Assembly: GCF_006094275.1 (NCBI RefSeq)
Contig: NZ_CP034412.1
Coordinates: 1,178,001 to 1,242,000 of the forward strand
DNA from: Glutamicibacter creatinolyticus
GTDB lineage: Bacteria; Actinomycetota; Actinomycetes; Actinomycetales; Micrococcaceae
DNA length: 64,000 nucleotides
Reading direction: 5' to 3'
The notes beneath the pieces are model-generated. The model was not told the DNA's origin. It searched no databases and saw nothing but the letters and a program-made list of their open reading frames with translations. The position numbers and the translations under genes were made by a program. Positions 1 through 64,000 of this stretch are shown here, piece after piece; the first letter of the stretch is position 1; each line of letters begins with the position of its first letter.

Positions 1-1077
1 ATGTTCGAATCCGTCAAGACCCTGCTGGAGGAGCACGCCGAGATCCAGGCGCAGCTGTCCGATCCCGCCGTGTACGCCGACCAGGCCCGGGCCCGCAAGC
101 TCGGGCGCCGTTCCGCACAGCTCAATGGCATCGTGGAGGCCTACAACCGCTGGAAGCAGGCGAGCGAGGACCTGGAGGCAGCCAAGGAAATGGCCGATGA
201 GGACCCGGACTTCGCCGCCGAGGTCGAGGAGCTGACCGCCGCGCTGCCCGAACTGGAGGAGAAGCTGCGCCGGCTGCTGATCCCGCGCGACGAAAACGAC
301 TCGCGCAACGTGATCCTTGAGGTCAAGGGCGGGGAAGGCGGGGACGAGGCGGCCCTGTTCGCCGCCGACCTGCTGCGCATGTACACCCGCTTTGCCGAGC
401 ACAAGGGCTGGAAGGTCGAAATGATCTCCTACAACGAGTCCGACCTGGGCGGCTACAAGGACGCCCAGGTGGCGATCAAGGGCAGCTCGAACGACCCGGC
501 CGAGGGCGTGTACGCGCACCTGAAGTTCGAGGGCGGGGTGCACCGCGTGCAGCGCGTGCCGGTCACCGAATCCCAGGGCCGCATCCACACCTCCGCCGCC
601 GGCGTGCTGGTGTTCCCGGAAGTCGATGAGCCCGAGGAAATCGACATCCACCAGAACGACCTGAAGATCGACGTGTACCGTTCCTCCGGCCCCGGCGGGC
701 AGAGCGTGAACACCACCGACTCGGCCGTGCGCATCACCCACCTGCCCACCGGCATCGTGGTGGCCATGCAGAACGAGAAGTCCCAGATCCAGAACCGTGA
801 GGCGGCCATGCGCGTGCTGCGCTCGCGCCTGCTGGCCCACCAGCAGGAGCAGCTGGACGCGGAGAACTCCGCCCAGCGCGCCTCCCAGGTGCGCACCATG
901 GACCGCTCCGAGCGCATCCGCACCTACAACTTCCCGGAAAACCGGATCGCCGACCACCGCACCGGCTACAAGGCCTACAACCTGGACGCGGTCATGGACG
1001 GGGACCTGGGGCCGGTGATCGATTCGTGCATCACCATGGACGAGGAAGAGCGCCTGGCCCACCTGGGCGAGCAGTAG
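1..1077 (+). CDS. prfA: Peptide chain release factor 1
   Basis: A 358-residue class I release factor that recognises UAA and UAG in the ribosomal A site and triggers peptidyl-tRNA hydrolysis. The length is normal for RF1. The RF1-type PxT stop-codon recognition tripeptide is visible as P187-V188-T189 ([15 protein letters not shown]), and the catalytic GGQ loop lies at residues 232-234 ([16 protein letters not shown]). The ATG is the first base of the window, so its ribosome binding site lies outside and cannot be checked. prmC follows after 4 nt; its product methylates the Gln of this GGQ motif, the usual functional pairing. The PxT motif separates it from RF2, which has SPF. Confidence 0.97.
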
Positions 1078-1081
1078 CCGG

Positions 1082-1939
1082 ATGCTGTTCAGCGCCGCCC
1101 GCAACCAGGCCGAGGCGGACCTGGCGGCCGCCGCGGTGCCCAGCCCCAAGGTGGACGCCGAGCTGCTGCTGGCCCACGTGATCGGGGCCAGCCGCTCGGA
1201 CGTGCAGCTGGGGGTGCTGCTGGGCCGTGAACTGCAGCCCGCGCAGCACCAGGCCTACCAGGAGCTGGTCGCCCGGCGCGCCCGGCGCATCCCGCTGCAG
1301 CACCTGACCGGCACCGCCTACTTCCGCCACCTGCAGCTGAAGGTCGGGCCCGGGGTGTTCATCCCGCGCCCGGAAACCGAGTCCGTGGTGCAGCTGGCCC
1401 TGGACTTCATCGGCGAGCAACAAGGCGCCCGCCTTGTGGATCTGTGTTCCGGTTCCGGGGCGATCGCCGCGGCGCTGGCCACCGAACTGTCCGCACCCCG
1501 GGTCTGGGCCGTGGAGCTCTCCGACCAGGCGATCGGCTACACCCGGCAGAACTGCGAACCGCTGGGCATCAGCGTGCTGCACGCGGATGCCGGAAACCTG
1601 CCGGCCGGGCTGCTCCCGGAAGGTGGCATCGACGCCGTGGTCAGCAACCCGCCCTACATCCCACCCAGCGCCGTGCCGCGCGAGCAGGAAGTGCGCGAAC
1701 ACGACCCGCAGATGGCCCTGTACGGGCTGGGGGAGGACGGGTTGCAGGTGCCGCGGGCGGTCAGCGCCCAGGCGCTGACGCTGCTGCGCCCGGGCGGATT
1801 GTTCGTGATGGAACACGCCGAGGTGCAGGCCGCCACCGCCGCCAGCATGCTGCGCGCCACCGGGTTCACCGAGGTCACCGGGCACCGTGACCTGAACGGA
1901 CGGCCGCGCGCCACCAGTGGCGTGGCACCGGAAAAATAA
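1082..1939 (+). CDS. prmC: Release factor glutamine methyltransferase PrmC (HemK)
   Basis: A 285-residue SAM-dependent N5-glutamine methyltransferase that modifies the GGQ glutamine of release factors. An N-terminal helical domain (about residues 1-90) precedes a Rossmann methyltransferase domain with the SAM-binding stretch LVDLCSGSGAIAAALA and the signature NPPY at residues 189-192, which binds the glutamine side chain. The ATG is 4 nt after the prfA stop, so the two genes are almost certainly co-transcribed and probably translationally coupled. No unusual features. Confidence 0.95.
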   Translation: MLFSAARNQAEADLAAAAVPSPKVDAELLLAHVIGASRSDVQLGVLLGRELQPAQHQAYQELVARRARRIPLQHLTGTAYFRHLQLKVGPGVFIPRPETESVVQLALDFIGEQQGARLVDLCSGSGAIAAALATELSAPRVWAVELSDQAIGYTRQNCEPLGISVLHADAGNLPAGLLPEGGIDAVVSNPPYIPPSAVPREQEVREHDPQMALYGLGEDGLQVPRAVSAQALTLLRPGGLFVMEHAEVQAATAASMLRATGFTEVTGHRDLNGRPRATSGVAPEK

Positions 1940-1953
1940 CCAACCATGAAAGA

Positions 1954-2643
1954 ATGGGCACCGTGAGTTCACGATTCGACATCAGCGAGGACACGCAGCG
2001 CGAGGAGGGCCTGGCCGCCGCCCGCCAGGCCCTGCAGGCCCAGCGCTGCATCGTACTGCCCACCGACACCGTCTACGGGATCGGCGCGGACGCGTTCAGC
2101 GCCCAGGGCGTGGCGATGCTGCTGGCCGCCAAGGGGCGGGCCCGCACCATGCCGCCTCCGGTGCTGATCTCCCAGATCGGAACCATGGACGGGCTGGCCA
2201 TCGACGTGCCGCCCGCCGCCCGGGCGTTGGCCGAGGCATTCTGGCCCGGCGCCCTCACCCTGATCCTCCAAGCCCAGCCGTCACTGACCTGGGACCTGGG
2301 GGAGACCAAGGGCACCGTGGGGCTGCGGGTGCCCGACGACGCGGACGCCCTGGAACTGCTGGGGCACACCGGGCCGCTGGCGGTCTCCTCCGCCAACCGC
2401 ACCGGACAGCCGGCCGCCACCACCTGTGATGAGGCCGAAGCGCAGCTGGGCGCCAGCGTGGACGTGTACCTCGACGGCGGCCAGCGCGGCCTGCTCGGCG
2501 AGGCACAACCCTCCACCATTGTGGATGCCACCGGGGAGCACCTCTTCGTGGTGCGCCAGGGCGCGATTTCCCTGCAGGCGCTGCGCGAGGTGGTCCCGGA
2601 GGTCCTCGGCCTGGGTGAGAGCGCACCGAGCCAGGACGCATGA
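1954..2643 (+). CDS. L-threonylcarbamoyladenylate synthase (YrdC/Sua5 family)
   Basis: A 229-residue YrdC-fold protein that makes threonylcarbamoyl-AMP from Thr, bicarbonate and ATP, the first step of t6A37 tRNA modification. The diagnostic segments PTDTVYGIG near the N-terminus and SSANRTGQP in the middle are present. The protein is a little longer than the YrdC domain alone but lacks the separate C-terminal Sua5 domain, so it is closer to TsaC. A GTG at 1963 is an alternative start that removes three residues. Its TGA overlaps the ATG of the next gene (ATGA), indicating translational coupling. Confidence 0.92.
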   Translation: MGTVSSRFDISEDTQREEGLAAARQALQAQRCIVLPTDTVYGIGADAFSAQGVAMLLAAKGRARTMPPPVLISQIGTMDGLAIDVPPAARALAEAFWPGALTLILQAQPSLTWDLGETKGTVGLRVPDDADALELLGHTGPLAVSSANRTGQPAATTCDEAEAQLGASVDVYLDGGQRGLLGEAQPSTIVDATGEHLFVVRQGAISLQALREVVPEVLGLGESAPSQDA

Positions 2644-3761
2644 GACAGTACGTCCTGCTGATCGCCTTCAGCTTCGTCACCTCCTACCTGCTCACCCCCG
2701 TGGTGCGCAGCTTCGGGGCACGCTTCGTCTCCTCCCAGAAGCTGCGCGACCGCGACCAGCACAGCAACCCGATCGTAAAGTTCGGGGGACTGGCGATGAT
2801 CGGGGCGCTGCTGGCCGGGCTCTGGGTGGCCAGCCGGCTGGAGTTCTTCGACGCAATCTTCCGCAACGATTCACCGATCATGGGCATCGTCTTCGCCCTG
2901 GTGGTGATCGTGGTGCTGGGGATCGCCGATGACCTCTACGACCTGAAGTGGTACGTGAAGTTCATCGGGCAGCTGGGGATCGGGGCGATCATCGCCCAAA
3001 GCGGGATCGTGATCAAGGCGCTGCCGGTGGGCACCTGGTCCATTGATTCCCCGGTCATGCAGTACCTGGTGACCATCGGGCTGATCGTGTTGACGATGAA
3101 CGCCATCAACTTCTCCGACGGGCTGGACGGGCTCGCCGCGGGGCTGACCGCGATCGGCGCGGCGACCTTCTTCCTCTACTCCTACGTGCTGGCCACCCAC
3201 GTGAGCGCCGCGGACTACGCGAACCTGGCGGCGCTGCTGTGCGCCATCCTGCTCGGGGCGTGCCTGGGCTTTTTGCCGCACAACTTCAACCCGGCGAACA
3301 TCTTCATGGGGGAGACCGGGGTGCTGGCGCTGGGGCTGATCCTGTCGGTGTCCACCGTGGTGGTCACCGGCGACGTGCAGGGCCTTGAGGCCTACCGCTT
3401 CCGCAACGTGCCGGCCTACATGCCCATGGCACTGCCGCTGGTGATCATCTTCTTCCCGGCCCTGGACCTGCTGCTCTCGGTGATCCGGCGCCTGTCCAAG
3501 CGGCGCTCTCCCTTCGCCCCGGACTCGATGCACATCCACCACCGGATGCTGGCCCAGGGCCACTCGGTGCGCAAGAGCGTGCTGCTGCTCTACCTGTGGG
3601 CGCTGCTGGTGGCCGCCGGTGTGGTGCTGATCGCCTTCATCCCGCTGCAGGTGATGATCCCGCTGTTCGCCCTGCTGCTGATCGGCGCCGGGTTGCTGAC
3701 CTGGTGGCCGCTGGTCTCCAAGCGTTACGCTTCGCTAACTGAAAGACTTCGTCATCGGTGA
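2640..3761 (+). CDS. Polyprenyl-phosphate GlcNAc-1-phosphate transferase (WecA/TagO family)
   Basis: A 373-residue polytopic membrane enzyme of the MraY/WecA family. Such enzymes move an N-acetylhexosamine-1-phosphate from a UDP-sugar to decaprenyl or undecaprenyl phosphate at the cytoplasmic face, starting cell-wall polymer linkage units. About ten to eleven hydrophobic segments are visible. Family motifs are the Asp-rich DDLYDLKW, NAINFSDGLDGLAAG, and the C-terminal histidine motif MHIHHRML, which is typical of WecA/TagO rather than MraY. In actinobacteria this gene regularly sits between tsaC and the atp operon. The start overlaps the tsaC stop. Confidence 0.92.
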   Translation: MRQYVLLIAFSFVTSYLLTPVVRSFGARFVSSQKLRDRDQHSNPIVKFGGLAMIGALLAGLWVASRLEFFDAIFRNDSPIMGIVFALVVIVVLGIADDLYDLKWYVKFIGQLGIGAIIAQSGIVIKALPVGTWSIDSPVMQYLVTIGLIVLTMNAINFSDGLDGLAAGLTAIGAATFFLYSYVLATHVSAADYANLAALLCAILLGACLGFLPHNFNPANIFMGETGVLALGLILSVSTVVVTGDVQGLEAYRFRNVPAYMPMALPLVIIFFPALDLLLSVIRRLSKRRSPFAPDSMHIHHRMLAQGHSVRKSVLLLYLWALLVAAGVVLIAFIPLQVMIPLFALLLIGAGLLTWWPLVSKRYASLTERLRHR

Positions 3762-3916
3762 CGGAGAAGCATTCTATCTCGTGTAGAATTTACTCTGGAT
3801 CGTTCGCGGTCGGCCTTCGGGTCAGCGGCGAATAGACAGTTTTGCACGGCACGTTCTTCGGCGGAAGCAATCCCGCGGAAGTCCACGCTCAAGACTTTGC
3901 AAGCTAAGGACTTTGA
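3762..3916 (+). promoter_or_regulatory. Gap before the atp cluster, possible promoter
   Basis: This 155-nt gap follows the wecA-like gene. It contains TAGAAT at 3784-3789, a good actinobacterial -10 hexamer, but I cannot see a convincing -35. A clear ribosome binding site, AAGGA at 3906-3910, sits 6 nt before the ATG of the next gene. Transcription of the ATP synthase cluster may start here, but this rests only on the -10 match. Confidence 0.3.
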
Positions 3917-4357
3917 ATGCCCCAGACTCCAGGCTCCGGCCGCGTCCCGGCATCCAAGGCCCCCGACTCCATCTGGATGCCGGTGTTGGTCAGTTCCCTG
4001 GTGTATGCGCTGATCGGCACCGCGGCCTTTTTCCTGATTTCATGGCTCGTGGCCGACTGGTGGTATGCGCTCTCGGGGATGCTGGCTGCCGCGCTGGTGA
4101 TCGGTTTCTTCGCCACGGGTCTGCTCGTGGCCGAGCTGGCCGGGCGGATCCGCAGGAACTGGGCCATGCCCGCATTCCTGGCGGTCTTCGCGATCAAGGT
4201 CTTCGGGTTGGCGTTCGTGCTGTTGAACCTGGGGTTGCCCGGCTGGGCCAACCGACAGGGATTCGTGCTTGCCGCGGCCATCGTTTTGGTGGCCTGGCAG
4301 GTCGGGGAAATCCGGGCCTTCTCCAAGGCCCGGATGCCGATTTACAACGAGTCCTAA
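3917..4357 (+). CDS. AtpI-like small membrane protein
   Basis: A 146-residue protein with four predicted hydrophobic segments (about residues 22-42, 48-70, 85-105 and 114-132) and a short polar N-terminus. Its position immediately upstream of atpB, its size and its four-helix layout match the poorly conserved AtpI / ATP synthase protein I family, implicated in c-ring assembly or ion supply. Sequence alone does not prove this. The start is supported by AAGGA six bases upstream. A 268-nt gap separates it from atpB. Confidence 0.7.
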   Translation: MPQTPGSGRVPASKAPDSIWMPVLVSSLVYALIGTAAFFLISWLVADWWYALSGMLAAALVIGFFATGLLVAELAGRIRRNWAMPAFLAVFAIKVFGLAFVLLNLGLPGWANRQGFVLAAAIVLVAWQVGEIRAFSKARMPIYNES

Positions 4358-4625
4358 CGCAGTGATCAGTGGCCGCAAATGTCATTGAAAAGCTGTGAGT
4401 TTGATAGGCTGTCTTCGGGTCATTTTCGAGGTGGCCGCAGCAACTGCGGTAGCCGACAAAATTTTGCGCTTCCGGGTGACCGGGAGGCATGATCGCGTCA
4501 GCGTCGATGCGCGAGTGTTTTCGATGCCGACCTGCGTACCCGATCGATCTTTTTCTACACGGTGAGAGGCAGTTACGCCAGTCACCGCCTTTGCCCGTGA
4601 CCGCTACTGCAGAGAGGACAGCGCG

Positions 4626-5438
4626 TTGATCGCGTTTGCGCTCCCAATGGCCTCAAATGAGGGCGGATTCGTCCCGCCAACCGTGTCCGATACCCACCTG
4701 CCAGATATTTTCCCCTGGTTTGCTGAGTACGGCACCGGTGTCGGCAAGCAGATGATCATGATCGTGCTGTCGATCATCCTCATCACCTGGTTCTTCACCG
4801 CAGCCATCAGGAATCCGAAGCTGGTTCCCGGCAAGATGCAGTACCTGGCCGAGAGCGGCTACGCTTTCGTGCGCAACGGCATCAGCCGCGACATCATCGG
4901 CGAGAAGAACTTCCGTCCCTGGACCCCGTTGCTCTTTGCAACGTTCTTCTTCATCTTGCTGAACAACCTCTTCGGCGCGATCCCGTTCCTGCAGCTCCCG
5001 TCGTTCTCACACGCCGGTTCTGCATACGCGATGGCCATCATCATCTACGGCACCTGGATCGGGGTGGGCCTGAAGAACCACGGCCTGCGCTACTTCAAGC
5101 TGGCCGTAACCCCGGCGGGGGTCCCCGGTTGGATCCTGCCGCTGATGATTCCGCTGGAGATCATTTCGAACTTCATCGTCCGTCCGCTGACGCACTCGCT
5201 GCGTCTGATGGCGACGATGTTGGCAGGACACATCATTGTGATGCTGGCTGCTTCCGGTGCCCGTTACCTGATCACCGTCCAGGAAGGCCTGGCCTACAGC
5301 GGCCTGGGCGTTGCGGTGATCCTGGGTTCGGTTGCGATGTACTTCCTTGAACTGCTGATCATGGCCCTGCAGGCATTCGTGTTCGCCCTGCTGACCGCGA
5401 TCTACGTCCAGGGCGCCATCGAAGCTGACGCGCACTAG
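4626..5438 (+). CDS. atpB: F1Fo ATP synthase subunit a
   Basis: A 270-residue membrane subunit forming the proton half-channels against the c-ring. Five to six hydrophobic helices are visible, and the penultimate one carries the conserved block LTHSLRLMATMLAGHI, whose arginine is the essential stator Arg. The start is taken as TTG at 4626, with AGAGAGGA just upstream; an in-frame ATG at 4647 is the alternative and would remove seven residues. It is the first structural gene of a complete atpBEFHAGDC operon. Confidence 0.95.
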   Translation: MIAFALPMASNEGGFVPPTVSDTHLPDIFPWFAEYGTGVGKQMIMIVLSIILITWFFTAAIRNPKLVPGKMQYLAESGYAFVRNGISRDIIGEKNFRPWTPLLFATFFFILLNNLFGAIPFLQLPSFSHAGSAYAMAIIIYGTWIGVGLKNHGLRYFKLAVTPAGVPGWILPLMIPLEIISNFIVRPLTHSLRLMATMLAGHIIVMLAASGARYLITVQEGLAYSGLGVAVILGSVAMYFLELLIMALQAFVFALLTAIYVQGAIEADAH

Positions 5439-5538
5439 GTCATTACTTCTAGAATCAAAAACAGATTTTCCCTCGCTCCCAAGGGAATACCTCACAACCT
5501 ACCGATGACCAACTCGGTATCTTGAAAGGAATAAACAA

Positions 5539-5748
5539 ATGCACGGCTCCTTGAATATGATCGGCTACGGCCTGGCTGCTATCGGTTCGGCAATCGGCGT
5601 GGGTCTGATCTTCGCCGCCTACATCAACGGTGTGGCCCGCCAGCCGGAAGCCCAGCGCATCCTGCAGCCGATCGCCCTGCTCGGCTTCGCGCTGACTGAA
5701 GCACTGGCCATCCTGGGCCTGGTTTTCGCTTTCGTAATCGGCGCCTAG
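5539..5748 (+). CDS. atpE: F1Fo ATP synthase subunit c
   Basis: A 69-residue two-helix hairpin proteolipid that builds the rotor ring. Helix 1 carries the glycine-rich packing pattern ([14 protein letters not shown]), the polar loop holds R34-Q35-P36, and helix 2 carries the proton-binding carboxylate Glu54 (FALTEALAI). Length and motifs are those of a proton-driven c subunit; the extra Gln/Thr ligands typical of sodium rings are not seen. AAAGGA lies shortly before the ATG. It is separated from atpB by 100 nt and from atpF by 81 nt. Confidence 0.96.
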
Positions 5749-5829
5749 TCTTTCCGCGATTTGTAGTGGCCCTGCCACTATCGCGGGGCCCATACACAAG
5801 CGGAAACTAGTAGATAAGGAAAAGTGAGA

Positions 5830-6384
5830 ATGAACAGCACAGACTTCATCCTCGCTGCGGGCGAAGGTGCAAACCCGCTGCTGCCCAACCCGTGGGAGAT
5901 TCTCGTCACGGGTGTCGGCTTCGCGGTTCTGCTCTTCATCGTCATCAAGGTCATTGCCCCGAAGTTTGAGCAGGCCTATGAAGACCGCGTGACCGCGATC
6001 GAAGGCGGACTGGAAAAGGCCGAGGCGGCCCAGAAGGAAGCAGAGGAGACCCTGGCCCAGTACCAGGCCCAGCTTCTGGAGGCTCGCACCGAAGCCAACC
6101 GCATTCGTGAGGAAGCACGTAGCGAAGGTGCCCAGATCCTTGCCGATCTGAAGGCCAAGGCCACCGATGAGGCCACCCGCATCACCGAGCAGGCTCAGCG
6201 TCAGATCGAGGCGGAGCGCAACTCCGCCCTGACCTCGCTGCGCAGCGACGTGGGAACGCTGGCCACCGAGCTGGCAAGCAAGATTGTTGACGAAGCGCTG
6301 CAGGACGATGCCCGTTCCCAGCGCGTGGTTGACCAGTTCCTGGCCGACTTGGAAAATCAGCAGAACGCAGGTGCATCGAACTAA
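5830..6384 (+). CDS. atpF: F1Fo ATP synthase subunit b
   Basis: The peripheral stalk subunit, about 184 residues. One N-terminal membrane helix (about residues 20-40) is followed by a long, charged, Ala/Glu-rich coiled coil, as expected for the b dimer that links subunit a to delta and alpha. ATG 5830 is preferred because AAGGA at 5816-5820 lies nine bases upstream; an in-frame GTG at 5824 is the alternative. Its TAA overlaps the atpH ATG (TAATG), so the two are translationally coupled. Confidence 0.95.
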   Translation: MNSTDFILAAGEGANPLLPNPWEILVTGVGFAVLLFIVIKVIAPKFEQAYEDRVTAIEGGLEKAEAAQKEAEETLAQYQAQLLEARTEANRIREEARSEGAQILADLKAKATDEATRITEQAQRQIEAERNSALTSLRSDVGTLATELASKIVDEALQDDARSQRVVDQFLADLENQQNAGASN

Positions 6385-7196
6385 TGGCAAGTGTATCGAG
6401 CGAGTCATTGGCAAAGGCCTTGGAGGCCTTGGAGCCCAAGCTGGCCCTGGCGACCGTTGAGCTTCCCAAGGAACTGTTTGCGGTTCTTCAGGTGCTGGAT
6501 ACGAATTCCGGCCTTCGCCGCGCATTGACTGATCCGGCCCGTGAAGCCGCCGACAAGGCGGGGCTGCTGGCCTCGCTGCTGCGCGGGAAGGTCTCGGCCG
6601 ACGCCGAGGACACCGTCAAGCAGCTGGCTTCCACCCGCTGGAGCTCGGAACGCGACATTAGCGATGCGTTGGAAACCCTGGCGGTCACCGCGGTGGCTGC
6701 CGTGGCAGAACAGCAGGCGAACGCTGCGGGATTGGACAAGCTGCAAAAGGACCTGTTCGACTTCACCGAAGTCGTGTCGGGCAACCACCAGCTGCAGGCC
6801 GCGCTGGACGACGCCCAGGCTCCGGCCGAGGCGAAGGCCAATCTGGCCCTGAAGCTGGTTCCGGGTGCCTGCTCGGCCGCGCAGCTGCTGCTGCGCCAGG
6901 CCGTGACCGCCCCGCGCGGGATGAAGCCGGTCCGCCTGGTGGAGCGTTTCATGGAGCTGGTGGCCAAGCGCCAGCAGCGCTGGATCGCCCACATCGTCAG
7001 CTCGCGGGCCCTGACCGACGTGCAGGTCCAGCGACTGGAAGCCAGCCTGAACAAGCTGTACGGCCGTGAGCTGAAGATCAACGTCTCGGTCGATCCGACT
7101 TTGGTCGGCGGCCTGGTGATCAAGGTGGGCGACGACATCGTCGACGCCTCCGTGGCATCGCGCGTGGCCGAACTGCGCCGCGCCCTGGCAGGGTAG
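6384..7196 (+). CDS. atpH: F1Fo ATP synthase subunit delta
   Basis: A 270-residue delta (OSCP) subunit that links the b stalk to the top of the alpha-beta hexamer. It is longer than the roughly 180-residue E. coli protein, as is common in Micrococcaceae and other actinobacteria. The C-terminal stretch with [20 protein letters not shown] is the conserved signature of the family. The start codon overlaps the atpF stop. An imperfect hairpin lies directly after the stop (7195-7220). Confidence 0.94.
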
Positions 7197-7220
7197 GACT
7201 TCACCACCAGGTGGAGTCCT
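7195..7220 (+). other. Intercistronic hairpin between atpH and atpA
   Basis: An 11-bp stem with one G-U pair (7195-7205 against 7210-7220) and a four-base loop starts inside the atpH stop codon. No T-run follows, so it is unlikely to be a full terminator. It may stabilise mRNA ends or mark a processing point. The remaining gap to atpA (7221-7305) ends in AGGAGAG, the atpA ribosome binding site. Confidence 0.5.
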
Positions 7221-7305
7221 GCCGGCCAGGACCACTTCAGACTTCAAACACATTCGATCCGTTGCCCAGCCTTCGGATCACAAATTAGGAGAGCAGGGAC
7301 TGCAG

Positions 7306-8943
7306 ATGGCCGATTTGACCATCAACGCTGATGACGTCCGCAATGCCCTAAACGAGTTCGCAGCGTCCTACGAACCGGGCAAGGCAGAGCGTACCGAAGT
7401 CGGACGCGTCATTACAGCAAGCGACGGCATTGCCAAGGTGGAGGGTCTTCCCTCCGTCATGGCCAACGAGCTGCTTCGTTTCGAAGACGGCACCCTGGGC
7501 CTGGCCCAGAACCTCGACACCCGTGAAATCGGCGTGGTCGTGCTCGGTGACTTCACCGGGATCGAAGAAGGCCAGAAGGTCGAGCGCACCGGGGAGATCC
7601 TCTCGGTTCCGGTGGGCGACGCCTTCCTGGGCCGCGTGGTGGACCCGCTGGGCGAGCCGCTGGACAACCTGGGCCTGATCGCGGCCGAGGGCCGCCGCGC
7701 CCTGGAGCTGCAGGCCCCGGGCGTGACCCAGCGCAAGAGCGTTGACGAGCCGCTGCAGACCGGCATGAAGGCCATCGACGCGATGATCCCGATCGGCCGC
7801 GGACAGCGCCAGCTGATCATTGGTGACCGCCAGACCGGCAAGACCGCCATCGCCGTGGACACCATCCTGAACCAGAAGGCCAACTGGGCCAGTGGCGATG
7901 CGACCAAGCAGGTGCGCTGCATCTACGTGGCCGTGGGCCAGAAGGCCTCGACCATCGCAGCCGTGCGCCAGACCCTGGAAGAGCAGGGCGCTCTGGAGTA
8001 CACCACCATCGTGGCCTCCCCGGCCTCGGACCCGGCTGGCTTCAAGTACCTGGCACCCTACGCCGGCTCGGCCATCGGCCAGCACTGGATGTACGGTGGC
8101 AAGCACGTTCTGATCATCTTCGATGACCTGTCCAAGCAGGCCGAAGCCTACCGCGCCGTGTCGCTGCTGCTGCGCCGCCCGCCGGGACGCGAAGCCTACC
8201 CGGGCGACGTGTTCTACCTGCACTCCCGCCTGCTGGAGCGTTGCGCGAAGCTCTCCGACGAGCTCGGCGGCGGTTCGATGACCGGTCTGCCGATCATCGA
8301 GACCAAGGCCAACGACGTTTCGGCGTACATCCCGACCAACGTCATCTCGATCACCGACGGCCAGATCTTCCTGCAGTCGGACCTGTTCAACGCCAACCAG
8401 CGTCCGGCCGTCGACGTGGGCATCTCGGTGTCCCGCGTGGGTGGTGCCGCGCAGGTCAAGGCCATGAAGAAGGTCTCCGGTACCCTGAAGCTGGAACTGG
8501 CCCAGTACCGCGACATGCAGGCCTTCGCCATGTTCGCCTCGGACCTGGATGCCGCCTCCAAGCAGCAGCTGACCCGTGGTGCGCGCCTGATGGAACTGCT
8601 CAAGCAGGGCCAGTACACCCCGTACCCGGTCGCCGACCAGGTCGTGTCCATCTGGGCCGGCACCAACGGCCACCTGGACGATGTGCCGGTCGCCGATGTG
8701 CGCCGCTTCGAGCAGGAGTTCATCGACTACCTGCGTCACCGCACCGAGGTGCTGAACGTGATCGCCCAGACCGGCAAGCTGGAGGACGAGACCGTCGAGG
8801 CCATGAAGGCCGCCGTGGCGGACTTCAAGGCCGGCTTCTTCGGGGATGGCGCGGACCGCCTGGTCAACGCCGGCCACGAAGAGCACGACGCCCTGGATTC
8901 CGAGGCCGTCGACCAGGAACAGATCGTCAAGCAGAAGCGCTGA
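7306..8943 (+). CDS. atpA: F1Fo ATP synthase subunit alpha
   Basis: A 545-residue non-catalytic nucleotide-binding subunit of F1. The P-loop GDRQTGKT is at residues 173-180, preceded by [11 protein letters not shown], and the characteristic block SISDGQIFL-like ([16 protein letters not shown]) is present, as is the arginine-finger region [11 protein letters not shown]. The C-terminus has an acidic extension, as in other actinobacterial alpha subunits. The ribosome binding site AGGAGAG is visible upstream. Full length, no anomalies. Confidence 0.98.
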
Positions 8944-8950
8944 CAATCTC

Positions 8951-8997
8951 CTTGGGTAGGTGGGGCGCCGCGCAGGCGGCGCCCCACCCCACCCAGG
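8951..8997 (+). other. Strong hairpin between atpA and atpG
   Basis: A perfect 13-bp G/C-rich stem (8959-8971 with 8976-8988) and the loop GCAG occupy the 73-nt atpA-atpG gap. Flanking bases (CTTGGGT and ACCCAGG) extend it imperfectly. There is no T-tract, so it probably does not terminate transcription fully. A role in mRNA processing or in setting the F1 subunit stoichiometry is plausible but not shown by the sequence. Confidence 0.6.
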
Positions 8998-9016
8998 GGA
9001 TAAGGAAAGGACACAC

Positions 9017-9910
9017 ATGGGAGCCCAGATTCGGGTCTACCGCCAGAAGATCGCATCGACCTCGTCGATGGCCAAGATCTTCAAGGCGATGGAACTGATC
9101 GCTACATCCCGCATCGGCAAGGCACGCAGCCGTGTCGCGGCCTCGCTGCCGTACGCCAATGCGATCACCCGTGCAGTTACCGCCGTCGCGTCGCAGTCCG
9201 ACATCGATCACCCGCTGACCACCGAGCCGACGCAGGTGCGCCGGGCCGCGGTGCTGGTGATGACCTCGGACCGTGGACTCGCCGGGTCCTACTCCGCCAG
9301 CGTTCTGAAGCAGGCTGAGCATCTGATGGAACTCCTGCGGGAGGAAGGCAAGGAAGTCAAGACCTACCTGGTCGGGCGCAAGGCCCAGGCTTACTTCGAC
9401 TTCCGCTCGCGCGAGTACGCCAAGGTATGGACCGGGGGAACTGACGCCCCGCTGTTTGACACCGCACGTGAGCTGCGCGAAGTCCTGCTTGAGGATTTCG
9501 CCAATGACTTCGAACAGGACGGCGTGGATGAGATCCACGTGGTCTACACCCAGTTCAAGTCGATGGTCACGCAGGAACCGACGGTTATCCGTCTGCTGCC
9601 GTTGGAGGTTGTCGAGGGTGACTCCGAGACTCCCGCCGACGAGTTGCTGCCGCTGTACGAATTCGAGCCGACCGCTGAGGAAGTGCTCGATGCACTGCTG
9701 CCGCGGTACATCGAATCGCGCATCTTCAACTGCCAGTTGCAAGCCGCCGCTTCCGAGCTCGCTGCCCGCCAGCGCGCCATGAAGTCCGCCGGCGACAACG
9801 CCCAGGAGCTGATCAAGAAGTACACGCGACTGCGTAACAACGCCCGTCAGGCTGAAATCACCCAGGAACTCACGGAAATTATCGGCGGCGCAGACGCGCT
9901 GAGCAGCTAA
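9017..9910 (+). CDS. atpG: F1Fo ATP synthase subunit gamma
   Basis: A 297-residue central rotor shaft of F1. Conserved N-terminal [14 protein letters not shown] and C-terminal [19 protein letters not shown] form the coiled-coil pair inside the alpha-beta hexamer, and the central [12 protein letters not shown] is the family signature. ATG 9017 is chosen because AAGGAAAGG lies at 9002-9010; in-frame codons further upstream fall in the atpA-atpG hairpin and are not credible starts. Confidence 0.97.
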
Positions 9911-11395
<1,485 letters not shown>

Positions 11396-11396
11396 C

Positions 11397-11663
11397 ATGG
11401 CCGAGCTTCAGGTCGAAATCGTGGCGGCCGACCACTTCGTGTGGGCCGGCCCCGCGAAGCTGGTCAAGGCGCGTTCGGTGGACGGTGAGATCGGAGTTCT
11501 GCCCGGTCACGTGCCGACCCTGACCGTGCTTGCCGCAGGGGATCTGGAAATCGACCCGGTTTCCGAGGCCCGCTTCTCGGTGCGCATCGATGGGGGATTC
11601 TTCTCCGTCGACCACGACCGGGTGGTTATCGTCGCCGACAACGCAGTGGTTAACGCAGCGTAG
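11397..11663 (+). CDS. atpC: F1Fo ATP synthase subunit epsilon
   Basis: An 88-residue epsilon subunit: an N-terminal beta-sandwich with VDGEIGVLPGHVPTL, the family signature, joins the rotor and contacts the c-ring. The C-terminal helical domain that inhibits ATP hydrolysis in E. coli is absent, so this is the short actinobacterial form. ATG 11397 starts one base after the atpD stop and is clearly coupled to it. It is the last ATP synthase gene. Confidence 0.94.
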   Translation: MAELQVEIVAADHFVWAGPAKLVKARSVDGEIGVLPGHVPTLTVLAAGDLEIDPVSEARFSVRIDGGFFSVDHDRVVIVADNAVVNAA

Positions 11664-11669
11664 GCGCCA

Positions 11670-12098
11670 TTGATCGAGATTAGCGCACCAGTTCTGATCG
11701 CCTTGCTGGTCTTGGCCGGCATCGTGGCGTTCTTTGGTGCCATGGGCGTGCGCCGCTTCCAGTTGCGGCGCACGCTCGGAACCTTCGATGCCTCCTACCA
11801 CACGCCCGCGGGCAAGTGGGTGATGTGCATTGGACGCTACGGCACGGCCCATGTGGACCTGCTGCGGTTCTTCTCGGTCTCGCCGATCCCGGCGTTCGTG
11901 CTGGAACGCCGGGGCCTGGACATTTCCGGGTGGCGGCGGCCCAAGGACGATGAACGGGGCAAGATCCCGCCGGGGTTCATCATCGTTAGCCTCAAGCGCG
12001 GCGATGAACTGATCGAGCTGGCGATGGACTACCGGGACTACACCGGGTTCTCCGCCTGGCTCGAGGCCGGCCCGATCGCCGGCTCCTGGCAAATCTAG
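11670..12098 (+). CDS. DUF2550 family membrane-anchored protein
   Basis: A 142-residue protein with one N-terminal membrane helix (about residues 5-25) and a cytoplasmic domain of about 110 residues containing GWRRPKDDERGKIPPGFI. This layout and its position directly after atpC are typical of DUF2550, which follows the atp operon in many actinobacteria; its function is unknown. The start is a TTG six bases after the atpC stop, so it is read as the last gene of the operon. A strong hairpin terminator follows. Confidence 0.8.
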   Translation: MIEISAPVLIALLVLAGIVAFFGAMGVRRFQLRRTLGTFDASYHTPAGKWVMCIGRYGTAHVDLLRFFSVSPIPAFVLERRGLDISGWRRPKDDERGKIPPGFIIVSLKRGDELIELAMDYRDYTGFSAWLEAGPIAGSWQI

Positions 12099-12122
12099 TC
12101 GACACCGTCTCCTGGCTGAGAC

Positions 12123-12165
12123 AACAGCTGACCCCCAACCCTTCACGGGTTGGGGGTCAGCTGTT
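12123..12165. terminator. Bidirectional hairpin terminator after the atp operon
   Basis: A perfect 19-bp stem (12123-12141 with 12147-12165) with loop TTCAC, ending in TTTAA on the + strand and in a matching A/T pair on the other side. It lies between the DUF2550 stop (12098) and the end of the convergent nagA gene (12212), so it can serve both strands. Confidence 0.85.
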
Positions 12166-12211
12166 TAACGTCACGACGGGATGGCGGGCGGACCGAACCC
12201 GGTAAGCGGGT

Positions 12212-13432
12212 TCAGTCCAGCAGCTGCCCGTTGCGGAACACCTGGCGCAGCTCCAGGTTCGGGCCAAGCACCAGCACGTCGGCCACGAAGCCCTGGTGCA
12301 GCCGCCCGGCCTCATCGGCCAACCCGATCAGGTAGGCCGGCACCTTGGTGGCGGAGATGATCGCGCGCACCAGCGGCACCCCGGCGGCCACGGTGCGGCG
12401 CACCACCTCCAGCAGGGTGCAGGTGCCCCCGGCCAGCCGCTGCCGGTCGCCCTCGGCCAGGTGCGCCTCACCGTCCTCGACCCGCACCTTGGCCGGGCCC
12501 ACCGTGTATTCGCCGTCGGCCAGGCCGGTGGCGGCCATCGAATCGGTGACCAGTGCGATGGACTTGGCGCCCACCAGCGCGAAGACCATGCGCACGGTGT
12601 CGGGGGACAGGTGCACACCGTCGGCGATCAGCTCCAGCACCGCATGGCCCTTGGCCGCCATTTCCAGCGCGGCGGCGGCCGGGCCGGGATCGCGGTGGTG
12701 GATCGGCGGCATCGCATTGAACAGGTGGGTGACCAGCGGGCGCTCGGTGAAGCCGTCCACCCCGGCGCTTTCCAGCTGCTCGGTGATCTCCTGCAGGGCC
12801 TTGCGGGTCACCGACGCGCTGGCCGCGGTGTGCCCGATGGCCGGGACGATGCCCTGGGAGACCAGCGCCTCGATCAAATCCTCGGTGCCCTCTAGTTCCG
12901 GGGCGAAGGTCATGGTGCGCAGCTGCCCGTGGCTGGCCATCACCAGATCCCCGACGAAGTCCGGGTCCGGGTCGGTGAGGAATCCCGGGTACTGGGCGCC
13001 GCAGCGTTCGGCGGCGAGGAACGGGCCCTCGGCGTGGATCCCGGCAATCAGCCCGGCCTCGGCGAACTCGGCCAGCAGTTCGGTGGCGTTGAGCATCTGT
13101 TCGTGGTCGGAGGAGACCAGGGAGGCGATCACCGTGGTGGTGCCCGAGCGGTGCAAAAAGTCGATGGCGTCTTTGACCCCGGCGTGCTGGGGATCGGAGA
13201 AGTCGGCGCCGTTCGCCCCGTGGCAGTGGATGTCGATCAACCCGGGAACCAGGGTGGCGTCCTCGGCCAGGGGATGCTCCGTGAAGCTGTCTGCGTCCTC
13301 GGTGGCCAGGAAGTCATCGCGGTTGCCCGCGAAGACGATCCGGTCGCCCTCGATGGCAAGCGCTCCATCGGTAACCTGCAGGCCGTCGGAGACCAGCCGG
13401 GCGAACATTACGGTGCGCTGTTCGGTGCTCAT
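12212..13432 (-). CDS. nagA: N-acetylglucosamine-6-phosphate deacetylase
   Basis: A 406-residue amidohydrolase that removes the acetyl group from GlcNAc-6-P in amino-sugar and cell-wall recycling. The metal-site and substrate motifs of the family appear in order: IDIHCHGANG (HxH), HAEGPFLA, IGHTAAS, THLFNAMPPIHHRDPG, and VTDSMAATG with the catalytic Asp. Length is normal. Reading right to left, TAAGCT (forward 13439-13444) lies only 6 nt before the ATG, suggesting a leaderless mRNA. nagB is not adjacent. Confidence 0.94.
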   Translation of the reverse strand: MSTEQRTVMFARLVSDGLQVTDGALAIEGDRIVFAGNRDDFLATEDADSFTEHPLAEDATLVPGLIDIHCHGANGADFSDPQHAGVKDAIDFLHRSGTTTVIASLVSSDHEQMLNATELLAEFAEAGLIAGIHAEGPFLAAERCGAQYPGFLTDPDPDFVGDLVMASHGQLRTMTFAPELEGTEDLIEALVSQGIVPAIGHTAASASVTRKALQEITEQLESAGVDGFTERPLVTHLFNAMPPIHHRDPGPAAAALEMAAKGHAVLELIADGVHLSPDTVRMVFALVGAKSIALVTDSMAATGLADGEYTVGPAKVRVEDGEAHLAEGDRQRLAGGTCTLLEVVRRTVAAGVPLVRAIISATKVPAYLIGLADEAGRLHQGFVADVLVLGPNLELRQVFRNGQLLD

Positions 13433-13632
13433 GACCCCAGCTTAGGCACATTCGTTCGAGCTTGTCTCAAATTCGCGAATAATTCCAGCCCTGGTACCCC
13501 AGCGATGAGCCCGAGATTGCTGGGTACGCTGGCTGCCGTGCGCCAGTTTCGCGGCCTGGACCGCAGCGGTTTATCGCTGCGGTCCATCGCGGGATAGCTG
13601 GAGCGTTCTTTCACCAAGGATTGGAGCGGGTA
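13433..13632. promoter_or_regulatory. Divergent promoter region with palindrome and hairpin
   Basis: This 200-nt region separates nagA from a divergent small membrane protein gene. A perfect 10-bp palindrome ATTCGCGAAT lies at 13471-13480, near the likely nagA promoter. A perfect 12-bp stem with a six-base loop lies at 13557-13586, in the leader of the + strand gene, 46 nt before its start. The palindrome could be an operator; no known amino-sugar repressor (DasR) site is evident. Confidence 0.4.
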
Positions 13633-14034
13633 GTGACCGTAAGCCACCGGCAGTGGGTATACGCCAGACTGATGCAATACGAACGCCGGAAGAAGATCTG
13701 CATGAGCCTGATCAGTCTTTCTGGTGGCTTGTTGGTGGTTCTGGGGTTGGGCGGGACACGCTTGTCGCACGCTGCGTGGCAGGTGACATGGCTGTCCATT
13801 ACGTCTGTCGTCCTTGCCGTGCTGGGCCTTGGATGTGCCTATCTCACGGACCAGGAAGCCGATGAGGATCTTCGAATGACCATGCGAAGGGTCGAGCAAA
13901 CCGAGGCAAGCTTTCAAATAATTGATCCGCGCCGTGGCCGCAAATCGCTGGCGATGCTCTTCGCTGCCGGGCTGGCATGTCTGGGAATTGCCGTTGTGGC
14001 AATGGTTGCCGGGCTTTGGTGGCCCGGCGGGTAG
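13633..14034 (+). CDS. Small two-helix-pair membrane protein, function unknown
   Basis: About 133 residues with hydrophobic segments at roughly 26-44, 52-72 and 105-130, separated by a charged stretch (DQEADEDLRMTMRRVEQTE). I do not recognise the family. GTG 13633 is chosen because GGAG lies six bases upstream; a TTG at 13621 is an alternative. Its stop is only 18 nt from the end of the convergent nucS gene, without an obvious terminator. Confidence 0.55.
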   Translation: MTVSHRQWVYARLMQYERRKKICMSLISLSGGLLVVLGLGGTRLSHAAWQVTWLSITSVVLAVLGLGCAYLTDQEADEDLRMTMRRVEQTEASFQIIDPRRGRKSLAMLFAAGLACLGIAVVAMVAGLWWPGG

Positions 14035-14052
14035 CCTGCACTGGCCTTGAGC

Positions 14053-14748
14053 CTAGAACAGCCGCCCGGCCGAATCGTCCACGCCGCGCATCGCGTCGTA
14101 GTCGAGCACCAGGCAGCGGATGCCGCGGTCCTCGGCCAACGTGCGGGCCTGCGGCTTGATCTGCTGGGCGGCGAAAATGCCGGTGACCGGCTTGAGCAGC
14201 GGGTCGCGGTTGAGCAGTTCCAGGTAGCGGGTGAGCTGTTCGACCCCGTCGATGTCCCCGCGGCGCTTGAGCTCCACGGCCACCGTGGCCCCGGCGCCGT
14301 CGCGCGCCAGAATGTCCACCGGGCCGATCGCGGTCATGTACTCGCGGCGGATCAGGGTGTGCCCGTCGCCGAGCAGGTCGATCTGTTCGGCCAGCAGGCG
14401 CTGCAGGTCGGCTTCCACCCCGTCCTTGATCAGGCCCGGGTCGGTGCCCAGCTCGTGGGCCGAGTCGTGCTCGATCTGGTGGAAGTGGATGGTCAGCGTG
14501 TCATCGCTCTTCGCCGCGGCAAGGCGCCACACCTCGGTGACGCCTTCCTCGGCCAGTTCGGGGGCCGGTTCCTGCACGTGCATGGTCAGCGGCGGGTTCA
14601 TCCAGTTCAGCGGCTTGTAGCTGCCGCCGTCCGAGTGGATCAGCACCGATCCGTCGGCCTTGACCATGATCAGGCGCTTGGCCAGGGGCAGGTGGGCACG
14701 CAGACGCCCGGCATAATCCACGGAACACTTTGCAACAACTAAACGCAC
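14053..14748 (-). CDS. nucS: Mismatch-specific endonuclease NucS
   Basis: A 231-residue RecB-like nuclease. In actinobacteria, which lack MutS/MutL, NucS cuts both strands at mismatches and supports non-canonical mismatch repair. The N-terminal DNA-binding domain begins [16 protein letters not shown], and the C-terminal nuclease core shows GPVDILARD and [17 protein letters not shown], giving the D...ExK catalytic set. The C-terminus is short and no canonical beta-clamp motif is obvious by eye. The GTG start matches the usual N-terminus; the open frame continues upstream but is not credible as coding. Confidence 0.93.
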
Positions 14749-14874
14749 CCACACAACACTACCTGCTGGCCGCGCCGGATGCAGGCAGCGTGTGACGCAG
14801 GTATCCGGCGGTGCCCGCCGGTGGTGTGAGCGCTCAGCTGGAACCGGCTTGCTGCGATGCGGCATGATGGAGCC

Positions 14875-15216
14875 ATGCCCCGTTCTAACCGTCCCCGCCG
14901 CAATGGAAGGTCGCGCAACGCCACGTCGCGCCAGCCTTCCGGACCGCCGCAGTATGAGGAGGACTGGGTCGAACGGGCCCGTTACGGGGTGGTGCGCCTC
15001 CAGGATGCCCCTGATGGGCAGTGGCATGTGCGCAAGATCAGTCCGCTGTCCGCGTCGAAGACCTACACCTGCCCGGGCTGCCATCGGGTGATCGGCGTGG
15101 GGGTCTCGCACCTGGTGGCCTGGCGGGCCGATCACTGGTCCGGCGATGACGCCTCGGCGGCGGCGCGGCGGCACTGGCATGAACGGTGCTGGGAGATCCG
15201 CTCCTACCGTTACTGA
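14875..15216 (+). CDS. Conserved actinobacterial zinc-binding-type protein
   Basis: A 113-residue basic protein divergent from nucS. The N-terminus is Arg/Asn/Ser-rich and probably disordered (residues 1-30). The rest contains [11 protein letters not shown] and, about 40 residues later, HWHERCW, a Cys/His set that could bind one zinc as a small HNH-like or ribbon-like fold. Similar proteins are found near nucS in related actinobacteria, often labelled ATP/GTP-binding without evidence. CATGAT at 14863-14868 leaves only 6 nt to the ATG, so the mRNA may be leaderless. Function unknown. Confidence 0.7.
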
Positions 15217-15279
15217 TGGTGTTTGTGGAGTTCCTGCGCACCATGGCCTTGTGCCAGAATGAAAGCGATGCCCGACATC

Positions 15280-15366
15280 ACGGCGGTGGGGCCCGCCGTA
15301 CCCAACCTCGCACCCGTTGCGACAACGGTCCCTACCTCAGCAGCACCACTGTGCCCGAAAGGTAGG
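15280..15366 (+). promoter_or_regulatory. Candidate fluoride riboswitch with SD-sequestering platform
   Basis: A P1 stem 15280-15286/15293-15299 carries a loop whose GGGGCC (15288-15293) can pair with GGTCCC at 15327-15332 (one G-U pair). A further stem TCGCA/TGCGA lies at 15308-15312/15318-15322, and CTAC follows at 15332-15335. This is the arrangement of the crcB-motif fluoride aptamer. The 3' edge, CCTACCT (15331-15337), is also perfectly complementary to AGGTAGG (15360-15366), the ribosome binding site of the ORF at 15375. Aptamer folding would therefore free the site, an ON switch. It lies upstream of two crcB genes. The fold is inferred by eye. Confidence 0.7.
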
Positions 15367-15374
15367 AGATCCAC

Positions 15375-15477
15375 GATGAGCTTGACACTTTGCAGCCCCG
15401 AATATTCCTCGGCTACCAGGCGGCGGATATCCGCGCGCCATGCACCGTTCGCCCATCCAGTGGGGGAGAAGGCATGA
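15375..15477 (+). CDS. Possible 33-codon leader ORF before crcB1
   Basis: An ATG-initiated reading frame of 33 codons preceded by GGTAGGAG, the ribosome binding site that the riboswitch platform can mask. Its TGA overlaps the crcB1 start (ATGA at 15474-15477). The peptide (MSLTLCSPEYSS...) shows no recognisable domain or membrane helix. It may exist only to carry riboswitch control over to crcB1 by translational coupling. It could also be chance, because crcB1 has a good ribosome binding site of its own inside this ORF. Confidence 0.35.
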
Positions 15478-15974
15478 ATTCCACGATGCCGAAGCCTGCA
15501 CGCACACCACACTTAGCCCGCCTGGTTCCTTTGATGTTGGTTTTTCTTGGCGGGGCGCTCGGCACAGCCAGCCGGCAGGGCCTTGCCCTGCTCTTCCCGC
15601 CGGTGGAATCGGTGCCGTACACCATCCTTGCCGTCAACGTGCTCGGCGCCTTCCTGCTGGGACTGCTGCTTGAGTCCCTCGCCCGGCACAGCACCGAACA
15701 ACGCCGGCACCGGGTCTGGCGGCTGCTGGTGGGGACCGGCTTCATGGGCGGGTTCACCACCTACAGTGCCCTGGCCGTGGACACGGCCCTGCTGTTGGGC
15801 GGGAACCGCCCGCTGGCGGGTGTGGCCTATGCACTGGGCACCATGGTGCTCGGTTTCCTGGCGGCGGCCGCCGGAATGATCCTTGCCGCCACGATCCGGC
15901 GCTCCAACACCCGGCATGGACGGCCAGCCAGCGTGGAGTCAAATAGGTCCACCGAGTCGGAACGGGGGCAGTGA
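15474..15974 (+). CDS. crcB: Fluoride channel CrcB/Fluc, first subunit
   Basis: A 166-residue four-helix membrane protein that exports fluoride by passive, highly selective transport. Conserved family features are GGALGTASRQG in helix 1, VNVLGAFLLGLL in helix 2, and GTGFMGGFTTYSALAVD at the helix 3 break, where the central sodium is bound. The N-terminus (about 18 residues) and C-terminus (about 25 residues) are longer than in its partner. ATG 15474 is chosen for GGGGGAGAAGG just upstream. The next gene encodes a second, shorter copy, so the channel is probably a two-gene Fluc pair. Confidence 0.92.
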   Translation: MNSTMPKPARTPHLARLVPLMLVFLGGALGTASRQGLALLFPPVESVPYTILAVNVLGAFLLGLLLESLARHSTEQRRHRVWRLLVGTGFMGGFTTYSALAVDTALLLGGNRPLAGVAYALGTMVLGFLAAAAGMILAATIRRSNTRHGRPASVESNRSTESERGQ

Positions 15975-15975
15975 G

Positions 15976-16353
15976 ATGGATGTGATCCAGTTTGTGCTCT
16001 TGGCCCTGGCCGGGGGACTGGGGGCCGTCAGCCGCTTTGTGCTGGTGGAGTGGATCGCCGTGCGCTGGCGCGGCACGCTGCCGTGGGGCACGATCCTGAT
16101 TAATCTGAGCGGATCCCTGGTGCTGGGCCTAATCACCGGGCTGGCAATGGGCCACCTGCTGCCCGAGACCTGGCGGCTGATCCTGGGCACCGGGTTCCTT
16201 GGCGGTTACACCACCTTCTCCACCGCCAGCGTGGAAACCGTGCGCCTGCTGCGCCAGGGCCGGGTGCTGGCCACGCTTGGCAACGCGCTGGGCACGCTGC
16301 TGGCCACGGTGCTCGCGGCCGGCCTGGGATTGTGGCTGGGCCTGGCGTTCTAG
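15976..16353 (+). CDS. crcB: Fluoride channel CrcB/Fluc, second subunit
   Basis: A 125-residue Fluc subunit with the same motifs as the upstream copy (GGLGAVSRFVL, INLSGSLVLGL, GTGFLGGYTTFSTASVE). The ATG lies one base after the crcB1 stop and GGGGGCAGTGAG provides the ribosome binding site. Paired crcB genes are common in Gram-positive bacteria and are thought to form antiparallel heterodimers. The stop is 5 nt from the end of the convergent AI-2E family gene, with no terminator between them. Confidence 0.93.
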   Translation: MDVIQFVLLALAGGLGAVSRFVLVEWIAVRWRGTLPWGTILINLSGSLVLGLITGLAMGHLLPETWRLILGTGFLGGYTTFSTASVETVRLLRQGRVLATLGNALGTLLATVLAAGLGLWLGLAF

Positions 16354-16358
16354 GGCTT

Positions 16359-17600
16359 CTAGAGCCGGTCCTGGCGCGCGATGAACACCTCGCGCAGCAG
16401 GATCATGGCCGCCGCGGCGGTGGGAATGGCCATCAGCGCGCCGGTGATCCCGGCCAGGGACCCGCCGGCGATCACCGAGATCACCGCCACCGCCCCGGGC
16501 ACCGCCACCGCCTTGTGCATGATGCGCGGGGAGACGATGTACGCCTCGATCTGCAGGTAGCCGAAGTAGCAGATGCCGTAGATCAGCGCGCTCTGCCAGC
16601 CCAGGGTGAGGGTCAGCGTGGTGACCAGCACCCCGGCGATGACCGCCCCGACCAGCGGGATGAACGCCAGCATCGCCACCATCAGGGTCAGCAGTGCGGC
16701 GAAGGGCACGCCCAGGATGGTCATCAGGGTCAGCGCCACCAGCGAGTTCAGGATCGCCACCGAGGCCTGGCCGATGACGTAGTTGCCGACGCTGCGGGTG
16801 ATCCGGTTCATCAGCTCGCCCACCCGTTCGCGCTTGGAGCGCGGGGCCAGACGCAGGGAGAAGGCCATGATCCCGGGCATGGAGGCCAGGAAGTAGACGG
16901 CCAGCACCAGCACGATCAGGATCCCGAACATGGATTGGGCCACGGTCTGTGAGACGCCCAGCACCCCGCCGAAGACGTTGGCCACCGCCCCGGAGTCCCC
17001 GAAGAACTTGTCCACCTCATCGTTGATCCGCTCGGTGACCTGGTATTGCCGGTCCAGTTGGGAGACCAGCTCACTGTTCAGGAAGTCATCGATCATCTGC
17101 GGGGCGCTTTCGATGAACTGGGTGATCTGGGTGACCAGGGTCGGGATGATCAGCGCCATGAACCCGCCAAAGATCGCGAAGAGTCCCACCATGGTGGTCA
17201 GCACCGCCAGCGGGCGGGTGAAGCCGTGGCGGACCAGGAAGCGAACGATCGGGTCCAGGCCCAGGGCGATGAACATGGCGATCACGATCCAGGTGATCAG
17301 CGAGCCCACGTTGGTCAGCAGGTAGTAGCCCAGCAGCGCCAGCCCCACGCCCAGGGTGGCCAAAAACCCCAGGGCCACCGGGTGAATCAGCTCCAGCGGC
17401 TCGGCCTGCGCCTCTCCGTCCACGTTCGGTTCCTCGCCCAGGGCCGGGGGCCGGGCCGGGGCGTTCAGCAGCCTGGAAAGCCGGCGGCCAAAGTGCCGCA
17501 TCCGGCTGCCGGCGGCAACGACCTCACGGGCGGGCACCTCGGTGGCCGGGTGCGGTGCCGGTTCGTCCTGGTGCGGCTCGGAATCAGGCTGCGGGTTCAT
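16359..17600 (-). CDS. AI-2E family (PerM-like) transporter
   Basis: A 413-residue membrane protein. The first 85 residues are Pro/Glu-rich and probably disordered; about eight hydrophobic segments follow with the family layout: two N-terminal helices, one more pair, a soluble stretch of about 65 residues (QFIESAPQMIDDFLN...), then a C-terminal block including GVPFAALLTLMVAMLAFIPLVG. Members export AI-2, act as Na+/H+ antiporters, or are uncharacterised; the substrate cannot be inferred. The ATG at 17600 is used because the reading frame further upstream lacks membrane or family features. Confidence 0.88.
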   Translation of the reverse strand: MNPQPDSEPHQDEPAPHPATEVPAREVVAAGSRMRHFGRRLSRLLNAPARPPALGEEPNVDGEAQAEPLELIHPVALGFLATLGVGLALLGYYLLTNVGSLITWIVIAMFIALGLDPIVRFLVRHGFTRPLAVLTTMVGLFAIFGGFMALIIPTLVTQITQFIESAPQMIDDFLNSELVSQLDRQYQVTERINDEVDKFFGDSGAVANVFGGVLGVSQTVAQSMFGILIVLVLAVYFLASMPGIMAFSLRLAPRSKRERVGELMNRITRSVGNYVIGQASVAILNSLVALTLMTILGVPFAALLTLMVAMLAFIPLVGAVIAGVLVTTLTLTLGWQSALIYGICYFGYLQIEAYIVSPRIMHKAVAVPGAVAVISVIAGGSLAGITGALMAIPTAAAAMILLREVFIARQDRL

Positions 17601-17737
17601 GGTTTTGAGCTTACCCCCAGCCGGGGCGGTCAGGATGGATGTTGCGGGCCCGAGCCCGCACGCGGGTTGAGCATCCTCACAATCCGCGTCAGGAACCAAG
17701 TCCACGATCCACTCGTTAGACTTGAGTCGAAGACCTT

Positions 17738-19471
17738 GTGACCGTGATGCGAATGGGTGAAGCCGTGCGAAAAATACTACCGGTGATCGCGATGCTGATC
17801 GGGGCCGTGGCCCTGTTCATCGGCATCGGACAGAAGACGTTTTGGGCGCCGCCCGAAACGGTGACTGCCACCATGCCCGAATTCGACGGCAGCGCGCCGT
17901 TGACGGTGATCGAGCCGTCGATCAACGACGCGGACATCGCCCCGGTGGAGCTGCAGATCGAATCCGAGGGGGAGTTCACTGCCTCGCTGGGCCGCAGCTA
18001 TGACGTGGAGGCCTGGGTGGGCGATGCCAAGCACGTCTCACTGACCGGCATCGACCGGGAGAACCACCGCCTGCAGGCCGAGCTGGTCGACGGCAAGGCC
18101 GAGGTGCCCAACCCGGCCGGCGGGGACATCTTCTTTGACTCCCAGCAGGCCGACGGGAAGATGACCTACCGCTGGACCGCGCCCGATAGCGGCTCCTGGT
18201 CGCTGCTGTTGGCCGCCGACGGCAAGCAGGCCGCCCCGGCGAAGATCTCGGTCACCTACGCGAACACCGCCACCATGCCCTGGGCGCTGCCGCTGATCAT
18301 CATCGGTTCGCTGCTGATCGTGGTGGGCCTGGCCTTCCTGCTGGTGCGCCCCGCCGCCAAGCGCCCGGCGCGCCGGGTGAACACCCACAACTCCCTGGCC
18401 CTGGTCGCCGCCCTGTCCCTGGGCCTGTCCGGGGTGCTGATCCCGGCCGCCCCGAGCGATGAGTCCGCCAGCCCCCAGGACGCCGAAAGCGCAACCCCCA
18501 GCGAACAGGCCAGCGACGCGGCCGCCGAGCAGTCCGCCTCGGCCACCCCCGAGGAGCAGACCGCCACCACTTTCCCCGTGGTCACCGAGGAACAGCTGAA
18601 CCGCATCCTGGAGGATGTGAAGAAGCAGGTCGGCAAGGCCGATGACTCGCACAACGCCAAGGACCTGGACGCCCGCACCGCCGGGGCCTTCAAGTCCATC
18701 CGCTCCAGCCGCTACGAGATCCTGAAGAAGGACGTGAAGGTCGCCGAGCCGACGAAGCTGGCCACCGACGTCATCCGCTCCGCCGCGGTGCCCAACACCT
18801 CCGAGGCGAAGTTCCCGCGCGTGATCAACGTGGTCACCGCCAAGGACCAGGACCCGAACACGCTGCCGATCGCCATCACCCTGCGCCAGGAGAACGCGCG
18901 GGATAACTACAAGGTCGTCTTCGCCTCGCAGATGCTGCCCGGCGCCTCCTTCCCGGGCATCGCGGTGGGCGACCCGTCGGTGAAGCAGCTGGGCGCGGAC
19001 GCCGAGGGGCTGAACACCAAGCCGCAGGACGCCATGAACCAGCTGGCCGACGTGCTGACCAACCCGAAGTCCAAGCAGGCCGGGAAGTTCGCCGAATCCG
19101 AGTTCATCAAGGCGGTGCACGCCGGACAGAAGTCTGAGAAGGACAAGGCCAACGAGGCCGACGTGAAGTACGAGCGCAAGCCCAGCGCCAAGGACACCAC
19201 GGTGCTCTCCACCCCGGACGGCGGGGCGATCGTGACCGGGTTGATCAACTCGACCACCACGTTCAAGCGCACCGAGGACAGCGACCCGCTCAAGGGCGCC
19301 GATGAGCTGACCCGCAAGCTGCTGGGCAGCAGCTCCAGCACCGGGGACGTGCAGATCCGCTACGCTGAACCCGTGATGTTCTACATTCCCGCCGGGGACT
19401 CGAAGGACAAGATCTCCCTGATCGCCGGCGAAGTCGTACTGCTGGATGTCAAGCAGGTGAAGGAGAACTAA
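17738..19471 (+). CDS. Three-helix membrane protein of unknown function
   Basis: A 577-residue protein with a signal-anchor helix (about 13-32), an exported beta-rich domain (40-175), a helix at 181-203, a short basic loop (KRPARRVNTHN), a third helix at 220-238, an Ala/Ser/Glu-rich linker (239-275), and a C-terminal domain of about 300 residues that ends in a predicted exported region. I do not recognise the family; related proteins occur in Arthrobacter-type genomes, sometimes loosely called glycosyltransferases, for which I see no motif. Its stop overlaps the next start (TAATG), so the two products probably act together. Confidence 0.7.
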   Translation: MTVMRMGEAVRKILPVIAMLIGAVALFIGIGQKTFWAPPETVTATMPEFDGSAPLTVIEPSINDADIAPVELQIESEGEFTASLGRSYDVEAWVGDAKHVSLTGIDRENHRLQAELVDGKAEVPNPAGGDIFFDSQQADGKMTYRWTAPDSGSWSLLLAADGKQAAPAKISVTYANTATMPWALPLIIIGSLLIVVGLAFLLVRPAAKRPARRVNTHNSLALVAALSLGLSGVLIPAAPSDESASPQDAESATPSEQASDAAAEQSASATPEEQTATTFPVVTEEQLNRILEDVKKQVGKADDSHNAKDLDARTAGAFKSIRSSRYEILKKDVKVAEPTKLATDVIRSAAVPNTSEAKFPRVINVVTAKDQDPNTLPIAITLRQENARDNYKVVFASQMLPGASFPGIAVGDPSVKQLGADAEGLNTKPQDAMNQLADVLTNPKSKQAGKFAESEFIKAVHAGQKSEKDKANEADVKYERKPSAKDTTVLSTPDGGAIVTGLINSTTTFKRTEDSDPLKGADELTRKLLGSSSSTGDVQIRYAEPVMFYIPAGDSKDKISLIAGEVVLLDVKQVKEN

Positions 19472-20379
19472 TGAGCGAACAGAATATCCCCTCGGCCCGC
19501 GGGGCCGTGGATTTGACCGACCTGGCCGCCGCGGCCCAGCAGGCCGAGCAGATCCCGGCCGACGCCGCCGGTAGCTGGACCACCCAGCTCGATGAGGCCG
19601 GGTTCCAGCAGTTCGTGGGCCTGTCCCAGCAGGTCCCGGCGCTGGTGTCGCTGGGCGCCGCGCGCCTGGCCGCCTCGGTGGAGCTGGACAAGATCCTGGG
19701 CACCCTGGTGGACCGCCAGGGTGGGAAGATGGTGCTGGGCGTGGTGGATGCCGAGGCGCACCCGCAGATCGCCCAGGCCTTCCAGGTCCAGCAGATCCCG
19801 ATGGTGGTCGCGCTGGTCAAGGGCCAGCCGGTTCCGCTGTTCCAGGGCACCGCCCCGGCCGAGCAGATCGAGCAGGTCCTGGCCCAGCTGCTGGAGCTGG
19901 CCGCACAGCAGGGGATGGGCGGAACCGTGCCGCCGTTCGGCGCCGCGGGCACCGAGGAGCGGGCGCTGCCGCCGCTGCACCAGAAGGCCATGGACGCGAT
20001 CGACGCGGGGGACTTCGCCGCCGCGGAGGCCGCCTACACCGAGGCGCTGAACGAGAAGCCCAACGACCACGAGGCGCAGGTGGGCCTGTACCAGGTGCGC
20101 CTGCTCTCGCGCACCCAGGGCAAGGACCTGAACCAGGTGCGCCAGGCCGCGGCCCAGTCCCCGGATGACATCAACGCCCAGCTGGAGGTGGCGGACATGG
20201 ATGTGGCCGGCGGGCACGTGGAGGACGCCTTCTCCCGGCTGGTGAACCTGATTTCCCGGCTGCACGACGAGGACCGCGAACGGGTCCGGCGCCGGCTGAT
20301 CGAGCTGTACGCCGTGGTGGGCAACAGCGACCCGCGGGTCGCCGCCTCCCGCCAGAAGCTGGCCCGCGTGCTCTTCTAG
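19471..20379 (+). CDS. Thioredoxin-like/TPR protein without redox cysteines (CnoX-like)
   Basis: A 302-residue cytoplasmic protein: an N-terminal thioredoxin fold (about 30-145) followed by TPR-like helices (about 165-300), the layout of YbbN/CnoX co-chaperones. Where thioredoxins have WCxxC, this protein has LVSLGAARLAAS, so there is no catalytic cysteine pair; the cis-Pro segment QQIPMVVALVKG is kept. It is therefore probably a binding or holdase module rather than an oxidoreductase. The ATG overlaps the stop of the membrane protein gene. A terminator follows. Confidence 0.85.
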   Translation: MSEQNIPSARGAVDLTDLAAAAQQAEQIPADAAGSWTTQLDEAGFQQFVGLSQQVPALVSLGAARLAASVELDKILGTLVDRQGGKMVLGVVDAEAHPQIAQAFQVQQIPMVVALVKGQPVPLFQGTAPAEQIEQVLAQLLELAAQQGMGGTVPPFGAAGTEERALPPLHQKAMDAIDAGDFAAAEAAYTEALNEKPNDHEAQVGLYQVRLLSRTQGKDLNQVRQAAAQSPDDINAQLEVADMDVAGGHVEDAFSRLVNLISRLHDEDRERVRRRLIELYAVVGNSDPRVAASRQKLARVLF

Positions 20380-20399
20380 ACCACCGCTTCACGCCGCGG

Positions 20400-20457
20400 C
20401 GACGCCAGCGGGCAGGAAACCTCATCCCATCGGAGGGGTTTTTGCCCGCTGGCGTCG
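20400..20457 (+). terminator. Hairpin terminator after the thioredoxin-like gene
   Basis: A 14-bp perfect stem (20401-20414 with 20443-20456, extended by a C-G pair) enclosing an inner AAACCTC/GAGGGGTTT pairing. The T-run TTTTT lies on the 3' arm rather than after it. It separates this transcription unit from the ABC transporter genes. Confidence 0.65.
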
Positions 20458-20514
20458 TGGTTTAACTCCAAAGGATGATCCGCCCGAGGTGGGGCCATTG
20501 ATAATCTCGGGTAC

Positions 20515-21279
20515 ATGAGTATCCCCGCACTGAGCATCAGATCGCTGGCCAAGCAGTTTGGCCCCAAGGTGGCGGTCAACGACGTCAGCCTGGACGTCCC
20601 GGCCGGTTCCTTCTTTGGACTGGTCGGCCCGAACGGCGCCGGCAAGACCACCATGCTGTCCATGGCCACCGGGCTGCTGCGCCCGGATGCCGGCAGCGCT
20701 GCGGTGCACGGGGTGGACGTGTGGGCCCAGCCGCGCGAGGCGAAGTCGATGATGGGGGTGCTGGCCGACGGGGTGCGCCAGTTCGACCGGCTCACCGGAC
20801 GCCAGCTGGTCACCTATTCGGGGCTGCTGCGCGGGATGGAGCGCGAGGAGGTCACCACCCGCACCGAGGACCTGCTGCGGGTCATGGACCTGGTCAACGA
20901 CGGGGACAAGCTGGTGGTGGACTACTCCGCGGGGATGACCAAGAAGATCTCGCTGGCCACCGCGATGATCCACTCGCCGAAGCTGCTGGTGCTCGATGAG
21001 CCCTTCGAGGCGGTGGACCCGGTCTCGGCGGCGAACATCCGCGACATCCTGAACGAATACGTGAAGTTCGGCGGCACCGTGATCGTCTCCTCCCACGTGA
21101 TGGACCTGGTGCAGCGCATGTGCTCGCACGTGGCCGTGATCGCCGACGGGGTGCTGCGCGCCTCGGGCACCGTGGATGAGGTGCGCGGCGGGATGAGCCT
21201 GGAGGAGCGCTTCGTGGACCTGGTCGGCGGACGGGCACAGGGCGGAGGGCTGTCGTGGTTGCGCACATCCTCAAACTGA
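20515..21279 (+). CDS. ABC transporter ATP-binding protein
   Basis: A 254-residue ABC ATPase with Walker A GPNGAGKT near residue 40, a slightly degenerate signature YSAGMTKKISLA and Walker B LLVLDEPFEAVDP. It is of the CcmA/NatA type that pairs with a separate large permease. GATAAT at 20500-20505 lies nine bases before the ATG, indicating a leaderless transcript. The last 25 nt overlap the following permease gene, a tight pair. Substrate unknown; drug, lipid or peptide export are all possible. Confidence 0.92.
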   Translation: MSIPALSIRSLAKQFGPKVAVNDVSLDVPAGSFFGLVGPNGAGKTTMLSMATGLLRPDAGSAAVHGVDVWAQPREAKSMMGVLADGVRQFDRLTGRQLVTYSGLLRGMEREEVTTRTEDLLRVMDLVNDGDKLVVDYSAGMTKKISLATAMIHSPKLLVLDEPFEAVDPVSAANIRDILNEYVKFGGTVIVSSHVMDLVQRMCSHVAVIADGVLRASGTVDEVRGGMSLEERFVDLVGGRAQGGGLSWLRTSSN

Positions 21280-22817
21280 AGCTGACCCTGCTGCGCAACG
21301 GTTTCCGGCGCAGCACCTGGCAGCTGGTCGGAGTGATCATCGGTACGCTCTACGCCCTGGGCGTGGTGGCGATGCTGATCCTGGCCGCCTGGTTCTCCGC
21401 GGACCTGCAGTGGCTGAGCTACATTTCCATCCTGGCCAGCTCGCTGGTGGTGATCGGCTGGGCGATTGTCCCGCCGCTGCTGACCGGCGTGGACCTGACC
21501 CTGGAGCCGCAGCGCTTCGTGCACTTTGGCATTGAGCCCAAGACGCTGGGCCGGGCGCTGGTGCTGGCCGGGTTCGTCTCCATCCCGGCGCTGATCACGG
21601 TGCTGGCGATGGCCGGGTTCAGCGTGCTGTGGCGCCTGGATCCGGGTGTGCTGCTGCTGGCGCTGGTGGCGAACCTGGGCACCGCGGTGCTGGCGGTGTT
21701 CGGCTGCCAGTACCTGACCATCCAGGCCACCGCGCTGCGCTCCAAGCGCCGCTTCCGCGAGGCCACGTTCCTGATCTTCTTCCTGCTGCTGGTGAGCCTG
21801 GGGCCGATCATCGGGATGCTCACCGAGGCGGCGACCAGCGCCCTTGACTGGATCGACCCGGTCGCCACGGTGTTGGCCTACACCCCGTTCGGCACCCTGG
21901 GCGCGGTCGCCCCGGCCGCCGCCGAGGGCGCGTGGCTGGCCGCGATCGGCCACCTGCTCTACGGCCTGGTGTGCCTGGCGGTGCTCTACTGGCTGCTGCT
22001 GCGGGCCACCGCGAACGCCGTGGTCACCGCGCCGGCCCCGCAACGCGCCGCCTCGGCCAAGGGGCTGGGCCCCTTCAAGTGGATGCCGCCCACCCCGTGG
22101 GGTGCGGTCGCCGCCCGGGCGCTGGTGTATTGGCTGAAGGACCCGCGCTACGCGATCGGCGTGCTGATGGTCCCGGTGCTGCCGGTGATCTTCTACTTCG
22201 CCGGCTCCCAGTCCGGCAGCTACGCGATGATGTTCCTGCTCGGCCCGATCTTCGGGATCCTGATGGGCTTTTCCATCTCCGCCGACGTCTCCTACGACAA
22301 CACCGCGTTCTCCCTGCACGTGCTCACCGGGGTGCGGGGCCGCGATGACCGGATCGGGCGCATGCTCGCCTGCCTGCTGGTGGGCCTGGTGCCGGTGCTG
22401 CTCGGGGCGATCCTGCCCGGGGCGCTGACCAACCAGTACTGGCGCATCCCGGCCGATGTGGGCCTCTCGCTCGGTGCGCTGCTGGTGGCCCTGGCGATCT
22501 CCTCGGTGGTCTCGGCCCGCTACACCTACGCGGTCCCGTTGCCGGGGGAGAACCCGATGAAGACCCCGCCGGGCAACGGGGTGCGCGTGGCGCTGACCCA
22601 GCTGCTGACCTTTGGCGGGATGGGGCTGCTCTTGCTGCCGCTGGTGATCCCGTACCTGTTTGCGATCTTCGGCCGTATCCAGCCGCTGGGCTGGGTGACC
22701 CTGGCCGGCGCATTCGTCTACGGCGGGATCCTGCTGTTGATCGGTGTGCGGGTGGGCGGCAAGTGGATGGATGCCCGCCTGCCGGAGCTGATGCAGGCGG
22801 TGCTGCTGAACAAGTAG
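21255..22817 (+). CDS. ABC transporter permease
   Basis: A 520-residue membrane protein with about 12 hydrophobic segments and a short basic N-terminus (VAHILKLKLTLLRNGFRR). It overlaps the ATPase gene by 25 nt and is clearly its partner. The GTG start follows the ribosome binding site AGGGCGGAGGG. The architecture fits the large transporter permeases of actinobacterial two-gene exporters; no motif indicates the substrate. Confidence 0.88.
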   Translation: MVAHILKLKLTLLRNGFRRSTWQLVGVIIGTLYALGVVAMLILAAWFSADLQWLSYISILASSLVVIGWAIVPPLLTGVDLTLEPQRFVHFGIEPKTLGRALVLAGFVSIPALITVLAMAGFSVLWRLDPGVLLLALVANLGTAVLAVFGCQYLTIQATALRSKRRFREATFLIFFLLLVSLGPIIGMLTEAATSALDWIDPVATVLAYTPFGTLGAVAPAAAEGAWLAAIGHLLYGLVCLAVLYWLLLRATANAVVTAPAPQRAASAKGLGPFKWMPPTPWGAVAARALVYWLKDPRYAIGVLMVPVLPVIFYFAGSQSGSYAMMFLLGPIFGILMGFSISADVSYDNTAFSLHVLTGVRGRDDRIGRMLACLLVGLVPVLLGAILPGALTNQYWRIPADVGLSLGALLVALAISSVVSARYTYAVPLPGENPMKTPPGNGVRVALTQLLTFGGMGLLLLPLVIPYLFAIFGRIQPLGWVTLAGAFVYGGILLLIGVRVGGKWMDARLPELMQAVLLNK

Positions 22818-22846
22818 CGGCCTTGACGGCCATGGCGCCTCACCCA

Positions 22847-22900
22847 AGCCCCGGGCCGCCGGTGCTGGATCATCTCCAGCACCCGGCTACCGGGGCTTTG
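22847..22900 (+). terminator. Nested hairpin terminator after the ABC transporter
   Basis: Outer arms AGCCCCGG (22847-22854) and CCGGGGCT (22890-22897) enclose an inner stem GGTGCTGGA/TCCAGCACC, followed by TTTG. A standard Rho-independent type structure, with a weak T-run. Confidence 0.7.
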
Positions 22901-23078
22901 CCATGTCCGCAACCCCCTGCCGGTGCCCGGAACTTCACACGGTGTTCAAAGCCATCCGCGGTGCCCTGAAAGTCGGCAGGTCAGCCCGCTAATCGAGCGG
23001 ATTCCCGGGGCTGCGGCGGACCGCTTGGGCGTGCTGTGGGGGCTTGGGTGGAGCGCGAAAAGTACTAGACTGGATGCC

Positions 23079-23333
23079 ATGGTTGAAGAGTCACAAGAAA
23101 CCCGCGGCGGAACAGCAACAATCGAGCGGACCGAGACGCAGCAGAACGTTGAGGCCGGCGATCACGAGCGCTTCGCACACTATGTGCGCAAGGAAAAGAT
23201 CATGGAATCGGCCCTGTCCGGGGAACCGGTGATCGCCCTGTGCGGCAAGGTCTGGACTCCCGGCCGCGACCCCAAGAAGTTCCCGGTCTGCCCGGAGTGC
23301 AAGGAAATCTACGAATCCATGCAGGGCGACTAA
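23079..23333 (+). CDS. DUF3039 family protein
   Basis: An 84-residue protein of the actinobacterial DUF3039 family. After an acidic, polar N-terminus (1-30) comes HYVRKEKIMESALSGEPV, ALCGKVWTP, and FPVCPECKEIYESM; the single Cys plus CxxC suggests a small zinc ribbon. TAGACT at 23066-23071 stands seven bases before the ATG with no ribosome binding site, so the mRNA is probably leaderless. It lies upstream of the helicase gene, a frequent neighbour in related genomes. Function unknown. Confidence 0.8.
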   Translation: MVEESQETRGGTATIERTETQQNVEAGDHERFAHYVRKEKIMESALSGEPVIALCGKVWTPGRDPKKFPVCPECKEIYESMQGD

Positions 23334-23407
23334 CCGACCCTGCCTTCACGCCCGGCAGCCGCACGGCTGCTGGGCATAGATTCGTGGTCCGCGCCGGGAG
23401 AGGATAG

Positions 23408-25174
23408 ATGACCGACACACTTTTCGACATTGGTGACAAGCTTCCGCTGGAAGACAAGCTGCCGGTGGCATATCCGGAACGCGCGGCCTGGGGCACCGGG
23501 CCGAAGCTGCGCGCCTGGCAGGCCGAGGCGCTCGCCCTCTACTTCGACACCGAACCCAAGGACTTCCTGGCGGTGGCGACCCCCGGCGCCGGTAAGACCA
23601 CGTTCGCGCTGCGCCTGGCCAAGGTGCTGGTGGACTCCAAGAAGATCAACCGGATGATCGTGGTCGCGCCCACCGACCACCTGAAGAAGCAGTGGGCCGA
23701 CGCGGCCGGCCGTGTCGGGCTGGCGCTGGACCCGAACTACAAGAACTCCGATGGCCGCCATGGCGATCACTACCTCGGGGTCGTGGTCACCTACGCGCAG
23801 GTCGCCCAGAAGCCGGCCGTGCACCGGGCCAAGACCGAGGACGCGCGCACCTTGGTGATCATGGACGAGGTCCACCACGCCGGTGACGCCCTGTCCTGGG
23901 GCGATGGCATCCGCGAGGCCTTCGAGCCGGCCACCCGCCGCCTGGCGCTGACCGGTACCCCGTTCCGTTCGGACACCGCCCCGATCCCGTTCGTGCAGTA
24001 CACCGACGAGGGGGACGGGATCCGCCGCTCCAAGGCCGACTACACCTACGGCTACGGCAACGCCCTGACCGACCACGTGGTGCGCCCGGTGCTGTTCATG
24101 GCCTACTCGGGCAACATGCGCTGGCGCACCGCCGCCGGCGAGGAAATGGAGGCCCAGCTCGGTGCCGGGGCCACCAAGGACATCACCGCCCACGCCTGGC
24201 GCACGGCGCTGGACCCGGCGGGGGACTGGATCCCCTCGGTGCTGCGCGCCGCTGACCGCCGCCTGTCCGAGGTGCGGCGCACCGTGAAGGACGCCGGCGG
24301 GCTGGTGATCGCCACCGACATCGATGACGCCAAGGCCTACGCCCAGCAGCTGGAGGCAATCTGCGGGCAGAAGGTCACCACGATCCTCTCCGATGACCCC
24401 ACCGCCTCGCAGAAGATCGATGAGTTCTCCGAAGGAGACTCACGCTGGATGGTGGCGGTGCGCATGGTGTCCGAGGGCGTGGACGTGCCCCGGCTGTGCG
24501 TGGGCGTGTACGCCACCTCAACCTCGACCCCGCTGTTCTTCGCCCAGGCCGTCGGCCGCTTCATGCGAAGCCGCAAGCGCGGTGAAGTGGCCAGCGTGTT
24601 CCTGCCCTCCGTGCCGATCCTGATGGCCCTGGCCAATGAGATGGAGGTCGAACGCGACCACGCGCTGGACCGCGAAGGCTCCAAGGTGGAGGACGGGCTG
24701 GATGACGCGGCCCTGGAGGAAGCCAACCGTGAGGAGAAGGCCAGCGACGAGCTGGTGCGCAACAAGTTTGAGGCGCTGAACTCCCAGGCCTCGTTCGACC
24801 GTGTCCTCTTTGACGGCGGCGAGTTCGGCACCGGCGCGGACATCGGCAGCGATGAGGAGCTCGGCTTCCTGGGGATCCCCGGGCTGCTGGAGCCCGAACA
24901 GGTCTCGGCGCTGCTGCGCGAACAGCAGAGCAAGCAGATCAAGGGCGGGGCCTCCAAACCCGCCCCGGTTTCCGACCACCGCCAGCTGATGGACCTGCGC
25001 AGCCAGCTGTCCAAGAACGTTTCGGCGTGGGCGGCGCGCACCGGCACCCCGCACGCGCAGATCCACACGAAGCTGCGCAGCGTGTGCGGTGGCCCGGCCG
25101 TGCCGCAGGCCAACGCGGACCAGCTGCGCGCCCGCATTGAGAAGCTGCAGGACTGGTTCGTCGGGCGCAAGTAG
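23408..25174 (+). CDS. DEAD/DEAH box helicase
   Basis: A 588-residue superfamily 2 helicase. Motif I ATPGAGKT is at residues 57-64, followed by motif Ia VVAPTDHLKKQW, motif II DEVHH, motif III ALTGTPFRS, and in the second RecA domain VRMVSEGVDVPRLCVGVY and motif VI QAVGRFMRSRKRGE. The C-terminal 170 residues are helical and charged, without a recognised accessory domain. It is the actinobacterial single-protein helicase often seen beside DUF3039; its cellular role is not established. GGAGAGG precedes the ATG. Confidence 0.9.
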   Translation: MTDTLFDIGDKLPLEDKLPVAYPERAAWGTGPKLRAWQAEALALYFDTEPKDFLAVATPGAGKTTFALRLAKVLVDSKKINRMIVVAPTDHLKKQWADAAGRVGLALDPNYKNSDGRHGDHYLGVVVTYAQVAQKPAVHRAKTEDARTLVIMDEVHHAGDALSWGDGIREAFEPATRRLALTGTPFRSDTAPIPFVQYTDEGDGIRRSKADYTYGYGNALTDHVVRPVLFMAYSGNMRWRTAAGEEMEAQLGAGATKDITAHAWRTALDPAGDWIPSVLRAADRRLSEVRRTVKDAGGLVIATDIDDAKAYAQQLEAICGQKVTTILSDDPTASQKIDEFSEGDSRWMVAVRMVSEGVDVPRLCVGVYATSTSTPLFFAQAVGRFMRSRKRGEVASVFLPSVPILMALANEMEVERDHALDREGSKVEDGLDDAALEEANREEKASDELVRNKFEALNSQASFDRVLFDGGEFGTGADIGSDEELGFLGIPGLLEPEQVSALLREQQSKQIKGGASKPAPVSDHRQLMDLRSQLSKNVSAWAARTGTPHAQIHTKLRSVCGGPAVPQANADQLRARIEKLQDWFVGRK

Positions 25175-25222
25175 CCAGCGGTGACCGCAGTCCCGGTAGG
25201 AGCGGAACGCCGCAACCAAACC

Positions 25223-25260
25223 AAAGAGGAAGAGGCCGCCACGGCAGCCTCTTCCTCTTT
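25223..25260. terminator. Bidirectional terminator, helicase / pncA
   Basis: Perfect 14-bp arms AAAGAGGAAGAGGC (25223-25236) and the complement (25247-25260) around a 10-base loop. The stem ends in TTT on one strand and, read the other way, also in TTT. It sits between convergent genes and can serve both. Confidence 0.8.
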
Positions 25261-25287
25261 GACAATGCCCGTGTTCGGACCCGGTTT

Positions 25288-25881
25288 CTAGCCCAGGGTC
25301 AGGACGGTGACCCCGGATTCACGCAGTTCACTGTAAAGGCTCGGCAGGTTCTCGGGGGAGACCGCCGCGGTCAGCGGGGTGATCACGGTGGTGGCAAAGC
25401 CGGCCTTGGCCGCATCCAGCGCGGTGGCGCGCACGCAGTGGTCGGTGGCGATGCCCACCACGTCCACCGCGGTCACCTGCCGCTGCTTTAGCCAGTCCTC
25501 CAGCAGCGGACCGGATTCGTCCTCCAGATCCGCGGCCGGATTCAGCAGCCGGGCCTCGAAGCCCGAATAGCCATCCGAATACCGGCCCTTGGCGAAGTGG
25601 CCGTCCACCCCCAGGTCGGCGATCTGTGGATGCAGGGCGGCCCCGGGAGTCCCGGCCACGCAGTGCACCGGCCAGGTGTCCACGTAGTTCGGGTTCTTAG
25701 AGAAATGCCGGCCCGGATCGATGTGCCAGTCCTGGGTGGTGGCGATCGCGGTGTAGGAGTCGCGGCGTTCGGCCACATCCGCGGCAATGGCCGAGGCAAC
25801 GGCATTGCCGCCCTTCACGCCCAGCGGGCCGCCTTCGCAGAAGTCCGGTTGTACGTCAATGATCAGCAGTGCGCGGGACAT
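25288..25881 (-). CDS. pncA: Nicotinamidase
   Basis: A 197-residue isochorismatase-fold hydrolase that converts nicotinamide to nicotinate for NAD salvage. The catalytic triad is visible: Asp9 (IDVQPDFC), Lys98 (HFAKGRYSD) and Cys149 (GIATDHCVRAT). The metal-binding set Asp51, His53 and His59 is also present (DWHIDPGRHF). The gene starts 8 nt after the pncB stop on the same strand, so the two form an operon in pathway order. In mycobacteria this enzyme activates pyrazinamide. Confidence 0.95.
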   Translation of the reverse strand: MSRALLIIDVQPDFCEGGPLGVKGGNAVASAIAADVAERRDSYTAIATTQDWHIDPGRHFSKNPNYVDTWPVHCVAGTPGAALHPQIADLGVDGHFAKGRYSDGYSGFEARLLNPAADLEDESGPLLEDWLKQRQVTAVDVVGIATDHCVRATALDAAKAGFATTVITPLTAAVSPENLPSLYSELRESGVTVLTLG

Positions 25882-25889
25882 AGTGCTTC

Positions 25890-27188
25890 CTATTCATTCA
25901 CGAGGATCGTGGGGATCACCGGTTCACCGCGCTGCAGTTTGCGGGCGATGCCTGGCATCTCCTGGATCGAGGCGTGGTGCCGCTGGCGGGCCAGCTGCAC
26001 GCCGGAGGCTGAGACATACTTTTCGTCAATCTCACCATGCGTGACCAGCGGGACGGTTAGCAAGCGTTCCGGGCCTTCGGTGGTGTGTTCACCCAGTACA
26101 ACGATCTCGTTGACCGCACGGTTCCGCTCATTGAGCTGACGCACGCCGCTCTTGCGTCCGCCGGTGCTGGCCTTGTTGGTGGCGGCCTTGGCCACCGGGA
26201 TCCATTCGCCGGAGGTGTCCTGACGGGCCACCAGCTTGTAGACCATGGAGGCGGTGGGGTGCCCGGAACCGGTGACCAGTGCGGTGCCCACCCCGTAGGA
26301 GTCCACCGGGGCGCTGGCCAGGGCGGCGATCGCGTACTCGTCCAGGTCGCTGGTCACGGTGATCTTGGTGTTCCAGTTGCCCAGGTCATCGAGCAGCTCG
26401 CGCACCCAGGTGGCCTGTTGGACCAGGTCCCCGGAGTCCAGCCGGACCGCACCCAGTTCGGCGCCGGCGACCTCCACCGCGGTGCGCACGCCCTGCTCGA
26501 CGTCGTAGGTGTCCACCAGCAGCGTGGTGTCCACGCCCAGGGCATCGACCTGTGCCTGGAACGCCTCGCGTTCGCTTTCATGCAGCAGGGTGAAGGAGTG
26601 GGCGCTGGTGCCCACGGTCGGGATGTCGTAGCGGGCCCCGGCCTCCAGGTTGGAGGTGGAGTCAAACCCGGCGATGGCGGCGGCGCGCGCCGCGGCCACG
26701 GCGGCCTCCTCGTGGGTGCGCCGCGAGCCCATCTCGATGCAGGGGCGCTCGCCGGCGGCGGCGATCATGCGAGAGGCGGCGGAGGCGATGGCCGAATCGT
26801 GGTTCAGCGTGGAGAGCACGAAGGTCTCGATGACGCAGGCCTCGGCGAACGTGGACTCCACGGTCAGCAGCGGCGAGTTGGGGAAATAGAGCTCACCTTC
26901 GGCGTAGCCGGTGATGTTGCCGGTGAACTTGAAGTTCTCCAGGTAGTCCAGGGTCTCCTTGTTCACGACCTTGTTGTCGGACAGGAACTTCAGCTGTTCG
27001 TCCTCGAAGCGGAAGTTCGCCAGCCCCTCCAGCAGCCGGCCGGTGCCGGCGACCACTCCGTAGCGACGTCCATCCGGCAGGCGGCGGGCGAAGGCCTCGA
27101 ACACGCTGGGACGGTGCGCGGCCCCGGACGCCAGTGAGGCCTGCAGCATGGTCAGCTCATAGTGGTCGGTAAAGAGGCTGGTGAGCAT
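25890..27188 (-). CDS. pncB: Nicotinate phosphoribosyltransferase
   Basis: A 432-residue enzyme making nicotinate mononucleotide from nicotinate, PRPP and ATP. The N-terminus MLTSLFTDHYELTMLQ and the blocks GSRRTHEEAAVAAARAA and RLDSGDLVQQ are characteristic. The ATG at 27188 has AGGAG seven bases upstream; the frame stays open further upstream but without family similarity. It is the first gene of the pncB-pncA salvage operon. Confidence 0.95.
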   Translation of the reverse strand: MLTSLFTDHYELTMLQASLASGAAHRPSVFEAFARRLPDGRRYGVVAGTGRLLEGLANFRFEDEQLKFLSDNKVVNKETLDYLENFKFTGNITGYAEGELYFPNSPLLTVESTFAEACVIETFVLSTLNHDSAIASAASRMIAAAGERPCIEMGSRRTHEEAAVAAARAAAIAGFDSTSNLEAGARYDIPTVGTSAHSFTLLHESEREAFQAQVDALGVDTTLLVDTYDVEQGVRTAVEVAGAELGAVRLDSGDLVQQATWVRELLDDLGNWNTKITVTSDLDEYAIAALASAPVDSYGVGTALVTGSGHPTASMVYKLVARQDTSGEWIPVAKAATNKASTGGRKSGVRQLNERNRAVNEIVVLGEHTTEGPERLLTVPLVTHGEIDEKYVSASGVQLARQRHHASIQEMPGIARKLQRGEPVIPTILVNE

Positions 27189-27619
27189 GCGGTGCTCCTG
27201 TGTAGTCGGGGACAAACCAAGACTTACTGTATCCCGCTTCAAACCGTGGTGAGACATCACCCCGGTGCCAGGTGCGGGCGAGTCCCGGACACGCCGGCGC
27301 ATTGCCCTGCACTGGATTCGCCTGAGTCGGTTCCGTTGCCGGGTTCCAGCAAGAGAGGCACGGAAATGGGAGTCGAGTGGGCCAGCACCAGCGTCTATGG
27401 GGCTGGGGCCGGCCCGGGGACGGCGGAGCCGTAGAGCCTGCTGTTCGGGCTTGAAGTCGCCATGTCGCGCTGGTATTTTCAGCAAAAAGCGGGGTTCGGA
27501 TGATGCGGACCGGTGAAGCGGCCGGGAGCTGTACGCGGTGCGCGTCTGCGGCGCGGGCACCAACCGTGCGGATCCGGCATCTCAGGGGCACCCCTGAGAC
27601 GATCGACAACGAGAAACGA
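27189..27619. promoter_or_regulatory. Divergent intergenic region with a perfect dyad
   Basis: A 431-nt region between pncB and the GGDEF gene. Next to the GGDEF start lies a perfect 9-bp inverted repeat with a two-base spacer (27580-27588 with 27591-27599, TCTCAGGGG and complement). It ends 20 nt before the chosen GTG, so it could be an operator or a leader hairpin. The pncB ribosome binding site (AGGAG) is visible. The rest shows no gene or repeat that I can support. Confidence 0.4.
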
Positions 27620-28648
27620 GTGGCAAGCGTGTACGAATCTGGCACCGGTGAAGGCTCCCTGTCACAGGACGCACTCCTTGGAAATGCGAAGGGTGCACCG
27701 CGGCTGGCCGCGCAGCGCAGGGAGGTCAACGGTGCCCACAGTTTCTCCCAGGCCGCGCAGCGCGTGGTGGACTACCTGAACCACCACACCCCTTTAACTG
27801 ATTGGTCGGTCTCGCGGATCACCGACGGGTACCAGGTGCACCTGCACGTTCACCATGATCACCTGATCAACGTGGGGGACCGGATGGACTGGGGCGAAAC
27901 CTTTTGTCGGCGCATGGCGGCGGGCGCCGCACACGTGGTCCCCGACGCCAAGACCCACCCGCAGTATGCGGATTTGCAGGTTGCCCGCAAGATCGGGGCG
28001 TATGCCGGCTATACGATCGGTGATGACAATGGACAGCCCTTCGGCGTGCTGTGCGGGGTGCGCAGCCAACCGCTGGAGGCTGACGAGTCCGTGGACGAGG
28101 AACTGCTCAAGGTCTTCAGTGACCTGCTTTCCTCCCAGCTGGAACTCTCCCGCGGCTTTGACCGGGACCGGCGGGCCCTGGAAATCGCGAAGGCACAGGC
28201 ACACCGCGATGCCCTGACCGACTTGCTGAACCGTCGCGGCTGGGACGCGATTCTTGCCGACGCCCAGGCACGGGTCAACGCCTTTGGGGATCTGGTCGCC
28301 GTGGCCGTGCTCGACATTGACGGATTGAAGGCCCTGAACGATTCGCAGGGTCACACGGCGGGGGATCAGTTGATCCAACGCGCGGCCCGGGCCCTGCGCG
28401 ACGCCTCCTCGCGCTCCCACCGGATTGCGCGCTACGGGGGAGATGAGTTCGTCATCCTGGCCAACGGGATCCCTTCCGCGCGGCTGGAGCAGCATTTCGC
28501 CGTGTTCCGCCAGGCTTTGGAAACGGCCGGGGTTGCGGCGTCGCTTGGCTACGCCGCCTCGGTGCCCGGGGATTGCTCGGTGCAGCAGGCATTCATGGAA
28601 GCCGACCGGCAAATGTACCTGGACAAGCAGCGCCGCCGGGCCCGATAA
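27620..28648 (+). CDS. Diguanylate cyclase (GAF-like plus GGDEF)
   Basis: About 342 residues: an N-terminal sensory region of roughly 170 residues that resembles a GAF domain, a short helical linker, and a GGDEF domain with an intact active site RYGGDEFV and the substrate segment DALTDLLNRRGWD. It should make cyclic di-GMP from two GTP. The RxxD inhibitory site normally five residues upstream of the GGDEF motif is missing (SHRIAR), so product inhibition is unlikely. The start is uncertain: GTG 27620 and GTG 27629 are both possible. No membrane helix. Confidence 0.8.
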   Translation: MASVYESGTGEGSLSQDALLGNAKGAPRLAAQRREVNGAHSFSQAAQRVVDYLNHHTPLTDWSVSRITDGYQVHLHVHHDHLINVGDRMDWGETFCRRMAAGAAHVVPDAKTHPQYADLQVARKIGAYAGYTIGDDNGQPFGVLCGVRSQPLEADESVDEELLKVFSDLLSSQLELSRGFDRDRRALEIAKAQAHRDALTDLLNRRGWDAILADAQARVNAFGDLVAVAVLDIDGLKALNDSQGHTAGDQLIQRAARALRDASSRSHRIARYGGDEFVILANGIPSARLEQHFAVFRQALETAGVAASLGYAASVPGDCSVQQAFMEADRQMYLDKQRRRAR

Positions 28649-28750
28649 CCCCCGCACCCATCCCGCCCGATGCGTTCGCACCAGCGCACTGGATCAATGT
28701 TGTTATCACCGCGAGCCCGGGAAGCGCGATAAGGGCGTAAAATGGTGGGC

Positions 28751-29035
28751 ATGACCGTCATGCCCGATATCTTCGAAGAGATTAGTGAGCAGGTTCTCCA
28801 CGATAAGAAGTGGCGCCTGATCGTGTGGAACGATCCGGTGAACCTGATGAGCTATGTCAGCTATGTCTTCCGCAGCCATTTTGGCTTTACCGCAGAGAAG
28901 GCCGAGAAGCTGATGATGCAGGTGCACTACGATGGCTTTTCGGTGATCCTGAACGGGTCGCGCGAGAAGATCGAGGGGCACGTGCAGGCGATGCACGGTT
29001 ATGGCCTGAACGCCACCATGTCCCAGGAGGCCTAA
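28751..29035 (+). CDS. clpS: ATP-dependent Clp protease adaptor ClpS
   Basis: A 94-residue N-end rule adaptor that delivers substrates with bulky N-terminal residues to ClpAP/ClpCP. The substrate-pocket segment WNDPVNLMSYVSYVF and the C-terminal GREKIEGHVQ-like helix are characteristic. TAAAAT at 28738-28743 is a near-perfect -10 located seven bases before ATG 28751, so a leaderless start there is preferred; the in-frame ATG at 28742 overlaps that hexamer. It starts the conserved run clpS-DUF2017-murI-MBL. Confidence 0.93.
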   Translation: MTVMPDIFEEISEQVLHDKKWRLIVWNDPVNLMSYVSYVFRSHFGFTAEKAEKLMMQVHYDGFSVILNGSREKIEGHVQAMHGYGLNATMSQEA

Positions 29036-29039
29036 CTTC

Positions 29040-29624
29040 GTGGCCAAGGCCTTCAAGCGCACCGCCCGCGGCATTGCCGGTGCCCTGCACGAACCGGAAC
29101 GCAAGCTGCTGCGCGAACTGTTCGACGACGTGATCTCCCTGCTGGAGGAACGCGACGAGATCCACCAGGTCGACCCGAGCGAGGAACTGGATCCGCTTTA
29201 CGCGCTGACCGGGATGAGCCCGGACCGCGGACCGCTGCCCGAACCCTCCGACCCGGCGGTGGCCCGTCTGCTGCCGGTGGCCAGCGATGACCCCGAGGTG
29301 GCAAACGACTTCCGCCGCTTTGGCGAACACGACCTGATCCTGTCCAAAATCGGGCGGCTGCGCGAGGCGAAGTTCCTGATGGAAAACACCCGGATCGTGC
29401 TCGATGACGCCGCCGCCTCCCGCTTCGCCCAGGCCCTGAACGACGTGCGCCTGGTGCTCTCCGAACGGCTGGGGATCCGCGATGAAGAGGACTCGGCGCG
29501 GATCGCGAGGATCGATGATGCGCGCAAGGTCAAGAACCCGGACGACTACATGGCGCTGATGTACAACCTGATTTCCTGGATCCAGGACACGGTGATGCGC
29601 GCGCTGCTGGATGCGGAGTACTAA
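29040..29624 (+). CDS. DUF2017 family protein
   Basis: A 194-residue helical, acidic cytoplasmic protein of the actinobacterial DUF2017 family, nearly always found directly after clpS. A GTG start at 29040 has AGGAGG nine bases upstream inside the end of clpS, so it is co-translated. Function unknown; the constant neighbourhood suggests a link to Clp proteolysis. Confidence 0.85.
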
Positions 29625-29629
29625 CTTTC

Positions 29630-30547
29630 ATGCCCTCCTTCTTCACCACCGGCCCGCAGAGCTCCCCGGATGCCAACACCCCAATCGGGATCTTCGACTC
29701 CGGGGTGGGCGGGCTGACTGTGGCCCGCGCGGTGATTGACCAGTTGCCCGGTGAATCCCTGATCTACGTGGGGGACACCAAGAATTCCCCCTACGGCCCG
29801 CTGCCCATCGCCCAGGTGCGCGCCAATGCGCTGGGCGTCATGGACGAATTGGTTGAGTCCGGCGTGAAGCTGCTGGTGATCGCCTGCAACTCGGCCTCCT
29901 CCGCGGTGCTGCGCGACGCCCGCGAACGCTACACCGCCCAGTACGGCATCCCGGTGGTGGAAGTCATCCAGCCGGCGGTGCGCCGCGCTGTGGCCGCCAC
30001 CAAGAACGGGAAGATCGGGCTGATCGGCACCCAGGCGACCGTTGGTTCACGGGCCTACGAGGACGCGTTCGCCGCCGCCCCGAACCTGGAGATCACCTCC
30101 GTGGCCTGCCCGCGGTTCGTGGAGTTCGTGGAATCCGGCATCACCGCCGGGCCCGAGCTGCTGGAAATTGCCGAGCAGTACCTGGCCCCGCTGCAGGCCG
30201 CCGGGGTGGACACCCTGATCCTGGGATGCACCCACTACCCGCTGCTGACCGGCGTGATCTCCTATGTCATGGGCGATTCGGTCTCCCTGGTCTCCAGTGC
30301 GGAGGAAACCGCGAAGGACACCTTCCGGGCACTGACCAGCCACGGACTGCTGCGCAACGACGCTGATCAAGCGCGTCACGAATTCCTTGCCACCGGCAAC
30401 GCTGATAGTTTTGGTGTACTGGCGCGACGTTTCCTGGGTCCGGAAGTGCTCACGGTACGTCATGTCGAAAACGTAGCAGCCCACTATCCGACCGGTTCGA
30501 TTGCCCGCATTACCCCGCAGATGATCGCAGCGTCGAAAAGCGAGTGA
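29630..30547 (+). CDS. murI: Glutamate racemase
   Basis: A 305-residue racemase that supplies D-glutamate for peptidoglycan. The two catalytic cysteines appear in [10 protein letters not shown] and GCTHYPLL, and the N-terminal signature [13 protein letters not shown] is intact. It starts five bases after the DUF2017 stop and is followed three bases later by the MBL-fold gene, so all four genes form one operon. Confidence 0.95.
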
Positions 30548-30550
30548 GAC

Positions 30551-31459
30551 ATGAAGCTGACCATCATCGGGTGCACCGGCTCCTTTCCCGGTCCCGGATC
30601 TCCGGCCTCCTGTTACCTGGTCACCGCCTTTGACGGCACCCGGGACTGGAAGATCCTGCTCGATCTTGGGTCCGGCGCCCTGGGGGTGCTGCAGCGCTAC
30701 ACCGACATCAAGGACATTGACGGGATCGCGATCTCGCACCTGCACCCGGACCACTGTATGGATCTATGCGGACTGCATGTGGCCATCCGCTGGGACCCCA
30801 ATGGCTGGAACCGCGAGAAGATGCTGGTCTGGGGACCGGAAGCCACCGCGGAGCGGATCGAAACCGCCTACGGGCTGCCCGAGGGCGACACCATGCACCA
30901 GGACTATGACTTCAACATCTGGCAGGAACTGCAGCCGGTGAACATCGGTCCGTTCACCATCACCCCCTACCCGGTGCGCCACCCGATCGAGGAAGCCTAC
31001 GCGCTGCGCGTGGAGGCGCACGAGCCGGGCCCGGACGGGGAGATCCTGACCAGCGTGCTGACCTACTCGGGGGACACCGACACCTGCGACGGGCTGGTTG
31101 AGGCCGCCCGCGGGGCGGACATGTTCCTGTGCGAGGCCGCCTTCGAGGAGGGCCGGGATGACGCGATCGACGGGGTGCACCTGACCGGCAAGCGGGCCGG
31201 GCAGATGGCCACCGACGCCGCGGTCGAGCGGCTGCTGCTGACCCACATCCCGGTGTGGACCTCCATCAACAAAGTCGTGGACGAAGCGAAGGAAACCTAC
31301 AACGGCGGGATTGCCGTGGCCGTCTCCGGGGTGACCTACGGGGTCTACTCCGGCAGTCAGCTGGGCACCCCGAAGTCGTTGCCCACCGCACCGGTTTCCA
31401 TCATCCGCCCCTCCAAGGTGCGCGCCTGGAAGGGGACGCGGGCCATCCGCAAAAAATAG
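30551..31459 (+). CDS. MBL-fold metallo-hydrolase
   Basis: A 302-residue cytoplasmic metallo-beta-lactamase fold protein. The metal-binding HLHPDHCMDL (HxHxDH) and later conserved residues (YSGDTDTCDGL, LLTHIPVW) place it with the RNase Z/ElaC-like branch that lies between murI and rph in many actinobacteria. Its substrate is not known: a phosphodiesterase or tRNA-processing role are possibilities. A 40-nt gap separates it from the next gene. Confidence 0.88.
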   Translation: MKLTIIGCTGSFPGPGSPASCYLVTAFDGTRDWKILLDLGSGALGVLQRYTDIKDIDGIAISHLHPDHCMDLCGLHVAIRWDPNGWNREKMLVWGPEATAERIETAYGLPEGDTMHQDYDFNIWQELQPVNIGPFTITPYPVRHPIEEAYALRVEAHEPGPDGEILTSVLTYSGDTDTCDGLVEAARGADMFLCEAAFEEGRDDAIDGVHLTGKRAGQMATDAAVERLLLTHIPVWTSINKVVDEAKETYNGGIAVAVSGVTYGVYSGSQLGTPKSLPTAPVSIIRPSKVRAWKGTRAIRKK

Positions 31460-31505
31460 CGGCCCCGGCGGTGAACCGGGACCTTGAAGGGAAGGGACGA
31501 GCCTC

Positions 31506-31943
31506 ATGAGCACCGTCAATCTCGGAAAACAACACCCGGACCTGTACAAGAGCATGCTCGCGTTCAGCCAGCAGGCCGACGCCGCGGTCGCCGCCAGCGG
31601 CCTGGATCCCAAACTGGGGGAACTGGTCAAAATCCGGGTCTCACAGATCAACGGCTGCGCCTTCTGCCTGCGCATGCACACCCGTGATGCCATCAAGCTG
31701 GGGGAGAGCAGCGACCGGCTGGCCGTGGTGGCCGCCTGGTGGGAATCCCAGTACTTCAGCGACATTGAATCCGCCGCCCTGGCCCTAGCCGAGGAAGTCA
31801 CCGAACTGCCGGTGCCCGCCCGCGGCAGCTGGGACACGGGAGTGCTCAGCGAGGAGCAGGTCTCGGCAATCAGCTGGCTGGCCGTGGTGATGAACGGCTG
31901 GAACCGCATCGCCATCCGCAGCCACTACCCGGTCGCGCCATAG
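31506..31943 (+). CDS. Carboxymuconolactone decarboxylase / AhpD family protein
   Basis: A 145-residue all-helical protein with the AhpD-like redox motif GCAFCLRMHTRDA (CxxC followed by H), expected for a peroxide- or thiol-linked oxidoreductase. GAAGGGAAGGGACGAG precedes the ATG. In related genomes rph usually follows the MBL gene directly; here this gene begins an insert of three genes. Confidence 0.85.
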   Translation: MSTVNLGKQHPDLYKSMLAFSQQADAAVAASGLDPKLGELVKIRVSQINGCAFCLRMHTRDAIKLGESSDRLAVVAAWWESQYFSDIESAALALAEEVTELPVPARGSWDTGVLSEEQVSAISWLAVVMNGWNRIAIRSHYPVAP

Positions 31944-32083
31944 CTTTTGTAGATTGAACGCTGCTCGTAAGTTCACTGATAGGGCATCCGCGATGAAGTC
32001 GGACAGTCGAGGCAGGCGATTCTTAGCATGAACCCGTCTCGAGCTGTCGGCAGGAGTGATCCTAAGCATGCAACCATAGCTCT

Positions 32084-32719
32084 ATGAGCATGCAAACTAA
32101 TGAAGTGACGCCGATTGAAACCGAACGTTGGCACGGGTTGCGCGATGCCCGTATCGAGTACACAGAAACAGTTTCTGAAGTCTATGACGAAGTCCTGCAA
32201 ACTGTATCAGCGCGGTTCGTTCATGAAGGTTCTATAGGGAAAGCGGAAATCGGTGGTTTGTTGCTGTGGAAGCGTCTTCGAGCAGATACCAAATGGTCTA
32301 GAAAACTTATGGATGTTCCAGACGCTGTAGTCAGGCACCATACGTCTACTGCCTATGTGGCCGCCAATGATGAGTCGCTACCTACAGACGAAGCCGCGGC
32401 AGCTGCTAGAAGCGCGCTCGGCGCCTTGCCCGGTTTCAAGACCGGTGATGCACTAGCTTCAGCTGTACTTGTAGCTGCTGCCCCTGAACGTCTGGCTGTC
32501 TATGACCGGCGTGCTCATAGGGGACTGGGCCTACTCGGTTTTGATCTTAAATCCAGCCGAGGGCGGTATGGGCGTTACATGCGGCTGATCGAGGACTTGC
32601 GTTCTTTGGCGAGTGTCCACGGCGAGTCGTGGAAAGCGAGAGACGTCGATCTGGCCCTCTACTGGCTCGGAGGAAAACCGAGCGAATCCCAAGCTTTACC
32701 GGACAAAGAGACCCAATAA
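32084..32719 (+). CDS. Unknown protein, HhH-GPD-like, possibly acquired
   Basis: A 211-residue protein with no family I can name. A segment near residues 115-150, LGALPGFKTGDALASAVL followed by VYDRRAHRGLGLLG, resembles the helix-hairpin-helix and catalytic region of HhH-GPD DNA glycosylases, and DLALYW near the end fits as well. Its codons use far more A/T than the neighbours (for example gct, gta, cta, aat), suggesting horizontal gain. No clear ribosome binding site is seen at ATG 32084; an in-frame ATG at 32090 is an alternative. Confidence 0.6.
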   Translation: MSMQTNEVTPIETERWHGLRDARIEYTETVSEVYDEVLQTVSARFVHEGSIGKAEIGGLLLWKRLRADTKWSRKLMDVPDAVVRHHTSTAYVAANDESLPTDEAAAAARSALGALPGFKTGDALASAVLVAAAPERLAVYDRRAHRGLGLLGFDLKSSRGRYGRYMRLIEDLRSLASVHGESWKARDVDLALYWLGGKPSESQALPDKETQ

Positions 32720-32737
32720 TTTGCGAGTTGTGAAAGC

Positions 32738-33070
32738 ATGAATGACGCGGAAGAACGCGTACGCGAAATCGCCAACCAGGTCCCTGCCGGGGAAGTCATC
32801 AGCTATGGACAGATCGGCAGGATCGCCGGGCTGAACCCGCGGATGGTGGGCCGGATCGTTGCGCGGATCTCCGAGTCCATTCCGTGGTGGCGGGTGGTGC
32901 GTGCCGACGGCACCCCGCCCGCCTGCCACGGCGGCACCGCGGGGGCATTGCTGGAAGAAGAGCACATTCCCTTCAGGAACGGGAAGATCGACTGGTCGCG
33001 GCTGGAGAGACGTGAAACCGGTAGACCGGAAGCGACCCTGCCACCGGGCAACAAGGATGCAGCGCAGTAG
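32738..33070 (+). CDS. Alkyltransferase-like protein (MGMT family, Cys to Trp)
   Basis: A 110-residue MGMT-fold protein with YGQIGRIAGLNPRMVGRIV and the active-site region IPWWRVVRADG. In methylguanine methyltransferases this reads PCHRV, so the alkyl acceptor Cys is replaced by Trp, the hallmark of ATL proteins. Those bind O6-alkylguanine without repairing it and signal to nucleotide excision repair. The gene lies in the insert between the MBL gene and rph. Confidence 0.88.
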   Translation: MNDAEERVREIANQVPAGEVISYGQIGRIAGLNPRMVGRIVARISESIPWWRVVRADGTPPACHGGTAGALLEEEHIPFRNGKIDWSRLERRETGRPEATLPPGNKDAAQ

Positions 33071-33173
33071 GCTTCGCTCCACGGGGCCGGCTGCATGGTC
33101 CCCGGGGTCGTTTTGCCCAGATGACGGGCTGCCCCGGTAATCCGTCATACCAGTGCCACTTGGGTGTTTCGCG

Positions 33174-33227
33174 CCCGCCCACAGCGTTCTGTCAGTGGGC
33201 GGGGTGTGGTTTCGTTAGGATGGAACC
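33174..33227 (+). promoter_or_regulatory. Hairpin and leaderless-type promoter before rph
   Basis: Arms CCCGCCCAC (33174-33182) and GTGGGCGGG (33195-33203) form a 9-bp hairpin after the insert genes. TAGGAT at 33216-33221 then stands six bases before the rph ATG, placing the expected transcription start at or next to the start codon. Confidence 0.5.
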
Positions 33228-33958
<731 letters not shown>

Positions 33959-33962
<4 letters not shown>

Positions 33963-34594
33963 GCGCCCCGGTGCTGGTGCTGGCCAGCTCCAACCAGGGC
34001 AAGCTGCGCGAACTGCGGGAGCTGCTGCGTGGCAAGATCGAGGGCCTGGATGTGGATACCCAGGTCATTGACGCCGCGACCGCCGGCGCCGGTGACGTGG
34101 TCGAGGATGCGGTGACCTTCCAGGGCAACGCCCTGAAGAAGGCCCGCGAGATCTCCGCGGCCACCGGGCTGGTGGCGCTGGCCGATGACTCGGGCATCTC
34201 CGTGGACGTGCTGGGCGGGGCGCCGGGGATCTTCTCGGCCCGCTGGTCCGGACGCCACGGCGATGACGAGGCGAACATCGACCTGCTGCTGGCCCAGCTG
34301 GGCGACATTGCCGATGAGCATCGTTCGGCCGCGTTCGTCTGCGCCGCCGCCGTAGCCACCCCGGACGGCACCGCGCACGTGGAGCTGGGAACCATGCCGG
34401 GCAAGCTGCGCACCGAACGCAGCGGAAGCAACGGCTTTGGCTACGACCCGATCTTCGAGCCCTCCGGCTCGGGCCGCTCACTGGCGGAGTTCTCCGCGGA
34501 GGAGAAGAACGCGGTCTCGCACCGCGCCAAGGCGTTCGAGGCCCTGCTGCCGCAGGTCATCGAGAAGGTCAACGCGGTACTGTCCCAGCGCTGA
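33959..34594 (+). CDS. rdgB: dITP/XTP pyrophosphatase (RdgB/HAM1)
   Basis: A 211-residue nucleotide-pool sanitiser that hydrolyses dITP, ITP and XTP to monophosphates. The N-terminal [17 protein letters not shown] and the [19 protein letters not shown] block are the family signatures, and [13 protein letters not shown] holds the C-terminal substrate site. The GTG start overlaps the rph stop. Two terminators follow. Confidence 0.95.
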
Positions 34595-34623
34595 CGCCCC
34601 ACGGCGCGGTCGCTGCTGACCCT

Positions 34624-34682
34624 AAGCCCGGTGCCAGTCGGGGAACCCGAATCGTTGTTCCCCTGGCGGTGCCGGGCTTTTT
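34624..34682 (+). terminator. Rho-independent terminator after rdgB
   Basis: Arms AAGCCCGG (34624-34631) and CCGGGCTT with an inner GGGGAAC/GTTCCCC stem, followed by TTTTT ending at 34682. A textbook intrinsic terminator. Confidence 0.85.
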
Positions 34683-34715
34683 CCTGCCCGGAATCGGTCA
34701 AACAGAGGAGAGGAA

Positions 34716-34757
34716 AAAGGTCGGGGTCACCAGCACGTGCTGGTGACCCCGACCTTT
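34716..34757. terminator. Perfect 42-bp palindrome, bidirectional terminator
   Basis: Two 21-bp arms (34716-34736 and 34737-34757) are exact complements with no unpaired spacer; they begin with AAA and end with TTT. It lies between rdgB, which already has its own terminator, and the end of a minus-strand gene at 34789, for which it is best placed. Confidence 0.75.
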
Positions 34758-34788
34758 ACTGCTTCTTTGCTCCAACTCCGATCGGCGG

Positions 34789-35064
34789 CTAGGCCGAGGC
34801 GTTGTCCTCGTCCTCCGATTCATCCTGGCTGCGGGTTAGCTGCTTGGGGGTGGTGTGGCCAAGGACCTGGCCGCTGGCCGGGGTCTGGGCGGCGCTTTGC
34901 ACCGTGCCCTGCGCGTTGGGCGCCACCGCGCCGGCGGAATTCACTGCGCTCAGGCTCAAGCCCAGGGTCAGCATGGACACCGAGGCGAGCATGGTGGTGA
35001 AGCGGCTGCGGTTATTGGCCCGCTGTTGGGCTTCGGAGGGGCCATCGAAATTCGGGGAGTACAT
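34789..35064 (-). CDS. Small exported or membrane-anchored protein
   Basis: About 91 residues from ATG 35064. A polar N-terminus (MYSPNFDGPSEAQQRANNRS) precedes a hydrophobic helix with an alanine-rich end (SMLTLGLSLSAVNSAGAVA), likely a signal peptide or anchor, then a polar, acidic tail. No family recognised. Support is moderate: the coding bias fits and a dedicated hairpin stands after its stop, but the ribosome binding site is poor. Confidence 0.5.
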   Translation of the reverse strand: MYSPNFDGPSEAQQRANNRSRFTTMLASVSMLTLGLSLSAVNSAGAVAPNAQGTVQSAAQTPASGQVLGHTTPKQLTRSQDESEDEDNASA

Positions 35065-35497
35065 CACTGTCGGAAGGTTCCTGATTCTGTCGTCGGGGAT
35101 CCGTTTGGACCCGGTCGGCATGGTTCAACACGCGTTGCTCAGGGCCGGCGTGATGCGCAAGCAGGCGAAGGTAGTGCCTTGGTCATCAGTGTCCTCCTCA
35201 TCTGTGGTGGATTGATTCCATCCTTTCTGTTCAAACTTTGTGTTAGCTGAGTTACTGACCCAGAACAGCTGAAATCCCATCGAAATCCGCATCTTTACAG
35301 GTCAGCACGTTCACGAACCGCGAACAGTTAAGAAACCTTAACTTTGGATCCCTCCTGCACCGACGCGGGTTCAACTTTTCCGGCTGCTGGGCCTTGTCGG
35401 ATCTCGAGGCTGGTTATATGGTTAGTTACATGAGTAATGAACCGAGTAACAGGACGAGGGGAACCGCTGTTGTTCGGAGACATAGAGGAGGCGTTCA
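35065..35497. promoter_or_regulatory. Divergent region with operator-like dyads before gntR
   Basis: A 433-nt A/T-richer region. A perfect 7-bp dyad AGTTAAG-N4-CTTAACT is at 35326-35343. Closer to the regulator, TTGTCG (35394-35399) and TATGGT (35417-35422) make a plausible promoter with a 17-nt spacer. The adjoining 35421-35450 contains GTTAGTTAC and, inverted, GTAAC plus two GAGTAA copies, a likely binding site for the GntR protein encoded next. A ribosome binding site (GAGGAGG) precedes the GTG at 35498. Confidence 0.45.
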
Positions 35498-35875
35498 GTG
35501 ATCGATGACTCGAAGCCGATCTTCCTGCAGATAGCCGAGCTGATCGAAAATGACATCGTCTCCGGGGTGCTGGCCGAGGAGGCCCAGGTGCCCTCCACCA
35601 ACGAATTCGCCGCGTTCTACCGGATCAACCCGGCCACCGCGGCCAAGGGCGTCAACCGGCTCGTGGAAAACGGGCTGCTGTACAAGAAACGGGGAATCGG
35701 CATGTTTGTTGCCCACGGAGCCCGCGACCGGCTGATCGAAGCCCGGCGCCAGCACTTCAGCAAGCAATACATCCAACCCCTGGCCGCCGAAGCCCAGAAG
35801 CTGGGCATTGGTACCCAGGAACTGATCGAAATGATCCAGGCCGCTCACGGCCAACTATCGGGCAAGGGAGTGTAA
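35498..35875 (+). CDS. GntR family regulator, YtrA subfamily
   Basis: A 125-residue regulator: an N-terminal winged helix (about 5-72, with QVPSTNEFAAFYRINPATAAKGVNRL) and a very short C-terminal dimerisation tail, the size typical of YtrA-type GntR proteins. These usually repress the ABC transporter operon in which they are encoded, and here the ATPase gene begins 3 nt downstream. GAGGAGG lies before the GTG start. The effector is unknown; cell-wall stress or glycopeptides are known for YtrA. Confidence 0.92.
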   Translation: MIDDSKPIFLQIAELIENDIVSGVLAEEAQVPSTNEFAAFYRINPATAAKGVNRLVENGLLYKKRGIGMFVAHGARDRLIEARRQHFSKQYIQPLAAEAQKLGIGTQELIEMIQAAHGQLSGKGV

Positions 35876-35878
35876 GCC

Positions 35879-36796
35879 ATGACCAACGCACCGGCAATCC
35901 AAGCCACCCACCTGACCAAGAAGTTCAAGGACGTGCGGGCCTTGGATGATGTGAACCTCTCGCTGGAGGCGGGACGGATCTACGGCCTGCTCGGCCGCAA
36001 CGGGGCCGGCAAGACGACACTGATGTCCATCCTCACCGGCCAGGGCTTCGCCACCGAAGGCTCGGTGAAGATCTTCGGGCATGACCCGTTCGAGCACGAT
36101 CCGACGTTGGCGCGCATGTGCTTCATCCGGGAATCTCAGAAGTACCCGGATGACTTCAAGCCCTGGCAGGCCTTCAAGGCCGCGTCCCTGTTCTACGAAA
36201 ACTGGGACGAGGACCTGGCCCAGGATCTGGTCGCGGCGTTCAAGCTGCCGCTCAAGCGCCGCATCAAGAAGCTCTCGCGCGGGCAGCTCTCCGCGGTGGG
36301 CGTGATCATCGGCCTGGCCTCCCGGGCGGAGATCACCTTCTTCGACGAACCCTACCTGGGCCTGGATGCGGTGGCCCGGCAGATCTTCTATGACCGGCTG
36401 GTCGAGGACTTCGCCGAGTTCCCGCGCACCATCGTGCTCTCCAGCCACCTGATCGATGAGGTCGCGAACCTGCTGGAGCACGTGGTGGTCATCGACGGCG
36501 GAAAGATCATCGTGGATGAGGAGGCCGACGCGCTGCGCGGGGCGGCGGTGACCGTGACCGGCAACGCCGAGGCGGTCACCCAGTTCATCGGTGGTTACCC
36601 GGTGATCCACCGGGACGCGCTGGGATCCCTGGCCAGCATCAGCATCCGGGCAACCCTCTCCGAGGCCGAACGCCAGCAGGCCCGGCAGCTGGGACTGGAG
36701 CTGACCCCGGTCTCCCTGCAGCAGCTGGTGGTCCGCAGCGCCATGGGCGCCATGGGCGAGGGTACGAGCAAGCAGAATGTTGAGGCAATGAAATGA
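35879..36796 (+). CDS. ABC transporter ATP-binding protein (YtrB-like)
   Basis: A 305-residue ABC ATPase with Walker A GRNGAGKT, a shifted signature LSRGQLSAVGVIIGLA and Walker B ITFFDEPYLGLDA. A C-terminal domain of about 90 residues follows. It is encoded between the GntR regulator and the permease and overlaps the permease start (ATGA). This is the standard three-gene YtrA-type layout. Substrate not inferable. Confidence 0.92.
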   Translation: MTNAPAIQATHLTKKFKDVRALDDVNLSLEAGRIYGLLGRNGAGKTTLMSILTGQGFATEGSVKIFGHDPFEHDPTLARMCFIRESQKYPDDFKPWQAFKAASLFYENWDEDLAQDLVAAFKLPLKRRIKKLSRGQLSAVGVIIGLASRAEITFFDEPYLGLDAVARQIFYDRLVEDFAEFPRTIVLSSHLIDEVANLLEHVVVIDGGKIIVDEEADALRGAAVTVTGNAEAVTQFIGGYPVIHRDALGSLASISIRATLSEAERQQARQLGLELTPVSLQQLVVRSAMGAMGEGTSKQNVEAMK

Positions 36797-37491
36797 ACCG
36801 GATCATCCAAGTTGCACGCATGCAGCTGATCAACAAGTGGACGTTTATCGGCATCCCGCTGCTGATTTTGGGCGCATCGTTCATGTTCACCATGGCGATC
36901 TTCTGGCTGGTGCGCCAGGCCGGAGGGCAGAGCGAAGTGACCTACAGTGGTGGTGCCCAGGCCCCGATGTGGTACTTCCTGGCCCTGGGCATCCAGTCGC
37001 TGACGATGACCTTCCCGTTCTCCCAGGCGATGAGCGTCTCGCGGCGCAGCTTCTACCTGGGCACCCTGGCCCTGTTCGGGCTGTGCGCGCTGGTGCTCTC
37101 CAGCTTCTACTACCTGATGGGCCTGGTGGAGCAGGCCACGAACGGGTGGTGGCTGAACGGGCGGTTCTTCGCCCTGGAGTGGGTGGCGGAGAACAACTGG
37201 TTCATCCAGATCATGTTCTACTTCGCGCTGATGGTGCTGCTGTTCATGATCGGCTTCTGGGTCTCCACCATCTACCTGCGCTGGCGCACCACGGGGCTGC
37301 TGCTGTTCTTCATCGGCCTGGGCGTGCTGGTGCTGGGCACGGTGTTCTACATGACGCTGGGTGAGCGGTGGGGGCAGTTCTGGAGCTGGGCCGTCACCTG
37401 GACCGCCGGGGGAGTGGTGCTTGGCGCCGGCGCGGTCGCCGTGCTGATGGCCGTGGCTTCCTACCTCACCCTGCGCAGGGCCAGTGCCTAA
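36793..37491 (+). CDS. ABC transporter membrane protein
   Basis: A 232-residue membrane protein with six hydrophobic segments (about 18-40, 58-80, 96-115, 142-160, 170-190 and 202-225). Its ATG overlaps the ATPase stop, so it is the transmembrane partner. A G/C-rich hairpin follows (37508-37542). Confidence 0.88.
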   Translation: MNRIIQVARMQLINKWTFIGIPLLILGASFMFTMAIFWLVRQAGGQSEVTYSGGAQAPMWYFLALGIQSLTMTFPFSQAMSVSRRSFYLGTLALFGLCALVLSSFYYLMGLVEQATNGWWLNGRFFALEWVAENNWFIQIMFYFALMVLLFMIGFWVSTIYLRWRTTGLLLFFIGLGVLVLGTVFYMTLGERWGQFWSWAVTWTAGGVVLGAGAVAVLMAVASYLTLRRASA

Positions 37492-37507
37492 AACCACCGG
37501 CCCCACC

Positions 37508-37542
37508 CGGGCCCCGCACCCCGCGAAGGAGTGCGGGGCCCG
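37508..37542 (+). terminator. G/C-rich hairpin after the GntR-ABC operon
   Basis: Perfect 12-bp arms (37508-37519 with 37531-37542) around an 11-base loop, without a clear T-run. It is the only terminator candidate in this gap. Confidence 0.55.
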
Positions 37543-37796
37543 ACGCTGTCCGGGTGCAGGAATGCCCCGGAGGTTGCCGGCGGCGCGCAAACTGTGAGAT
37601 CGTGCCGGGGCGCCGGCTGCGGCCCACAGCGGGCACGGGTCATGCTCCCAAGTGCGCGGCCCCAATCAATCCGCAAGTCACTGCGGAGGATTTGCCCTGA
37701 GCACGTACCTGGAAATGGCGATCCCGGTCCACTTCCGTGGACCCGTGGGGGCCCGGCCTGAACCGTTCGGTCGGGAAAGCGGAGTACAGTGAATAT
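37543..37796 (+). other. Intergenic region before the exonuclease gene
   Basis: After the hairpin at 37508-37542, I see no coding region, repeat or convincing promoter in these 254 bases. A weak ribosome binding site (GGAG near 37781) lies 12 nt before the GTG at 37797. Confidence 0.3.
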
Positions 37797-38795
37797 GTGG
37801 CTTTGGACTTCACCGCAGTTGATTTTGAGACGGCAAATGGATTCATCGGGTCGGCCTGTTCGGTCGGGCTGATCAAGGTGCGTGGCGGGCGCATCGTGGA
37901 AACCGAGCAGTGGCTGCTCAAGCCGCCGGCCGGTTTCGACCACTTCGACCCGCGCAACGTCTCGATCCACCACATCACCGAGGACATGGTGGCCACCGCC
38001 CCGCGCATTGGCGAGAAGCTGACCGACCTGCTGCAGTTCGTCGGGGATGACGTGCTGGTCGCGCACAACTCGGCGTTCGACTCCGGGGTGATCCGGGCCG
38101 CGGCCGAGGCCAGCGAACTGTCGGTCCCGCAGATCCAGCACTTGTGCACCGTGAAGCTCTCCCGCAAGGCCTATGACCTTCCCAGCTATTCGCTGCCGTT
38201 CGTGGCCGAGGAAGCCGGGCACCCGATCGAAAACCACCACGAGGCGCTCGCCGACGCCGAAGCCTGCGCCTGGGCCATGATCGATATCGCCGAACGCGGC
38301 CAAACCCCCACCGTTCACAACACCGCCGAACACTACTCGGTGCCGCTGGGCCTGACCCGTCCCTGGCAGCCGGGGGATGAGATTTCCCGGGCCATGCGCG
38401 ACGCGCAGGGTTGGCTGGCCCGAGGCAACGCCATGCCCCCGCGCGACGCGTTCGCGTTCTGGCCGCAGGAGGGGGACAACCCGGCGCCGAACCTGGAGGC
38501 CGATGCCAGCCACCCGTTGTTCGGCCAAACCGTGGTGTTCACCGGGAACCTGGGCGTGCCGCGGCCCCAGGCCAAGGAATGGGCCGCCGCCCGCGGCGCA
38601 CAGACCGCCTCGCGGGTCACCCGCGCCACGACCGCGCTGGTGGTCGGGGACGGCTTTGTCCCCGAGGACCTGGCCAACGGCCGGCTGACCAACAAGGCCA
38701 AGCACGTGCTGCGCCTGCGCGCCGCCGGGCAGAAGGTGGAGATCATTTCCGAGGGCGAATTCATGCAGCTGGTCGAAGGCTTCGCCCTGCAGTAA
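37797..38795 (+). CDS. DEDDh 3'-5' exonuclease with C-terminal BRCT domain
   Basis: A 332-residue protein. The exonuclease domain (1-165) shows the DEDDh acidic residues: VDFETANG (D, E), VAHNSAFDSGVI (D) and HEALADAEA (H...D), as in DNA polymerase III epsilon-like proteins. A BRCT domain (about 245-330) follows, with FGQTVVFTGNLGVPR and TTALVVGDGF. This combination is common in actinobacteria and points to a DNA repair nuclease. The GTG at 37797 gives the natural N-terminus ALDFTAVDFET. Confidence 0.9.
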   Translation: MALDFTAVDFETANGFIGSACSVGLIKVRGGRIVETEQWLLKPPAGFDHFDPRNVSIHHITEDMVATAPRIGEKLTDLLQFVGDDVLVAHNSAFDSGVIRAAAEASELSVPQIQHLCTVKLSRKAYDLPSYSLPFVAEEAGHPIENHHEALADAEACAWAMIDIAERGQTPTVHNTAEHYSVPLGLTRPWQPGDEISRAMRDAQGWLARGNAMPPRDAFAFWPQEGDNPAPNLEADASHPLFGQTVVFTGNLGVPRPQAKEWAAARGAQTASRVTRATTALVVGDGFVPEDLANGRLTNKAKHVLRLRAAGQKVEIISEGEFMQLVEGFALQ

Positions 38796-38869
38796 TCTGC
38801 CGCGGGACGCGGCGCGACTTATCCTCCCGCAGTCTTCGCTCCAACCCGCTGATCTGCAACGATGGGTCT

Positions 38870-40243
38870 ATGACTTCTCGCGACCTGCTGACGCTGCGCA
38901 TTGAACTGATGGAATCCCAGCCGCTGATCTGGCGGCGCATCCAGATTCCGGCCGACCTGGACCTGGCCGCTGCCGGTGACATCATCCAGATCGCCATGGG
39001 CTGGGACAACAGCCACCTGCAGTCCTTCCACAGCGCGGACCCCACCCAGGGATGGGGCAAGCCACAGACCGGGACCAGCTGGTATGACCAGCTCGCCCTG
39101 GACGAGGAGCTGGAGGGCCAGCCGCAGGAGGGCACCACACTCGGCCAGGCCCTGGCGGTCAACCCGGGAACCCTGTTCTACGTGTACGACTTCGGGGACA
39201 ACTGGATGCACCGTCTGACCCTCGAATCCGCAACCCCTTGCCCGGGCGGGCAGTGCGCCGCTCGGGTGCTCGAGGGGGAATTGCGGGCGCCGGTGGAAGA
39301 CAGCGGCGGATTATCGGGCTGGTACGACAAGTTGGAAGAGTTCAACGCCGAACAGCCCTCCGAGGAGCAGCAGGAAACCATCGACTGGCTGCGCTGGCGC
39401 TCCGGGGATGAGCTCGACTTCGATCCGATGACCTACAACCAGCAGGCGGCGAACCGCGAGTTGGAACTGTACTTCAGCCTCGTCGCGGGAGACTCGGTCT
39501 TCGGCCAGTGGCTGCGCGCCAAGCCCTCGGGGGTACGCCGCTACGCGCTGATCCTGGCCAGCGAGGCCGGAATCACCGACGATACGCCGGGGGCGCGGAT
39601 CCCCGAATGGTTCTTCACGGAGATGGTTCGGCCGTTCCAGGTCCTCATTGAGCTGGCCCAGGGCGAAGGCATCAAGCTCACCCCCGCCAGCTGGATGAAC
39701 CCGAAGGCCGTGGCGGAACTGGTGGACCGACTGCAGTGGGAGGGCATCGACTACGAATCCTCCTCCCGCAAGCGTGAACACACGATGCACACGGTGGCCC
39801 AATTGCGTGAAGTGGCGCGCATGGCCGGACTGGTGCGGGTCTACCGCGGGCGTGTGCTCGCCACGAAAAAGGGCAGTGAACTGGCCGGGGATGAACAGCG
39901 CCTCGCCCGCCATCTGCTCAACGCCATCAACACGGCGGAAAAGGATGAGGGCCTGCGTGATGGCACCATCGCCTACTGGTTGTGCCGGGCCGCCGGGATC
40001 GAGGCGCTGAGCGACGCGGCGTCCGACTACATCACCGAGGTCATGAACTCCCTGGGTTACCGGATGGGGCCGCTGGGTCAGCCGCTGGGGCGCCATGCGG
40101 TCGTGCACCGCAGCACGGTTGCCCTACTGTTTGAGGAGCTCGCCCGGTGGCACCGACGCGACTCCGGGGGCTACTTCTCAAAGCCTGCCCAGGAACACGT
40201 GGACGAATTCGCGCGGATGGTGCTGCAGGCTCCCGTGTCCTGA
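38870..40243 (+). CDS. Plasmid pRiA4b ORF-3 family protein
   Basis: A 457-residue protein. The N-terminal 180 residues form a pRiA4b ORF-3-like domain: LRIELMESQPLIWRRIQIPA, MGWDNSHLQSF, and YVYDFGDNWMHRLTLE are its hallmarks. The C-terminal 270 residues are helical with no motif I recognise. The family is often carried on plasmids and integrative elements; its function is unknown. AACGAT six bases before ATG 38870 and no ribosome binding site suggest a leaderless mRNA. The open frame continues far upstream over the exonuclease gene but is only a shadow there. Confidence 0.85.
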   Translation: MTSRDLLTLRIELMESQPLIWRRIQIPADLDLAAAGDIIQIAMGWDNSHLQSFHSADPTQGWGKPQTGTSWYDQLALDEELEGQPQEGTTLGQALAVNPGTLFYVYDFGDNWMHRLTLESATPCPGGQCAARVLEGELRAPVEDSGGLSGWYDKLEEFNAEQPSEEQQETIDWLRWRSGDELDFDPMTYNQQAANRELELYFSLVAGDSVFGQWLRAKPSGVRRYALILASEAGITDDTPGARIPEWFFTEMVRPFQVLIELAQGEGIKLTPASWMNPKAVAELVDRLQWEGIDYESSSRKREHTMHTVAQLREVARMAGLVRVYRGRVLATKKGSELAGDEQRLARHLLNAINTAEKDEGLRDGTIAYWLCRAAGIEALSDAASDYITEVMNSLGYRMGPLGQPLGRHAVVHRSTVALLFEELARWHRRDSGGYFSKPAQEHVDEFARMVLQAPVS

Positions 40244-40681
40244 GGCGCGCCGCAACGGGGCGAGAGACGAACCGGTCCACCGCCTGACTGCGCTGTTGGC
40301 CTGCGGCCCCTGATGGGCCGTGCATTATGGCTTTGGTGTGCCTAGAATCTGGAATCCGCCTCATCCGTTGATTCACATGTCGTCACAACAGCGGAAGATG
40401 ACGGGATGTGACGCCCGAAATGTCGCCATAAGACTGATCATTGCAGCTTGTGACCTGCCCTTTGAGTCGTTCTCCATCCCTGCGCCAGACTGGTGGACAA
40501 CGAAGGCGATGACCTTCAAACCATCCAGAGCGGCCGAGAGATCTGGCTCTACGACGTCGCGGCAACCACCCATTGGGGCACGGTGCTACTGCCAGAAACG
40601 ATGGAGAATTTCCTGGCTGACCCCTCCTCAGTGAGGCCGCGCGGCCGGAACGCTTCGTCGCGGTAAAGACGAGGAGTACAC
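40244..40681 (+). other. 438-nt intergenic region, A/T-richer, with gene debris
   Basis: A short hairpin (40304-40309 with 40315-40320) lies just after the pRiA4b-like gene. From about 40320 to 40600 the DNA is richer in A/T than its surroundings, and contains the possible SMI1-like fragment described separately. Just before metN, GACGAGGAG provides a ribosome binding site. No S-box, SAM-IV or T-box fold for the met genes is apparent by eye. Confidence 0.5.
40466..40666 (+). pseudogene. Possible remnant of an SMI1/KNR4-like gene
   Basis: An open stretch, bounded by a TGA at 40463-40465 and a TAA at 40664-40666, reads LVDNEGDDLQTI, GREIWLYDVAATTHWG and PETMENFLADPS. This pattern (a D/G-rich turn, an aromatic strand, then a ...FxxFL helix) resembles the C-terminal half of SMI1/KNR4 (SUKH) proteins, often immunity factors. 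The N-terminal half is missing. GTG 40493 could start a 57-residue product, so a small intact gene is not excluded. Confidence 0.3.
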
Positions 40682-41491
40682 ATGATCAGCCTGCGCAACG
40701 TATCGACAAGCTTCGGCACCGGCAGCGACGCTTTTACGGCCGTGGACAACGTGTCCCTGGACATTCCCCGGGGCTCGATCCAAGGAATTATCGGTTTCTC
40801 GGGAGCGGGAAAATCGACCCTGATCCGCAACATCAACCTCCTGCAGCGCCCGGACAGTGGTTCGGTCAAGGTTGGCGGCGTGGAATTGACCGAACTTTCA
40901 GAGGAAGAGCTGCGGCGCGAACGCCATCAAATCGGCATGATCTTCCAGCACTTCAACCTGCTCAATAACCGCACCGCCGCCCAAAATGTGGAGCTCTCGC
41001 TCAAGTTTGCCGGGGTTCCCGCCCGCCAACGGAGAGCGAAGGCCCAGGAGGCGTTGGCCATTGTGGACCTGGCCGACAAGATCCATTCCTATCCGGCCCA
41101 ACTCTCCGGCGGCCAAAAGCAGCGCGTTGCCATCGCCCGTGCCCTGGCCACGGAGCCCAAGGTGCTCTTGTGCGACGAACCCACAAGCGCCGTTGACCCG
41201 CGCACCACCGCCTCGGTGCTCCAATACCTGCTGGACATCAACGCCAACCTGGGAATCACCACCGTGATCGTCACCCACGAAATGAACGTGGTCAAGGCCA
41301 TCGCCGACAACGTGGCGGTGATGGAAGACGGGCGGCTGGTTGAACAGTTTGACCTGGCCGAGTTGAGGCAACCGGGTTTCAGCCCGCATACCGCGATCGG
41401 ACGTTACCTGATCAGTGACGAGATCGTCCTGCAGCGCCCCACCGGTCATGAAGAACACCGCACCCCGCAGCTGTCGGCTGCCGCATCCTAG
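40682..41491 (+). CDS. metN: Methionine-type ABC importer, ATP-binding protein
   Basis: A 269-residue ABC ATPase with Walker [10 protein letters not shown], signature [15 protein letters not shown] and Walker [12 protein letters not shown]; these forms are typical of MetN. E. coli MetN has about 343 residues because of a C-terminal NIL domain that mediates inhibition by methionine. That domain is missing here, so import may be regulated differently or the substrate may differ. metI follows after 8 nt. Confidence 0.9.
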
Positions 41492-41499
41492 GAGACGTC

Positions 41500-42219
41500 T
41501 TGAGCACAATCTATCTTCCGCTTGCGGCCGCTGCGAGCAGCAACGGCGCAGTGGCCACCATTGACCGCCTGCTGGAACTGGGACCCGAGATCGGCGTCGC
41601 GATCGGCCAGACCCTGGCGATGCTGCTGGTCTCCATTCCCCTGGCGATCCTAATCGGTACCCCCTTGGGAATCTGGCTCTATTCGATGTCACCGCAGGGC
41701 CTGCGGCCCCGACCACAGCTGCATCGCATCGTCGACGGTGCAGTGAACACCATCCGCTCCTTCCCGTTCCTGATCCTGCTGATCGCGATCATCCCGGTCA
41801 CCCGGTTCATCGTCGGAACAACGGTGGGTACCGCCGCGGTGATTGTCCCGCTGACCATCAACGCGATTCCCTATTTCGCCCGCTTCGTGGAACAGAACAT
41901 CACCCAACTCGGTTCGGGCGTCGTTGAAGCCGCCAATGCCATGGGCGCCACCCGCGGGCAGATCATCCGCGATGTCCTGCTGGTGGAGGCCCGGCCGGCG
42001 CTGTTTGGCTCGATCACCATCATGACCGTCTCCTTCATCTCCTACTCGGCCATGGCAGGGCTGGTGGGCGGCGGAGGGATCGGCGACTTCGCCATCCGCT
42101 ACGGCTACTACCGCTACGAGACCGGTGTCATGCTCCTGGCCATCGTGCTGATGATCGCGCTGGTGCACCTGGTGCAGGTCTCCGGTACGGCGCTGGCCCG
42201 GCGCTACGACAAACGATAG
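41500..42219 (+). CDS. metI: Methionine-type ABC importer, permease
   Basis: A 239-residue MetI-type permease with five hydrophobic helices and the cytoplasmic coupling motif EAANAMGATRGQIIRDVLL. The TTG start has GGAG close by and is 8 nt after metN. It forms the membrane channel of the importer. Confidence 0.9.
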   Translation: MSTIYLPLAAAASSNGAVATIDRLLELGPEIGVAIGQTLAMLLVSIPLAILIGTPLGIWLYSMSPQGLRPRPQLHRIVDGAVNTIRSFPFLILLIAIIPVTRFIVGTTVGTAAVIVPLTINAIPYFARFVEQNITQLGSGVVEAANAMGATRGQIIRDVLLVEARPALFGSITIMTVSFISYSAMAGLVGGGGIGDFAIRYGYYRYETGVMLLAIVLMIALVHLVQVSGTALARRYDKR

Positions 42220-42261
42220 CCAGCACCCGTTACTTCACCTTCACTACTTCAAAGGAACACC

Positions 42262-43137
42262 ATGTCACTGACTCGTCGCAGGATCATCACCTCAGCAGCC
42301 GCCTTGGCCGTCACCGGCCTGCTGGCTTCATGCGGTTTGACCGGCAATGTCAATGCCGGGAACGACAAGACCATCAAGCTGATCGTCACCGAATCGGCGC
42401 CCACCCAGGAGCCCACGAAGATCGCCGAGCGAATCCTGGAGGAGCAGGGATGGGATGTGCAGGCGACCTACGTCACCGACATTGTCCAGCCCAACCACGT
42501 GGTGGCGAACGGTGAATATGACGCGAATTTCTTCCAGCACGCAGCCTACCTGGAGCAGTTCACGGCGGATCAGAACATCGAGGTGGACCCGGCCTTTTAC
42601 ATGTACGGTTCACCGGCCGGGCTGTACTCGACCAAGCACAAGTCGGCGAAGGAACTGCCCGATGGGGCCAAGATCGCCATCCCGGTGGATCCCTCGAACA
42701 ACGGCCGGGCCCTGGCCCTGCTGGCCAAGGAGGGGCTGTTGAAGATCACCGAGGGTAAGAGCGTCATCCACCTTTCGCAGAACGACATCCTGGAGAACCC
42801 CAAGAACTTCTCCTTCGTTGAGGTGGACCAGCAGTCGCTGTCCAAGACCCTGCCCGACGTGGATGCCGGCTTCCTGTTTGTGAGGCTCGGCGGGGAGATC
42901 GGGCTGACCCCGCAGGATGCGCTGCTGTTTGAGGAAGAGGAGGACGCCCTTCCCTACAACAACCTGGTGGCGGCAAAACCCGGTTTCATGGAGACCGAGA
43001 AGGGCAAGGCCCTGGAAGCCGCCTACCATTCCGATGAGGTGCGCGAATGGTACGAAGACTACCTCGACGGCGCACTGCCCACCCCCTGGGATCGCGACCC
43101 GGCAGCGGACCTCGCCACCTGGAACACCCAGAACTAA
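42262..43137 (+). CDS. metQ: Methionine-type ABC importer, lipoprotein
   Basis: A 291-residue NlpA/MetQ-type substrate-binding lipoprotein. The signal peptide starts TRRRIITS and ends in the lipobox LASC with lipidated Cys24; the paired arginines leave Tat export possible. The mature part has VTDIVQPNHVVANGEYDANFFQH, the MetQ family signature. AAAGGA precedes the ATG. With metN and metI it makes a complete importer for methionine or a related amino acid. Confidence 0.92.
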   Translation: MSLTRRRIITSAAALAVTGLLASCGLTGNVNAGNDKTIKLIVTESAPTQEPTKIAERILEEQGWDVQATYVTDIVQPNHVVANGEYDANFFQHAAYLEQFTADQNIEVDPAFYMYGSPAGLYSTKHKSAKELPDGAKIAIPVDPSNNGRALALLAKEGLLKITEGKSVIHLSQNDILENPKNFSFVEVDQQSLSKTLPDVDAGFLFVRLGGEIGLTPQDALLFEEEEDALPYNNLVAAKPGFMETEKGKALEAAYHSDEVREWYEDYLDGALPTPWDRDPAADLATWNTQN

Positions 43138-43153
43138 CGAACACATCTAAAAC

Positions 43154-43192
43154 GCCTGCGAGGGACAAGCCACCGGCTTGTCCCTCGCAGGC
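43154..43192. terminator. Perfect hairpin after metQ
   Basis: An 18-bp perfect stem (43154-43171 with 43175-43192) with the loop ACC, preceded by TAAAA and followed by TCTAT. It lies between the convergent metQ and DraG-like genes. Confidence 0.8.
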
Positions 43193-43306
43193 TCTATGCA
43201 TTGCCGGGGTCAGGGCCATCGCTCGTGCCCAATAACCCGTTCTCGTGAACGGTGGGCGGGAGCGCGTCACCCCGACGGGCCAGCGGCCCGGGGACCAACC
43301 GCTCGA

Positions 43307-44215
43307 TCAGCCGACCAGGCCCATCCAGCGCTCATGCAGTTCGGAAATGATGTCATCGAGCACCGAGGCGGGGCGTTCGGCGATCAGGTCGGTGCCGTAC
43401 ACCGCGGCCAGCAGGGCGACGGCGTACGCGTCGGCTTCTGGATCCCGGGGCTGCTCGGCCTGCGGATCCTCGTCTTCGTTCTCATCGGCCCCGCCAAAGT
43501 AGGAGGCATAGGCTTCGGCGGCGGGACGGTCCAGCGAAGCGGCAACGGTGTCCACGATCCCGCGCAGGGCCTCGGCGGCGCTGCCTTCCAGTCCCTTCAG
43601 GTGCCCCTGCCAGTCCCCGGCTGCGGCGGTGGACTTCTCCAGGGCCGAACGCAGGATCAGTGCGGCGGCGGCGGCAGTATTCGCCGCCGGTTCCCCGTGG
43701 CTGAGGAACGCGGCCGACTTGGCCAGCGCCTTCGTGTTGGCCTGCGGTACCCGGGCGATGAGTGCGGTGACCGCGGCGCGCGGCAGCACCCCGGTGCTGT
43801 CGTTCTGGGCGCCCGTGGGACGTGCCGCATAGCCCATGTCCGCGCTGTCCAGCCCGCTCAGGTTCGCCGGGTCCCCGGCCGCGATGCCCTCGGGGCGCTC
43901 CACGGCGGCGAATTCGGTGTCGATCCAGCGCTCCAGCGGCTCCGGCGCGGATTCCGGGAAGGAGCCGGTCAGCTGCTTGTAGGCGCGCAGGGAGGCCAGC
44001 CACATGCAGGCGGCCTCATCGCTGGCGACCCCGCTGTTGGCCCACTCCAGGGCTTCGAGCAGACCGTCGGCCACGTACAGGGCCAGCAGTTCGGTGGCCC
44101 CGGGTTCGTGTCCCTCCCGGGCGTGGGTCGCGCCGTCGGCCAGGCCAAGCAGGACCGCGAAAACCTTGTCGGAGTAGTCGTCGGGCAAAACTTCAAAATC
44201 ACCGGTTTGAGTCAC
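43307..44215 (-). CDS. ADP-ribosylglycohydrolase-like protein with eroded active site
   Basis: About 302 residues. The overall pattern follows the DraG/ADP-ribosylglycohydrolase fold: AVLLGLADGA near the N-terminus, LYVADGLLEALEW, a central GVLPRAAVTAL then AAFLSHGEPAANTAAAAALI (compare LTHGHP), and AYAVALLAAVYGTDLIAERP near the end. The metal-binding TDDT motif (here PGATE) and the C-terminal DSDT-type aspartates (here DPEAD) are not kept, so it may be inactive or bind ADP-ribose only. TAGAAT lies 7 nt before GTG 44215, suggesting a leaderless start; ATG 44224 is the alternative. Confidence 0.65.
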   Translation of the reverse strand: MTQTGDFEVLPDDYSDKVFAVLLGLADGATHAREGHEPGATELLALYVADGLLEALEWANSGVASDEAACMWLASLRAYKQLTGSFPESAPEPLERWIDTEFAAVERPEGIAAGDPANLSGLDSADMGYAARPTGAQNDSTGVLPRAAVTALIARVPQANTKALAKSAAFLSHGEPAANTAAAAALILRSALEKSTAAAGDWQGHLKGLEGSAAEALRGIVDTVAASLDRPAAEAYASYFGGADENEDEDPQAEQPRDPEADAYAVALLAAVYGTDLIAERPASVLDDIISELHERWMGLVG

Positions 44216-44276
44216 GCCTCCCATTCTAGCCACGCCCCGGCCGCGCGCAGGTGCCCGGCCCCGGCCGGGTGCGGAC

Positions 44277-45200
44277 CTAGGGTTCGGGGGAGGTGCAGAT
44301 CTCCATGAAGCGGGCCACGGCCGCGGACATCGGGCGGCTGGCCTCCCAGATCGCCCGCAGCGGCCGGTTCAGGGCGGTGCCGGCAATGGGCAGCTGCACG
44401 AACCCGGGGTGGGCGGCGCTGCCTTCGATGGCCAGCCGGGAAATCACCGCCGGTCCCAGCCCGGCGGCCACCGCATGGGTGATGGCCGAGTTGGAGTTGA
44501 ACTCCACGATCGGGGTGACCCGTTCGGTGCCCACATAGCTGTCCAGGAAGGCGCGGGTGCCCGAACCGGCCTCGCGCTCCACCAGCGCGGTGGCGGCCAG
44601 TTCGGTCAGGGTGACCGGGGTGCCGCGCTCCACCCACGGGTGGTGTTCGGGGGTGATGAGCACCAGCTGGTCGGTGTAGACGGTCAGGGCCACCAGCCCC
44701 TCGGGCACCTGTGGGGTTTCCACGAATCCCAGCGCGGTGTCGCGCTGCTGCACGGCGCTGATCACCTGGTCAGAGTTCATCACCCGCATCCTGGTGCGCA
44801 CCGCCTGATCGGCCTGGCGCAGCCTGCGGATCCAGGTGGGGGCCAGGTGCTCGGCAATGGTCATGGAGGCGGCGAAGCTGAACTCCTCGTCCGCCGAGGT
44901 GGCCAGCGCCTGCGCCCCGGTCCACAGGTTCTCCATGCTGCCCAGTACCTCGCGCGCCCACTGCACGGTGAGCTTGCCCTCGCTGGTCAGCTTCGAGCCG
45001 GTGCTGGCCCGCGCCACCAGCTGGTAGCCCAGGCGCCGCTCCAGGGTGCGCAGCGCCCGGCTGGCGTTGGGCTGCGCCATACCCACCGCCCGCGCCCCGG
45101 CGCTGAGGCTGCCCCGGTCCTCGATGGCCACCAGCAGGGCCAGGGCCGCGGGCTGCAGCCACTGTTCTATCCTTGGAGACTGGTTCGGCGATTCGTCCAT
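44277..45200 (-). CDS. LysR family transcriptional regulator
   Basis: A 307-residue LysR regulator: a winged helix (about 15-75, with SLSAGARAVGMAQPNASRALRTLE) and a periplasmic-binding-type effector domain (about 95-300). It is divergent from a YeiH-family transporter gene and probably controls it. ATG 45200 is used, although the frame is open for 57 more bases; the candidate operator overlaps this start. Target and effector unknown, though CysB/YeiE-like control of sulfur metabolites is a fair guess. Confidence 0.9.
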   Translation of the reverse strand: MDESPNQSPRIEQWLQPAALALLVAIEDRGSLSAGARAVGMAQPNASRALRTLERRLGYQLVARASTGSKLTSEGKLTVQWAREVLGSMENLWTGAQALATSADEEFSFAASMTIAEHLAPTWIRRLRQADQAVRTRMRVMNSDQVISAVQQRDTALGFVETPQVPEGLVALTVYTDQLVLITPEHHPWVERGTPVTLTELAATALVEREAGSGTRAFLDSYVGTERVTPIVEFNSNSAITHAVAAGLGPAVISRLAIEGSAAHPGFVQLPIAGTALNRPLRAIWEASRPMSAAVARFMEICTSPEP

Positions 45201-45223
45201 ATCAAAATCATATGACAGTGATA
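45198..45223. promoter_or_regulatory. LysR-type operator between the regulator and yeiH
   Basis: Two interleaved inverted repeats: CATAT-N7-ATATG at 45198-45214 and TATCA-N14-TGATA at 45200-45223. A/T-rich dyads of this sort, with T-N11-A spacing, are typical LysR binding sites. It overlaps the LysR start codon and lies about 50 nt before the transporter, fitting autoregulation and divergent control. Confidence 0.55.
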
Positions 45224-45271
45224 GCCAGCGCGTGGCTACCGACCCCACGCCAGGCATGAAAAGTTCGAGGT

Positions 45272-46321
45272 ATGCAGAAAAATCAGCTCACCGCCCCCGC
45301 TAAGTCCACGTCAAGCCCCGCTGCCGCCAGACGCTCGGGGACCTGGCGGGTGCTGGGGCCGGGGCTCGCGGCCTGCCTGGTCGGCGGGGCGATCTCCCTG
45401 CTGGCCGCCCAGGTGCTGCCGGTCAGCGCCCTGCTGATCGCGATCCTGCTCGGCGCACTGTGGCGCAACCTGTTCCCGGTGCCCGACGCGCTGGCCCCCG
45501 GGGTGGCCGTGGCTTCCAAGCGGCTGCTGCGCATTGGCATTGTGCTGCTGGGCCTGCAGCTGTCGCTGTCCACGATCCTCGGCCTGGGCGCCGGGGTGCT
45601 GGCCGTGGTGGTGGCCAGCGTGGGCATCACCTTCTTCGCGAGCCTGCTGATTGGCAAGTGGCTGGGCCTGGAGCTGCCGCAGCGGCTGCTGATCGCCGCC
45701 GGCTTCTCCATCTGCGGGGCCGCGGCCGTGGCCGCCACCGAGGGCACCGTGAAGGCCAAGCAGGAGCAGGTGGCCACCGCGATCGGCCTGGTGGTGCTCT
45801 TTGGCACGCTGATGATCCCGCTGGCACCGGCGCTGGGCGCCCTGGTGGGCTTTGACGAGGAAGCCACCGGGATGTTCATTGGCGCCTCCACCCATGAGGT
45901 GGCCCAGGTGGTGGCCGCTGGCGGTGCGGTGGGCACCTCGGCGCTGGCCGTGGCGGTGACCGTGAAGCTGGCCCGCGTGCTGATGCTGGCCCCGGTGATG
46001 GCCGGGGTGGGGCTGTACATGCGCCGCAAGCACTCGGTGACCGCCGATACCAAGCCGCCGGTGGTGCCGCTGTTCGTGGCCGGGTTCATCGTGGCCATGC
46101 TGGTGCGCACCGTGGGGATCCTGCCCGAGCCGGTGCTTGATGTTGCCGCGCTGATCCAGACTTTCCTGTTGGCCACCGCCATGTTCGGTCTGGGCCTGGG
46201 CGTGCACCTGCGCACCATCTTCAAGACCGGCGGCCGCTCGCTGGTGCTGGCCGCCGCCGCAACCGTGGTGATCATCCTGGTCGCCCTGGCCGGAACCTTC
46301 ATCTTCCCGCCCGCCGGCTAG
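45272..46321 (+). CDS. YeiH family putative sulfate exporter
   Basis: A 349-residue membrane protein with about ten hydrophobic segments and the family blocks LLRIGIVLLGLQLSLSTI, FSICGAAAVAATEGTVKAK and IGASTHEVAQVVAAGGAVG. YeiH proteins are proposed exporters of sulfate or related anions; the evidence is thin. A LysR gene is divergent, as in E. coli (yeiE-yeiH). GAGG directly before the ATG is too close for an ideal ribosome binding site. Confidence 0.88.
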   Translation: MQKNQLTAPAKSTSSPAAARRSGTWRVLGPGLAACLVGGAISLLAAQVLPVSALLIAILLGALWRNLFPVPDALAPGVAVASKRLLRIGIVLLGLQLSLSTILGLGAGVLAVVVASVGITFFASLLIGKWLGLELPQRLLIAAGFSICGAAAVAATEGTVKAKQEQVATAIGLVVLFGTLMIPLAPALGALVGFDEEATGMFIGASTHEVAQVVAAGGAVGTSALAVAVTVKLARVLMLAPVMAGVGLYMRRKHSVTADTKPPVVPLFVAGFIVAMLVRTVGILPEPVLDVAALIQTFLLATAMFGLGLGVHLRTIFKTGGRSLVLAAAATVVIILVALAGTFIFPPAG

Positions 46322-46347
46322 GCATACACGGCGAAACCTGACGACAA

Positions 46348-46388
46348 GGCCTCCCCGTCACCTGCATACTCCAGGTGATGGGGAGGCC
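46348..46388 (+). terminator. Hairpin terminator after yeiH-like gene
   Basis: Arms GGCCTCCCC (46348-46356) and GGGGAGGCC (46380-46388), with inner TCACCTG/CAGGTGA pairing. Good stem, no T-run, so termination may depend on Rho. Confidence 0.6.
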
Positions 46389-46486
46389 GTGTCGTGCACG
46401 GCACCAGTCAGCGAACCGCGCGCTGTTCACGCACAGCGCGCTCGCCGGTGAATCAAAGCGTCGCGGGGATTGCATAAGGTGAAGGT

Positions 46487-47653
46487 ATGCGTTTGCTTCA
46501 TACCTCGGACTGGCATCTGGGCCGGTCCTTCCATGGTGCTTCCCTGCTTGAGAACCAGCGGGCGGTGCTCGAAGAGCTGGTCCGCCTGGTAAAAGAGCGC
46601 CACATCGACGTGGTGCTGATCTCCGGGGACATCTACGACCGCGCCCTGCCGCAGGTGGATGCGGTGAAACTGTGCAACTCCATCCTCGGGCAGCTGCGCG
46701 CCGCCGGGGCGAAAGTCATCATCACCAGCGGCAACCACGACTCGGCCGCCCGGCTGGGCTTTGCCGCCGAACTGATCGACGCTGCCGGGGTGCATATCAT
46801 TGCCGATACCACCCGGATGAGCACCCCGGTGATGGTGCAGGGTGAAGACCACCAGATCGCGGTGTACGGCATCCCGTACCTGGAGCCGCGCATGGTGATG
46901 GCCGAGCTGGAGGCTGAGAAGCTATCCCATGAATCGGTCGTCGCCGCCGCGGTCACCCGCATCCAGCAGGACCTGGCGGCCCGCCGGGCCGCGGCCGACA
47001 CCCCGGTGCTCGCCTTCTCCATGGCGCATCTGTTCGCCGCCGGTGGCGTGGGCAGCGACTCCGAACGGGAACTGAGCGTGGGCAACCTCGACGTGGTGCC
47101 GGTTGAGCTCTTCGGTCTCTTCGACTACTCGGCGCTGGGGCATCTGCACGGTCGGCAGCGGCTGAGCGATACCGTGCGCTATTCCGGCTCGCCCCTGGCC
47201 TACTCGTTCTCCGAGGCGAACCAGCGCAAGGCCGTGTGGATCATTGACACCGACGCCAGTGGCGTGAAGGAAGTCGAAGCAGTGGAGCTGCCGGTCCCCA
47301 AGAAGCTGGCCATCCTGCGCGGCAAGCTGCAGGAGCTGCTGGAGGACCCGGAGCTGGCCTGGGCCGAGGAAGCCTGGTGCCAGGTGACACTGACCGACAC
47401 CGACCGCCCGGCTGAGGCGATGACCCGGGTCCGCACCCGCTTCCCCGACACCGTGGTGCTGCTCTTCGCCCCGGAAGCCTCCACCCGCAACACCCGGGAA
47501 AGCTACGCCCAGCGCCTGGCCCGGGCGAAGTCCACCAAGGAAGTGTGCACCGACTTCATTGACCATGTGCGTCACCGCCCGGCCGATGAACATGAGCAGG
47601 AACTGGTGGCTTCGGTCATCCGCAGTGTGCGTGAAGCAGGAAGTGAAAAATGA
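46487..47653 (+). CDS. sbcD: Exonuclease subunit SbcD
   Basis: A 388-residue Mre11-type phosphoesterase. The metal-binding motifs appear in order: LHTSDWHLGRSF, ISGDIYDRALP, ITSGNHDSAARLG, and later GHLHGRQRL. With SbcC it cleaves hairpins and double-strand DNA ends. The stop overlaps the sbcC start (ATGA). GAAGG sits very close to the ATG, and CATAAG nine bases upstream may be a -10, so translation may be leaderless. Confidence 0.95.
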   Translation: MRLLHTSDWHLGRSFHGASLLENQRAVLEELVRLVKERHIDVVLISGDIYDRALPQVDAVKLCNSILGQLRAAGAKVIITSGNHDSAARLGFAAELIDAAGVHIIADTTRMSTPVMVQGEDHQIAVYGIPYLEPRMVMAELEAEKLSHESVVAAAVTRIQQDLAARRAAADTPVLAFSMAHLFAAGGVGSDSERELSVGNLDVVPVELFGLFDYSALGHLHGRQRLSDTVRYSGSPLAYSFSEANQRKAVWIIDTDASGVKEVEAVELPVPKKLAILRGKLQELLEDPELAWAEEAWCQVTLTDTDRPAEAMTRVRTRFPDTVVLLFAPEASTRNTRESYAQRLARAKSTKEVCTDFIDHVRHRPADEHEQELVASVIRSVREAGSEK

Positions 47654-50600
47654 GGATCCACCAGCTGACCATCCAGGCCTTCGGGCCGTTCGCCGGCACC
47701 GAGCACATTGACTTTGACGAACTGGGCGCCGCCGGGCTGTTCCTGCTGGACGGGCCGACCGGCGCCGGAAAATCCAGCATCCTGGACGCCATCTGCTACG
47801 CCATCTATGGTGCGCTGCCCGGCAACAGGCAGGGCAGCCGGCAGATTCGTTCGGACCACGCCGCCGAAGGCCTCGCCCCGGAAGTGGCCTGCGAACTGTC
47901 GGTGGGAACCCGGCGCTTTGAGGTGACCCGCTCCCCGGCATGGATGCGTCCCTCCAAACGGGCCAAGAGCGGCTTCACCGAGGAGAAGGCCAAGAGCGCG
48001 CTGCGTGAATACGTTGACGGGGAATGGCAGGCGCTGTCCACCCGCAACGACGAAGTCGGTCAAACCCTGGGCGCGGTGCTGGGCCTGGACAGGGAACAGT
48101 TCACCAAGGTGGTGATGCTGCCGCAGGGCGGATTCGCCGACTTCCTGCGCGCCAAGGACACCGAACGCGAAAAGCTGTTGGCCCGGCTCTTCGACACCAG
48201 TGACTACGCCAAGATCGAGGAGGAGTTCGCCGCCCGCCTGCACCAGGAACGCAAGCGCACCGAGACGATTGAAGCCGAACTGGCCGCCATGGAAAACCAG
48301 GTGCGTTCGGACGCAACCGGGGCACTACAGGCCGCCGCGGTCGAGCTGCCCGGCGCCGACGAACCGGACCTGGACTTTGACGGGCTTCAAGAGCGTCTGG
48401 AAACCCTGCGCCAGCAGCGGGCCGAAACGGCAAAGGCCCGCCGCGCCGATCAGGCCACGGCCTCACGGCGCCACCAGCAGCTACAGGAACGGCAACGGAT
48501 CTTCGGACGGCTGGCCGAACTGCGGCAGCTGGAAACCGCGCACGCCGCCAACGCCGAACCCGCGACGGCCGCCGAGGAACGCCTGCACTTGGACGCGAAG
48601 GCCATCCAGATCAGCGCCTACCAGCGGCAACAACGCGATGCACAGCAGAACGCATCTGCGGCCCGGCAGCAGCTTGAATCCCGTGCCGCTAACTTCACAG
48701 AGCGATTCCCGGAACGCGAGATCCAGTACACGCAGCAGACCCTGCAGTCCTTGGCGACCGAAGCCAATGAACTTGGCGAGCAGCTTGGCAGCATCCGTTC
48801 GGCCCTGCCCGCCGAGGAGCAGCGCGAACAGTTGGCCCGTGAGCTGCTTCGCCAGCAGGAGCTGACCGGCAAGGAACAGGAAAAGTCCGAACGGGCCGAG
48901 GCAATGATTGCCACGTTGGCCAAGGAACGAGACGAACTGCAGGCCAAGGACCTGGATGAGGTGGCCGCAGCCGCCAGCGTGCAGCAGGCCGAGCAGGCCC
49001 TGCAAAAGGCCACCGAGCAGGTGGCCGCGGTGAAGCGGCGCGAGGAGCTGCGGTACGTCAAAAACAAAGTCCAGGTTTTGTACGATGGGGAAGCCAGCAG
49101 GCTCCGGGACCGGCAGAGCAGCCTCCTGGAAGCGCAGCAGACCCTGCTGAATCAAAGTGCCGCGCGCTTGGCCGCGGGCTTGGTCGAGGGCGAGCCATGC
49201 CTGGTCTGTGGGGCCACCGAACACCCTGGGCCTGCCGTGGCCGAAGCCGGCGAGGAACTGGTCGATGAGGATGCAGTGGAGCATCTGCGCGAGCAGGTCG
49301 AAGCCCAGCGTGAAAAGACCAGGCAGGTGGAAGCAAAGCTGCATGCGGCCACCACCCGCTATGAGGAAGCCGCCGCGGTGACTGGGCAGACCACTCGTGA
49401 TGAGGCCCAGCAGCAGGTCGCGCAACACCAGGAAGCGCTGAAAGAGGCCCAGAACGTTCGGGCCGGTGTCGCCAAGCTGGTGGCCCAGCTGGCGAAGGTT
49501 CAGCATGAGAGCGAGAAGCAAGCACAGACCGCCGCAGCCGCGAAACTTGCCCACGGTGTTGCGGTGGAAAAGACAGAGGCGCTGGGCCGGGAACTCAATC
49601 AGCTTGATGCCCGGCTATCCGAACTGCGCGGCGGTTACGGGTCATTGGGGGAGAAGCTGGCAGATCTGAGCGCCGACCACTCGGTGCTCAGTGCGCTGCA
49701 CCAGGCGCTCTCCAAGTCCCTGGACGCCACCGCGCACCTGGAGGATTGCTCCCGGCGCTGGGAAGAAGAACGGACCGCGGTCGGTTTCGCCGATGACGCG
49801 GCCCAGGCCCAGGCGCTGCTGGAACCCGGTGTCCGCCAAGAACTGGAGCAGCTGCGCACCACCCACCAAAAACGTGCTGCGGCTATCGAGACCCTGTCCG
49901 CTTCAGAAGATGTCATTCAAGCCCGGCAACTGGAAGCCGAGGGGGAAACGGCGCCTGACACCGGTCAGCTGGAACGGGACGCTGCAGCGCTGCAGGAAGC
50001 CGAGGAAACCTACGAGCAGGCCCGCCAGGCCGAAGTCGTTGCCGCTGCTTCCCTGCAACGCCTGCAGGAAGGACGGGACAGGCTCGCCCGACGCATCAGC
50101 GATACCGGCCCGGTCATTGAGTCCTACCGGCGGCTCAAGGCGCTGGCTGAGGTGGTCCGCGGCGGCGGGGAGAACCGGCTGAAGATGACCCTGGGCACCT
50201 ATGTGCTGGCCGCCCGGCTCGAAGAAGTCACCGCCGCCGCTACCGAACGGTTGCAGGTGATGAGTTCGCAGCGCTATTCACTGGAACATGACGACACGGC
50301 CCGGGGCAACGCCAAGTCGGGACTCGGCATCCGGGTGCATGACTCGTGGACCGGGAAGTACCGCGAAACCCAGACCCTCTCCGGGGGAGAGACCTTCATG
50401 GCCTCCCTGTCCCTGGCCCTCGGGCTGGCGGATGTCATCTCCCACCATTCCGGGGCCGTGGACATGCAGACGCTCTTCGTCGATGAGGGCTTTGGCTCCC
50501 TGGACACCGAGACCCTGGAACAGGTCATGGAGGCGCTGGAGTCACTGCGGTCCGGCGGACGCGTCATCGGGGTGGTCTCCCACGTCAGCGAGATGAAACA

Positions 50601-50691
50601 GCGCATCACCAACCGGTTGACCGTTACCAAGGCCAGGGAGGGATCCACCATCAGCACCAATGCGGAGCGGAGCTTGCTCACATTGAGCTAG
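47650..50691 (+). CDS. sbcC: Exonuclease subunit SbcC
   Basis: A 1013-residue Rad50-type ATPase. Walker A is GPTGAGKSS near residue 37; long coiled coils occupy about 175-500 and 540-830, and the zinc-hook CxxC is Cys517-Leu-Val-Cys520. The C-terminal half carries the ABC signature LSGGETFMASLSLALGLADV and Walker B TLFVDEGFGSLD. It forms a complete SbcCD complex with the overlapping upstream gene, acting on stalled forks and palindromic DNA. Confidence 0.96.
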   Translation: MRIHQLTIQAFGPFAGTEHIDFDELGAAGLFLLDGPTGAGKSSILDAICYAIYGALPGNRQGSRQIRSDHAAEGLAPEVACELSVGTRRFEVTRSPAWMRPSKRAKSGFTEEKAKSALREYVDGEWQALSTRNDEVGQTLGAVLGLDREQFTKVVMLPQGGFADFLRAKDTEREKLLARLFDTSDYAKIEEEFAARLHQERKRTETIEAELAAMENQVRSDATGALQAAAVELPGADEPDLDFDGLQERLETLRQQRAETAKARRADQATASRRHQQLQERQRIFGRLAELRQLETAHAANAEPATAAEERLHLDAKAIQISAYQRQQRDAQQNASAARQQLESRAANFTERFPEREIQYTQQTLQSLATEANELGEQLGSIRSALPAEEQREQLARELLRQQELTGKEQEKSERAEAMIATLAKERDELQAKDLDEVAAAASVQQAEQALQKATEQVAAVKRREELRYVKNKVQVLYDGEASRLRDRQSSLLEAQQTLLNQSAARLAAGLVEGEPCLVCGATEHPGPAVAEAGEELVDEDAVEHLREQVEAQREKTRQVEAKLHAATTRYEEAAAVTGQTTRDEAQQQVAQHQEALKEAQNVRAGVAKLVAQLAKVQHESEKQAQTAAAAKLAHGVAVEKTEALGRELNQLDARLSELRGGYGSLGEKLADLSADHSVLSALHQALSKSLDATAHLEDCSRRWEEERTAVGFADDAAQAQALLEPGVRQELEQLRTTHQKRAAAIETLSASEDVIQARQLEAEGETAPDTGQLERDAAALQEAEETYEQARQAEVVAAASLQRLQEGRDRLARRISDTGPVIESYRRLKALAEVVRGGGENRLKMTLGTYVLAARLEEVTAAATERLQVMSSQRYSLEHDDTARGNAKSGLGIRVHDSWTGKYRETQTLSGGETFMASLSLALGLADVISHHSGAVDMQTLFVDEGFGSLDTETLEQVMEALESLRSGGRVIGVVSHVSEMKQRITNRLTVTKAREGSTISTNAERSLLTLS

Positions 50692-50800
50692 ACACCGGGG
50701 AAACTGGCACGTATCTTGAAAAGAGCGCCCAATGGCGTGTTTGGGTTTTCTGTGCGTTGAGGGGCGAGGGACAACGCACGCTTTAGTTATTGGAGAAAAG

Positions 50801-52069
50801 TTGACCCAAAAGTCTTTGTCCCAGGCCTCGGCCGCGGACAATTCGAGTTCTTCTGGATACTCTTCTTTGGTCCCGCTCGTGGGACGCGGCTACCTACCGT
50901 TGGCGTTCTTTGCACGCCTTCCGTTGGCCATGCTGACCATCGGGTCGATGACCCTGTTCACCGCGAGCACCGGCTCCTATGCCCTGGGTGGGCTTTCGGC
51001 CGCCATGGTGGGGCTCGGCTCCGCCGTGGGCGGACCAACGATCGGCTACGTGGCCGACCGGATTGGGCAGCGCAAGGTGCTGCTGACCGCGGCCCTGCTG
51101 CACACCCTGATGCTGGCGGTTCTGACCTGGTATGGCAGCCGCGGTGACGCCGTCACGGTGGCAGCGCTGGTGGCCGTTAGCCTGCTCACCGGGGCGACCG
51201 GCCCCCAAGTGGGTCCCATGTCCCGTGTCCGCTGGATCTCCATGACCCGGGCGCGCGGACTGCGGCCCAAGGTGCTCGGCGCGGCGCTGGGTCTTGAATC
51301 AATGCTTGACGAGCTGGGCTTCGTGCTGGGGCCGGTGGCCGTGGGCTTCCTGGCCTCGGCGCTGAACCCGGCGTTGCCGCTGATCATTGCCGCGGTGCTC
51401 ACCATCATCCTGGTCCCGATCTTTGGCCTGCATTCCACCGAGCGTTCGGTGATTCCCAGCCCGAAGGATTCGCGGCACGCCAAGGCCACAAAGGTTCAGG
51501 TGGCCGCCATCAGCGCCATGGTGCTGGGCATGATCGGCCTGGGCACCGTGTTCGGTTCCTCCGCCGCCGGCACCCTGGCCTTCGCCGGCGCCATGGGTGA
51601 CTCCAACCGCGGCGGCATGCTCTATGGTGCCGTGGGCCTGTCCAGTGCCATCGCCGCGATCTCCGTGGCCATGTGGCCCGCCGCGTTCCGGCATACCTCC
51701 CGCTGGATCGCCTCCGCCTCCTTCCTGGCGTTGACCAGCCTGCTGCTGCAGCTGCCCCAGTCCACCGGATTCATGCTCGCCATGCTGTTCCTGGTCGGCT
51801 TCGGCGTGGGACCGATCATCGTGGTGGTGATGACCCTGGGCGGCGAGGTGGCGCCGGCCGGACGGCTGTCCACGGTGATGACCATGCTCTCGGCCGGCAT
51901 CGTCGTTGGAACCGCCATCGGCAACGGTCTGGCCGGCCTGCTTGCCGAATCCATGGGTTACTCCGGGGCCTTCTGGGTGTGCACCGGTGCCGCCGTTGTG
52001 ATCGCCCTGGCCGCCATGTTCATGAAGATGCTGGTGGCCCGCTCCGAACAGCTGGCCAACGTTCGCTAG
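50801..52069 (+). CDS. MFS transporter
   Basis: A 422-residue major facilitator with 12 predicted helices and the loop 2-3 motif GYVADRIGQRKVLL. The start is taken at TTG 50801, with GGAG five bases upstream; the frame continues 69 bases further without membrane features. Arabinose-efflux type transporters are the nearest in general form. Substrate unknown. A perfect hairpin follows. Confidence 0.88.
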   Translation: MTQKSLSQASAADNSSSSGYSSLVPLVGRGYLPLAFFARLPLAMLTIGSMTLFTASTGSYALGGLSAAMVGLGSAVGGPTIGYVADRIGQRKVLLTAALLHTLMLAVLTWYGSRGDAVTVAALVAVSLLTGATGPQVGPMSRVRWISMTRARGLRPKVLGAALGLESMLDELGFVLGPVAVGFLASALNPALPLIIAAVLTIILVPIFGLHSTERSVIPSPKDSRHAKATKVQVAAISAMVLGMIGLGTVFGSSAAGTLAFAGAMGDSNRGGMLYGAVGLSSAIAAISVAMWPAAFRHTSRWIASASFLALTSLLLQLPQSTGFMLAMLFLVGFGVGPIIVVVMTLGGEVAPAGRLSTVMTMLSAGIVVGTAIGNGLAGLLAESMGYSGAFWVCTGAAVVIALAAMFMKMLVARSEQLANVR

Positions 52070-52088
52070 CACCGGCCCTGGATGGGAA

Positions 52089-52131
52089 GCAACAGCGGCC
52101 CAGGACGTATCGTGTCCTGGGCCGCTGTTGC
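52089..52131. terminator. Perfect 18-bp hairpin, MFS / VIT junction
   Basis: Arms 52089-52106 and 52114-52131 are exact complements around a 7-base loop, between two convergent genes. T-runs are weak on both sides. Confidence 0.75.
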
Positions 52132-52171
52132 CGTTGAAACCCGGTTTGCGGGCTGGAAGCGGTGTTCGTGC

Positions 52172-52921
52172 TTAGTTGATCGCCACGCCGAAGAGCAGAC
52201 CGATGATGTAGGTCGCCGCCATGGTGGCGCTGCCCATCACGACGTTGCGCAGGATGGCCCGCAAGCGCGGGGCGCCACCCAAGGCGGCGCTGATCCAGCC
52301 GGTCAGCAGCAGACCGATGACGACGGCCACCGCGGCGACGATGATCCGCGCCGATTCCGGCGGCAGCAGGATCATGATCAGTGGAATCAGGGAACCGATG
52401 GTGAAGGCGATAAAGGAGGAGAATGCGGCAGCCCAGGGGCTGGTGTACTCCTCGGGATCAATGCCCAATTCCACTTCGGCATGGGCAGCGAGCGCGTCAT
52501 GGGCGGTCAGCTCCGCTGCCACCTGATGCGCCAGCTTCGGGCTCAGGCCCCGGGCCTCGTACATTCCGGCCAGTTCCTGCAGTTCTTCCTCCGGCATCTC
52601 GGCCAGCTCACGCTTCTCCTTGGCAATCAGCGCCTGCTCGGTGTCGCGCTGAGTGCTGACCGAGACATACTCGCCGCCGGCCATGGAGAACGCGCCGGCG
52701 ACCAGAGCCGCGATGCCAGCCGTGGCAATCGCTCCCAGATTTCCAGGGGTGGCGGCTGCAACGCCGACGACCACACCCGCGGTGGAAACGATCCCGTCAT
52801 TGGCTCCAAGAACCCCGGCCCGCAGCCAGTTCAGCTTCTGGCCGATACGGTTGTCGTGAGGTTCGTTGGGGTGGGTGTGTGGCATTGACCCATCCGGGGT
52901 GTGGCTCTCGGACGTGGACAC
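52172..52921 (-). CDS. VIT1/CCC1 family metal transporter
   Basis: A 249-residue membrane protein of the VIT family, which moves Fe2+ or Mn2+ out of the cytoplasm in exchange for protons. The hallmark LRAGVLGANDGIVSTAGVVVGV is in the first helix, MAGGEYVSVSTQRDTEQA follows the second, and a cytoplasmic Glu-rich metal-binding loop (EKRELAEMPEEELQEL) precedes three C-terminal helices. The GTG at 52921 has GGAGG five bases upstream, which fixes the start. Confidence 0.92.
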   Translation of the reverse strand: MSTSESHTPDGSMPHTHPNEPHDNRIGQKLNWLRAGVLGANDGIVSTAGVVVGVAAATPGNLGAIATAGIAALVAGAFSMAGGEYVSVSTQRDTEQALIAKEKRELAEMPEEELQELAGMYEARGLSPKLAHQVAAELTAHDALAAHAEVELGIDPEEYTSPWAAAFSSFIAFTIGSLIPLIMILLPPESARIIVAAVAVVIGLLLTGWISAALGGAPRLRAILRNVVMGSATMAATYIIGLLFGVAIN

Positions 52922-53098
52922 GATGACCTCCAGATTCTGATCTGGCCGCGCGAAGCAGCCAGTACCGTGATTCAACCGGCCGCCATCCGGCGGCCAGCCG
53001 ATGCTCCTTGTTGTCACTCACCGATATTGCCTGAAGACCTCATTGTCCGTTGATGAGTGGGTCTTGTGGGTGGATCTGCTTTCGGTGTTCCAGTCTTC

Positions 53099-53791
53099 CT
53101 AGGAAAGATCCTCGCTGATAACCAGCGCTGATTCCTTTAACGCCCGGACGATCTTCTCGTGTTCCTGCACGGTGCTGGTTGCGAAGACGACGGCCAGCGC
53201 GGCTGGCAGCGTGTTGGAGGTGTGCAGGGGCACGGCCAGGGACGTCACGCCGCGGATGACCTCATCCACGCTGCTGGCATACCCATTGATCTTCGCGTCG
53301 CGCACCTGCTCGCGGTAGTCCACCCCGGTGTTCATGGCATCCCATTGGCTGCGGGTGTAGTTGGATTGAATCGCGATGGGCGGGGCGCCCACGTCCATGC
53401 CGTGCCGGGTTCCGGGACGGTGCACAATGGCCCGGTGGGAGTGGGCCGGCTCCACCGACACCAAGGTGGTGCACAGGTCATGCTCCCACACCGCAACGAA
53501 CGCAGTCATGGACAAAGTGTTCGCCAGCTTTGTCAGTTCCGGCAGCGCCGTGTTCTGCAGATCCCGCTGCACCGAGCGGGCCAGGGTGGCCAGGCCCGAG
53601 GCGGGTCGGATCCGCCCGGCCTCGTCGCGGGCCAGCAGGCGGTGATCCTCCAGGGTGCGCAGAATCCGGTAGGCGATGGAGCGGTGGACTTCCATCTTCT
53701 CGGCGATCTCGGCGATGCTCAGGTTCGTGGGGGAGTCCGCCACGATTTCGAGCATCCGTACACCGCGGGAGAGAGTCTGGGAAGCTGACAT
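53099..53791 (-). CDS. IclR family transcriptional regulator
   Basis: A 230-residue regulator: an N-terminal winged helix (about 1-70, with LSIAEIAEKMEVHRSIAYRILRTL) and an IclR effector domain (80-230). ATG 53791 is chosen because AAGGA lies just upstream. A clear dyad lies about 100 nt upstream. Its target may be itself and the SRPBCC or MHS transporter genes to the right. Effector unknown; small carboxylic or aromatic acids are typical for the family. Confidence 0.9.
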   Translation of the reverse strand: MSASQTLSRGVRMLEIVADSPTNLSIAEIAEKMEVHRSIAYRILRTLEDHRLLARDEAGRIRPASGLATLARSVQRDLQNTALPELTKLANTLSMTAFVAVWEHDLCTTLVSVEPAHSHRAIVHRPGTRHGMDVGAPPIAIQSNYTRSQWDAMNTGVDYREQVRDAKINGYASSVDEVIRGVTSLAVPLHTSNTLPAALAVVFATSTVQEHEKIVRALKESALVISEDLS

Positions 53792-54108
53792 GATCCTTGT
53801 CCTGCCGAGGGGCGGTGGCCCGCCCAAAAGAATGGGTGCAGGGCCTGGCGCCCAAGGCGTGGCCCTACCTGCATCCTAATCATTCTGTAATCGAACAGCC
53901 AGTTCGATTTTTGAACTGCTGACTGCTTTCGTTCACATATTCTCAGCCGGGTTCACGTTCCCGCGCCGGTCGCCGGGAATGGCAACAGAGGCCTCTGCTC
54001 GCCCCTATGGAAACGAACGGTGTTTTGTTAGCCTACAAGCCACGATCGCGAGCATCATCCGCCGGCGGGTCGACATCGGCCGGTCAGGAAGAACAGGGGA
54101 GTGGGATC
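53792..54108. promoter_or_regulatory. Divergent intergenic region with IclR-type dyads
   Basis: A 317-nt region between the IclR gene and the divergent SRPBCC gene. ATCGAAC (53890-53896) and GTTCGAT (53902-53908) form a perfect 7-bp dyad with a five-base spacer; a third half-site TTGAAC follows at 53911-53916. This is a strong candidate operator for the adjacent regulator. GGGGAG before 54109 is a ribosome binding site. Confidence 0.5.
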
Positions 54109-54609
54109 ATGACGGCGACGCCGACTGGAAGCAAAACCGAGGATGGGGCACTGCGCCTGCTGCGGGTCTTCCCCATTGACCAACAGGAGCTCTGGAAATT
54201 ACTGACCGAACCTGCCGAAACCGACCGGTGGATCGGACCGTGGTCCGGGGATCCGGCCAGCGGGAGCGTAGAGCTGACGCTGAATGCCGAGGAGGGAAGG
54301 CCCGCAATGGAAATGCGCCTCATTGACTGTGATGCCTCCACCCATCGTCTCGTGGTTGAATCCTCCCCGCAGGACGGGGAGGTGTGGAGACTGCAGCTCC
54401 AGGTACTGAGCGACCCGGAGGGAAGCCTGCTGGAGTTCGTGATGCCGAACCTGGAGCCCACCCAGGCTGGCTCCATTGGCCCGGGGTGGGAGTTGTATCT
54501 GGACCGCCTGCTGGCCGCGGCCGCAGGCCAGGATCCAGAGGCGATTCGCTTTGATCCCGATTACTACCCGGCGCTCCGCGATTATTACGAACTGCTGTTC
54601 AAGCCCTGA
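54109..54609 (+). CDS. SRPBCC (START/AHSA1-like) domain protein
   Basis: A 166-residue protein with the polyketide cyclase/AHSA1-like pattern: FPIDQQELWKLLTEPAETDRWIGPW at the N-terminus, then strands, and a long C-terminal helix GPGWELYLDRLLAAAAGQD. Such folds bind small hydrophobic ligands; the ligand here is unknown. ATG 54109 has GGGGAG seven bases upstream. Confidence 0.85.
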   Translation: MTATPTGSKTEDGALRLLRVFPIDQQELWKLLTEPAETDRWIGPWSGDPASGSVELTLNAEEGRPAMEMRLIDCDASTHRLVVESSPQDGEVWRLQLQVLSDPEGSLLEFVMPNLEPTQAGSIGPGWELYLDRLLAAAAGQDPEAIRFDPDYYPALRDYYELLFKP

Positions 54610-54701
54610 TCCGTGCGGCAAAACCACTCGTCAAGAGTCCGTTCTCGGAGTGTAGAAAAATCTTGTTGTGAGCAGGCTCACCCGTGGCCTATGATTGTGA
54701 T

Positions 54702-54732
54702 CTGAGTTACCGTCTGAACGGTCGGTAATCAG
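54702..54732. promoter_or_regulatory. Operator-like dyad upstream of the MHS transporter
   Basis: An imperfect 31-bp palindrome, CTGA-G-TTACCG ... CGGTAA-T-CAG, with an inner ACCGT-CTGA-ACGGT, ends 32 nt before the transporter ATG. It could bind a regulator or form a leader hairpin. It does not match the ATCGAAC dyad next to the IclR gene. Confidence 0.45.
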
Positions 54733-54764
54733 ATTTTCGGAATCTCGCAAACTCAAGGGCACTC

Positions 54765-56111
54765 ATGACTACCTCGCTTGTTACCCGCAGACAGGAAGAA
54801 CGGCGCGTTCTAGCCGGCACCCTGGTGGGCACCACCATCGAGTGGTACGACTTCTTCATCTTCGCGCAGCTGACCGCGACCCTGCTCACCCCGCTGTTCC
54901 TCGCCCCGTTGGGTGAGTCGAACCCGGGCATCGCGCAGATCCTCTCGTTCGCGATGATCGGCATTTCCTTCTTCTTCCGTCCGCTGGGCGCCGTGATCGC
55001 CGGGCACCTCGGTGACCGGTTCGGACGCAAGCGGATCCTGGTGATGACCCTGATCCTGATGGGCATCGCCACCTCCCTGATCGGCCTGCTGCCCACCTAC
55101 GCGCAGATCGGTGTTGCCGCACCGATCCTGCTGGTGCTGCTGCGTGTGCTGCAGGGCTTCTCCGCCGGCGGCGAATGGGGCGGCGCGGCGTTGATGAGTG
55201 TGGAGCACGCACCGAAGGGCCGCCGCGGCTACTTCGGCGCCTTCCCGCAGATCGGTGTTCCGATCGGCATGATCCTGGCCACCGGCATTCTGTACGTGCT
55301 GCGCGTGTCGATGACCCCCGAACAGTTCATGGCCTGGGGCTGGCGTATTCCGTTCCTGCTCTCGGTGGTGCTGATCCTGGTCGGTCACCTGATCCGCCGC
55401 GCACTGGAGGAATCCCCGGTCTTCAAGGAGATGGCCGAGCGTAAGAGCGAGGAGCACACCCCGCTGAAGGACTTGATGAAGACCAACTCCAAGCAGGTCA
55501 TCCAGGCCGCGCTGATCTTCATCTCGAACAACGCCGCCGGCTATCTGGTCATCGCGTTCTTCATCGCCTACACCACCAAGGTGCTGGGCCTGGAGATGGC
55601 CCCGGTGCTGCTGGCCACCACCATCGGCTCCTTCGGCTGGCTAATCTTCACCCTGGTCGGCGGCTGGCTCTCGGATAAGATCGGGCGCCGCAACACCTTC
55701 GTCATCGGCTACGCCATCGTCTTCGTGTGGATGATCCCGATGTTCATGCTGATCGACACCGGCTCGATCGTGCTGTACACCGTGGCGATCTTCGTGCTGA
55801 CCATCGGCCTGGGCCTGTCCTACGGACCGCAGTCGGCCATGTACGCCGAGATGTTCCCGGCGCACATCCGCTACTCGGGCATCTCGATCGGCTACGCCAT
55901 CGGCGCGATCCTCGGCGGCGCCTTCGCGGCCACCGTGGCCCAGGTGCTGCTGGAGACCACCGGCTGGTCCGGCTCGATCGCCATCTACATCATGGTGCTG
56001 ACCGTCATCTCCACCGCGGCCGTGCTGTGGGTGGGCGAGACCCGTCACCGCTCGCTGGGTGTGGAGGGCTTCCACGCGGACGGCACCGCCAAGATCCCGA
56101 GCGTGCACTAG
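54765..56111 (+). CDS. MHS family MFS transporter
   Basis: A 448-residue, 12-helix proton symporter of the metabolite:H+ symporter family (ProP, KgtP, ShiA). The family loop GHLGDRFGRKRILVMTLILM and the segment LRVLQGFSAGGEWGGAALM are well kept, as is WRIPFLLS. Substrates in this family are carboxylates, shikimate, betaine or proline; none can be chosen from the sequence. Confidence 0.92.
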   Translation: MTTSLVTRRQEERRVLAGTLVGTTIEWYDFFIFAQLTATLLTPLFLAPLGESNPGIAQILSFAMIGISFFFRPLGAVIAGHLGDRFGRKRILVMTLILMGIATSLIGLLPTYAQIGVAAPILLVLLRVLQGFSAGGEWGGAALMSVEHAPKGRRGYFGAFPQIGVPIGMILATGILYVLRVSMTPEQFMAWGWRIPFLLSVVLILVGHLIRRALEESPVFKEMAERKSEEHTPLKDLMKTNSKQVIQAALIFISNNAAGYLVIAFFIAYTTKVLGLEMAPVLLATTIGSFGWLIFTLVGGWLSDKIGRRNTFVIGYAIVFVWMIPMFMLIDTGSIVLYTVAIFVLTIGLGLSYGPQSAMYAEMFPAHIRYSGISIGYAIGAILGGAFAATVAQVLLETTGWSGSIAIYIMVLTVISTAAVLWVGETRHRSLGVEGFHADGTAKIPSVH

Positions 56112-56146
56112 GCAAGGACTACCGGCGGCGCGCTGGCGCCGCCGCC

Positions 56147-56202
56147 GGCACCGGGCCGGGTGGGACGGGGAGCAGATCCCCGAACCCACCCGGCCCGGTG
56201 CC
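56147..56202 (+). terminator. Hairpin terminator after the MHS transporter
   Basis: Perfect 18-bp arms (56147-56164 with 56185-56202) followed by TTAG. A shorter inner GGG/CCC pairing is possible. T-run weak. Confidence 0.7.
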
Positions 56203-56296
56203 TTAGTGTCCGGGAATCAAGGCGGCAAACCGCTGGATTGCGTCGGCGATATGACACGATAAGAAAAACCCGCCTTCCACCACCGCAGGAGCATTA

Positions 56297-57286
56297 ATGG
56301 CCGCCCGCTTGCCCAAAGCCGCCCGGCAGTACCTCGACGAATTGCGCCAGGCCCTTTCCGGACTGAGCGCCGCCGAACGCGAGGACGTGCTGGCCCACAC
56401 CCGGGCCCAGCTGGTTAGGCTGCCGCGCCGGGGGCGGCACAAGCAGGACATCCTGGACAGCCTCGGCCCGGTGCAGCGGATCGCCGCGGGCTTCGAGCGG
56501 GTCGAACCGCAGGAGCTGAAGGTCTCCAGCGGGTTTGAGTTCCTCACCCGGATCCTGGCGTGGCCCACGTTCGCGTTCTCGCTTCTGACCGCCGCGGTGC
56601 TGCTCTTCGCCCCGCAGGCGCCGATGAGTGTGGACGTGGCCGGCGCCCTCGGCCTGGGCTTCGAGGGGGAAGTCAGCTTTGGGTACATTGAGGCACGGCA
56701 GGCCGGAACCTGGTTCAACGCCGAGCTGTTGCCGGCCGCGCTGGTTGCCCTGGTCCCCGCCTTGTTCAGCCTCACCCCGCTGATCCTGCGCGACAAGGCT
56801 GCGATCTGGCTGCAGCTGCTCGGGGCCGTGGTGATGAGCGTCGTCTCCATCTTGGCCGGGCTGGGTATTGGCATGTTTTATTGGCCGGTGACGGTCCTGC
56901 TCTACTCCCAGGCGATCGTCCCGTGGGTGCTGCTGCGCTCGGCGATGGGCCGGGCGGGGTGGATCTGGCGAACCATTGGCGCGGTGCTGCTCTTGGCGAC
57001 CCTGCTGCTGCATGGCCAGGCGGTCTTCACGCTGTATCACCAGCTGTGGCTGCTGGTGTTCCCGGCGATCCTGCTCCTGCCGGTCTTCGGTCATTTCCTG
57101 CGCTGGTGGTGGGCCGATATCGCGCTGATCGCCGTGGGGCTCGGGGTGATTATCTACGCCTCGCTGGCCTGGCCGGTCATGATTTACGGCTTCATCGCCG
57201 GCGGCCTGTTCTTCATTGTGGGGCACCTGGGCCTGGCGGGGAACATGTGGCATCGCCGTTCACGGGATCTGCTGGCTCTGCTCTAG
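56297..57286 (+). CDS. HAAS-domain-like membrane protein
   Basis: A 329-residue protein. The first 75 residues form a helical HAAS/DUF1700-like domain (YLDELRQALSGLSAAEREDVL and ILDSLGPVQRIAAGF), followed by about eight membrane helices. HAAS domains often pair with PadR regulators, but none lies nearby. GCAGGAGCATTA before the ATG supports the start. Function unknown. Confidence 0.75.
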   Translation: MAARLPKAARQYLDELRQALSGLSAAEREDVLAHTRAQLVRLPRRGRHKQDILDSLGPVQRIAAGFERVEPQELKVSSGFEFLTRILAWPTFAFSLLTAAVLLFAPQAPMSVDVAGALGLGFEGEVSFGYIEARQAGTWFNAELLPAALVALVPALFSLTPLILRDKAAIWLQLLGAVVMSVVSILAGLGIGMFYWPVTVLLYSQAIVPWVLLRSAMGRAGWIWRTIGAVLLLATLLLHGQAVFTLYHQLWLLVFPAILLLPVFGHFLRWWWADIALIAVGLGVIIYASLAWPVMIYGFIAGGLFFIVGHLGLAGNMWHRRSRDLLALL

Positions 57287-57599
57287 GGGCCATCATTGGC
57301 CCCAGGCAACGGTGAGGGTACGGGCCAACCTGCTTCGAGTCGGCGGCCTGGTGATGTTTTTCGTTTCCCGGATTTGCGCTTCCGTTCCTTCTCGCCAAGA
57401 ATATAGCTAGCTAAGCTAGTGAATATCGAGGTTCTCCTTCGCCAGACCCTATGGCAGGGGCACCTCAACTTTCTGCTGGATCTATCGCGCACCCGAAGAC
57501 TGGACCATTGGCGACACCCGATGATCGTTATCGCTTTCCATTTCTGAAGAAAGGACGGGCCGACTGCCCGCTGTGCACGGGCCAGGCCAACAAACCAAC
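57287..57599. promoter_or_regulatory. Intergenic region with TAGCTAGCTA operator-like repeats
   Basis: A 313-nt region before the ferrochelatase gene. At 57404-57418 two overlapping palindromes occur, TAGCTAGCTA (57404-57413) and TAGCT-A-AGCTA (57408-57418), a pattern seen in operators of MarR-type and other small repressors. No gene for such a repressor lies next to it. No ribosome binding site stands before ATG 57600. Confidence 0.4.
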
Positions 57600-58733
57600 A
57601 TGAGCAATGTCAGCCTTGAACCCTTTGATGCATTGATTCTGGTGTCCTTCGGCGGGCCGGAAAAGCCGGAGGATGTCTTGCCCTTCCTGCAAAATGTCAC
57701 CCGGGGCCGCGGCATTCCCGACGAGCGGCTCGTGGAAGTGGGCGAGCACTACTACAACTTCGGCGGCCGCTCACCCATCAACGAGCAAAACCGGAATCTG
57801 CTCGATGCCCTCAACCAGGAGCTGCAGCGGCGCGATGTCCGGATCCCGCTGCTGTGGGGGAACCGGAACTGGGATCCCTACCTCACCGATGAAGTGCGAA
57901 AGCACGCCGAGCAAACCGGAGCCACCCGATTCCTGGCCATCACTACCTCTGCCTATTCAAGCTACTCCTCCTGCCGCCAGTACCGTGAAGATTTCGGCGG
58001 AACGGTTCGGGCACTGGCCGATGATGGCATTGAGGTGTCCTTCGACAAGGTCCGCCAGTACTACAACCACCCCGGCTTCGCTGACGCAGAACTGCAGTGC
58101 GTCCGCCGTGCCTTGAGCGAATTCCAGCAGAACGTGGGGGAGCTGGACCCCGGCACGCACCGGGTCCTGTATGTCACCCACTCCATTCCCACGACCATGC
58201 AAGACGCCTCGCAGCGGTACACCGCCGGCTACCAGGCCGAGCACGAACAGCTCATCCAGTGGATTGAGGGCCAGCTGCCCGAAGAGCAGAGGCTGCCTTC
58301 GGAATTGGTTTACTGCTCACGCTCGGGGTCCCCGCATACCCCGTGGCTCGAACCGGATGTCAATGACCGCATGCGCGAATTGGCTGCGGAGGGCATCGAT
58401 GGCGTCGTCGTGGTTCCGCTGGGATTCGTCTCCGATCACATGGAGGTTAAATACGATCTGGATACGGAAGCCGCCGCCACGGCCGAGGAACTGCAGCTGC
58501 GGTTCGTGCGGGCGGACACCGTGGGTACCTCCGCATCCTTCGTGAGCGGGCTGGTGGACCTCGCCCTGGAGCGGGCGGCGCAGGTTCGCGGGGAATCGCC
58601 GGAGCTGCCAGCCGTGACGTCCGGGGGGCCGCTCGCTGCGGGCAGTGGGGCGTGCTCGCTGAACTGCTGCCTCGGGGCCACGCTGAAGCCGACCGCACCA
58701 CAGTGGCCGGCCGAGGCGAGCGCGACCGTTTAG
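57600..58733 (+). CDS. hemH: Ferrochelatase (actinobacterial, iron-sulfur type)
   Basis: A 377-residue enzyme that inserts Fe2+ into coproporphyrin III (or protoporphyrin) in heme synthesis; in actinobacteria the coproporphyrin route is the rule, so CpfC is an equally apt name. Motifs: LVSFGGPEKPEDVLPFL, NFGGRSPIN, TSAYSSYSSCRQYRED and VTHSIPTTM. Cys125 with Cys352, Cys356 and Cys357 in the C-terminal tail (ACSLNCCLG) fits the [2Fe-2S] ligands known from mycobacterial ferrochelatase. GTG 57573 is an alternative start. No other heme genes are adjacent. Confidence 0.94.
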   Translation: MSNVSLEPFDALILVSFGGPEKPEDVLPFLQNVTRGRGIPDERLVEVGEHYYNFGGRSPINEQNRNLLDALNQELQRRDVRIPLLWGNRNWDPYLTDEVRKHAEQTGATRFLAITTSAYSSYSSCRQYREDFGGTVRALADDGIEVSFDKVRQYYNHPGFADAELQCVRRALSEFQQNVGELDPGTHRVLYVTHSIPTTMQDASQRYTAGYQAEHEQLIQWIEGQLPEEQRLPSELVYCSRSGSPHTPWLEPDVNDRMRELAAEGIDGVVVVPLGFVSDHMEVKYDLDTEAAATAEELQLRFVRADTVGTSASFVSGLVDLALERAAQVRGESPELPAVTSGGPLAAGSGACSLNCCLGATLKPTAPQWPAEASATV

Positions 58734-59047
58734 ACAGTTCGGCAGGGCGGGGAGGCCAGCTACCCGCCCTGCCGGTCTCATTTCCCGCGGCGGTTCATGA
58801 CTGGTTGGCAGGTCAGGGAATATTTTGCTGGCGCAACGGAGTTGAGCAGTACGAGGCTAGGCCCCAACGCGACCACCAGGTTCATTTTCGTCCCGACGCC
58901 CGTTTCCCACATTGAGGAACGTGGCATCGTCTGGGCTCAATGTGTCGGCTAGTTCGACCCCGTTCGTGGCGGCACGGAGCATTTCAGATAGCCTTCCTAT
59001 GGAAGTAATCCCGGCGTTGAGCCGGCAGGTTTTCGTGAAGGGATGGA
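58734..59047. promoter_or_regulatory. Terminator and dyad between hemH and the DHA2 exporter
   Basis: A 12-bp hairpin (58740-58751 with 58763-58774), followed by GTCTCATTT, ends the hemH transcript. Further on, CACATTGAG (58908-58916) and its exact complement CTCAATGTG (58936-58944) form a spaced inverted repeat, a candidate operator or leader hairpin for the exporter. AAGGG precedes the ATG at 59048. Confidence 0.5.
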
Positions 59048-60550
59048 ATGGCTGAGAATCGTGCTGCCGGTGAGGCACCCATGGATGAGGCAACCCGCTG
59101 GCGGGTGCTGATGGTCCTCCTGGCCACCATGTTCATGTCCCTGGTCGGAGTGAGCATTGTCAATGTCGTCCTGCCCGCCATCCAGAACACCCTGGGCGCC
59201 AGCGAATCGGATATCCAGTGGGTGCTCTCCGGCTACGCCCTGACCTTCGGTGTGGTGCTGGTGGCCGCTGGCCGCGCCGGGGACGTCTTTGGGCGAGGCG
59301 CCATCTTCCTCAGCGGTCTGGTGATCTTCACGCTCTCCTCGATCCTGGCCGGATTTGCCCCCGATGCCACCAGCCTGAACATTGCCCGCTTCATCCAGGG
59401 CCTGGGCTCGGGCCTGCTGAACCCGCAGGTGCTGGGCATGATTCAGCAATACTTCCACGGGCCAGAACGAGGCCGTGCCTACGGCGCTTTGGGCACCGTG
59501 GTCGGTTTCTCGGTTGCCATTGGCCCGGTACTCGGCGGCTTCCTGGTGCAGGGACTGGGGGAGGACCTGGGGTGGCGCTCCACCTTCCTGGTCAACGTGC
59601 CGATTGGCCTGCTGGCCATAGTCTTGGCGCTGCGCTGGCTGCCGCGGCCGCTATTTCGCAAGCTTCAGGTTCCTGCCAGTGACCCCTCGGACGCCGTAGC
59701 TGCGGCCGTGGTGAAGCGCAGGCGAGGGGTGGACCTCGACCCGGTGGGCAGCATCATGCTTGGCCTGTCGATCCTGGCCCTGATGCTTCCCTTCGTTCAG
59801 GGCCGGGAGACCCCGTGGACCTGGTGGCTGCTGCCCGCCGCCTTTGCACTGCTGGGCGGTTGGATTCTCTGGGAGAAGAACTACAAGCGGCGTGGCCGCG
59901 AACCCATGGTGGACCTGCAGCTGTTCAAGATCCGCTCCTTCACCCTGGGTAACATCATTGCCGGGCTCTATTTCATGGGCGTGACCAGCGTCTGGGTTTT
60001 GGTGGCGGTGTACGTCCAGCAGGGCCAGGGATTGACCGCGCTGCAGGCGGGCATGGTCGGTCTTCCGGCCGCGTTGGCCTCCGCGGCCAGCTCCCATATT
60101 GCCGGTAAGTACGTGGTCCAGTTCGGGCGGCGACTGGTGATCTGGGGCATTCTCAGTGCACTGGTCGGCTTGGTGTCCACCATTGCGGTTGTGGAGCTCA
60201 ACGCCCAGGACCAGGTGAGGATCTGGTGGCTGCTGCTGACGCTGAGCTTCATCGGTGTGGCGCAGGGTTCGATCATTTCCCCGAACCAGGCGCTGACCCT
60301 CATGGATGTTCCGGTGGCGAACTCGGGCAGTGCGGGCGGTCTGATGCAGACGTCCCAGCGCATCGGTACCGCGGTCGGGATCGCGGTGATCACCGCTATC
60401 TTCTACGGCACCCAGCACCTGACCGGCGAATGGAACACCGCCATGACCGTGGGCTTCATCGCCATCACGGTAATGGTCGTGCTGACCCTGGTGGTCGCCA
60501 TCATTGACCAGCGCAAGGGGCACGGGATCGCCACCGTGGTGGGGCACTAG
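59048..60550 (+). CDS. DHA2 family MFS drug exporter (EmrB/QacA-like)
   Basis: A 500-residue, 14-helix exporter. The N-terminal MVLLATMFMSLVGVSIVNVVLPAI, then GRAGDVFGRGAIFLSGLV (motif A) and ALGTVVGFSVAIGPVLGGFL (motif C) are typical of DHA2 multidrug efflux proteins. A charged insert (about residues 215-235) lies between helices 6 and 7. AAGGG lies five bases before the start. The substrate is unknown. Confidence 0.92.
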   Translation: MAENRAAGEAPMDEATRWRVLMVLLATMFMSLVGVSIVNVVLPAIQNTLGASESDIQWVLSGYALTFGVVLVAAGRAGDVFGRGAIFLSGLVIFTLSSILAGFAPDATSLNIARFIQGLGSGLLNPQVLGMIQQYFHGPERGRAYGALGTVVGFSVAIGPVLGGFLVQGLGEDLGWRSTFLVNVPIGLLAIVLALRWLPRPLFRKLQVPASDPSDAVAAAVVKRRRGVDLDPVGSIMLGLSILALMLPFVQGRETPWTWWLLPAAFALLGGWILWEKNYKRRGREPMVDLQLFKIRSFTLGNIIAGLYFMGVTSVWVLVAVYVQQGQGLTALQAGMVGLPAALASAASSHIAGKYVVQFGRRLVIWGILSALVGLVSTIAVVELNAQDQVRIWWLLLTLSFIGVAQGSIISPNQALTLMDVPVANSGSAGGLMQTSQRIGTAVGIAVITAIFYGTQHLTGEWNTAMTVGFIAITVMVVLTLVVAIIDQRKGHGIATVVGH

Positions 60551-60604
60551 GACCCGCCTGCTGGTATAGCGTCTTAGAACTATCCAGGACCTATGACCGG
60601 TGGC

Positions 60605-61267
60605 TCACGCCTTGCTGTGCAGCAGAGCGAGCACCTGGTCCCGCTCCACCGGCTGGAACTGCTCATAGTAGGCTCCCACTGCGGTGAAACCGCCGGGCTT
60701 CAGCAAGGCGACGGCTTCGTCGGCGACCTGCGACAGCTCGTTGAGCACCTCCGGGGGCGCCACCGGTGCGGCAATGATGATCCGCTCGGGTTCCAGCTGC
60801 TGGACCAGTTCGACCGCCGCCTTAACGGTGGCGCCGGTGGCCAGTCCGTCATCGCAGATCACCATGATCCGCCCGGCCAGGTCCGGTGAATACTCCTGGA
60901 ACATCTCGGCCAGCTCGGCCAGCGCCTGTTCGGTTTCGGCCTCCACCCGGTCCAGCTGGGCGCTGCCGAAGCCTTCCTTGGCACGACGGTGGATTCCCTC
61001 ATTGAGGTAGCGTCCGGAGAAACCGCGGTAGGAGGCCATGGCACCGTAGGCCAGCTCCGGGTTGCTGGGCACCCCGAGCTTGCGTACGGCCAGCGCGCCA
61101 AGTTCCGCGCCCAGCGCCCGGGCCACTTCCGCGGCGATGGGCACGCCCCCGCGCAGCAGCCCCAGCACGACGTACTCGCCGGCCTCCAGCCGAGTTGCCA
61201 ACGCCAGTCCCAGAGAAGTGCCGGCCTGTTCCCGATTCTCGAATCTTTGGTTCGCCCGTTGTGTCAT
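60605..61267 (-). CDS. Phosphoribosyltransferase family protein
   Basis: A 220-residue type I PRTase-fold protein. The PRPP loop is ICDDGLATGATVKAAVE, preceded by a long insert with EGIHRRAKEGFGSAQLDRVEAETEQALAELAEMFQ; LLRGGVPIAAEVARALG is the N-terminal P-loop-like turn. Its base is unknown: proteins of this type are often annotated only as PRTase, sometimes fused to hydrolases. ATG 61267 is preferred; the frame extends 33 bases upstream. Confidence 0.85.
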   Translation of the reverse strand: MTQRANQRFENREQAGTSLGLALATRLEAGEYVVLGLLRGGVPIAAEVARALGAELGALAVRKLGVPSNPELAYGAMASYRGFSGRYLNEGIHRRAKEGFGSAQLDRVEAETEQALAELAEMFQEYSPDLAGRIMVICDDGLATGATVKAAVELVQQLEPERIIIAAPVAPPEVLNELSQVADEAVALLKPGGFTAVGAYYEQFQPVERDQVLALLHSKA

Positions 61268-61474
61268 GGTTCCAGTCTTGCCCAGATCAGTCGATTGCAA
61301 CAGACCTCACAGAAAATATCCTGACTAGTCACTATGGGCTCGACGGTCGGTCAAAGAGGCCGAACTCGCCCAGCAATATGCGCCGGGTGTTTCAGACATA
61401 CCGCTGCTCTCGAACGCAACTGTGCACACTGCCGGCAACAAGCCGCCCGAAGCTTTCCCGCCCGGGGGTTCGGA

Positions 61475-62581
61475 CTAGAACTGCCGGTAGGCGGACACCA
61501 TGGGGCAGTCGAAGGGATCGCGGGCCGAGAGTCCAACCTTGTTCAGGTATCGGATGACCTGCGCGTAAGACTGGCGCACCGAGGCCACCGTGTAGGTGAT
61601 CTGGTGTTCGGCACAGTAGGCGCGCACAATCCGGGAGACCTCGGCCAGGTTGGCTCGCGGCATCGAGGGGAACAGATGGTGTTCGACCTGGTAGTTCAGC
61701 CCGCCGTAAATGATGGAGAGCAGTTCGTTGCCCCACCGGCTCTTGGCCATGACGTTGCGGCTGGTGAGTACCTGCCGGGAGAAGAAGTCAATGCGCATGT
61801 TGTTCGGGACCATGGGCATGCCCTTGTGGTTGGGGGCAAAGGAGCCGCCCATGTAGATGCCGAAAACCGCGAGTTGCACGCCGATGAAGGCGAACGCCAT
61901 GCCGATCGGAAGGAAGGCGAAGATCAAGGCCAGATAGATGGCCACGCGCAAGACAATCACGGTGATTTCGCGGCTGCGGTTTTTCACTCGCTTGGCCACG
62001 AACAGGTACTTGATGGACTGAAAATGCAGGTTCAGCCCTTCCAGGGTCAGCAGCGGAAAGAACAAATACCCCTGGCGTTCGGTGATCCACTTCAGCAGAC
62101 CCTTTTGCCGCTGTGCGTCGGCCGGCTGGAAGGAGATGGTGTCCCATTCAATGTCCGGGTCCTTGCCCACTGTATTTGGCGTGGCGTGGTGCTTGTTGTG
62201 CTTGTTCATCCACCACTGGTAGCTGATGCCGACCACGCCGTTGGCCAGCAGGCGTCCGAGTTTGTCATTGGTCTTGGCGGAGGAGAGGATCTGGCGGTGT
62301 GCGGCCTCGTGGGCCAGGAACGCGAACTGGGTAAGCAGGATTCCCAGCGCCCCGGCCATCAGCAGCTGCAACCAGCTGTCACCGAGCAGGATGAACCCGG
62401 TGATGGTCCCACCGAGCAGACCCAGCAGGACCAGGCCCATGCCTAGGTAGTGGCCGCGGCGCCGTCCATTGAGTCCCGCGTCGCTGACCAGGGCCTTGAC
62501 GTGGAAGAAGCTTTTGGGATCCCCGGGCCGCACTGAAGTGGCCGGTGGAGGGGTGGGCAGGGTGGAAGTGATGCTACTCAA
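61475..62581 (-). CDS. Fatty acid desaturase
   Basis: A 368-residue membrane di-iron desaturase acting on acyl-CoA or phospholipid acyl chains. The three histidine boxes are HEAAH (first), HNKHH (second) and QVEHH (third); the QVEHH form groups it with the DesA3/front-end-like branch. About four to six membrane helices flank them. The TTG start at 62581 has AAGGA nearby. Cold adaptation of membranes is the likely role, and a cold shock gene lies close by. Confidence 0.92.
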   Translation of the reverse strand: MSSITSTLPTPPPATSVRPGDPKSFFHVKALVSDAGLNGRRRGHYLGMGLVLLGLLGGTITGFILLGDSWLQLLMAGALGILLTQFAFLAHEAAHRQILSSAKTNDKLGRLLANGVVGISYQWWMNKHNKHHATPNTVGKDPDIEWDTISFQPADAQRQKGLLKWITERQGYLFFPLLTLEGLNLHFQSIKYLFVAKRVKNRSREITVIVLRVAIYLALIFAFLPIGMAFAFIGVQLAVFGIYMGGSFAPNHKGMPMVPNNMRIDFFSRQVLTSRNVMAKSRWGNELLSIIYGGLNYQVEHHLFPSMPRANLAEVSRIVRAYCAEHQITYTVASVRQSYAQVIRYLNKVGLSARDPFDCPMVSAYRQF

Positions 62582-62845
62582 GTGCAGAGTCCTTGGGTGG
62601 TAGCGGCGACTTTTCAGTCGAAAGAACTGAAAGTCTCAACTCCTATTGCTTCAGTCTATCTACGCTGGATGTGAGTTGCCAGAGTAATGTGCTGGCATCC
62701 CCTGTGACCACAATCGAGAGAGTCGGCGTGGGGCGTCGAAGTACCCAAACAACGGAAAATGACGTGCAGGTGATGGAACCACTGATTGAGGTCTACATCT
62801 GCCTCCAATTACTTCCGCTCGATAGTATCGGGCAAGCAAACTGAT
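62582..62845. promoter_or_regulatory. Upstream region of the desaturase with dyads
   Basis: An imperfect dyad GACTTTTCAGT/ACTGAAAGTC lies at 62608-62635, within 30 bases of the desaturase start, possibly an operator. CGATAGTATCG at 62820-62830 is a perfect 11-bp palindrome upstream of the next small ORF. No gene is seen here. Confidence 0.35.
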
Positions 62846-62923
62846 ATGCTCAAAACGCTGCTAACTTTACGCCGCGAGTACCGAAGTATCATCCAAATTC
62901 ATCGTCAACGACGGGAACACTTC

Positions 62924-63157
62924 ATGAGTAACAGCCCCGAAGCAGCACTAGGAATCGCTTTACTCACCTCCCTAGTTCGCCAGGACAGAGAAGCTTTTCT
63001 CCTCATCGCATCTGAGCTCGAGGGCGGTAATGCGCAAGCTGTGGCGATCCTGGCTCGACTAGGGGAAACAATGGTCAGTATGATCGCAAGCCTCTTGCAA
63101 CTCAGTAGCGAGGAAGCGTTAACGCGCGTGGCGGCTGCGATTGCGCTCAGCGAATAA
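62924..63157 (+). CDS. Small helical protein, function unknown
   Basis: About 77 residues from ATG 62924, helical and rich in Ala, Leu and Glu (SPEAALGIALLTSLVRQDRE, LASLLQLSSEEALTRVAAAI-like). No family recognised. GGGAA upstream is a weak ribosome binding site; ATG 62846 would add 26 basic residues. Base use is more A/T-rich than in the core genes. A hairpin follows (63241-63264). Confidence 0.5.
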   Translation: MSNSPEAALGIALLTSLVRQDREAFLLIASELEGGNAQAVAILARLGETMVSMIASLLQLSSEEALTRVAAAIALSE

Positions 63158-63585
63158 CCGACCGGTTCGACTGTAAAGCGGAAAAAGAACGACGCGGAGT
63201 CCGCTTCGTGTGATACCGTAGTAGTAGTAATTAGTCTCCTCGAGATGAAATATCATCCATCTCGTTTCAGATCTTTCTTGAATTTTTCATAAACGTCTTT
63301 GCGCTGGTATTCCCGGCAAAAAGGGAATAGCGTTACCTGAAATAATTGTCCCTATATCTTAAGTAGGGCAGTCGGTAGAGGGCTTTCGGTCTCAGAACTC
63401 TAGCTCGGTCGACAATCTATCTCTCGGATAAAATTTTTGAGCCCGTGAACTCAGTATTCGATGTTCACCCGGCCTCTGGGCCTGCTCAAGCTTTGCATTA
63501 TCACGGGATTCATCAGAACTCTTGCTGTGTAGCCGATGTGGCGTACACGCGTACTGCCGTTATCTACGGCTCGATAGGAATTTAC
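63158..63585 (+). promoter_or_regulatory. Long A/T-rich leader region of the cold shock gene
   Basis: A 428-nt region. Hairpins lie at 63241-63264 (CGAGATG/CATCTCG, followed by TTT; probable terminator of the small ORF) and 63308-63329 (TATTCCC/GGGAATA). CCCTA/TAGGG at 63350-63368 is a further dyad. A long structured 5' leader is typical of cspA-type genes, whose mRNA folding responds to temperature. I cannot fix the promoter. AGGA before the ATG is the ribosome binding site. Confidence 0.45.
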
Positions 63586-63789
63586 ATGACCACCGGCATC
63601 GTAAAATGGTTTAACTCCGAAAAGGGCTTCGGATTCATTGCTCCGTCCGACGGATCCGCTGACGTCTTTGCTCACTACAGCGCGATCCAAAGCTTTGGAT
63701 TCAAAAACCTTGAAGAGGGCCAGACTGTGGAGTACAAGCTTGAAGCTGGGCCTAAGGGTCCTCAAGCAACTGAGATCCAGGTGCGCTAG
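63586..63789 (+). CDS. Cold shock protein (CspA family)
   Basis: A 67-residue single cold-shock domain binding single-stranded nucleic acids. RNP1 is KGFGFIAP and RNP2 is VFAHYSAI (usual form VFVHFSAI); [17 protein letters not shown] is the standard start. AGGA lies five bases before ATG 63586; the reading frame extends upstream, but that is the leader. Role: RNA chaperone in cold or growth-phase adaptation. Confidence 0.95.
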
Positions 63790-63807
63790 CTACTTTTCAT
63801 AATTAAC

Positions 63808-63843
63808 AAAGGGCGGGACAAGAAAAATCTTGTCCCGCCCTTT
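63808..63843 (+). terminator. Intrinsic terminator after the cold shock gene
   Basis: Perfect 16-bp arms (63808-63823 with 63828-63843) around an AAAA loop, ending in TTT. The remaining bases to 64000 show only a small ACCGGG/CCCGGT dyad (near 63909-63933) and no gene. Confidence 0.85.
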
Positions 63844-64000
63844 GCCGGTTCTTAGAAGTTCAGCGTGGTGCTGACAGTGGGCACCAAGCTACACTTCTAG
63901 GCGGCATTGACCGGGGTGCCTAGCCCGGTGGTTTCATCACTTACGGGGTCATGAGCTGTCATTAACGAGGAAAAGGTGATCTGAACTGGGAAAATAGAGG

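Follow-up and report, generated by a model that had tools for sequence, protein, structure and literature searches.

The window analysed here, a 64,000-nucleotide stretch of Glutamicibacter creatinolyticus DNA (contig NZ_CP034412.1, positions 1,178,001 to 1,242,000 of the forward strand), carries two adjacent crcB genes that are preceded by a 33-codon ORF and a structured leader. An earlier note had read this leader as a fluoride riboswitch controlling crcB, with a 3' edge that can also pair with the ribosome binding site. We compared the note with the sequence letter by letter and found each of its elements: P1 (15280-15285 with 15294-15299) and its loop GTGGGGCC (15286-15293), the pseudoknot between GGGGCC (15288-15293) and GGTCCC (15327-15332; one G.U pair), CTAC at 15332-15335, and CCTACCT (15331-15337), which is the exact complement of AGGTAGG (15360-15366), with an ATG at 15376. 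The note had not included a second stem, P3, of 5 bp (15308-15312 with 15318-15322), which completes the aptamer. The features of the locus are listed below; here and throughout, position numbers within the aptamer follow the numbering of the T. petrophila aptamer.

15280..15299, + strand: P1 stem with the loop GUGGGGCC (15286-15293); two-sided changes in 4/6 P1 pairs among relatives
15286, + strand: G6, paired with C38 at 15323 where the textbook aptamer has A6-U38 (aptamer parse, covariation)
15288..15293, + strand: 5' strand of the pseudoknot, GGGGCC, positions 8-13 (parse, covariation)
15308..15322, + strand: P3 stem-loop, UCGCA/UGCGA (fold, covariation)
15323..15326, + strand: junction CAAC, positions 38-41 (textbook UGAU), with A40 at 15325 (sequence, parse)
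15327..15332, + strand: 3' strand of the pseudoknot, GGUCCC, positions 42-47 (parse, covariation)
15331..15337, + strand: putative anti-Shine-Dalgarno strand CCUACCU, which shares bases 46-47 with the pseudoknot and includes U48 (sequence, helix tests in leaders)
15333, + strand: U48, which pairs with A40 in the linchpin and belongs to the anti-Shine-Dalgarno strand as well (sequence; role from PMC8752731)
15343..15354, + strand: small hairpin GCAC/GUGC between the anti-Shine-Dalgarno and Shine-Dalgarno strands (fold; comparable inverted pieces noted by eye among relatives)
15360..15369, + strand: Shine-Dalgarno region AGGUAGGAGA, predicted to be masked by 15331-15337 when the switch is closed (fold, helix tests)
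15376..15477, + strand: 33-codon ORF behind the switched Shine-Dalgarno region, its TGA overlapping the crcB ATG (ATGA, 15474-15477) (sequence; no Pfam match)
15474..15974, + strand: first crcB, a Fluc-type fluoride channel (PF02537, 81.4 bits)
15976..16353, + strand: second crcB (PF02537, 88 bits)

Folding of the single sequence gave no telling signal (z -1.49; 14 of 200 shuffles folded as well). A 6-bp hairpin, CCGUUG-CGA-CAACGG (15314-15328, + strand), could form as a rival to P3 and the pseudoknot strand and appeared in one of two folds. A consensus scan of 15180-15480 found no sigma-70-type promoter. AGAATGA at 15256-15262 is a possible -10 element, 18-24 nt ahead of P1; words containing AATG were seen by eye in many relatives.

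The Rfam model scores the site below its cut-off and a subtype model recognizes it

At its gathering score, the Rfam fluoride riboswitch model RF01734 reported neither the site nor any other fluoride match in the window. In a relaxed search the whole model aligned to the site at 13.0 bits (E 0.41), whereas the gathering cut-off is 34 bits. Across the organism's own genome at E ≤ 10, RF01734 gave 12 weak matches, none of them over the cut-off and none at the site. The significant covariance match that the earlier note had asked for was thus absent with the Rfam model and present with a model of this subtype, R2: by score the site falls short of RF01734 membership, but P1 with its 8-nt loop, P3 and the pseudoknot between the loop and the 3' edge are all present. 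R2 was built from 16 relatives with the window sequence excluded, and it scored the site at 74.9 bits (E 7e-16), the sole significant match in the 3.3-Mb genome; the second-best of its 13 genome matches reached 19.5 bits (E 0.15), E-values of our home-built models being rough. Elsewhere in the window, the sole Rfam match at gathering score was a SAM (S box) riboswitch aptamer (40518-40607, + strand, 57.5 bits).

The relatives were first found by a structure descriptor and then by a covariance model, R1. Among 58 loci fetched by CrcB protein similarity alone, 29 had an R1 match with E below 1e-9, although 17 of these 29 went into R1; 20 of the 29 loci without such a match were checked with RF01734, which reported two. 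RF01734 passed its cut-off at none of 18 leaders, of which the window's was one, at none of nine further loci with G at position 6 (G6) and in only 4 of 40 genomes with R1 matches, namely three genomes with elements that have A at position 6 (A6) and genome G802, where the element concerned lies elsewhere; it never did so at a G6 site. The current Rfam family model misses this form, which is found in many actinobacteria.

Stems and pseudoknot covary in relatives

We counted pairs in an alignment of 70 R1 matches (61 distinct), covering P1, P3, the pseudoknot and 6-38; the aligning model had only P1 and P3 as pairs, the pseudoknot and 6-38 not being among them. In the 61 distinct rows, 98.0% of the cells held standard pairs, compared to 35.8-55.4% when the partners were slid by 1-3 columns, and 10 of the 17 pairs showed two-sided changes. 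None of 500 shuffles reached the observed value on any of five measures; in reading this, kinship can lift sequences above shuffles and R1 prefers its own consensus letters. By these counts the pseudoknot, which the earlier note had drawn for the window, covaries in homologous crcB leaders; pair 13-42, for instance, is U-A, U-G or C-G across relatives and C-G in the window. The alignment thus indicates that the stems, the pseudoknot and a tertiary pair are real and conserved. A40 was present in 70/70 rows and U48 in 69/70 (one gap). These bases form what PMC8752731 describes as the linchpin pair, and the window has both (A at 15325, U at 15333).

The aptamer belongs to a G6-C38 form

In the fluoride aptamer, A6-U38 is a reversed Watson-Crick pair and A40-U48 a reversed Hoogsteen pair (PMC11586693). 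The window aptamer lacks the conserved A6-U38 and has G6-C38 in its place. Among 122 candidate places, 86 were parsed, 4 were under the score limit and 32 remained unparsed; removal of duplicates left 67 distinct aptamers. The parse was blind to positions 6, 38, 39 and 41 and demanded A40 and U48, hence it is no test of the latter two. Pair 6-38 was G-C in 51 aptamers, A-U in 15, A/C in one and G/U in none. The candidates were supplied by R1, which leans towards G6-C38, and by RF01734, which leans towards A6-U38; as R1 picks up A6-U38 elements too, mixed forms should have surfaced. Another 27 loci with an RF01734 match, 18 of them above the cut-off, were put through the parse as well: 16 were parsed, with A-U in 14 and A/C in 2, and 11 were not. 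The A6/C38 elements L181, L220 and L222 have one loop and junction in common.

C38, C41 and the wobble G11.U44 were found in 51/51 G6 aptamers, while the A6 aptamers had U41 in 15/16 and U11.U44 in 9/16. The differences at 6, 38, 41 and 11-44 travel with the subtype and, being correlated by descent, may amount to one or a few evolutionary events. tRNA offers a parallel in its Levitt pair, likewise tertiary and of reversed Watson-Crick geometry, in which G15-C48 and A15-U48 replace each other; that RNA is a different one, and the analogy extends only to the tolerance of the exchange at 6-38.

Compared to RF01734 as represented by the T. petrophila and B. cereus aptamers, the G6 elements share P1, the 8-nt loop with UG, the pseudoknot 8-13/42-47, the AACC segment, P3, A40, U48, the UAC edge and the place before crcB and enolase genes; they differ in G6-C38 for A6-U38, the CAAC junction for UGAU and G11.U44 in 51/51. 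The A6-type switches of the same family that Rfam does detect (L094-L096, L098, L099, L101, L102, L104 and L118 among others) resemble the G6 elements in that positions from 46 onwards pair with the Shine-Dalgarno sequence, but they have A6-U38, a UGAU or UAAU junction and mostly U11.U44. They were seen before crcB and, in L094, before a His_Phos_1 protein resembling phosphoglycerate mutase.

G6 and A6 elements occur together, ahead of different genes, in genomes G802 (L155, L180), G364 (L149, L181), G032 (L182) and G173 (L184); in G802 the genes are enolase and crcB. A6-type elements were also seen before other genes; the ORFs behind the L181 and L184 elements carry MutS domain V. One could speculate, with rather little confidence, that G6-C38/C41/G11.U44 is a distinct functional subtype that stays separate from the A6-U38 form because it is tuned to another fluoride concentration or rate, and that genomes with both forms ahead of different genes use two thresholds.

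The 3' edge of the aptamer pairs with the Shine-Dalgarno sequence

The expression platform was examined in those 66 leaders, of G6 and A6 type, whose downstream sequence was long enough, the helix being defined as contiguous pairs from C46. A helix of at least 6 pairs was present in 56/66 leaders, compared to 12.5% for base-shuffled downstream sequence; in 53 of the 56 a start codon lay within 14 nt. The helix from C46 was missing in 10/66. In 24 leaders the anti-Shine-Dalgarno hexamer was other than CCUACC, and 19 of these still form the helix; here the leader's own strand did better than the consensus strand in 17 and tied in two, and in no case was it worse. Across leaders, pair 49 occurs as A-U, G-C, G-U and C-G, pair 50 as C-G, U-A, G-C and U-G, and pair 51 as C-G, U-A, U-G and G-C.

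With 100 base shuffles for each of the 66 leaders, no shuffle equalled the best helix of 7 leaders; 1-5 shuffles did so in 30 leaders, 6-20 in 16 and more than 20 in the remaining 13. The window's leader lies in one of the first two groups; in 29/66 leaders over 5 of the 100 shuffles did as well as the native sequence, so that taken singly the helix is often not rare. Native downstream regions did better than 60% of foreign ones, a weak test as most leaders have one common anti-Shine-Dalgarno strand. With 12.5% of shuffled sequences giving at least 6 pairs, a single 7-bp match is weak on its own, and it is the helix across leaders, together with the covariation of its partners, that goes beyond chance.

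The earlier note had proposed that the two pairings exclude each other. This agrees with the bases they share (15331-15333) and with the covariation of the Shine-Dalgarno helix in relatives: the helix takes up 46 and 47 of the pseudoknot and 48 of the linchpin pair, so that helix and folded aptamer cannot exist at once. The predicted competition goes further than the note had it, as it extends to U48 of the A40-U48 linchpin pair. When 15326-15338 were held unpaired, the fold energy rose from -38.2 to -26.0, a cost of about 12 kcal/mol; ViennaRNA does not score the pseudoknot, and this value therefore gives no more than the size of the gap that aptamer folding, ligand and order of transcription would have to cover.

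A transcriptional platform was also considered and rejected, the sole terminator-like site in 15180-15480 being on the - strand. The translational platform agrees with the near-absence of transcriptional fluoride switches from Actinomycetota given in PMC13273304. According to the same source, the transcriptional switches of B. cereus and T. petrophila likewise have a platform that takes the pseudoknot strand; their rival structure is an intrinsic terminator, in contrast to the Shine-Dalgarno helix here.

Downstream genes

That crcB is the target, as the earlier note had it, is borne out by the two crcB genes downstream (PF02537) and by crcB near most G6 aptamers of relatives; judged by position alone, these two crcB genes would be the fluoride-resistance genes under the switch. 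The same type of leader stands upstream of crcB in Brevibacterium, Gordonia, Kocuria and others. Using a home-built HMM, we found crcB within 1.6 kb of 44/51 distinct G6 aptamers, in 42 of them with two strong matches. The other seven precede Usp, enolase or MFS transporter genes: enolase lies behind L155, L188 and L190 (Pfam) and L185 (N-terminal sequence only), Usp behind L139, and MFS transporters behind L170 (a weak match) and L182 (after a short ORF). Enolase and pyrophosphatase are fluoride targets often found under fluoride riboswitches (PMC11139923).

On a Micrococcus luteus plasmid (L198, 2498-5060) the element (73.3 bits) is followed by usp, phosphoglycerate mutase, crcB, crcB and diphosphatase. 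A Clavibacter phaseoli plasmid (L201, 2498-5060) is arranged in the same way, except that no gene is listed where the mutase would be. Judged by gene content, both plasmids carry a fluoride-tolerance operon under the switch.

In the window, the ATG at 15376 stands 6 nt from the switched ribosome site (15360-15369) and opens the 33-codon ORF, not crcB; the product of this ORF had no Pfam match. Among relatives, the start codon served by the switched site is in many cases that of crcB itself or of a Usp-like protein (Usp was Pfam-checked in L133 and L139 only). Script-picked short ORFs at the switched site were seen in L039 (13 codons, overlapping the crcB GTG), L056 (16), L151 (30) and L182 (43), and the 33-codon arrangement is a minority among leaders. 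The window's crcB is probably reached by translational coupling from the 33-codon ORF; this is uncertain, as the arrangement is a minority one and crcB has its own purine-rich site near 15460-15470. In a CrcB tree, the CrcB encoded at 15474-15974 sits on a long, unplaced branch apart from the CrcB of most genomes of the genus. Replacement of crcB by transfer would fit this.

Distribution of the G6 form

Of 396 sampled genomes from the order, R1 at E ≤ 0.01 matched 51, of which 36 were sequence-confirmed as G6, 4 failed and 11 weak ones were left unfetched. The 36 confirmed genomes represent 17 genera, with half of the 36 genomes belonging to one genus. In the sample of 396 genomes from the phylum, 24 matched, with 9 G6 (one weak, L170), 4 A6 and 11 of neither form, which means that an R1 match close to E 0.01 is often a false one. 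Several of the species matched had gone into R1 itself, and these counts are not independent of the model. RF01734 passed its cut-off in 19/396 order genomes (apparently the same draw), and none of these was among the 36 G6 genomes. Within Glutamicibacter, the motif was present in 2/18 genomes, that of the window included, and crcB in 15/18. In Streptomycetaceae, an Embleya plasmid (61.4 bits) and a Streptomyces nigrescens plasmid (62 bits) carry the element. Phage records gave no match.

DISCUSSION

Taken together, the leader is real and conserved and is built like a translational ON switch of the fluoride class, in a variant subtype; the sequence evidence makes it highly probable that fluoride gates the ribosome binding site of the 33-codon ORF and, through it, crcB. 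In the mechanism we propose, 15280-15335 would be a fluoride aptamer of the G6-C38 subtype and 15331-15369 the platform through which it controls translation. In the absence of fluoride, CCUACCU (15331-15337) would pair with AGGUAGG (15360-15366) and hide the ribosome binding site; this closed state would consume pseudoknot bases 46-47 and the linchpin U48 and so could not coexist with the folded aptamer. In the presence of Mg2+ and fluoride, both the pseudoknot and A40-U48 would lock, the Shine-Dalgarno sequence would be free and the 33-codon ORF would be translated. Ribosomes ending at its TGA would restart at the overlapping crcB ATG to make CrcB channel subunits, which would let fluoride out. 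The ON direction, with fluoride freeing the ribosome binding site, is what we infer from this architecture.

Fluoride is very probably the ligand, given the neighbouring genes: crcB pairs, enolase, phosphoglycerate mutase and diphosphatase. The bases by the fluoride site (6, 38, 39 and 41) differ, so that the affinity or even the ligand could differ. We see a slim chance that the same fold with its altered pocket (G6, C38, A39, C41) senses another anion or another Mg-anion complex: the pocket-adjacent bases differ as a set, with C38 and C41 in every G6 aptamer, and variants with an altered ligand occur in other riboswitch classes (PMC7266159). Against this, the known structure holds fluoride by Mg2+ on backbone phosphates (PMC8752731, PMC11586693), and the genes, namely crcB near 44/51, enolase, phosphoglycerate mutase and diphosphatase, are those expected for fluoride.

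It seems about equally improbable that the element is an ordinary fluoride riboswitch that has drifted under the Rfam threshold and belongs to no coherent subtype. Fold and platform are indeed common to A6-type elements, and A6/C38 intermediates exist (L181, L220, L222). However, the G6 set is homogeneous at C38, C41 and G11.U44 across all 51 aptamers and spans 17 genera of the order sample, and G6 and A6 elements share a genome in G802, G364, G032 and G173. Least plausible of all is a conserved element for a regulatory protein or another mechanism that resembles the aptamer by chance, which would suit the low RF01734 score but not the covariation of P1, P3, pseudoknot and Shine-Dalgarno helix or the in-register aptamer match that includes A40, U48 and the AACC segment.

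Among the matches listed in open-licence literature, titles and the opening parts of abstracts contained no description of the G6-C38 form, and it is likely new to the literature. Streptomyces cattleya is said in PMC11139923 to use riboswitches extensively, the form being unstated. A 2026 set of 1901 fluoride riboswitch sequences had an Rfam-based start (PMC13273304), and surveys begun in this way probably overlook a large share of the actinobacterial branch. With the exchange of a tertiary pair next to the ion site, nature has run an experiment on how this pair tunes fluoride sensing.
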